Origin: a virus | Length of the DNA stretch: 23,907 bases | Reading direction: 5' to 3' (one strand) | IMG/VR virus record: IMGVR_UViG_3300047318_000108 | Coordinates: 1 to 23,907 of that record | Notes under the pieces: generated by a model | Databases searched by the model: none | What the model was told of the DNA's origin: nothing | What the model saw: only the letters and a program-made list of their open reading frames with translations | Shown here: one piece after another, positions 1-23,907 of the stretch | Position numbering within the stretch: the stretch's first letter is position 1 | Layout of the letters: the number at the start of each line of letters is the position of its first letter | Made by a program: the position numbers and the translations under genes

Positions 1-2
1 AG

Positions 3-92
3 CCGAGGTTAGGTTTAATCGTTAGGGCTAGAAAACAGGCGGCTTTGTATGAATGGGCTAGGCAAAGCGTGCTATTGTATGAATGGCTTTAA
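3..92 (+). CDS. C-terminal end of a small unknown protein (cut by window edge)
   Basis: An open frame runs from the window edge to TAA at 90-92 and encodes about 29 residues ending ...ALYEWARQSVLLYEWL. The N-terminus lies outside the window. The stop overlaps the next ATG (TAATG at 90-94), the same coupling used by the downstream genes, which is the main reason to accept it. The 12-base direct repeat TTGTATGAATGG at 45-56 and 75-86 produces the repeated LYEW. The product is not recognised. It may be one more member of the small-protein run that follows, but too little is visible to tell. Confidence 0.5.
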   Translation, partial: PRLGLIVRARKQAALYEWARQSVLLYEWL

Positions 93-265
93 TGCAGTTT
101 GTATGGTTCTCCTACATCCGGTCTGCGCGGGAGTCAGTTTCTTTCATTTTTCTCGACATTGGACGTGTTCGGTCTTTACTGGAGCTACGGAATTTCATCG
201 GGTTATCTTATTTCTGTGACTGGTGCTACGCTGTCTATATACAATTACATGATTCTGATGTATGA
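92..265 (+). CDS. Small unknown protein, possible member of the tandem small-protein family
   Basis: This 57-residue protein starts at the ATG that overlaps the previous stop (TAATG). It begins MQFVWFSYIRSA, continues through a central helix-like stretch (DIGRVRSLLELRNFIG) and ends with a strand-like YAVYIQL. That strand-helix-strand plan is shared with its downstream neighbours, but sequence identity is low and it has no known family. A longer frame opening at TTG 99 and running to 449 overlaps it; I prefer this one because of the coupled start and the family-like pattern. Function unknown. Confidence 0.45.
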   Translation: MQFVWFSYIRSARESVSFIFLDIGRVRSLLELRNFIGLSYFCDWCYAVYIQLHDSDV

Positions 266-296
266 TGGTATTGGTATTCTTTATATGGAGCATATT

Positions 297-449
297 ATGC
301 GTATTCAATGGGTTCTTTATTTCTGGGTTGAAGGTTTAGGTTTACGTGCTTATAGACATGTTGAGTTGTTCGACTCTGTGTTAGAGATGATCTCTTATGT
401 GGATGACTACGGCATCGATCAGTTTTGGTTTGATCTAGAGTACGTTTAA
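297..449 (+). CDS. Small unknown protein, possible tandem-family member
   Basis: A 50-residue protein beginning MRIQWVLYFWVEGL and ending FWFDLEYV. The start is set by GGAG at 287-290, six bases before the ATG. The same frame stays open upstream to TTG 99, so a longer product cannot be excluded. Its order of features (aromatic N-terminal strand, helix around VELFDSVLEMISYV, hydrophobic C-terminal strand) resembles the neighbouring small genes. No function can be assigned. Confidence 0.5.
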   Translation: MRIQWVLYFWVEGLGLRAYRHVELFDSVLEMISYVDDYGIDQFWFDLEYV

Positions 450-566
450 AAGATTGTTGATGATTAGGTCAGGGAGTGGATTGAATTCTTTTCTTATCAG
501 ACTGTGTACATTGAATGGAATCTGGTGTATATTATTCTTAATGATGATGAACATGGAGATCTGGTC
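450..566 (+). pseudogene. Possible degraded copy of the small-protein family
   Basis: Between two accepted genes lie 117 bases without a convincing complete gene. One frame, open from a stop at 465-467 into the next gene, reads like the end of a family member (REWIEFFSYQTVYIEWNLVYI) but has only a GTG at 504 and no good ribosome site. Another frame (ATG 460 to TGA 568-570) gives a 36-residue hydrophobic peptide whose stop overlaps the next ATG. Either the stretch is a decayed paralog or the 36-residue peptide is real. Confidence 0.25.
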
Positions 567-758
567 ATGAAGAAGTACGTCATATACCATCCGATAAGTC
601 AGCAGTTTGTGGGTTCGTTCTTCAATGTTGCCGACCCTATCCACGCGTTAATGTCTGGGTCTCAAAAAGAGGCTCAGGACTTCATCGACTTTAACTATGG
701 TCACGACAAGAAGTCTTATCAGATCATGGTTATCTCTTACATTGTGATGGAGGTATAG
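567..758 (+). CDS. Small unknown protein, tandem family
   Basis: 63 residues, starting MKKYVIYHPISQQFVG. GGAG at 555-558 lies eight bases before this ATG, so I prefer it to the in-frame GTG at 504. The layout is: an N-terminal YVI.H strand, a glycine turn, a helix near residues 28-42 (HALMSGSQKEAQDFI) and a final strand with IMVISYIVMEV. The gene at 759-962 shares the YVI.H opening, an A..F helix and an IM.(L/I) strand, so the two are probably paralogs. Function unknown. The gene directly abuts the next one. Confidence 0.7.
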   Translation: MKKYVIYHPISQQFVGSFFNVADPIHALMSGSQKEAQDFIDFNYGHDKKSYQIMVISYIVMEV

Positions 759-962
759 ATGAGAACTACATACGTCATAAAGCACGAACTGAGTGGTGGT
801 TACGTCATCGGTCGGTACATGAAGGCTGAGTGCCCGTTAGATGCCAGGACGTTCTATACAGAGGGGCTAGCGGAGAACTTTATGGTGGACCTTGGTCTCG
901 AGTTCGATGAGTTCACTATCATGAAATTGACCGTCAGCTGGACAGAGGAGAGTTGGTCATGA
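759..962 (+). CDS. Small unknown protein, tandem family
   Basis: 67 residues, MRTTYVIKHELSGGYVIG..., starting directly after the TAG of the previous gene, with GGAGG at 748-752 as ribosome site. It has the family plan: YVIKH strand, glycine turn, DARTFYTEGLAENFMVDL helix and FTIMKLTVSW strand. The tandem position and shared plan suggest gene duplication followed by divergence. Many large T4-like phages carry such runs of small accessory genes, but no role can be inferred here. Confidence 0.75.
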   Translation: MRTTYVIKHELSGGYVIGRYMKAECPLDARTFYTEGLAENFMVDLGLEFDEFTIMKLTVSWTEESWS

Positions 963-1144
963 TCTACTACGTGTTACGTGAAAAGAAGGCGGGTTGGTAC
1001 GACGACGGTTCTCACGGACTGGTTCACAACGTACTGGATGCGTACGCCTACGACAGCATTGAAGATGCGCGAGAGCGCCGCGGTTCTTACGACGACGAGA
1101 TCGTAGAGGTAGAGATGACTATTGATGAGAGGGTGGTGGGATGA
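959..1144 (+). CDS. Small acidic unknown protein, tandem family
   Basis: 61 residues from the ATG at 959, which overlaps the preceding TGA (ATGA); GAGGAG lies just upstream. The in-frame TTG at 953 is less likely. The protein begins MIYYVLREKKAGW and has a helix around DAYAYDSIEDARERRG, followed by a charged strand EIVEVEMTID. It is acidic. It keeps the family order strand, turn, DA-helix, strand. Function unknown. Confidence 0.7.
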   Translation: MIYYVLREKKAGWYDDGSHGLVHNVLDAYAYDSIEDARERRGSYDDEIVEVEMTIDERVVG

Positions 1145-1512
1145 TGGACATTCATCTGGTTGTCGGTGTATATAGTCCGGCGGAGTACGAGGATGATGGC
1201 TACGCTGTTAATGTGAGGGCATACGCCGACTCTCATATGGCTGCTCGCAGAGCGAGAGAGCTGACCGGTTTCATTGAGGCCTACGCTGAGAGAAGTCGGG
1301 TTCTGTACTCTGAGCTACAGGACAAGCGGAAGCCGTTGGACCTAGGTAGCGGTGACAAGAGCGAGTGGGCCGCGTGGAAGGTACTGTACATGGAGCACTC
1401 TGACAAGAAGGACGCCCTGTTGGCTGAGACTCAGCAGCTGATGGGTTGGCCTGAGTTCAACGGTGAGGAACATATGACATTTGAGGTCGAACAGCTGGTA
1501 CTGGAGGTATAA
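1141..1512 (+). CDS. Unknown protein, longer member of the tandem family
   Basis: 123 residues. The start is at 1141 or the adjacent ATG at 1144 (GGATGATGG); the first overlaps the previous stop as ATGA. It opens MDIHLVVGVYSPAEYEDDGY, has a helical AAAR-type segment (MAARRARELTGFIEAYAER), a middle insertion with a charged helix not present in its neighbours, and ends with a strand FEVEQLVLEV much like the VISYIVMEV end of the 567-758 product. I read it as a family member with an insertion of about 50 residues. No enzyme motif is seen. Confidence 0.7.
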   Translation: MMDIHLVVGVYSPAEYEDDGYAVNVRAYADSHMAARRARELTGFIEAYAERSRVLYSELQDKRKPLDLGSGDKSEWAAWKVLYMEHSDKKDALLAETQQLMGWPEFNGEEHMTFEVEQLVLEV

Positions 1513-1743
1513 ATGGAAGACGTTTTCTGGGTTATTAAGTACCAGGGTCTGTATGTGGAGGGTCTGAGACTTCACGGCGTGCCTTACTTCACTGCTCGCG
1601 TGCTTAAGGCGGATCAGTTCATTAACGCTTTCAAGGCTCAACGGTTCATTGAGGATTACATGAGTCCTGATGAGTACGATGCGACTGTCGATATATTCCG
1701 TGTTGACCTTACTGTAAAGGAGACCTACGTCAGTGGACAGTGA
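1513..1743 (+). CDS. Small unknown protein, tandem family
   Basis: 76 residues, MEDVFWVIKYQGLYVEG..., starting immediately after the previous TAA with GGAGG at 1503-1507. The family pattern is clear: a WVIKYQG strand, a helix LKADQFINAFKAQRFIEDYM containing the F.....A..FI signature of the 759-962 product, and a final DIFRVDLTVKET strand. Function unknown. Among the set, this and 759-962 are the most alike and would be the best query pair for a profile search. Confidence 0.75.
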   Translation: MEDVFWVIKYQGLYVEGLRLHGVPYFTARVLKADQFINAFKAQRFIEDYMSPDEYDATVDIFRVDLTVKETYVSGQ

Positions 1744-1750
1744 GATCTAA

Positions 1751-1924
1751 ATGAAGACCCGTGTCCGCAAGGAAAAGAGGACTGGTTACAGTCACTTCAC
1801 GTACGTCGTAGAGTCTAAAGAGGACGACTCTACAGATTGGAAAGTGGTGCTGTTCCACGGTGAGAAGTGGCACACTCGAGACAACGCTAAGATGTACAAA
1901 GAGAGACTAGACAGGGGAGCGTGA
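1751..1924 (+). CDS. Small basic unknown protein
   Basis: 57 residues, MKTRVRKEKRTGYSHFTYVV..., ending HTRDNAKMYKERLDRGA. It follows the previous stop by seven bases, and the ribosome site is weak (TGAGATCTAA). A FTYVVE strand, a DWKVVLFHG strand and a short C-terminal helix with DNAKMY can be seen; the last resembles the DA..F helix of its neighbours. The N-terminus is lysine/arginine-rich. Its position and continuous reading support a real gene; function unknown. Confidence 0.65.
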   Translation: MKTRVRKEKRTGYSHFTYVVESKEDDSTDWKVVLFHGEKWHTRDNAKMYKERLDRGA

Positions 1925-1925
1925 G

Positions 1926-2120
1926 ATGTGGGCGTGGATGGCTATATTCCTAATATTCTGGTGTTGGCTGTTTACATTCATTCAAATGCTGTGTATATTC
2001 ATCTTTAAGTTTAGGGTATGGATCATTATACTCGTTGCGGCTTTCGGTGACATAATGTGGGACTGGATCGTCAACGCTTTCTATCGAATCGTGTACTTAT
2101 TAATGGTCGTACAGTATTAA
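1926..2120 (+). CDS. Small membrane protein
   Basis: 64 residues, strongly hydrophobic and tryptophan-rich: MWAWMAIFLIFWCWLFTF..., with one likely membrane segment at about residues 3-28 and a second at about 31-45 (VWIIILVAAF), followed by an aromatic tail. The ATG lies one base after the previous stop and has a GGGGAG-containing upstream sequence. It could be an inner-membrane accessory protein. No holin or spanin family is recognised and no lysis gene lies nearby, so I do not assign a role. Confidence 0.6.
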   Translation: MWAWMAIFLIFWCWLFTFIQMLCIFIFKFRVWIIILVAAFGDIMWDWIVNAFYRIVYLLMVVQY

Positions 2121-2146
2121 CAAACAGAGGAAGATCTACAATAGAT

Positions 2147-2863
2147 ATGATTGAGAACATTCAAGAAGAGTTCAGCAGAGCTATCGACATTCGGCAGCGG
2201 ATCAACAACGTCTTCTGGAAAGAGTACTCTCACCTAGGTAAGGTGTTCGGTGCTCTCTTTAATGAGGATGAACACGCGCTAAAGAAGGTGTCAGATATGA
2301 ACTACTACAGAGGTGGCTACCCTGGTGAGAACTCTCCTCCTAAACTGGAGACACTGATGAAGCATGTAGGAGTTGTCGCCAAGTACTACGACACCGTTGG
2401 TAGACTAGATGAACTGAACTCTACTCTTAGACCGTACGGCTTCATAATTGAGCAGACAGGTGGTGATGTCCACATCGATCCACGACGGTTAGATGAGTTG
2501 AACCTAACAAGACCTACCATCAAGGCAAAAGAGAAGGTCATGGCTAAGTACGGTGCTATACCACTCAACAGTGCAGAAGAGACAATCAATTGGTTCCTCG
2601 ATAAGACCCACTCACTGCAGGGTGTAATCTGCATGGCCGCAGATGAGATAAAGATCACCATATTTGAAGAGGTGGAGCCTAAGCTTGAGAGTGTCGACAA
2701 GTCAGGCTTCGTGCAGGCTGTGAACCTCAGCGCTGCAAGGAAGACCAAGGTAGACAACAACAAAGACGCGGCTGCTATCATCGAGAAGTCTCTCGATAGG
2801 TCTGAGGTACTGAAGAAGAACGGCGAGTTCTTGAGAGAAACTGTTATACATGAGACAACGTGA
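2147..2863 (+). CDS. Unknown cytoplasmic protein
   Basis: 238 residues from ATG 2147 (MIENIQEEFSRAIDIRQRI...). An upstream in-frame GTG at 2057 would overlap the membrane-protein gene, so I chose 2147, although the purine-rich site (GAGGAAG near 2127-2133) is rather far away. The protein is soluble and helix-rich, with a helical N-terminus, a middle segment with NYYRGGYPGENSPP and a charged C-terminal half. I see no catalytic motif. It stands ten bases ahead of a second unknown gene and was probably transcribed with it. Function unknown. Confidence 0.7.
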   Translation: MIENIQEEFSRAIDIRQRINNVFWKEYSHLGKVFGALFNEDEHALKKVSDMNYYRGGYPGENSPPKLETLMKHVGVVAKYYDTVGRLDELNSTLRPYGFIIEQTGGDVHIDPRRLDELNLTRPTIKAKEKVMAKYGAIPLNSAEETINWFLDKTHSLQGVICMAADEIKITIFEEVEPKLESVDKSGFVQAVNLSAARKTKVDNNKDAAAIIEKSLDRSEVLKKNGEFLRETVIHETT

Positions 2864-2873
2864 GGGATGACAA

Positions 2874-3260
2874 ATGGCTACCAAAAAGATTAAGGGTAAC
2901 GTACCAGGCATAAACTACGATCGTCAGAAGAAGACCACCTACGAGTCGATATCAGACTGCTACACGGCTAAAGAGCTGATGGAGCAGCTTGAGTCGATAT
3001 CTGATAACTACGACACTGAGCTGTCTGACATGGAGTTGGAATTCGATTACAACGCTAGTGTGTGCTTTAAGCGCGATGAGGACGACCAAGAGTACACATC
3101 ACGCATATACAATGAAGAGCAGCGGATGGACTATCAGAACAAACAGAGAGCAGCTGAGCTCAAGAAGAAGCAGGCTCGTGATGCTAAGAAAAAGGCTACC
3201 GAGTACCAAACCTTCCTTAAACTGAAGGCTAAGTACGAGGAAGGCGTAGAGACGACTTAA
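2874..3260 (+). CDS. Unknown charged protein with C-terminal coiled helix
   Basis: 128 residues, MATKKIKGNVPGINYDRQKK..., with GAGGG ahead of the ATG. The first third is basic, the middle is acidic (SDNYDTELSDMELEFDY) and the last 40 residues form a lysine/alanine/glutamate-rich helix (YQNKQRAAELKKKQARDAKK) likely to be a coiled coil. It might bind a partner or nucleic acid, but nothing recognisable supports a specific role. Confidence 0.7.
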   Translation: MATKKIKGNVPGINYDRQKKTTYESISDCYTAKELMEQLESISDNYDTELSDMELEFDYNASVCFKRDEDDQEYTSRIYNEEQRMDYQNKQRAAELKKKQARDAKKKATEYQTFLKLKAKYEEGVETT

Positions 3261-3261
3261 T

Positions 3262-3267
3262 TAAATA
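3262..3267 (+). promoter_or_regulatory. Possible late-type promoter core
   Basis: TAAATA within ATTAAATAATG, 52 bases before the next start codon. It carries the same TAAATA core as the better candidates at 9464, 17579, 17602 and 23105. A six-base core in AT-rich DNA is weak evidence alone. The position in a 59-base gap, just after a gene end, is what makes it plausible. Confidence 0.25.
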
Positions 3268-3319
3268 ATGTGCATTCTTTTCAGGTGCTCAGAAACTGGC
3301 TTTTCTGTGAGGATTTAAC

Positions 3320-3592
3320 ATGGGTTTTGATGAGAGTATTATGAAAACGCTGCTAGAAGAGCATCTGGAGCTCATGCAGCGTGAGATGGATGATAAGTTA
3401 TATTACGGTTGCACTACAAACAACGTACCGGCTGAAGATAACGTCTATACAGAAGAGAAAATGATAAAAGCCATTGACGAATTCAAAAAAGCGACAGGTT
3501 ACCGTGAGCCTCCTAAATACGCTCGGCTTTTCAGCGACCCATTGTGGTACATGAGACCGCCTGTTCTTAGAGATATTAAGGATATAACGTGA
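3320..3592 (+). CDS. Small unknown protein
   Basis: 90 residues, MGFDESIMKTLLEEHLELMQ..., with GAGG eight bases before the ATG. The N-terminal third is an acidic amphipathic helix. The C-terminal part is rich in proline and aromatic residues (YREPPKYARLFSDPLWYMRPP). No family is recognised. Its stop overlaps the GTG start of the next gene (GTGA), so the two are probably co-translated. Confidence 0.65.
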   Translation: MGFDESIMKTLLEEHLELMQREMDDKLYYGCTTNNVPAEDNVYTEEKMIKAIDEFKKATGYREPPKYARLFSDPLWYMRPPVLRDIKDIT

Positions 3593-3786
3593 GATTTTAT
3601 AGAGATGGAATAGAGCGGGGTGTTCGTATTCAGAACGATCACTTCGCTGTAGGTGTGAGCTATGCTCCACACAAGAGACTCGGTAAATTTATAGAGCACA
3701 AAGTCATCTACGGCTTTTATGCTGAGCTCTTAGGTGTAGGACTCTTAGTAGCCGTACACCCTAATGACGGGACTTCCGCACAATGA
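3589..3786 (+). CDS. Small unknown protein
   Basis: 65 residues from a GTG at 3589 (read as M: MRFYRDGIERGVRIQNDHFA...), overlapping the preceding TGA, with AAGGA upstream. The sequence is strand-rich with a hydrophobic middle (YGFYAELLGVGLLVAV). Its last 26 bases overlap the end of the opposite-strand gene at 3761-4462, so the two gene groups converge here. No terminator hairpin is evident at this junction. Function unknown. Confidence 0.55.
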   Translation: MRFYRDGIERGVRIQNDHFAVGVSYAPHKRLGKFIEHKVIYGFYAELLGVGLLVAVHPNDGTSAQ

Positions 3787-4462
3787 ACTCTTTAGAACCA
3801 AGCTTATTAGTTATCCAAATGATGTCCTTGGTGTTGATGTTTTCTTCAAGTACCTGTACCTTTGCGAGCTTCTGAGCATTGAGCTCTTTAGCTTCATCGT
3901 TGTCGCTCTTGAGCCAGTGCTCTATGTCGTCTGATACTGTTAGATGATTGTTACCCATATCCCAAATGTTGAAGTACTTAGGGTCCTCAGTGTATCTTGA
4001 GTACTTCTTTTTGTTGAACGCAACGAAGCCGGTCTTGTTGTATTGGTCAACAGCTTTCTTTATCTCTGTGTCTGTAAAGACTTTATAGATGAAATGACCG
4101 CCTTTACCATTAGGTCCTCTTAGACCAGCGAACCCTTCAGCTACCTTCTTATCGTCTGTCCAGCTCTCAAGGAACTTCTTGTCTACGTAGTCCTGACCGA
4201 GCATGCTATGACCGAGTCTAGCGAGACCACGATACAGCTTTATCCTTGGACCTAGCTCTTTCCTAATAGGAGCAAACACCAGCTCAATCTCTTGAGCTAC
4301 GTGATCGTTAGCCTTGACATGTTGTTCAAGCGCTCCACCTGTCCAGTTAACAGTTTCCCAATGATCTATTGCCTGTTTAGCATCATCAGATAGCTGATCG
4401 TAAGCCTTCTTTGAGAGGTTGATGTACTGTTTCTCTATTAGGAACGCTGAAAATCTAATCAT
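3761..4462 (-). CDS. ADP-ribosyltransferase-like protein with capsid-targeting-like N-terminus
   Basis: 233 residues. What I see: IKLYRGLARLG (Arg78), the typical first strand of R-S-E ADP-ribosyltransferases; ESWTDDKKVAEGFAG (Ser100-Trp-Thr102), the S-x-S/T motif followed by the A..FA helix; and a last strand SKEFIVRK (Glu225). The usual E-x-E is here S-x-E, and the protein stops soon afterwards, so activity is less certain than for the gene at 16421. The N-terminus MIRFSAFLIE|K resembles the T4 capsid-targeting sequence MKTYQEFIAE|A, including an L-x-E prohead-protease-type site. T4 Alt is a head-packaged ADP-ribosyltransferase injected with the DNA; I infer a similar role. It lies downstream of a second protein with such a leader, separated by three bases. 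A TAAATA core about 30 bases upstream could be its own late promoter. Confidence 0.65.
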   Translation of the reverse strand: MIRFSAFLIEKQYINLSKKAYDQLSDDAKQAIDHWETVNWTGGALEQHVKANDHVAQEIELVFAPIRKELGPRIKLYRGLARLGHSMLGQDYVDKKFLESWTDDKKVAEGFAGLRGPNGKGGHFIYKVFTDTEIKKAVDQYNKTGFVAFNKKKYSRYTEDPKYFNIWDMGNNHLTVSDDIEHWLKSDNDEAKELNAQKLAKVQVLEENINTKDIIWITNKLGSKEFIVRKSRH

Positions 4463-4465
4463 TTC

Positions 4466-4894
4466 TTAATCCTGCTCAAATGCGATGGTATATTTAACTC
4501 CACCGAAAGTACTGGAACGACTGAACTGACCACCTGTCTTAGACGCTATTGTCTTTGCAAGACGCTCGTATAGTCTATCTCGTGTTGACTCTCCACTAAA
4601 TTCGATAGTGAATCCTGGATGTTTGCCAACGAGGTCCTTTAGTAGTTTAGCGATCGTAGCAAACACCTTGATAGCAGATGTTCCGCTTGTACCAGTTACT
4701 GACATTTCACCGTCGTTGTCGAATATAACACTAATTAGCTTTAACGTAGGGTATACGGTAAACAGCGCTTCGAATTCATTACCTTTGTCGTCACTGAAAG
4801 TGTACAGGTGTTCTTTATCACCCATACCTGTTGGACGTTTTACTGTAGGATAACCATTACCGAATTTCTCTGTGAGATATTCTTTAAATCTCAT
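4466..4894 (-). CDS. Unknown protein with capsid-targeting-like N-terminus
   Basis: 142 residues from the ATG at 4892-4894, which overlaps the gp25 stop (ATGA) and has AAGGAG six bases upstream. A longer frame reaching 4999 lies inside gp25 and is rejected. The N-terminus MRFKEYLTE|K closely matches the T4 capsid-targeting pattern M+.f.E(F/Y)(I/L).E. The body alternates strands and helices: a strand-rich half (TLKLISVIFDNDGEMSVTGT), a helix with KVFATIAKLLKDLV, then FTIEFSGESTRDRLYERLAKT and a final strand. The fold hints at an alpha/beta domain such as an acetyltransferase, but I see no decisive motif. It is probably an internal head protein delivered with the DNA; the enzyme function is unknown. 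Confidence 0.7.
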   Translation of the reverse strand: MRFKEYLTEKFGNGYPTVKRPTGMGDKEHLYTFSDDKGNEFEALFTVYPTLKLISVIFDNDGEMSVTGTSGTSAIKVFATIAKLLKDLVGKHPGFTIEFSGESTRDRLYERLAKTIASKTGGQFSRSSTFGGVKYTIAFEQD

Positions 4895-5280
4895 CGAACT
4901 CTCCTTAGAATCTGATTGAGCACAACAGGTTGAGTGCTGTTGACGAGTTCGAAAACGATTGATACGTCGTAGCCGTTGTGGTCTGGTGTTGCAACACAAA
5001 TGACAGATTTGAGTAGTGCGCGAGGCTCATAGTTCTTAATAGCTTCTTCGATTCTCTTCTGAACAGAGTACTCTGTCTGTGGTGTGATGTTCTCGAACAG
5101 GTCTTGCGGTATACCAGCACCTAGAGATGGCTGACGATATCGCTCGTAGTTACCTGTAAAGATAAGGTTCTTAATAGAGTTTTTAACCGCGTTCTCATCG
5201 GTAAGCAGCAACAGATCGTTGTTTACAGGGTGCTTCTCAAATGAAGCTCTTATGTCTCTGTAAAGTGGTTCAATTGCCAT
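4891..5280 (-). CDS. 25: Baseplate wedge protein gp25
   Basis: 129 residues, close to the 132 of T4 gp25. Like all members of this family (also TssE of type VI secretion), it carries the conserved EPR motif (NYEPRALL, residues 83-90) in the second half. gp25 sits in the inner baseplate wedge near the hub and contacts the first sheath layer and the gp6/gp53 core. The start is ATG 5278-5280, overlapping the previous stop as TAATG; a longer frame to 5361 overlaps that gene and is not needed. It is coupled on both sides: upstream to the 410-residue protein, downstream to the first capsid-targeting-like gene. Confidence 0.92.
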   Translation of the reverse strand: MAIEPLYRDIRASFEKHPVNNDLLLLTDENAVKNSIKNLIFTGNYERYRQPSLGAGIPQDLFENITPQTEYSVQKRIEEAIKNYEPRALLKSVICVATPDHNGYDVSIVFELVNSTQPVVLNQILRRVR

Positions 5281-6512
5281 TAGGTTAGTCCTCGTATGAT
5301 ATTCAAGAATTGTGGATTTTGGTTCTGCATTAAGTTGCTGACCCCTGATGACATTTGCCATGCCTGCTGGAACGTTTGATAACTGAATGGACTCTTAGAC
5401 AGACCACTGTTAGCAGCAGACAATGCAATCATCATAGGAATTGAAACATCTGCACTATTTAATGAGAAGGTTTCTGATGACGTTGCACCTGTGATGTTCT
5501 TAACCTGGTCTACGACAGCATTTACAGCACGTTCTTTGAATGAGTTAGCAGTGACTGAACCACCACCGAACGAGAGCTTATTGACTGCATCGAACACGTT
5601 CAGGTTGCCTTGGAGTGATGAGAAGTTCTGCATACCAAAGGATGACACACCTGCACCGTTAGATGGCATCGGGAAGACACCGATCTTCTTAGGAAACAAC
5701 TCAGTGACGTCAACCAGTGATAGAGCAGTTGGAGACTCACCGAAAAGAGTCTGTCCTACGTAAGAAGGTGATGCTTTCATAGGGTTCTTAGCGATAACAC
5801 TCATTGGGATGCGCTTACCATCAATTAGTTCAGACATAAAATGTCCTAGAGCGTCAGCTGAAGAGCTGTTCTCTAGTCGAACTGATGAGGATAATGAGCC
5901 TCCGAGTATGCTGCCGAGTGAAGAAACGAGGTTAGAAATCGACTCTGGCTTAGAATCTGATGAGTCTCTTGACTTCAGATAGCGATTGAACATACGAATG
6001 AACGCATCCAACGCTTGAGCCATGAACGCAATCTTCTCTAACCGCTGGATAGCGAGTATTTCGAATGGGTGTCTTAAGATGCTCACATCGATCAGCTCTG
6101 GTATCTCAATACCAACAGCGATCTTCTCCATGTCATCGATGTCATCAATAGCACAGAGGATCAAGAGGAAAGCTTCGATGGTCTCAACGGGTGTGTTACC
6201 ATATGCCGCAATCGAACGAGCCTTACGCTGAATTTCCTCATACTCTCTACGAGTGAATAGGAACTCTGTATCTGTCGGCTTACGTTCATCAACAAGAGTC
6301 TGTGCGATGTTCATTGCGAAGCCGGCATAACCGAGAGCAGTAGACACACCACTCTTGAATAGGTCATAAGACTTCGTTGATGAGATGTTACCAAAGAACG
6401 CTGGCTTGTCGTACTTACCCTTCTGGATGAGTGCTAGGTTGTCTTCATCGAGAGTAATCTCAGTTGAAGGAGTTGATGAGATGCGGCTTGCATCTGGCTT
6501 CGCTCTAATCAT
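5280..6512 (-). CDS. Probable virion/baseplate structural protein of unknown role
   Basis: 410 residues, MIRAKPDASRISSTPSTEIT..., with start and stop both overlapping the neighbours (TAATG). The N-terminal 200 residues are mostly helical, with a hydrophobic segment TIEAFLLILCAIDDIDD and LRHPFEILAIQRLEKIAFMA. The second half is serine/asparagine/glycine-rich with low complexity (SLGSILGGSLSSSVRLENSS), as is common in extended virion proteins. It lies between the peptidase-tipped needle and gp25, so a baseplate or hub role is likely by position only. I do not recognise a T4 counterpart. Confidence 0.75.
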   Translation of the reverse strand: MIRAKPDASRISSTPSTEITLDEDNLALIQKGKYDKPAFFGNISSTKSYDLFKSGVSTALGYAGFAMNIAQTLVDERKPTDTEFLFTRREYEEIQRKARSIAAYGNTPVETIEAFLLILCAIDDIDDMEKIAVGIEIPELIDVSILRHPFEILAIQRLEKIAFMAQALDAFIRMFNRYLKSRDSSDSKPESISNLVSSLGSILGGSLSSSVRLENSSSADALGHFMSELIDGKRIPMSVIAKNPMKASPSYVGQTLFGESPTALSLVDVTELFPKKIGVFPMPSNGAGVSSFGMQNFSSLQGNLNVFDAVNKLSFGGGSVTANSFKERAVNAVVDQVKNITGATSSETFSLNSADVSIPMMIALSAANSGLSKSPFSYQTFQQAWQMSSGVSNLMQNQNPQFLNIIRGLT

Positions 6513-8284
6513 TATGCAGTTCCCTTTCTCTTAAGATAACTAATGTCGATACCAGGAGTACTTGTACTGCACTGTGGATCACCACATGTTAGAACTTTTG
6601 GTGCACCTGAACCGTGTGTTGCTCTTACGTGTACGTGTGAACGTCCTGATGTATTCTTCTCAATGAATACCTGGTCTACCGGTAGGTTGTCTCTAGCAAA
6701 TCTAGCTATATCTGCGTGCACTTCCATGTTACGAGTAGAGCAGACGATGTCGATAGCAAGACCGGTAATGTGGTTCTTTGAGTTAGAACGGTACGATGAT
6801 GTTACCTCGATGTCCGGATACTTAGCTTTAATAGCATCGAGTACGTTGTACGCAACAAATATGTGGTTCTGTACGACTTGCTGATAGCTTGATGGTGGGA
6901 TAGGATGTGAGTGCTTAGCGTTGATCAAGTCACCGAGTGAGAAGTAACGTGAAATCTTAGCACCTGCATCGTGTTGTGATGGGATACCAACAGGTGGAGT
7001 TACTGACTTAATGTCCAACTTACGGTTACCTTCTGGGATTGTACCATAACCTGTCTCTTCAGTGACTGGGTTGAGTGTACCTGTGTTCTTAGATGAGTAC
7101 TCATCGTACACTTCCTTAGCAGAAGGAGTAGAGTCGTATTCGATTGTTGAAACTGAACCGCCTGAAGCTGACTCAAGTCTTGCGTTGTTTGGATAGTTAG
7201 GGAACTTACGAACAGATGTGAGTTCATCAACGATGTCATTGGCTTCCATAACCTCTGCTTCTTTAGCCGCTACGTCTGATGTAGAAGCTGCGCTTCCTTG
7301 AACTTCAGTAGGTTCGACTGCACCAGCCAAAATTGTTGCCTTAGCTGCTTGCACTGCGTAGTTTGCTCTGTCTACCATTGGAGACACGTTGACCTCTGAG
7401 CCATCTATCTTGAGAGCACCAGATGCTGTTAAGTTTAGTTCACCGTGAGATGAGATTTTAGCGGTACCGTCTGAGACCAAAGTCATAGCACCCTTAGCTG
7501 ATAGAGTCTGTGCACCACCTGAGATGTTCTTCATCGCACCTTTGGTAGTGTTGGTCGTTGCACCTGTAGTATCGTGAGTGCTGTCGCCTGTTACCTTGGT
7601 CTGTAGGTTCTTACCGACGTCAGTGATCTTAGTACCTGAGACCTGCTCACGGCTGTCACCTGCGACAGTGTCTCTCTTGATACCACCGATGATGGTTGAC
7701 TGGTCGTTCGTTACTGTACGAGCAGCTGAACCGTCGATTGTCTCGTCAAGTGTGTTCGTCGTAGTCTTGATCGCTGCTGACTTGATGTTGAGTGTACCAC
7801 CGATGTCCATGTTGAGATCGCCTGAACACTGGAGAGAGATGTTTGAGCCTTTAATGGCTACTTCACCAGATGCTGACACGAACGCATCCCCAAATGGAGC
7901 AGCAATACCGATGCCTTTACGTCCAGTAGAGACGATGTGAACAGCACCATCTGGATCGATAGTAACTGTAGCACCGCTGTGGTGTTGGAGGTTGATAGAC
8001 TCTGCACCAGGTGTGTCGTCGATCTCGATGCGAGAACCTGTCGCAGTCGTATGACCCCATCTTTCTGATTTCTGTGGTGAACCAGCAGATGGAAGACCGA
8101 CACCCTGTCCTGTCATCGCGTATGGACTGTCATCCTCACCACTGAAATGTGGGTTCTTAGATGGAGTCTGTACGTTTACCTTGTGAGATGGAACAACAGG
8201 ATTTGTTGCGGCAGGCGCATTTGCGAGACCATTACCAATTGATGTCTGCTTCTTGTTAAAATCTCTACCTGGAGTCATAACCAT
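6512..8284 (-). CDS. Beta-helical spike needle with C-terminal M15 peptidase
   Basis: 590 residues. Residues ~90-330 hold gp5/VgrG-like repeats (GEVAIKGSNISLQCSGDLNM, TAKISSHGELNLTASGALKI), the short threonine/glycine-rich strands that form the trimeric needle. The C-terminus is a zinc M15 peptidase domain: SSYRS at 496-500, H505-x6-D512 within NHITGLAID, and HVHV with His550/His552, supplying the metal ligands. Such domains cut peptide cross-bridges of peptidoglycan. In T4, gp5 combines OB fold, lysozyme and needle in one chain. Here the OB fold and lysozyme are on a separate gene (8586-9446) and the needle bears its own peptidase. GAGG lies six bases before ATG 8284; ATG 8278 is an alternative. 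Confidence 0.85.
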   Translation of the reverse strand: MVMTPGRDFNKKQTSIGNGLANAPAATNPVVPSHKVNVQTPSKNPHFSGEDDSPYAMTGQGVGLPSAGSPQKSERWGHTTATGSRIEIDDTPGAESINLQHHSGATVTIDPDGAVHIVSTGRKGIGIAAPFGDAFVSASGEVAIKGSNISLQCSGDLNMDIGGTLNIKSAAIKTTTNTLDETIDGSAARTVTNDQSTIIGGIKRDTVAGDSREQVSGTKITDVGKNLQTKVTGDSTHDTTGATTNTTKGAMKNISGGAQTLSAKGAMTLVSDGTAKISSHGELNLTASGALKIDGSEVNVSPMVDRANYAVQAAKATILAGAVEPTEVQGSAASTSDVAAKEAEVMEANDIVDELTSVRKFPNYPNNARLESASGGSVSTIEYDSTPSAKEVYDEYSSKNTGTLNPVTEETGYGTIPEGNRKLDIKSVTPPVGIPSQHDAGAKISRYFSLGDLINAKHSHPIPPSSYQQVVQNHIFVAYNVLDAIKAKYPDIEVTSSYRSNSKNHITGLAIDIVCSTRNMEVHADIARFARDNLPVDQVFIEKNTSGRSHVHVRATHGSGAPKVLTCGDPQCSTSTPGIDISYLKRKGTA

Positions 8285-8286
8285 TA

Positions 8287-8589
8287 TTAGCCTCTATAAT
8301 TATCTACGATTGCATTACACATTACTTCTAAATCACCGTTAGATGATGTCACGATCTCTTCGCTGAATGCAACCTCTTTAAGAACAATCATAAGGGCTCT
8401 TCGTTGTGAGTCAGTCATGAAAAATGGAGATGCTTCCTCGCTGTTGCGAGAGAAAGCACCTTTGTTATCTCCACCTTGTATTGTAAGTGTCGAACCATTA
8501 GTTCCATGAACCGTTCCACGAAAGTCGATGAACCAACCGCTTGGTCTCAACGTCTCGTTAGGTTTCGTGTTAGAAAATTCTACCTTCAA
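8287..8589 (-). CDS. Small unknown protein between the two gp5-like parts
   Basis: 100 residues from a TTG start at 8587-8589: AAGGAG lies seven bases upstream and the TTG overlaps the stop of the preceding gene (TTGA). The N-terminal half is strand-rich (SGWFIDFRGTVHGTNGSTLT), the C-terminal half helical (DSQRRALMIVLKEVAF). Placed between the OB/lysozyme protein and the needle, it may help join or fold the spike. I do not recognise a family and do not assign a T4 gene number. Confidence 0.7.
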   Translation of the reverse strand: MKVEFSNTKPNETLRPSGWFIDFRGTVHGTNGSTLTIQGGDNKGAFSRNSEEASPFFMTDSQRRALMIVLKEVAFSEEIVTSSNGDLEVMCNAIVDNYRG

Positions 8590-9446
8590 GAAGTAGCTCC
8601 TTTTGTATTATAAACACCGTACGCAAATTTTAAACACTTTTTGTAGTTAGGATGTGCTCTATTTACACGCATAGGATTATACTGCATCATCTCATTACGT
8701 TCAAATGTACAGAAGCCTGCGACAGCATCTGGCATGTTAGTAGCACCCAACCACTTCTTCTTGGCAGCTCTCTCGGTGTTGTTGAGCTCCCACCACATGA
8801 AGCTTAACTGATTCTCAAGAGTATAGTTCTTACCATACTTTGCTAGGAGCTGTTTCTTTCTTGGTCCAAGCCACTGACAGATACCGGTAGCACCGATAGA
8901 GTTTACAGTCTGTGGGTTGATGTTTGTAGTCTCTAGCATCAAGCAGCCTACGAGTGCAGACGCTAACAGGTGTGTGTCTGTTACACCTTCCTTCTTAAGC
9001 ATATCTGACACAAAGTTGTAAGTTTTCTCAACATTGCTACCACCAGGGATGTTGATTGTTTCATTACTGTTACCAATGTCACCTGTGCCGCTGTCGTCAT
9101 TGCCAACGAATTTACCTCCATTTGAACCTTGCGTTGACATTGAATAGTCTGTTCCTTGCACAACGCCGAGAATAATTGGTTGCATCTTGAATTTAGGATC
9201 AGCGAAGATACCTACTACCCAAGAGTCAACTTGAATGTTGTGTGTAGGTGCTCCTGAACCTGCTTGTCCACCTGTTGTTGGGTAGAGCACTAAAGCCTTT
9301 GGGAGATCACTGTCGTCTACGTCTGTTTGGTTCTCAATAGGATGAACACCAAAGATGCGTACCTGAACGTATGACTCATCGATGACGCGTTTCACGACAC
9401 CTGTAAACCATGTGGTTCCGTTACCATAGAAATCTGATGCTTGCAT
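8586..9446 (-). CDS. 5: gp5-like spike base: OB fold plus tail lysozyme
   Basis: 286 residues. The first ~100 match the gp5 N-terminal OB fold (FYGNGTTWFTGVVKRVIDE, VQVRIFGVHP, WVVGIFADPKFKMQPIILGV), which docks on the gp27-type hub. After a glycine/serine linker (~105-137), residues ~140-286 look like the phage tail lysozyme domain (Phage_lysozyme2 type): LVGCLMLETTNINP with Glu172 as likely catalytic acid, GATGICQWLGPRKKQLLA, and NQLSFMWWELNN. It would cut glycan strands as the tube crosses the wall. It begins the minus-strand run that ends at 3761 and has a late-promoter-like octamer about 20 bases upstream. The beta-helix part of T4 gp5 is missing here and lies on the 6512-8284 gene. Confidence 0.88.
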   Translation of the reverse strand: MQASDFYGNGTTWFTGVVKRVIDESYVQVRIFGVHPIENQTDVDDSDLPKALVLYPTTGGQAGSGAPTHNIQVDSWVVGIFADPKFKMQPIILGVVQGTDYSMSTQGSNGGKFVGNDDSGTGDIGNSNETINIPGGSNVEKTYNFVSDMLKKEGVTDTHLLASALVGCLMLETTNINPQTVNSIGATGICQWLGPRKKQLLAKYGKNYTLENQLSFMWWELNNTERAAKKKWLGATNMPDAVAGFCTFERNEMMQYNPMRVNRAHPNYKKCLKFAYGVYNTKGATS

Positions 9447-9463
9447 GTCGAACCTTTTTAAAG

Positions 9464-9471
9464 ATATTTAG
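9464..9471 (-). promoter_or_regulatory. Late-type promoter candidate, CTAAATAT
   Basis: On the minus strand the octamer CTAAATAT ends 18 bases before the gp5-like start codon. The identical octamer occurs twice at 17579-17609, also just upstream of structural genes. It shares TAAATA with the T4 late promoter TATAAATA, read by the gp55 sigma factor without a -35 box. It would drive the 9446-to-3761 structural run. Confidence 0.6.
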
Positions 9472-9495
9472 TCGCATATTCACTATTTACATAGG

Positions 9496-9524
9496 CTGTA
9501 ATTTAGTGTATATTAATCTATAAT
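9496..9524 (+). promoter_or_regulatory. Host-type sigma70 promoter candidate
   Basis: TATAAT at 9519-9524 is a perfect -10 box. The -35 position, 17 bases upstream (CTGTAA, 9496-9501), is a weak match. It points rightward into four small genes and would give a very short leader before GGAG at 9533-9536. It is probably an early promoter, back to back with the late-type promoter at 9464-9471. Confidence 0.45.
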
Positions 9525-9542
9525 TGGTTAATGGAGATCGAA

Positions 9543-9761
9543 ATGATGAGCAAATTGATTGGTAACCATCCTGCTGTGGAAGAACTCCTCGATGGAGAAA
9601 GTCAAGGTTTTGACTATAAGTACCACGTTTGGCTCAAAGAGGATTGGCGGTTCAGTAATGGACGCATGGAGGGATGTCGAACCGGTAATTTTCAGAACGT
9701 CAAAGATTTCTTCTTTGCAAAACCAGTGAGGGTGTCAAATGAACAGACAAGAGATGATTAA
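9543..9761 (+). CDS. Small unknown protein
   Basis: 72 residues from ATG 9543 (or 9546); GGAG at 9533-9536 is six bases away, so the ATG at 9531 that overlaps this site is unlikely. A conserved-looking core, YKYHVWLKEDWRFSNGRMEG, is followed by TGNFQNVKDFFFA. Proteins with a similar VWLKE..RF..GRM..G core are, to my memory, common small hypotheticals in tailed phages, but no function is known to me. It is the first gene after the probable early promoter and overlaps the next gene by 23 bases. Confidence 0.7.
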   Translation: MMSKLIGNHPAVEELLDGESQGFDYKYHVWLKEDWRFSNGRMEGCRTGNFQNVKDFFFAKPVRVSNEQTRDD

Positions 9762-10128
9762 TCATATCCACTGTGTTAATAGCAGGGCATTCCACATCGA
9801 AATTTCCTACTACATGTCCATCGAGGAACGTGAATACAAGTACGACGAGGTATGCGCTCTCTTTGATTATGAGAGTCAGCTCGAAGAGTTCCTCGTTGGT
9901 CCATGTGATGTAAAATATCGAATGCAATACAGAGGTGAGCTCAAGGTCGTAAGACGAACGCTCATCGACATCGGGTTCTATCGAGAAATGCTTCAAGACG
10001 AAATCGATAATACCTGGAGATCAGACGGTCACAGCCCTTGGCACTTCATCCTCAAGGAAAAAAAGTGGACGACTGATGAGCATGCAAGTGAATGGATGGA
10101 GATAGGAGAAAATGATGAAACACAGTAG
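9739..10128 (+). CDS. Unknown acidic protein
   Basis: 129 residues, MNRQEMINHIHCVNSRAFHI..., with GAGGG upstream of the ATG. It is mainly helical and rich in Glu/Tyr/Asp, with a segment GELKVVRRTLIDIGFYREM and a C-terminal WHFILKEKKW. There is no recognisable motif. It overlaps its neighbours at both ends (23 bases upstream, 17 downstream), as expected for a coupled early operon. Confidence 0.65.
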   Translation: MNRQEMINHIHCVNSRAFHIEISYYMSIEEREYKYDEVCALFDYESQLEEFLVGPCDVKYRMQYRGELKVVRRTLIDIGFYREMLQDEIDNTWRSDGHSPWHFILKEKKWTTDEHASEWMEIGENDETQ

Positions 10129-10537
10129 CTATATTGATCACATCGATCAAATGATAGAAGAGACAGCGGCGCGACTTACAAAGTTGACACTTGCTAGGGA
10201 AGTTCTTCTTGAGGTCATGGGCAATACAAAGGACGAAGATCCTATACTGTCTCTACCTAAACCAGCACCAAAGGCGAAGGCAAAGAAACCAATTAGAGTG
10301 GCGCCTGACAATACTGACGTCACAAAGTACAATATCCGTAAGACTGCTATAGAGGCCATGCGAACAAATGGTTCAACATCAGCAGCTGATTTGTTTGATG
10401 AACTTGGACTCACGTCTGCTCCTAAGAATAAGAAGCAGGAAGTGTATCAAACACTTTACAACATGAAACAGCAAGGAATCACGGAGCGGGATGAGTCGAT
10501 GAGATACACTTTGAAAACTGCAGCAATAGACGGATAA
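10112..10537 (+). CDS. Probable DNA-binding protein: helical N-terminus plus winged helix
   Basis: 141 residues; AGGAG just upstream serves ATG 10112 or 10115. Residues ~1-38 form a helix (DHIDQMIEETAARLTKLTLA). A flexible Pro/Ala/Lys linker (PKPAPKAKAKKP) leads to a C-terminal domain at ~70-138 with the helix-turn-helix look of a winged helix: IRKTAIEAMRTNGSTSAADL, FDELGL, EVYQTLYNMKQQGITERD, then a wing strand MRYTLK. This layout suits a small regulator or nucleoid-type DNA-binding protein. Its position in a probable early operon fits a role in redirecting transcription, but no target can be named. Confidence 0.65.
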   Translation: MMKHSSYIDHIDQMIEETAARLTKLTLAREVLLEVMGNTKDEDPILSLPKPAPKAKAKKPIRVAPDNTDVTKYNIRKTAIEAMRTNGSTSAADLFDELGLTSAPKNKKQEVYQTLYNMKQQGITERDESMRYTLKTAAIDG

Positions 10538-10559
10538 TGACAAAAACGGGGTGAGTGAA

Positions 10560-10814
10560 GTGACGTACAAAAAGAGAGAATGGAAAGAGATAAATCCAGA
10601 CAACATTAACTTCAAGTGGGATCGTTCGACGTATGATCTCATTAAGGACTACGAATCTGGAGACGCTCACATATACACCATGCCAACCGTTGAGCAGAGA
10701 TTGAATTCTCTAGAGAAACTGCTAGCTGAAATGCTTGACGCTAAGTTTACAGCTGAAGAAACTCTACAAATGCTTAAGCTTGGCAGGGTTTACGAACATA
10801 TTACTATAGAATGA
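10560..10814 (+). CDS. Small unknown protein
   Basis: 84 residues from GTG 10560 (MTYKKREWKEINPDNINFKW...). GGGGTGA at 10548-10554 is a good ribosome site for this start; GTG 10551, three residues longer, overlaps that site. The N-terminal part is basic and aromatic. The C-terminal half is a leucine-rich helix pair (VEQRLNSLEKLLAEMLDAKF, AEETLQMLKLGRVY) that could dimerise. It is the last gene of the plus-strand group and is followed by a terminator-like hairpin. Confidence 0.65.
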   Translation: MTYKKREWKEINPDNINFKWDRSTYDLIKDYESGDAHIYTMPTVEQRLNSLEKLLAEMLDAKFTAEETLQMLKLGRVYEHITIE

Positions 10815-10817
10815 GAT

Positions 10818-10856
10818 AATGATCAATCTAAGTGATTGATTTCATTATGCTTTTTG
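10818..10856 (+). terminator. Terminator-like hairpin after the small-gene group
   Basis: Plus strand: ATCAATC (10822-10828), loop TAAGT, GATTGAT (10834-10840). The stem extends past a two-base bulge with AATG (10818-10821) and CATT (10843-10846). A run of five T at 10851-10855 follows four bases later. The stem is AT-rich, so it is a weak intrinsic terminator at best, but its place four bases after a stop codon fits. Confidence 0.4.
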
Positions 10857-10873
10857 TACGTCATTTTATCGTT

Positions 10874-10950
10874 TCTGCTTAGAAATGAGCAGATCACCTC
10901 CTGGGTGCAGTGGTTATAGGCTGATGTATAGGTCTATAACACCTGCACCC
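10874..10950 (+). other. Two hairpins flanking a 16S rRNA 3'-tail-like motif
   Basis: No gene fits in 10815-10972. Plus strand: a first hairpin, TCTGCT (10874-10879) with AGCAGA (10888-10893). Then ATCACCTCCT (10893-10902), which equals the anti-Shine-Dalgarno end of 16S rRNA. Then a long hairpin with arms 10903-10919 and 10934-10950 (17 positions, two mismatches, 14-base loop). In 16S rRNA the same motif also directly follows a hairpin (helix 45). Read on the minus strand the motif is a perfect AGGAGGTGAT ribosome site, but no start codon of a usable frame follows. The long hairpin may end transcripts of the tailspike gene; a small RNA is the more interesting option. Neither is proven. Confidence 0.35.
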
Positions 10951-10972
10951 GAGATGCATCAGAGGGTGGCCT

Positions 10973-13057
10973 TTACGCTAGTAGAGACCAGTCCGTTGCT
11001 CCTGTACCTACGTTTTTAGCAATATAGCACGTTGAGTTGTCTGTACGAGATAGAATCTCACCTACGTACATAGCGTTGATGGTTGGAGCTACAGCGACCG
11101 TTCTTCTTAGGTCAAGGTGGTTTGGCATACGGATAATGTTAGGCTGCATGATGAAATACGTCTGTTTTGTGGCATCAAAGTTGAACATCGCGCTGTTACC
11201 GGTTCCTTGGAAGATGTTGTCTGTAACAATCATACGAGCGATGACGCTTGATCCGTATGTGTAGTCAAATATCGAGAACGTGATACCTGAGACGTTGTTG
11301 TCTGACACCAACAAGTTACCGATGTTCCCTGTTAGGTTGATTTCTAGGAAGCGTGATGTGTCTTGAACGTTGTTGTTAGTGATAGTGATAGACTGACCCG
11401 ATGATATACGGAACGCTCTGAATGGGTTCTTGATATTGTTTCCACTAATGGTTAGTGTCTTCGCTAGTGATGAACCTCTGTGACGAACTGCATAATAGTT
11501 CAGTGAGGTGTCAGCTGAGTTAAGGCAGTCCCACTCGTTGTCAATGATAGAGACGTTGTCGAGTTGTTGACCATCAATGTTAGTATCGAACAGAACGAAC
11601 GCACGGGTGTTACCAGCAGTCAGAGACCTACCGTCGTAAATTCGAGTACCCCTGATCATAATAGAACCACCAACACCAGTAGCAGTCCCGTACTTCTGGA
11701 TGTGGATAGCGCCATCACCTAAGAAGTTTCTAATAGAACCGCCAACGATCGACACTCTCTTGATGAGGTCGCCGTTGTAGTTACCATCATTGATTAGAAG
11801 GATTGGCTCAGCTGTTGTTCCTTCAATAACATTGTCCTGGATGAGCATGTTACCGTTTGACCTGATACCGCGATAGATGTTGTTGCGCTTTTCAGTGTTG
11901 TCTGTGTAGGCTGTACCCGAGTTGAATGCCTGGCCACATGTGATGCGGTTACCAGAGATTATGCATGTGTATACGCCGTCCATAGAGATTGGAGCGATAC
12001 CATCACCCTCCATAGCGAACGCTACAACACCGTCTGGCTTCATCCATCCTGTGTTTGGAGAAGACTGGATAATGTCGTTATTAAAGATGCGAGCTGAGCC
12101 CCATTCGTACCAAATAGCAGCAGGGAAGAACACTTCACCGTTGTACGATGGTGCACCCTCTGTACGCTGATATCCAACGTTAATGATTCTGTTGTTTGAG
12201 ATGGTGGTGTCGAAAGCACCGCGAACGAAGATACCTTCAACCTGGTCTTCTTCCATTCTGTTGCCAATTACGTTTACACCATAAGAGAACTGTGGCTGAC
12301 CACCTGTGCTGATCGTAGGAATTAGCTCACTGCCAGATGTGAAGGAAGAGTCGTACTCACGGATCTGAATTGTAGCGCGATCACCTGTCTGACGAGTAAC
12401 GTCGTACACAGGAGAGACACCGTTACGTAAACCACGATTGCCTTTGAAGTCGATACCGCTCAGTAGACCACATCCAACGAGACCAGACCACGTGTTGTTC
12501 TCAAAGTCGTTGTTTTCAATGAGTGAGTAACCAGCCTGCCAAAGAGCTAGACCGTTCATGTACGCATTGCGGAAACCACATCGTCTCACTGCTATCTTAC
12601 GAGAAGGTGTTGTGTTGTCTGTTGAAGGAACGAACTCTAATAGACCGTTGTGTCTGAATGGACGTGAGCCTCTACCGAAAATGTTGACAGTTGCTGGGTA
12701 TGTCTGGTTAGAGCGGTTACCATCAAAATCGATACCCTCTACGATGAACCAGCTGCATCCTCTAACCTGGATGATAGATTTGTAGTTGTTTGCACTCGCG
12801 TCTGTATTTACGATAGCACCATCAGCGAGTTTAAACGTCGCTCTACCTCTACAATAGATATAAACAGATGAAGAAGTTGTTATCTGTGTGTTGAACGTGT
12901 ACGTACCAGGCTCAATTTCAAGCATCTTTCCATCAGCTGCTGTCAATGCTGCCGCGAAATCAGTAGAGTTAACTGCTCCCTGTGATACGAAATTGTTAAG
13001 GTGAACTGATGATGTCGAAAGAAATGACATCAATTGCGTTTTTAGTGACCTGGTCAT
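10973..13057 (-). CDS. Right-handed beta-helix tailspike
   Basis: 694 residues. After a short N-terminal segment (MTRSLKTQLMSFLSTSSVHL) comes a pectate-lyase-like start (AVNSTDFAAALTAADGKMLE, IEPGTYTF), then about 20 turns of repeats rich in N-N-x-I/V-x-N: SLIENNDFENNT, TTISNNRIINVG, TCIISGNRITCG, LTISGNNIKNPF, ITITNNNVQDTS. The C-terminus (INAMYVGEILSRTDNSTCYI, GATDWSLLA) is typical of spikes and fibres. Such spikes bind and often cut surface polysaccharide; the catalytic residues cannot be located by eye. The N-terminus is short, so attachment to the baseplate must use only a few residues or an adaptor. It lies at the downstream end of the gp4-to-hub gene run but has its own promoter candidate and a hairpin over its ribosome site. 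Confidence 0.85.
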   Translation of the reverse strand: MTRSLKTQLMSFLSTSSVHLNNFVSQGAVNSTDFAAALTAADGKMLEIEPGTYTFNTQITTSSSVYIYCRGRATFKLADGAIVNTDASANNYKSIIQVRGCSWFIVEGIDFDGNRSNQTYPATVNIFGRGSRPFRHNGLLEFVPSTDNTTPSRKIAVRRCGFRNAYMNGLALWQAGYSLIENNDFENNTWSGLVGCGLLSGIDFKGNRGLRNGVSPVYDVTRQTGDRATIQIREYDSSFTSGSELIPTISTGGQPQFSYGVNVIGNRMEEDQVEGIFVRGAFDTTISNNRIINVGYQRTEGAPSYNGEVFFPAAIWYEWGSARIFNNDIIQSSPNTGWMKPDGVVAFAMEGDGIAPISMDGVYTCIISGNRITCGQAFNSGTAYTDNTEKRNNIYRGIRSNGNMLIQDNVIEGTTAEPILLINDGNYNGDLIKRVSIVGGSIRNFLGDGAIHIQKYGTATGVGGSIMIRGTRIYDGRSLTAGNTRAFVLFDTNIDGQQLDNVSIIDNEWDCLNSADTSLNYYAVRHRGSSLAKTLTISGNNIKNPFRAFRISSGQSITITNNNVQDTSRFLEINLTGNIGNLLVSDNNVSGITFSIFDYTYGSSVIARMIVTDNIFQGTGNSAMFNFDATKQTYFIMQPNIIRMPNHLDLRRTVAVAPTINAMYVGEILSRTDNSTCYIAKNVGTGATDWSLLA

Positions 13058-13089
13058 GTCTACTCTCCGATAAATTAGAATGAGTAGAC
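13058..13089 (-). promoter_or_regulatory. Hairpin over the tailspike ribosome site
   Basis: On the minus strand GTCTACTC (13089-13082) and GAGTAGAC (13065-13058) form a perfect 8-bp stem with a 16-base loop, directly before the ATG at 13057. The GGAGAG ribosome site (13068-13063) lies at the loop-stem edge, with three to four bases paired. The fold could lower or time translation, as hairpins over T4 late-gene ribosome sites do. Confidence 0.5.
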
Positions 13090-13107
13090 GGACCTCCGCA
13101 ACTCATA

Positions 13108-13115
13108 GTATTTAT
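13108..13115 (-). promoter_or_regulatory. Late-type promoter candidate upstream of the tailspike
   Basis: Minus strand ATAAATAC, within TGATAAATACTATG, 50 bases before the tailspike start and touching the stop of the hub gene. It differs from CTAAATAT at the edges but keeps TAAATA. It would let the spike be made in larger amounts than the hub genes upstream. Confidence 0.4.
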
Positions 13116-14467
13116 CAATATCTACTTGTACGATCAATACTTGTATCGTAAGAGTCTTTGTTCAATCTCATAGATGTTGAATGGATGCCATTTGCATTAA
13201 TTGTATGAGCGATTTCTGTGATCAAGAAGTAGCCACTGACTAGATCGTCTTCTTTGTTCTCATTGAAGCCGTGTACCTCAGGTATCTCGAGGTAGAATAG
13301 ATCGCTAGGTGAGAATTCTCTCGTACCTGGGATTGTAATAGTGATATCAACCTGAGCCATTGCTACACGCGCAATGATGTCTCTACCCCAACGCTCTCTT
13401 AAGTCTGAGACTGGGTACGAGATGTCGTTCTCTGACTGGTTGTTGATGACGTAACGGACTCTGTTCGCTACCTCTGAGTCACCTTCAATCTTTACAGCAG
13501 CATGGTATTTATCAGTGTTTAGCTTATTGTTTGAGATAAACTTATTGTCTTCAGCAGTCCACTTTTTAGTATAATAGGCCTTTTGCGCAATGTTAATCTC
13601 TACCAAGTTGTTTTGGAAGTATCCTTGACCGATCTTATCGAGTGTAGAGTGTCTACGGTTAAATGATAGGTTGGTCACGATGCGGCTGTCGTTAGACATC
13701 TTCTTTGAGTCTTCAACTTCGTCTGAAATGTATTTGTATTTTCTCTTTATAGCATTGCGACGTTGAGTGTCTGCTCTGTTGTGTAGGAACATAGACTGGA
13801 TGGTCTTGAAGTGGAAGCCACTCTCAGTCTGGTAGAAGAGATAGGTGAACGCGTCTGAGCTCTTTGGTGTAGCGTAGTCGGCTACGAGAGACACAGCACT
13901 CAATGGATGAATGTTAGGGATAATGATAAGCTTAGCTACTTCGTTGTCTGATGGCTCAGTAAAGATGGGCGACTGCTTGTTGTACCCTACTAGGATCTTT
14001 TGTAATGGCTTCTGAATGTACTCTTCGATGATAGACTTAACAGCCTCATGAGACTGACCTGTGTACGTCTTCTGAATTGTTCTAAGAGAGTTAGCCCACA
14101 TCTCAATGGCTACGAGGTTCATCGTAAAGATGGTTGAACGTCCATCGTCGGCAACCGTGATCTCACCGATAGACTCAATGACGTAGTAACGAGATGAGAG
14201 TGCACCATCACTGCCAGTGCGGTACGTAATCTTAACCGCCTCTTCACCTGTTAGTGGATAGTTCACGAACAAACCAATGGTGTCATTAACGACTAACTCA
14301 GCCTTCATGACAGGGTGGTAGATGCTCTCATAAGAGTTCATCTCGACTACCTGACCGACAATGTCGAGAGCAGTCTTCTTGTTAGATGCTACCGTATCAA
14401 GGGTACCAAATTTAAAGAGGATGACACTCTCGAGTTCTGACTTGAAGGCTGCGTCTTTATTTGACAT
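13115..14467 (-). CDS. 27: Baseplate central hub protein, gp27-like
   Basis: 450 residues against 391 in T4 gp27. The N-terminal half has the hub tube-domain look: VVEMNSYESIYHPVMKAELV, VNDTIGLFVNYPLTGEEAVK, ITYRTG. A middle segment, HPLSAVSLVADYATPKSSDA followed by YLFYQTESGFHFKTIQS, is typical of T4-like and gpD-like hub proteins, and the second tube domain (DITITIPGTREFSPSDLFYL) follows. The trimer joins the tail tube end to the gp5 spike and converts threefold to sixfold symmetry. Context agrees: gp53 and gp48 lie just upstream, with an 11-base overlap with gp53. The ~60 extra residues are probably insertions. Identification is by sequence pattern and position, so it is firm for hub, less so for strict orthology. 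Confidence 0.8.
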   Translation of the reverse strand: MSNKDAAFKSELESVILFKFGTLDTVASNKKTALDIVGQVVEMNSYESIYHPVMKAELVVNDTIGLFVNYPLTGEEAVKITYRTGSDGALSSRYYVIESIGEITVADDGRSTIFTMNLVAIEMWANSLRTIQKTYTGQSHEAVKSIIEEYIQKPLQKILVGYNKQSPIFTEPSDNEVAKLIIIPNIHPLSAVSLVADYATPKSSDAFTYLFYQTESGFHFKTIQSMFLHNRADTQRRNAIKRKYKYISDEVEDSKKMSNDSRIVTNLSFNRRHSTLDKIGQGYFQNNLVEINIAQKAYYTKKWTAEDNKFISNNKLNTDKYHAAVKIEGDSEVANRVRYVINNQSENDISYPVSDLRERWGRDIIARVAMAQVDITITIPGTREFSPSDLFYLEIPEVHGFNENKEDDLVSGYFLITEIAHTINANGIHSTSMRLNKDSYDTSIDRTSRY

Positions 14468-15008
14468 TTAAGAGAGCTCTAATTTCTTTTTCAATCTGAG
14501 TAATGTAGACGTTTGATAGGAGAGTGATCTTTCTCTTCTCTTCGTTGAGATGGTTCTCGTAGTCAAATAGATAGACCGGTGTCCATCCTGCTTTCTCTTC
14601 CACTGAGATGGAAGCGAACGTCTTAGGAGTCATAATCCAGTCTTTACGACGGATTGTATGAGGAGCGTCTCCACCTACGCCCGTGTATTCGTAGTGGTGG
14701 ACAGTTGACTTCGTTAGCTCAACATTACCATATGATGACTTGAGGTATGAATATAATTCTCTATAGCTTTTAGGCCAGTCACTTGGGATGTCCATGATGT
14801 TGTTTGGTAGACAGACTAACCACTCGAAGTCTGTGCTTCCATAATAGTCGAACGCGATAGTGTCTGGTCTCTCACCGTCTTTGATCGTGTAAGGATAGAA
14901 CACTTTGTACTGGTTGATGATGTCACGGATGAGTGAGAGCTTCACGAGGATGTTGCGAGACTCTGAACCTTCGTAGATGACCTTTGGAAGATACGTAAAA
15001 TATTCCAT
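14457..15008 (-). CDS. 53: Baseplate wedge protein gp53
   Basis: 183 residues (T4 gp53 is 196). The signature is YYGSTDFEWLVCLPNNIMDI followed by PSDWPKS, the conserved core of the gp53 family, preceded by ISNQY-like and PYTIKDGERPDTIAF segments that form the LysM-like fold. gp53 clamps neighbouring wedges around the hub together with gp25 and gp6. The start overlaps the gp48 stop as TAATG, and its end overlaps the hub gene by 11 bases, giving a tightly coupled gp48-gp53-hub unit. Confidence 0.88.
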   Translation of the reverse strand: MEYFTYLPKVIYEGSESRNILVKLSLIRDIINQYKVFYPYTIKDGERPDTIAFDYYGSTDFEWLVCLPNNIMDIPSDWPKSYRELYSYLKSSYGNVELTKSTVHHYEYTGVGGDAPHTIRRKDWIMTPKTFASISVEEKAGWTPVYLFDYENHLNEEKRKITLLSNVYITQIEKEIRALLNVK

Positions 15009-15811
15009 TATTGCTCTCCCTGCAGTCTGTTACGTGTTACAATACCGGTTTCGTTGAACGATATCTGAATTTCTACTTCTACAGGTGCACCTGAAGTGTA
15101 GAACACCATGCCTGTTCCTGAAGCGGTTGTTATGTTCATGTTTGAGATAAATGCTTTATAGTACTGTGGAAGGTACGCCTTTGACTCACCTTCAAAGTCT
15201 ACGTAGACTAGATCTGGATACTCAAGCGCGTAGCCGTGAGCAGACTCTTCTGGATACATGCGTTCACGGATAGTCTTGATGATGTTGTTAATTGTCTGTG
15301 ACTCTTCGAATGATCGAGCACTCATCTTCCACTGAAGGTTGAATGAACGGGTTTCGATACCATCAAAGAACGTAGTGGTGTGCGGGTTACGAACTACACC
15401 AGCTGTAATGTTTGACAGTGTTGTACGATCGTCGTTAAGCTTGACAGGTGATAGAGCTACTGCGCGGGCGATGTCTTTCATTGTACCATTTGATTGGAAA
15501 CTGTTATATGATTCCTTTAAGTTGTCAATCATCTTACCACCTGTGATGGCGTCAAGAAGATATGGTGCGTTACCAGCCAAGTCCATGTTATGAGTCTTCA
15601 TCTTGATGTTATGGTTTTCAGGGATGTTGACTGGAATTGGCAGTGTAATCGTAGCTGTAGTAGACTCTGTAGGATTAGAAGCTGGACTCTCACGGCTGTA
15701 TTTAACGAACCTAAGCACGGTGCGCTTAGTCGTTAGCATTGGTGGGTAAGTCAACGTCGTAGACTGTGTGTTCAGACGGCCTGATGTTGCGTTAGGATTT
15801 GAGGATGCCAT
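15008..15811 (-). CDS. 48: Baseplate tail-tube cap gp48-like protein
   Basis: 267 residues, shorter than T4 gp48 (364). The key stretch is VRNPHTTTFFDGIETRSFNL, QWKMSARSFEESQTINNIIK, TIRERMYPE: strand-turn-helix typical of the gp48 family, in which the NP..T..F.G...R.F pattern is shared by many T4-like phages. The C-terminal part (AYLPQYYKAFISNMNITTAS, PVEVEIQISFNE) is a tail-tube-like strand set. The protein forms a ring on top of the hub on which the tube starts. AGGA lies upstream of ATG 15811. The gene sits directly before gp53, to which it is coupled. Confidence 0.8.
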   Translation of the reverse strand: MASSNPNATSGRLNTQSTTLTYPPMLTTKRTVLRFVKYSRESPASNPTESTTATITLPIPVNIPENHNIKMKTHNMDLAGNAPYLLDAITGGKMIDNLKESYNSFQSNGTMKDIARAVALSPVKLNDDRTTLSNITAGVVRNPHTTTFFDGIETRSFNLQWKMSARSFEESQTINNIIKTIRERMYPEESAHGYALEYPDLVYVDFEGESKAYLPQYYKAFISNMNITTASGTGMVFYTSGAPVEVEIQISFNETGIVTRNRLQGEQ

Positions 15812-15812
15812 T

Positions 15813-16421
15813 TTATGTCCTAATCTTTGATAGTGAGTCTGTCCAGACCTTTGTTTGTGTAGCCTTTTGGAAGCGAGCGAGTGGTAAAAAGAGTACGTAA
15901 TCCCATTCAGTGATGTCTACCTCAATGAAGTTAGACTGTACATGTGAGTAGAGGTAACGCTTAATGCAAGGCTTGAAGTATTTCATCTTAGCAGTATTCT
16001 TAAGGATTTGGTAAGAAATCTGCAGCTTTGAAGTCTTATCATACTTATCATTGTTGAGTGTGTCGTACAGCGCATCCATCAACCTGGCTCTATGCATAGG
16101 TGGAAGGTAGTGAAGGTTGATACCAAGGAAACCGTCTTTGTAGAACTCAAGAGGAAACACAGCGGGAAACTTATCCCAATAAGGAAGAGTGGCCTTGTGC
16201 TTAGCGTCATAGAAATAAAGCATCAGCTTACCAGGTGTAGGAACTGTAACGTAATTCTTCTGTGCTTTCTTAGAGTTAGCAAGACGATTCACATTGACGT
16301 TACGAGACACAGCCATCATAGCTTTATCTCGTAGGAAGTCCTTTATCTGATCATCACCAAACTTGGCTGATGTAGTGTTCTGTGCATCTGCTAATGCTTT
16401 TTGAAAGAGAATTGATGCCAT
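15813..16421 (-). CDS. Conserved T4-like virion protein of unknown role
   Basis: 202 residues. The central stretch PGKLMLYFYDAKHKATLPYW, DKFPAVFPLEFYKDGFLGIN, LHYLPPMHRARLMDAL matches, from memory, a conserved protein found near tail and baseplate genes in several T4-like phages of marine and soil bacteria; I know no experimentally assigned function. The N-terminus is helical (FQKALADAQNTTSAKF) and the C-terminus forms strands (FIEVDITEWDYVLFLPLARF). One base separates it from gp48, and it overlaps the stop of the ADP-ribosyltransferase-like gene (TAATG), so it belongs to the late tail operon. Confidence 0.75.
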   Translation of the reverse strand: MASILFQKALADAQNTTSAKFGDDQIKDFLRDKAMMAVSRNVNVNRLANSKKAQKNYVTVPTPGKLMLYFYDAKHKATLPYWDKFPAVFPLEFYKDGFLGINLHYLPPMHRARLMDALYDTLNNDKYDKTSKLQISYQILKNTAKMKYFKPCIKRYLYSHVQSNFIEVDITEWDYVLFLPLARFQKATQTKVWTDSLSKIRT

Positions 16422-17122
16422 TACTTAAGGAGACCATAAATGAGTGCTATATCCGTTGGTAAGAGCACCTTTTCTACCTTGTAAGTTGAACTCTCTGAGA
16501 ACCTAATGACCTCAGATTCGTCGTTACCAAGGTTATGACTTCCTAGATAGTTTGTGAAGTCAGTGTTAAAGATGAGCTCATTTTTGTGCTTAGAAGGATC
16601 TATCTGATAGACGACTGGAATCTCATCCTCTTCTCTGAGCTTATCCCATCTTTTGACTACAGCTTTCATATCGATATTCCAGCCTTCACCCTCTTCGTAA
16701 GCAAAAATCAATGCAATTGTAACGTCTTCAGTCCATGACTGAACGTGGGCTTTAGATTGATATGTTACATTTGTAGCCTCAACGAAATCTGTACCTTTAT
16801 ATCCAAAAGGAGAAGCTTTAAAGCTGAGCTTTTTGATTATGTTCCAATCCATCTTAGAACCACGATATAGAGTTCTTCCACTTGGTACTAGAATATCTTT
16901 GTACTTATCTTTGCACTTAGCAAGTTCTTCAAGCTTTGCTAGAAGGTCTTTTTTTTCTTTACGCATACTGGCACCGCGAATGAACATCTCGATAGTCTGG
17001 AACATAGATTTCTCGGTTACAGTGTCAGGTTCACCCTTGTTCCTGAAGGTGCCAAAAAGGTACTTGCCGAACTCTTGGTCGCAATTAGTTGAACCCTCAC
17101 AGATGAACTCTTTAAATCTCAT
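16421..17122 (-). CDS. ADP-ribosyltransferase with capsid-targeting-like N-terminus
   Basis: 233 residues from the ATG at 17120-17122 that overlaps the gp4 stop (ATGA); the longer frame to 17149 runs inside gp4 and is rejected. The R-S-E triad is complete: LYRG with Arg87; QSWTEDVTIALIFA with Ser129-Trp-Thr131; DESEVIRF with Glu202-x-Glu204, the E-x-E that in this family marks arginine-type (or broader) mono-ADP-ribosylation using NAD+. A strand VVYQID (170-175) lies between. The N-terminus MRFKEFICE|G is nearly the T4 capsid-targeting sequence MKTYQEFIAE|A, including an I-x-E|G protease site. I infer a head-packaged, injected effector like T4 Alt, though it is much smaller than Alt (682 residues). 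It shares pattern but little identity with the gene at 3761. Confidence 0.8.
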   Translation of the reverse strand: MRFKEFICEGSTNCDQEFGKYLFGTFRNKGEPDTVTEKSMFQTIEMFIRGASMRKEKKDLLAKLEELAKCKDKYKDILVPSGRTLYRGSKMDWNIIKKLSFKASPFGYKGTDFVEATNVTYQSKAHVQSWTEDVTIALIFAYEEGEGWNIDMKAVVKRWDKLREEDEIPVVYQIDPSKHKNELIFNTDFTNYLGSHNLGNDESEVIRFSESSTYKVEKVLLPTDIALIYGLLK

Positions 17123-17571
17123 AACGCGCCTATATCCTTCTCGGTCCACACTTGAAATTCCCAGCCCTTAGCAGCGGCCAATTTCTGAGCAGATGCCCAC
17201 TTAGCTTGATTGACTCCATAGGTTATAACCTCTGTGATGTATCTCTTCTTATGCATTCCCTTTTTGAGGACAGGAGGTACACATTGCTTAGAAGGTTTAA
17301 CTTCTACGATAAGTACACGAATGTTTCCGTCTTTGGTCTTGCACTTAATGTAGAAATCTATGAAGTATCTGTGATATTTATTATCTTTGGGTGAGAGATA
17401 CGAAACTACAACACCTTCAGAACCCCATTCGAGAACGTCTGGGTGTAGGTCTAACTTGCTCATAACACTAAGTTCCCATCCTGATCGATATACAGGTGGG
17501 TTCTTTGTAATGTTACCTTTGTACTTTTCTGGGTGTTTGGGTCTGAAGACCCCCTGTTTGTATTTTGCCAT
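17119..17571 (-). CDS. 4: Head completion protein gp4 (nuclease fold)
   Basis: 150 residues, the same length as T4 gp4 (also called gp50/65). Matching segments in order: PKHPEKYKGN near residue 12, YRSGWELSVMSKLDLHPDVL (28-47), EWGSEGVVVSYLSPKDNKYH, RYFIDFYIK, LIVEVKPSKQ, TYGVNQAKWASAQ. Asp72 and E90-V-K92 form a PD-(D/E)xK nuclease site. In T4 this protein finishes DNA-filled heads so that tails can join. I use ATG 17569-17571; the 17589 start would add six residues with no better ribosome site. It overlaps the ADP-ribosyltransferase gene and lies just downstream of a late-type promoter candidate at 17602-17609. Confidence 0.92.
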   Translation of the reverse strand: MAKYKQGVFRPKHPEKYKGNITKNPPVYRSGWELSVMSKLDLHPDVLEWGSEGVVVSYLSPKDNKYHRYFIDFYIKCKTKDGNIRVLIVEVKPSKQCVPPVLKKGMHKKRYITEVITYGVNQAKWASAQKLAAAKGWEFQVWTEKDIGAL

Positions 17572-17578
17572 ATTACCA

Positions 17579-17586
17579 CTAAATAT
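17579..17586 (+). promoter_or_regulatory. Late-type promoter candidate, CTAAATAT
   Basis: Plus-strand CTAAATAT, 32 bases before the TTG start of the tail-tube-fold gene. It is the same octamer as at 9464-9471 (minus strand) and forms an inverted pair with 17602-17609, so transcription can leave this 47-base gap in both directions. Confidence 0.6.
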
Positions 17587-17601
17587 CAATGAATCTCAAG
17601 A

Positions 17602-17609
17602 ATATTTAG
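17602..17609 (-). promoter_or_regulatory. Late-type promoter candidate, CTAAATAT (divergent partner)
   Basis: Minus-strand CTAAATAT, 30 bases before the gp4 start codon. It would drive gp4, the ADP-ribosyltransferase, the 202-residue protein, gp48, gp53 and the hub. Fifteen bases separate it from the plus-strand copy at 17579-17586. Confidence 0.6.
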
Positions 17610-17618
17610 GAAGTAAAC

Positions 17619-18326
17619 TTGTCAAACATAAATGATATTCTAGCAACGATCAATAAGTTGGGAGGACTCGCCAAACCTAATAGGTTTGCTGTACAAATTA
17701 CTGCACCTACAACTATGGCTTCAGCTGCGAGAGACCTAGTTTATTTATGCGATACTGTCAATCTTCCTGACATACAGTTCCAGACAGAAGACATCAAGAA
17801 CAAAGGCTACGGTCTATCTGAAAAGAGACCAGTTGGTGTAACTTTTGGTGACGTTACAGCAACATTCTTCATTGACAACAATGGTGTCTCACTTCGTTTC
17901 TTCCAGACTTGGGTATCAAGAGTATTCTCATTTAACACTTCATTGAGTGACAAGAAGATCAATGGTCTGTCTGCAGAGTCTTACAATTATCCTGCTGACT
18001 ACTCTGGTACAGTTCAGATTGCTTTCATGAATGACTCTAATCAAAACATTATCGTCTACACCCTTGAAGATGCTTATCCTACCCATATCGGCGGTGTGAC
18101 TCTAGGATGGGAGCAGAACGATCAACACGCTAAGCTGCCCGTTACGTTCGCTTATAAGACATATACGACCTATCAAGGTACAGTGTACGGTGAGTCTGAC
18201 TCCTATATCACAGACAACCCATCTGTGCAGACAACTACTGACTACAGAAACATGTCTCTTCTCAACACACTAAATAATCCAAATATCAATGACGTTGTCG
18301 CGCGGAATGCATTTACTTTAATATAA
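17619..18326 (+). CDS. Tail-tube-fold protein (gp19/gp54 family)
   Basis: 235 residues from a TTG start at 17619, fixed by AGGAAG five bases upstream. The order of elements is that of T4-type tube proteins: AKPNRFAVQITAP, YLCDTVNLPDIQFQTEDI, SEKRPVGVTFGDVTATFFID, then YTLEDAYPTHIGGVTLGWEQ and a final strand LPVTFAYKTYTTY (compare the LP.....K.PVG, WPTNVG.L.LDW and .VTLAL elements of gp19). It is longer than gp19 (163) and shorter than gp54 (320). It may be the tube initiator gp54 or the tube subunit itself; location among baseplate genes favours the former. It is followed after nine bases by the gp26-family gene. Confidence 0.75.
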   Translation: MSNINDILATINKLGGLAKPNRFAVQITAPTTMASAARDLVYLCDTVNLPDIQFQTEDIKNKGYGLSEKRPVGVTFGDVTATFFIDNNGVSLRFFQTWVSRVFSFNTSLSDKKINGLSAESYNYPADYSGTVQIAFMNDSNQNIIVYTLEDAYPTHIGGVTLGWEQNDQHAKLPVTFAYKTYTTYQGTVYGESDSYITDNPSVQTTTDYRNMSLLNTLNNPNINDVVARNAFTLI

Positions 18327-18335
18327 GGATTTAAA

Positions 18336-19064
18336 ATGGCTTTACCTATTGTTAAGCAACCAGTTTACGAAATTTTCCTACATTCACTTAAGAAGACTAC
18401 TACATTCAGACCTTACACTACTGGTGAAGAGAAGATCCTAATGATGGTATCTAACTCTGACGACCCTAAATTCGTTGTCAACAACATCCGTAAGGTTCTA
18501 GGTGCTTGTCTTACTGACCCATCTATTGACATCAACACCATTGCTTCTTATGACATCGAAAATCTTCTAATCAAAATTAGAGCTAAGTCAAGTGGTGAAA
18601 CACTAAAGCTTACCTACAAAGATGAGGATGACAAGACAAAGTATCCACTTGAGATCGACCTAGACTCTCTTGACGTTATTTTCAATGAAGAGCATGTCTA
18701 CAAGATCGAGATCACCGATAAGATCGGCATCATCATGAAGGACCTTAACTTCGATCGTATGATGTACTTCCAAGAGAAGGTTCTCAGAGAAAAGAAGAAG
18801 AAAGATATGAAGGAACTTCAGGTAGAAGTTTCATTCGAGACCATGCTTGATTGCATCGAGTCACTCTACGACGAGAACGAAGTCTACAAAGTCGGTGAGA
18901 ACACAACTCGTGAAGAGGTTACTGAGTTCATTAACGCTCAGGTTGGCATCTCACCACGTCTTTATAAGTTCGTTGAGACTATGCCTGCAGTGAAGTACCA
19001 AACAACTCTACCAAATGGTAAGTTCGTTGAGATAAAGGACATCAAAAGTTTTTTAGCGTCTTAA
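18336..19064 (+). CDS. 26: gp26-family baseplate hub assembly protein (zero-frame product)
   Basis: 242 residues; AAGGA precedes the ATG. The N-terminal domain matches the T4 gp26 family (T4_baseplate): VYEIFLHSLKKTTTFRPYTT, GEEKILMMV, VVNNIRKVLGACL, IENLLIKIRAKSSGE, YPLEIDLDSLDV, then KIEITDKIGIIMKDLNFDRM. In T4, gp26 is needed for baseplate hub assembly but is not clearly part of the finished particle, so it acts as a catalyst or chaperone. The frame ends DIKSFLAS-stop. Four codons before the stop is T_TTT_TTA (19049-19055), and a second frame follows in the -1 register, see the separate entries. Directly following a tail-tube-fold gene, the layout recalls the G/GT tail chaperones of lambda. 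Confidence 0.88.
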   Translation: MALPIVKQPVYEIFLHSLKKTTTFRPYTTGEEKILMMVSNSDDPKFVVNNIRKVLGACLTDPSIDINTIASYDIENLLIKIRAKSSGETLKLTYKDEDDKTKYPLEIDLDSLDVIFNEEHVYKIEITDKIGIIMKDLNFDRMMYFQEKVLREKKKKDMKELQVEVSFETMLDCIESLYDENEVYKVGENTTREEVTEFINAQVGISPRLYKFVETMPAVKYQTTLPNGKFVEIKDIKSFLAS

Positions 19065-19088
19065 TAGATACTGACTTCGCTCAGTATT
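19036..19088 (+). promoter_or_regulatory. Candidate programmed -1 frameshift signal
   Basis: Three elements lie in order. First, a Shine-Dalgarno-like AGGA (19036-19039). Nine bases later comes the classical slippery heptamer T_TTT_TTA in the gp26 reading frame (19049-19055). Then, after an 11-12-base spacer holding the zero-frame stop, comes a hairpin ATACTGA (19068-19074) / TCAGTAT (19081-19087), plus a G-U pair, with a six-base loop. E. coli dnaX uses the same order of elements. The hairpin spacer is a little longer than usual. Confidence 0.7.
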
Positions 19089-19234
19089 ACAAGGTTCTAT
19101 TCCTCTTAAAGGAACATCATCATTTCTCTGTAGATGAGTATGAGAACCTTGTTCCTTATGAGAGGGATATCTTGATGTCCTTGATTATGGAAGAGATTGA
19201 GGCTAAGAAGTTAGCTCAACAACAAAAACATTAA
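19055..19234 (+). CDS. C-terminal extension of the gp26-family protein made by -1 frameshift
   Basis: After slipping at 19049-19055 the ribosome would read AGC at 19055 and continue for 59 residues (SVLIDTDFAQYYKVLFLLKE...VPYERDILMSLIMEEIEAKK...QQQKH) to TAA 19232-19234, giving a 299-residue fusion. The extension is clearly protein-like: hydrophobic and charged residues alternate as in helices, and the codon style fits the neighbours. It has no ATG, GTG or TTG before its last 20 or so residues, so it can hardly be translated on its own. The open frame begins upstream inside gp26 (19031). The short helical tail with a Y-E-R-D core parallels the T part of GT-type tail chaperones in function, by position; sequence homology is not claimed. 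It ends four bases inside the convergent gene at 19231. Confidence 0.7.
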   Translation, partial: SVLIDTDFAQYYKVLFLLKEHHHFSVDEYENLVPYERDILMSLIMEEIEAKKLAQQQKH

Positions 19235-19251
19235 AGGTCTGCGAACAGACC
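19223..19251 (-). terminator. UUCG-loop terminator overlapping a gene end
   Basis: On the minus strand GGTCTG-TTCG-CAGACC (19251-19236) is a perfect six-base stem closed as G(UUCG)C, followed by TTTAATGTTTTTG. UUCG hairpins followed by U-rich tracts are typical T4 terminators. The stem encodes the last codons of the 19231-19395 gene. On the plus strand the same hairpin follows the frameshift product's stop but has no U run. Confidence 0.6.
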
Positions 19252-19395
19252 GTCATCTGCATAATCTGTATATTCATTGAGCTCGAGGATTCTGTTCTCG
19301 AGCTCTTCTATTTGTTCTTGCTGCTTCTCGATAATATGGAGAGCAACCTCAAGCTTGTATTGCAATTCGAGCGATGCATCTTCTGTCATGGTCAT
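19231..19395 (-). CDS. Small acidic coiled-coil protein
   Basis: 54 residues, MTMTEDASLELQYKLEVALH..., with AAGGAT upstream of ATG 19395 (ATG 19389 is an alternative). Residues ~9-40 make one long amphipathic helix with leucine/isoleucine spacing (LEVALHIIEKQQEQIEELEN), likely a coiled coil. The end is acidic (DYADDGLFADL). It is the last gene of the NAD/DexA operon, two bases after the 140-residue gene; the terminator hairpin lies within its last codons. Function unknown. Confidence 0.65.
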   Translation of the reverse strand: MTMTEDASLELQYKLEVALHIIEKQQEQIEELENRILELNEYTDYADDGLFADL

Positions 19396-19396
19396 T

Positions 19397-19819
19397 TTAC
19401 AAATATCCTTTAAAGAGTCTCTTAAATTTACGATTATCTTCGTCTCGTTCGTAATCGAACTGCTTCTTATTGGCGATGTTGACTACATCAAGAGCGGCAT
19501 CAATAAACCTCTTGATCTCATAACGATTTGCATAGTCGCTTGCATGTACGTTAACCAGCTTGAACCCATAATTGTAGCGGTGACAGTAACTCATTTTAAC
19601 ATGGACGTCAATAAAATACTCAGTGTTCTTAACCCAATATTTCCAACCATCTTTCCTCAAGTCTATTTTCATGACCATGTGTTGTGCTTTAGAGTTGGGG
19701 AAGTCAAAGCAAAGAACAGGTGGCGCTCCATGCTTTGAAACACTTATTCTGCTTTGGAACTTATATTCAGCCATAAGTTTGGCGATAGTTTCCAGTATTA
19801 AATCCTGGCTGACAGTCAT
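19397..19819 (-). CDS. Unknown protein in the dexA operon
   Basis: 140 residues, MTVSQDLILETIAKLMAEYK..., one base after the dexA stop with a weak GAG ribosome site. A strand-rich middle (PPVLCFDFPNSKAQHMVMKI, EYFIDVHVKMSYCHRYNYGF) is followed by a helical end (RYEIKRFIDAALDVVNIANK) and a basic tail. No catalytic motif is recognised. Linkage with dexA suggests a role in DNA or nucleotide metabolism, by position only. Confidence 0.7.
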   Translation of the reverse strand: MTVSQDLILETIAKLMAEYKFQSRISVSKHGAPPVLCFDFPNSKAQHMVMKIDLRKDGWKYWVKNTEYFIDVHVKMSYCHRYNYGFKLVNVHASDYANRYEIKRFIDAALDVVNIANKKQFDYERDEDNRKFKRLFKGYL

Positions 19820-19820
19820 T

Positions 19821-20438
19821 TTAAAACTCTTTCGCGCAAAGTTGGAGTCTTAGAATATCATAAGCAACGTCATGGATTGGATCATGCTTCCTAAATCGCT
19901 TCTGTAGCTCAGCACGTTCTGCATCACCTGTTGCAGGCATGAAACCTAGGTCCTTGACTGTGAAGCCAGTCTTAGTATCAAGATATGTACGAATATCGCG
20001 CACAGCCCAATAAGGATAGATGTTGTTAACGTTATCGCCGACATCGCGAGCAATACGAGCGATGATAGGAATGTCAAAGTTGTTACCACGACTCCATACA
20101 CGAACAATTTTGCGTCCTTTAACATATTCTTTTAGGTTCTCAACGAACTGTACGAGTGAGATGTCTTTAGCTGGATCCGGCTTGATGCACTTACGGATAT
20201 CCTTATCCTGTTGGGACCACCACTCAAGCGTTGCAGGTTCAATGACATAGCCATACTTCTCCTTTTGTTCCATCACATCGAACTTATCCATTTTGATCTT
20301 ACCCAAGAGTTCGTCAAGTGTGTAACCTGGATCCGTGTTAAATGTATTCCATTCGAAAATAGTGTAAGCACATGAAACAGCTACACACTGGTTTGTATCG
20401 ACGCCTAGCGTCTCAAAGTCCAATACTAAATCGCTCAT
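19821..20438 (-). CDS. dexA: DexA-like 3'-5' exonuclease
   Basis: 205 residues (T4 DexA 227). It has all DEDDh exonuclease motifs: Exo I LDFETLG with Asp7/Glu9; Exo II SRGNNFDIPII with Asp122; Exo III HDPIHDVAYDIL with His189 and Asp194. It also shares the DexA-specific WW.Q and YWAVRDIRTYLD elements (T4: FWNQRDIRT; HDSIHDCAKDIL). DexA degrades DNA from 3' ends and is thought to help in DNA turnover, repair or host DNA breakdown. It acts in the cytoplasm with two divalent metal ions. The ATG overlaps the stop of the 59-residue gene (TAATG), so it is translated with the operon led by nadV. Confidence 0.9.
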   Translation of the reverse strand: MSDLVLDFETLGVDTNQCVAVSCAYTIFEWNTFNTDPGYTLDELLGKIKMDKFDVMEQKEKYGYVIEPATLEWWSQQDKDIRKCIKPDPAKDISLVQFVENLKEYVKGRKIVRVWSRGNNFDIPIIARIARDVGDNVNNIYPYWAVRDIRTYLDTKTGFTVKDLGFMPATGDAERAELQKRFRKHDPIHDVAYDILRLQLCAKEF

Positions 20439-20617
20439 TAGTTAAATTTCTTCTTGTTGAGTTGTACGCCGGCAAGTTCGTATGCAAGTTTAATGTCTGG
20501 ATCTTCTGCTTGGTCGGCATAGTGAAAATGGATATCTGCTAATAGATCGAGCATCTCATCAATAGAGTGCTCAATTGCGTACTGAACAATCTTGTCAGCC
20601 AATTCCTGTTTAGTCAT
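20438..20617 (-). CDS. Small helical unknown protein
   Basis: 59 residues, MTKQELADKIVQYAIEHSID..., ending VQLNKKKFN. GGAG lies upstream of ATG 20617, and the stop overlaps dexA's ATG. It is almost wholly helical and acidic in the middle (DEMLDLLADIHFHYADQAED). It is a single-domain protein with no known family. The open frame fills the space between natV and dexA exactly, which is strong support for a real gene. Confidence 0.75.
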   Translation of the reverse strand: MTKQELADKIVQYAIEHSIDEMLDLLADIHFHYADQAEDPDIKLAYELAGVQLNKKKFN

Positions 20618-20618
20618 T

Positions 20619-21632
20619 TTAAATCTCCAATAGTGTGGAGATGACGTCGAAATGATCTTCGAAAAGTTGAGACCTCATGTTCTTTACCTGAGCGATAGGG
20701 AACCAACGAGCATCCATAGCATCATCAGAACCTTTAACCTTTGGTAGAGCACCGACATCATCTAGTCTGAAATGTGTTGCATGTGTAATAATGCGACCAC
20801 GATTTGAACGATAAGGATCATCAAATAGCTTACGCTGCTTAATAGAACCACGTAGAACTTTCTGTGGAACTTTAATCTTAGTTTCTTCATCAAGTTCACG
20901 AAGAGTAGCGTCAAGAGTAGTCTCATCTGGATTGATGAAGCCACCTGGTAGTGCCCACTTCTTATAACCGTATTCCTTACCACGTTGGATAAGAAGTAAG
21001 TGTCCTGCCTGAACGATACAGGAGTCTACAGTCATGTGAGGGCCTTTACCCCATTTACCCATATACTGTTCTTCGTACTCATAGTCAGATGTAAGTTCGT
21101 TGACGACTTTGTCCATGTGTTCAATGAACTTATCAGCACCGTATCCTGGCATAATATTTTCATTGACTTCGTATTTCTGGTAGTAGAAGTTACGAATTTC
21201 AGTAGCTGAGATAACGTCCTTCGTTACAGAAATTGCAATAGAGTCCCATGTTGGGAAGAGGTTCAAGTAAAAAGAAGACGAATCTTTCTTCATACCTGCT
21301 AGAGCAACTGAATATGGACCTGGTATAAATCCTTTTGAGTGGATGGAGTGAAATACTGCACCTTGTACGTCTGCGATCCACTTGTCTAGGTTATACGGGT
21401 AGTCAGGCACGAACGCGAATCGAATGCGCTTGAATGTCTCCTTAGGAAGACTCGCTCTGATGATGTCTACACGTTCCTGTGCACTGAGTGGGTTACGTGT
21501 ATCTCGAGCTTTTTCAAAAGAACCAATCACCATGATCAGTTCTTTTGCTTTTTCGAGGGCTCCATCAACGATCTGCTTGTGACCTAGATGAAATGGCTGG
21601 AAACGACCGATAAAGACTGCGAAATCAAACAT
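20619..21632 (-). CDS. natV: Bifunctional NMN adenylyltransferase / Nudix hydrolase
   Basis: 337 residues. N-terminal domain (~1-180): nucleotidyltransferase motif GRFQPFHLGH with H15-x-G-H18 and the second signature ISATEIR at 141-147, as in NadM-type NMN adenylyltransferases (NMN + ATP gives NAD+ and pyrophosphate). C-terminal domain (~200-337): Nudix box from Gly231 with Glu237, Arg245-Glu246 and Glu249-Glu250; the final Gly of the consensus is Lys252. Nudix partners of this type hydrolyse ADP-ribose and related compounds. The same fusion is known from cyanobacteria and from vibriophage KVP40, where it is paired with NadV. The start overlaps the nadV stop (TAATG). Together the two genes form a complete route from nicotinamide to NAD+. 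Confidence 0.93.
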   Translation of the reverse strand: MFDFAVFIGRFQPFHLGHKQIVDGALEKAKELIMVIGSFEKARDTRNPLSAQERVDIIRASLPKETFKRIRFAFVPDYPYNLDKWIADVQGAVFHSIHSKGFIPGPYSVALAGMKKDSSSFYLNLFPTWDSIAISVTKDVISATEIRNFYYQKYEVNENIMPGYGADKFIEHMDKVVNELTSDYEYEEQYMGKWGKGPHMTVDSCIVQAGHLLLIQRGKEYGYKKWALPGGFINPDETTLDATLRELDEETKIKVPQKVLRGSIKQRKLFDDPYRSNRGRIITHATHFRLDDVGALPKVKGSDDAMDARWFPIAQVKNMRSQLFEDHFDVISTLLEI

Positions 21633-23035
21633 TACTTCACCTTCGCATTTTCACGGACAGTGTCAAAGTCCATATCTAGAAGTAGTTTACCATTATCCCA
21701 TACTGTGTTAAGCAGACGAGTCTCAGAAAATACCGCTTCATCTTCACGCATTGTAACAATCTTTCTACGTGGAGTCATCACTGTTGTGAGAACGCCGGCC
21801 TTGCTCTTCTTGAATGGCTCATCGATTGGATCTTTGTAGACATCGACCCATTCGTCATCGATGAGAACTGCATTTGTCTTCATTGCGAACTTAAGAGTGT
21901 CACGATCGACCTTTTGAAGAAGAGCTCCACCCATACCGAATACAAAATTCTCGGCTGAGTAACCCATGTTGACTACAACGTGGTGTAGAATATTCTGAAT
22001 TGATGTGATGTTGATACCATCACCCCATAGGATACGTACACCATTTAGAACTTGGTATTCCTTACTGTTGACAGTGAAACCAAAGGTTCCAGCGAGAGAA
22101 GGAAGGATTTTTGATAGGACATCAATTGGATTACCTGAGTCAGGACGAATGACTAGAGTAGCTCCATTCATCTTGTCTTTAAGAGCTGGCCACAGGTTGT
22201 CGACGGCATTGTAGATATTATATGAGTCGGAAACGCAAGAAACAATAGAACCAGGCTTAGCGAACTTATCCACCATGTTAGTATACGCATCAAATTCATT
22301 TTCTCTGCCCCATGCTGTGATTGTGCTGTGCTCTGATGCTGGAACTGAGTAGCCAACAGGACCATCAGCGTTGTAGTATTCTTCAGCAGCAAACAATGCT
22401 TCAACTGTGTCTGTACCCATGAAGTTTACAAGGTGAGCCATGCCACCAAGCTGAGCACTCTCTGAAGATGATACACCACGTGCACCAAAATCATGTAGCT
22501 TGAATGGAAGGTTGGCAGCAGTCTCGTCTGAAGACTTATCGAGATACTTCTTAATGATCTTCTTAACTTCGCGCGATAGAGTCGCTACAGTTGTTGGGTA
22601 CCATACTGCACGAAGGATTGCCGTCTCTACGAATGAAGCGAGCCATGCGAAGCGATCATCTGTTGCGCGGACCTGAACTAGTGCTACGTGAGTAGCAACA
22701 GGTGTACCTTCAGGGATAGCTTGAATTCGAATTGGTAGAATACCGTTAAACTCATTGACGATAATATACCACTGATCGGCGTTGAATGGAAGACCGTGAG
22801 CCGTAATCATCTTACTAGCGCGTTCGATATCATTTGACGTGATGGGAGTATTGAGGTACTCTTTTATCCATGCTTGAAGACCAAAGAATACAACTTCTGA
22901 GTCAGCAGGAAGACCAGACTTAAGGTCAACACCGCGACTCTCGATGTATGAATTGTTATTTTTTACTGATGCTGGAAATAGTGCATAGTGGCTGTACTTA
23001 TATGAATCAGCCGCAATTATTAAAGATACTTTCAT
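21632..23035 (-). CDS. nadV: Nicotinamide phosphoribosyltransferase NadV
   Basis: 467 residues, the usual length. Family motifs: ADSYKYSHY near residue 9, HDFGARGVSS (181-190) with SSESAQLGGMAHLVNFMGTD after it, VPASEHSTITAWG with the active-site histidine His236, VIRPDSGNP (295-303) for phosphoribose binding, and WGDGINI further on. It joins nicotinamide with PRPP to give NMN, the rate-limiting salvage step, which its partner downstream turns into NAD+. The ribosome site is AAGGAG. It heads the minus-strand operon down to 19231. A TATAAATA lies 70 bases upstream, so late expression is possible, although I expect it to be needed early. Confidence 0.95.
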   Translation of the reverse strand: MKVSLIIAADSYKYSHYALFPASVKNNNSYIESRGVDLKSGLPADSEVVFFGLQAWIKEYLNTPITSNDIERASKMITAHGLPFNADQWYIIVNEFNGILPIRIQAIPEGTPVATHVALVQVRATDDRFAWLASFVETAILRAVWYPTTVATLSREVKKIIKKYLDKSSDETAANLPFKLHDFGARGVSSSESAQLGGMAHLVNFMGTDTVEALFAAEEYYNADGPVGYSVPASEHSTITAWGRENEFDAYTNMVDKFAKPGSIVSCVSDSYNIYNAVDNLWPALKDKMNGATLVIRPDSGNPIDVLSKILPSLAGTFGFTVNSKEYQVLNGVRILWGDGINITSIQNILHHVVVNMGYSAENFVFGMGGALLQKVDRDTLKFAMKTNAVLIDDEWVDVYKDPIDEPFKKSKAGVLTTVMTPRRKIVTMREDEAVFSETRLLNTVWDNGKLLLDMDFDTVRENAKVK

Positions 23036-23104
23036 TGGTAAACTCCTTACCTGGTTTGTTTAAATTTGTAGTCCATAGTATCGCTCCGATACCGTAATAT
23101 GACT

Positions 23105-23116
23105 TATTTATAAATA
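23105..23116. promoter_or_regulatory. Palindromic pair of TATAAATA late-promoter boxes
   Basis: TATTTATAAATA reads TATAAATA on both strands (plus 23109-23116, minus 23112-23105), the exact T4 late promoter consensus. It lies 61 bases before the GIY-YIG start and 70 before nadV. The remaining gap also holds a small hairpin GTATCG-CTC-CGATAC (23078-23092). A perfect AT palindrome can arise by chance. Confidence 0.4.
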
Positions 23117-23176
23117 ATTTAGATCGCGGTACTGCTAATACCCATCTATTCTAAATCTGTTAGGAGACTCAGCTAT

Positions 23177-23755
23177 ATGAATATTTATACACCATACGTC
23201 TACTTTATCACATTTACAAATCCAAGTACACCAGAAAAGTTGTATTATATTGGATCTGAATATTCAGAAATCTCAAAAGTAGCTCACCCATCTAATCTGT
23301 TCACAATTTATGATACTTCTTCTGTAAGAGTTAAAGAACTTATAGAAGAGTTTGGAAAAGAATGTTTTAAAATTTCCATTCGAAAAACCTTTAAAACTGG
23401 TAACGAAGCAACAGATTATGAGACTAAACTTCTCACGAAAATAGATGCTAAACGAAGACCAGATTTCATCAACGAATCAAATGGAACTCGTGGCAGTTAT
23501 GGTCAAATGTCTGAAAGAGCTAAAACAAAAATGGTTGAAACTCGTTCCATAACTTATTTAGAGAGGTTTGGGACAGAGCATCCAATGAAAAATCCTGAAA
23601 TTAATCTAAAATCTGTTCTTAAACATATTAAGAGAGTTTCGATCAATGGAACAGAATACCCATCTTGTTTAGAAGCTGCAAAAGCGTTGAATGTAACTAA
23701 AGGTGCGATTTCGCAGTGGGTTAAGAAACAACGAAATCAAGCTTACTTTGTTTGA
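23177..23755 (+). CDS. GIY-YIG homing endonuclease-like protein
   Basis: 192 residues; AGGAG lies upstream of the ATG. N-terminal GIY-YIG nuclease domain: YVYFITF (7-13), YYIG (23-26), Arg51 in SSVRVKELIEEFG and Glu82 in EATDYETKLL as likely catalytic residues. The middle has a NUMOD-like, nuclease-associated stretch (MSERAKTKMVET, ERFGTEHPMKNPEIN). The end is a helix-turn-helix (YPSCLEAAKALNVTKGAISQ) typical of intron-encoded or free-standing phage endonucleases such as the Seg proteins. Such genes copy themselves into related phages by cutting a site nearby. The gene is visibly more AT-rich than its neighbours, a sign of recent arrival. Its last 13 bases overlap the opposite gene. Confidence 0.85.
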   Translation: MNIYTPYVYFITFTNPSTPEKLYYIGSEYSEISKVAHPSNLFTIYDTSSVRVKELIEEFGKECFKISIRKTFKTGNEATDYETKLLTKIDAKRRPDFINESNGTRGSYGQMSERAKTKMVETRSITYLERFGTEHPMKNPEINLKSVLKHIKRVSINGTEYPSCLEAAKALNVTKGAISQWVKKQRNQAYFV

Positions 23756-23907
23756 GTCTGCCAAATTCTGAGTTCTTCCCAGTTTTTTGCAGTAGTCTTA
23801 GTGTAATAAGGGCAAATATGTTGACGTTCATCCTTTGGACAAGGGCACTTACCATTGTTCCTTAAATTGGAACAAATTCCATAACGAGACTGGATGTACT
23901 CAGCTAG
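23743..23907 (-). CDS. C-terminal end of a Cys-rich, possibly zinc-binding protein (cut by window edge)
   Basis: A minus-strand frame open from the window edge gives 54 residues ending ELRIWQTQTK with TAA at 23743-23745. It contains C-x8-C-x-C-x6-H-x-C (YGICSNLRNNGKCPCPKDER, then QHICPYY), a spacing that suits one zinc site. The N-terminus is outside. Its identity is unknown. The convergent 13-base overlap with the endonuclease gene is unusual and may mean the endonuclease insertion replaced the original end. Confidence 0.55.
   Translation of the reverse strand, partial: LAEYIQSRYGICSNLRNNGKCPCPKDERQHICPYYTKTTAKNWEELRIWQTQTK

Follow-up and report, generated by a model that had tools for sequence, protein, structure and literature searches.

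The locus analyzed here raises the question of whether a phage gene of the gp26 family encodes one protein or two, since a first-pass annotation of its sequence proposed a programmed -1 frameshift at the gene end. In phage lambda, the tail assembly chaperones have been described as coating the tape measure protein and recruiting tube subunits (PMC5009743), and this 2016 review still listed T4 as the exception to G-T frameshifting. Earlier, a 2010 review had termed one of T4 gp26/gp51 essential with function unknown, and reported that baseplate assembly requires gp51 and that the particle lacks it (PMC3004832), which fits a chaperone of this type. Later on, according to papers citing their work, Vladimirov, Gautam and Davidson (2022) identified gp26 and gp51, the baseplate hub assembly chaperones of T4, as tail assembly chaperones. 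Citing the same study, PMC10885494 states that in some T4-like phages two tail chaperone genes, a short one and a long (fused) one, take the place of frameshifting. PMC12846349 credits it with poly-T slippery sequences in T4-like TAC-N genes, so that the first-pass statement that no frameshifted gp26 was known has to be withdrawn.

The window, i.e., the whole stretch of 23,907 nucleotides of viral DNA that was analyzed, contains the features collected in Table 1. The gp26-family open reading frame ends in AGT TTT TTA GCG TCT TAA, where two sense codons (GCG TCT) separate the heptamer from the TAA stop codon at 19062-19064, and not four as initially annotated. A -1 slip at this point would give ...KSFL|SVLIDTDFAQYY..., with 59 residues encoded at 19055-19231, a stop codon at 19232-19234 and a joined gp26-gp51 product of about 299 amino acids. 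It was claimed that this second frame has no usable start codon, and indeed neither ATG nor GTG nor TTG occurs in the -1 frame of the window between the preceding -1 stop and the end of the first 13 codons past the heptamer. The gene was also correctly described as following a tail-tube-fold gene: the tail tube gene stands directly 5' of it, just as the gene for the major tail protein precedes lambda G/GT.

Table 1. Features of the gp26-gp51 locus and their positions in the window
Feature	Position	Strand	Basis
Tail tube protein gene	17619..18326	+	phrog_45 tail tube, E 1.5e-40; Pfam Phage_TTP_2, E 9e-12
Short form, gp26-family (TAC-N, lambda gpG-like), 242 aa plus stop	18336..19064	+	PF12322, phrog_150
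AGGA, Shine-Dalgarno-like putative stimulator, 9 nt 5' of heptamer	19036..19039	+	Read from sequence
Slippery heptamer T TTT TTA, zero-frame phase	19049..19055	+	Sequence; 85/85 loci
-1 frame, T4 gp51 C-terminal domain (lambda T-like), 59 codons plus stop	19055..19234	+	phrog_634
Hairpin, putative stimulator, 11-12 nt past heptamer	19067..19088	+	RNA fold; z -1.55

At the protein level, the zero-frame product belongs to Pfam PF12322, T4_baseplate (E 2.4e-33; 116 bits against a gathering cut-off of 24.5; profile positions 4-218 of 219), and to phrog_150 (E 1.2e-36). The 59 residues of the -1 frame, which had been taken for an anonymous extension, matched phrog_634, baseplate hub assembly catalyst, in a profile search (E 1.7e-15, profile 60-115 of 121) and are identified as the C-terminal domain of T4 gp51. 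T4 gp51 itself consists of a full PF12322 domain (1-201) followed by this same C-terminal tail, and T4 gp26 of PF12322 only. A profile of the joined product in the window family aligns with a T4-type gp51 over residues 21-285, spanning the junction, with an E-value of 3.5e-16 that comes from a one-template comparison. Because T4 gp51 is built in this way and the joined product aligns with it, gp26 is considered here as the short tail assembly chaperone and gp26-gp51 as the long one, equivalent to lambda gpG/gpGT. The AlphaFold2 model of gp26 is confident (pLDDT 91.8), and the model of a T4-type gp51 from IMG/VR (pLDDT 84.5) predicts an order of elements much like that of gp26 plus three extra terminal helices. 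In a fold search of the PDB, only 2OB9, the tail assembly chaperone of HK97, reached a notable probability (0.54; TM 0.56 by target length), a weak match whose E-value of 2.4 is not significant, and searching PDB sequences with either the gp26 profile or T4 gp51 returned nothing relevant. The suspicion that T4-type gp26 is a G-type chaperone is supported by the nested forms, the upstream tail tube gene, the homology to T4 gp51 and the weak HK97 fold match.

The distribution of this arrangement was addressed in related phages. The joined query matches 497 phage records. In 488 of these the match covers 80% or more of the query, and among the matches listed it falls into two collinear pieces; cyanophages make up the majority, and phages of Sinorhizobium, Methylophilales, Pelagibacter and others are also represented. 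The comparison relied on 85 loci, namely the window and 84 relatives, drawn from two close and 80 more distant loci in IMG/VR and three in GenBank, with L061 left out because its contig ends there. On its own, TTTTTTA is not above chance in the window (2 occurrences vs 3.8 expected); its significance is comparative, since all 85 loci hold the heptamer in phase. It reads TTTTTTA, TTTTTTC or TTTTTTT and lies 0-27 nt 5' of the gp26 stop, and in every locus (85/85) the gp51 piece is in the -1 frame and open across that stop. Comparison of the loci also revealed a synonymous preference for TTT: all 85 loci use TTT as their first Phe codon, compared with 562/825 (68%) elsewhere in these genes (p 6e-14), and the base 5' of it is T in all of them. 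Past the heptamer, the distribution of substitutions over the codon positions (0.27/0.13/0.46) has the codon structure of the -1 frame, which shows coding selection in that frame. A Shine-Dalgarno-like motif is found 8-10 nt upstream of the heptamer in 64 of the 85 loci, versus a background of 2.1% elsewhere in the same phase, and its Glu codon is biased towards GAG (81% vs 32%, p 1e-13). These p-values treat the loci as independent and ignore shared ancestry, which overstates their significance; the direction is uniform. Taken from sequence, the proposed programmed -1 frameshift is strongly supported, given that heptamer, -1 register and upstream Shine-Dalgarno-like motif are conserved and synonymous codon use is biased, and in this respect the first-pass claim was borne out.

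The resemblance to the dnaX signal that had been pointed out stands for the upstream AGGA and in part for the downstream hairpin, which is real but weak alone. Its stem, ATACTGA/TCAGTAT at 19068-19087, reaches 8 bp counting an outer G-U pair, and the segment 19056-19105 folds at -9.0 kcal/mol, a modest value (z -1.55) equalled in stability by 12 of 200 shuffles. Across the 85 loci, the mean z of RNA folding is about -1.5 just after the heptamer and near 0 elsewhere. A single conserved hairpin was ruled out, as the 50 aligned TTTTTTC loci share no consensus structure. Two main classes of heptamer emerge, TTTTTTC (53 loci) and TTTTTTT (29 loci). The upstream motif is kept in 50 of the 53 TTTTTTC loci, often with a hairpin, and in 12 of the 29 TTTTTTT loci; most loci with GAT-TTT-TTT are devoid of it.

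It could be argued that gp51 is a separate small gene, translated from its own start just past the gp26 stop by stop-restart or coupling. The piece is frequently annotated as a small gene of its own in the relatives, many GenBank records giving it as a separate CDS, and the early -1 frame has an ATG in 51/85 loci, a feature that the first-pass annotation had regarded as contrary to its claim; in Pseudomonas phage Cygsa01 the gp26 stop and gp51 start overlap as TAATG. Against this, the early -1 frame has no start codon in 20 of the 85 loci, the window among them, and a separate gene leaves unexplained both the invariant in-phase heptamer and a register that is always -1 and open upstream of the stop. 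Moreover, the Shine-Dalgarno-like motif is spaced to the heptamer; in P-SSM2 it lies about 24 nt from the annotated ATG, which is too far for ordinary initiation there, and in T4 gp51 the domain is fused to a gp26-type domain. A separate gene is therefore very unlikely as the general explanation, and some separate gp51 could also be made where the early -1 frame has an ATG. Slippage of the transcribing polymerase on the T run, rather than of the ribosome, would be another way to the long form, and the seven T's in the heptamer of 29/85 loci would suit it. Six T's are short for efficient transcriptional slippage, and the window and the 53 TTTTTTC loci have six; the phase of the codons, the upstream motif with its 8-10 nt spacing and the structure past the heptamer all favor the ribosome, and we consider this route very unlikely. 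Homopolymer runs are prone to errors, and the T run is one, but a sequencing or assembly indel splitting an ordinary gene, the other finding held contrary at first, is ruled out: 85 loci, the genomes of phages P-SSM2, S-CAM1 and phiN3 among them, all change register in the same way at this very position.

Ribosomal -1 slippage on T TTT TTA remains the preferred reading, and it is very probable, judging from sequence conservation, that one gene with one start gives rise to two nested tail assembly chaperones. Most ribosomes would terminate at the zero-frame stop to release the 242-residue short form, similar to T4 gp26 and lambda gpG. A presumed fraction would slip back one base on the heptamer, with the AGGA before it and probably the hairpin after it assisting, and would read on into the gp51 domain to produce the long form (TAC-NC), similar to T4 gp51 and lambda gpGT. 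If lambda is a guide, the tape measure protein would be coated by many copies of the short form and few of the long one, with the gp51 domain recruiting tail tube subunits. No large tape-measure-like gene lies directly downstream in the window or in its two closest relatives. Large downstream open reading frames in relatives have weak tape-measure matches only and were not named as such.

Among known systems, the locus has in common with T4 gp26/gp51 the PF12322 domain, the C-terminal domain of the long form and the collinearity of the joined product; T4 uses two separate divergent genes without a frameshift, whereas here a single frameshifted gene is present. Lambda gpG/gpGT and HK97 gp13-type genes resemble it in a -1 frameshift close to where the first frame ends, in a short product nested within a long one, in the position after the tail tube gene and in the weak fold match to HK97 2OB9. 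It differs from these systems in that no sequence relative was found among solved structures, that in the window no tape measure gene adjoins it, and that the heptamer is poly-T instead of the G GGA AAG of lambda. Like Escherichia coli dnaX, the locus combines a Shine-Dalgarno-like motif about 10 nt upstream, a heptamer and a downstream hairpin, but the heptamer differs, the hairpin is weaker and lineage-specific, and the shift yields a longer product, not the shorter one of dnaX. A further known system is the Vandenendeviridae/Andersonviridae locus of PMC12846349, where a poly-T (GTTTTT) -1 site also lies at the end of a tail chaperone gene; it concerns other phage families and was likewise reported from sequence conservation only.

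Eight further named phages from GenBank were inspected in addition to the 85 loci. The -1 register is kept in seven of them, six with a T TTT TTN heptamer and gp51 in the -1 frame: Cronobacter S13, Sinorhizobium phiM9, Pelagibacter Mosig, Methylophilales Melnitz, Aeromonas PX29 and Synechococcus S-CREM2. In Cygsa01 (L088 3736-3740) the -1 register comes without the heptamer, and in RB43 the long form is encoded as a single gene. It can be proposed, with about equal weight for and against, that the frameshifted gp26-gp51 gene is ancestral in T4-like phages, that the split genes of T4 derive from duplication plus in-place joining, and that the more slippery TTTTTTT class needs less help; gene duplication is the presumed origin of the T4 arrangement. 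A T4-type gp51 copy in L104 (1501-2246) has a reading frame that looks broken in the contig.

Other genes of the window deserve a brief mention. A TnsA-like endonuclease N-terminal domain protein is encoded at 17119-17589 (-; PF08722, E 1e-18), and similar open reading frames stand near the tail tube gene in two relatives (L002 and L003). In the same two relatives, the counterparts of 16421-17149 and 3761-4462 (-) start with a FKQFLEEGRDAPLYHGT-type stretch and occur in several tandem copies; these proteins are ADP-ribosyltransferase-like by motif only, and a family search with the two window copies gave no match. At 20619-23035 (-), a nicotinamide/nicotinate phosphoribosyltransferase adjoins a bifunctional NMN adenylyltransferase/Nudix protein, a pair for NAD+ salvage that possibly acts as a counter-defence against NAD+ depletion. 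A GIY-YIG/NUMOD1 homing endonuclease-like protein is weakly matched at 23177-23755 (+).

Altogether, the frameshift is a well-supported, real phenomenon of an ordinary kind, and since its central identification has already been published, the present analysis is a confirmation and extension; what may be new relative to the prior literature are the statistics of the signal and the division into two heptamer classes. The T4 hub assembly chaperones correspond to two products of one frameshifted gene in most non-enteric relatives sampled. The annotation of several hundred phage records, in which gp51 is listed separately or omitted, would need correcting, and the frameshift signal is testable, with a natural series of variants at hand.
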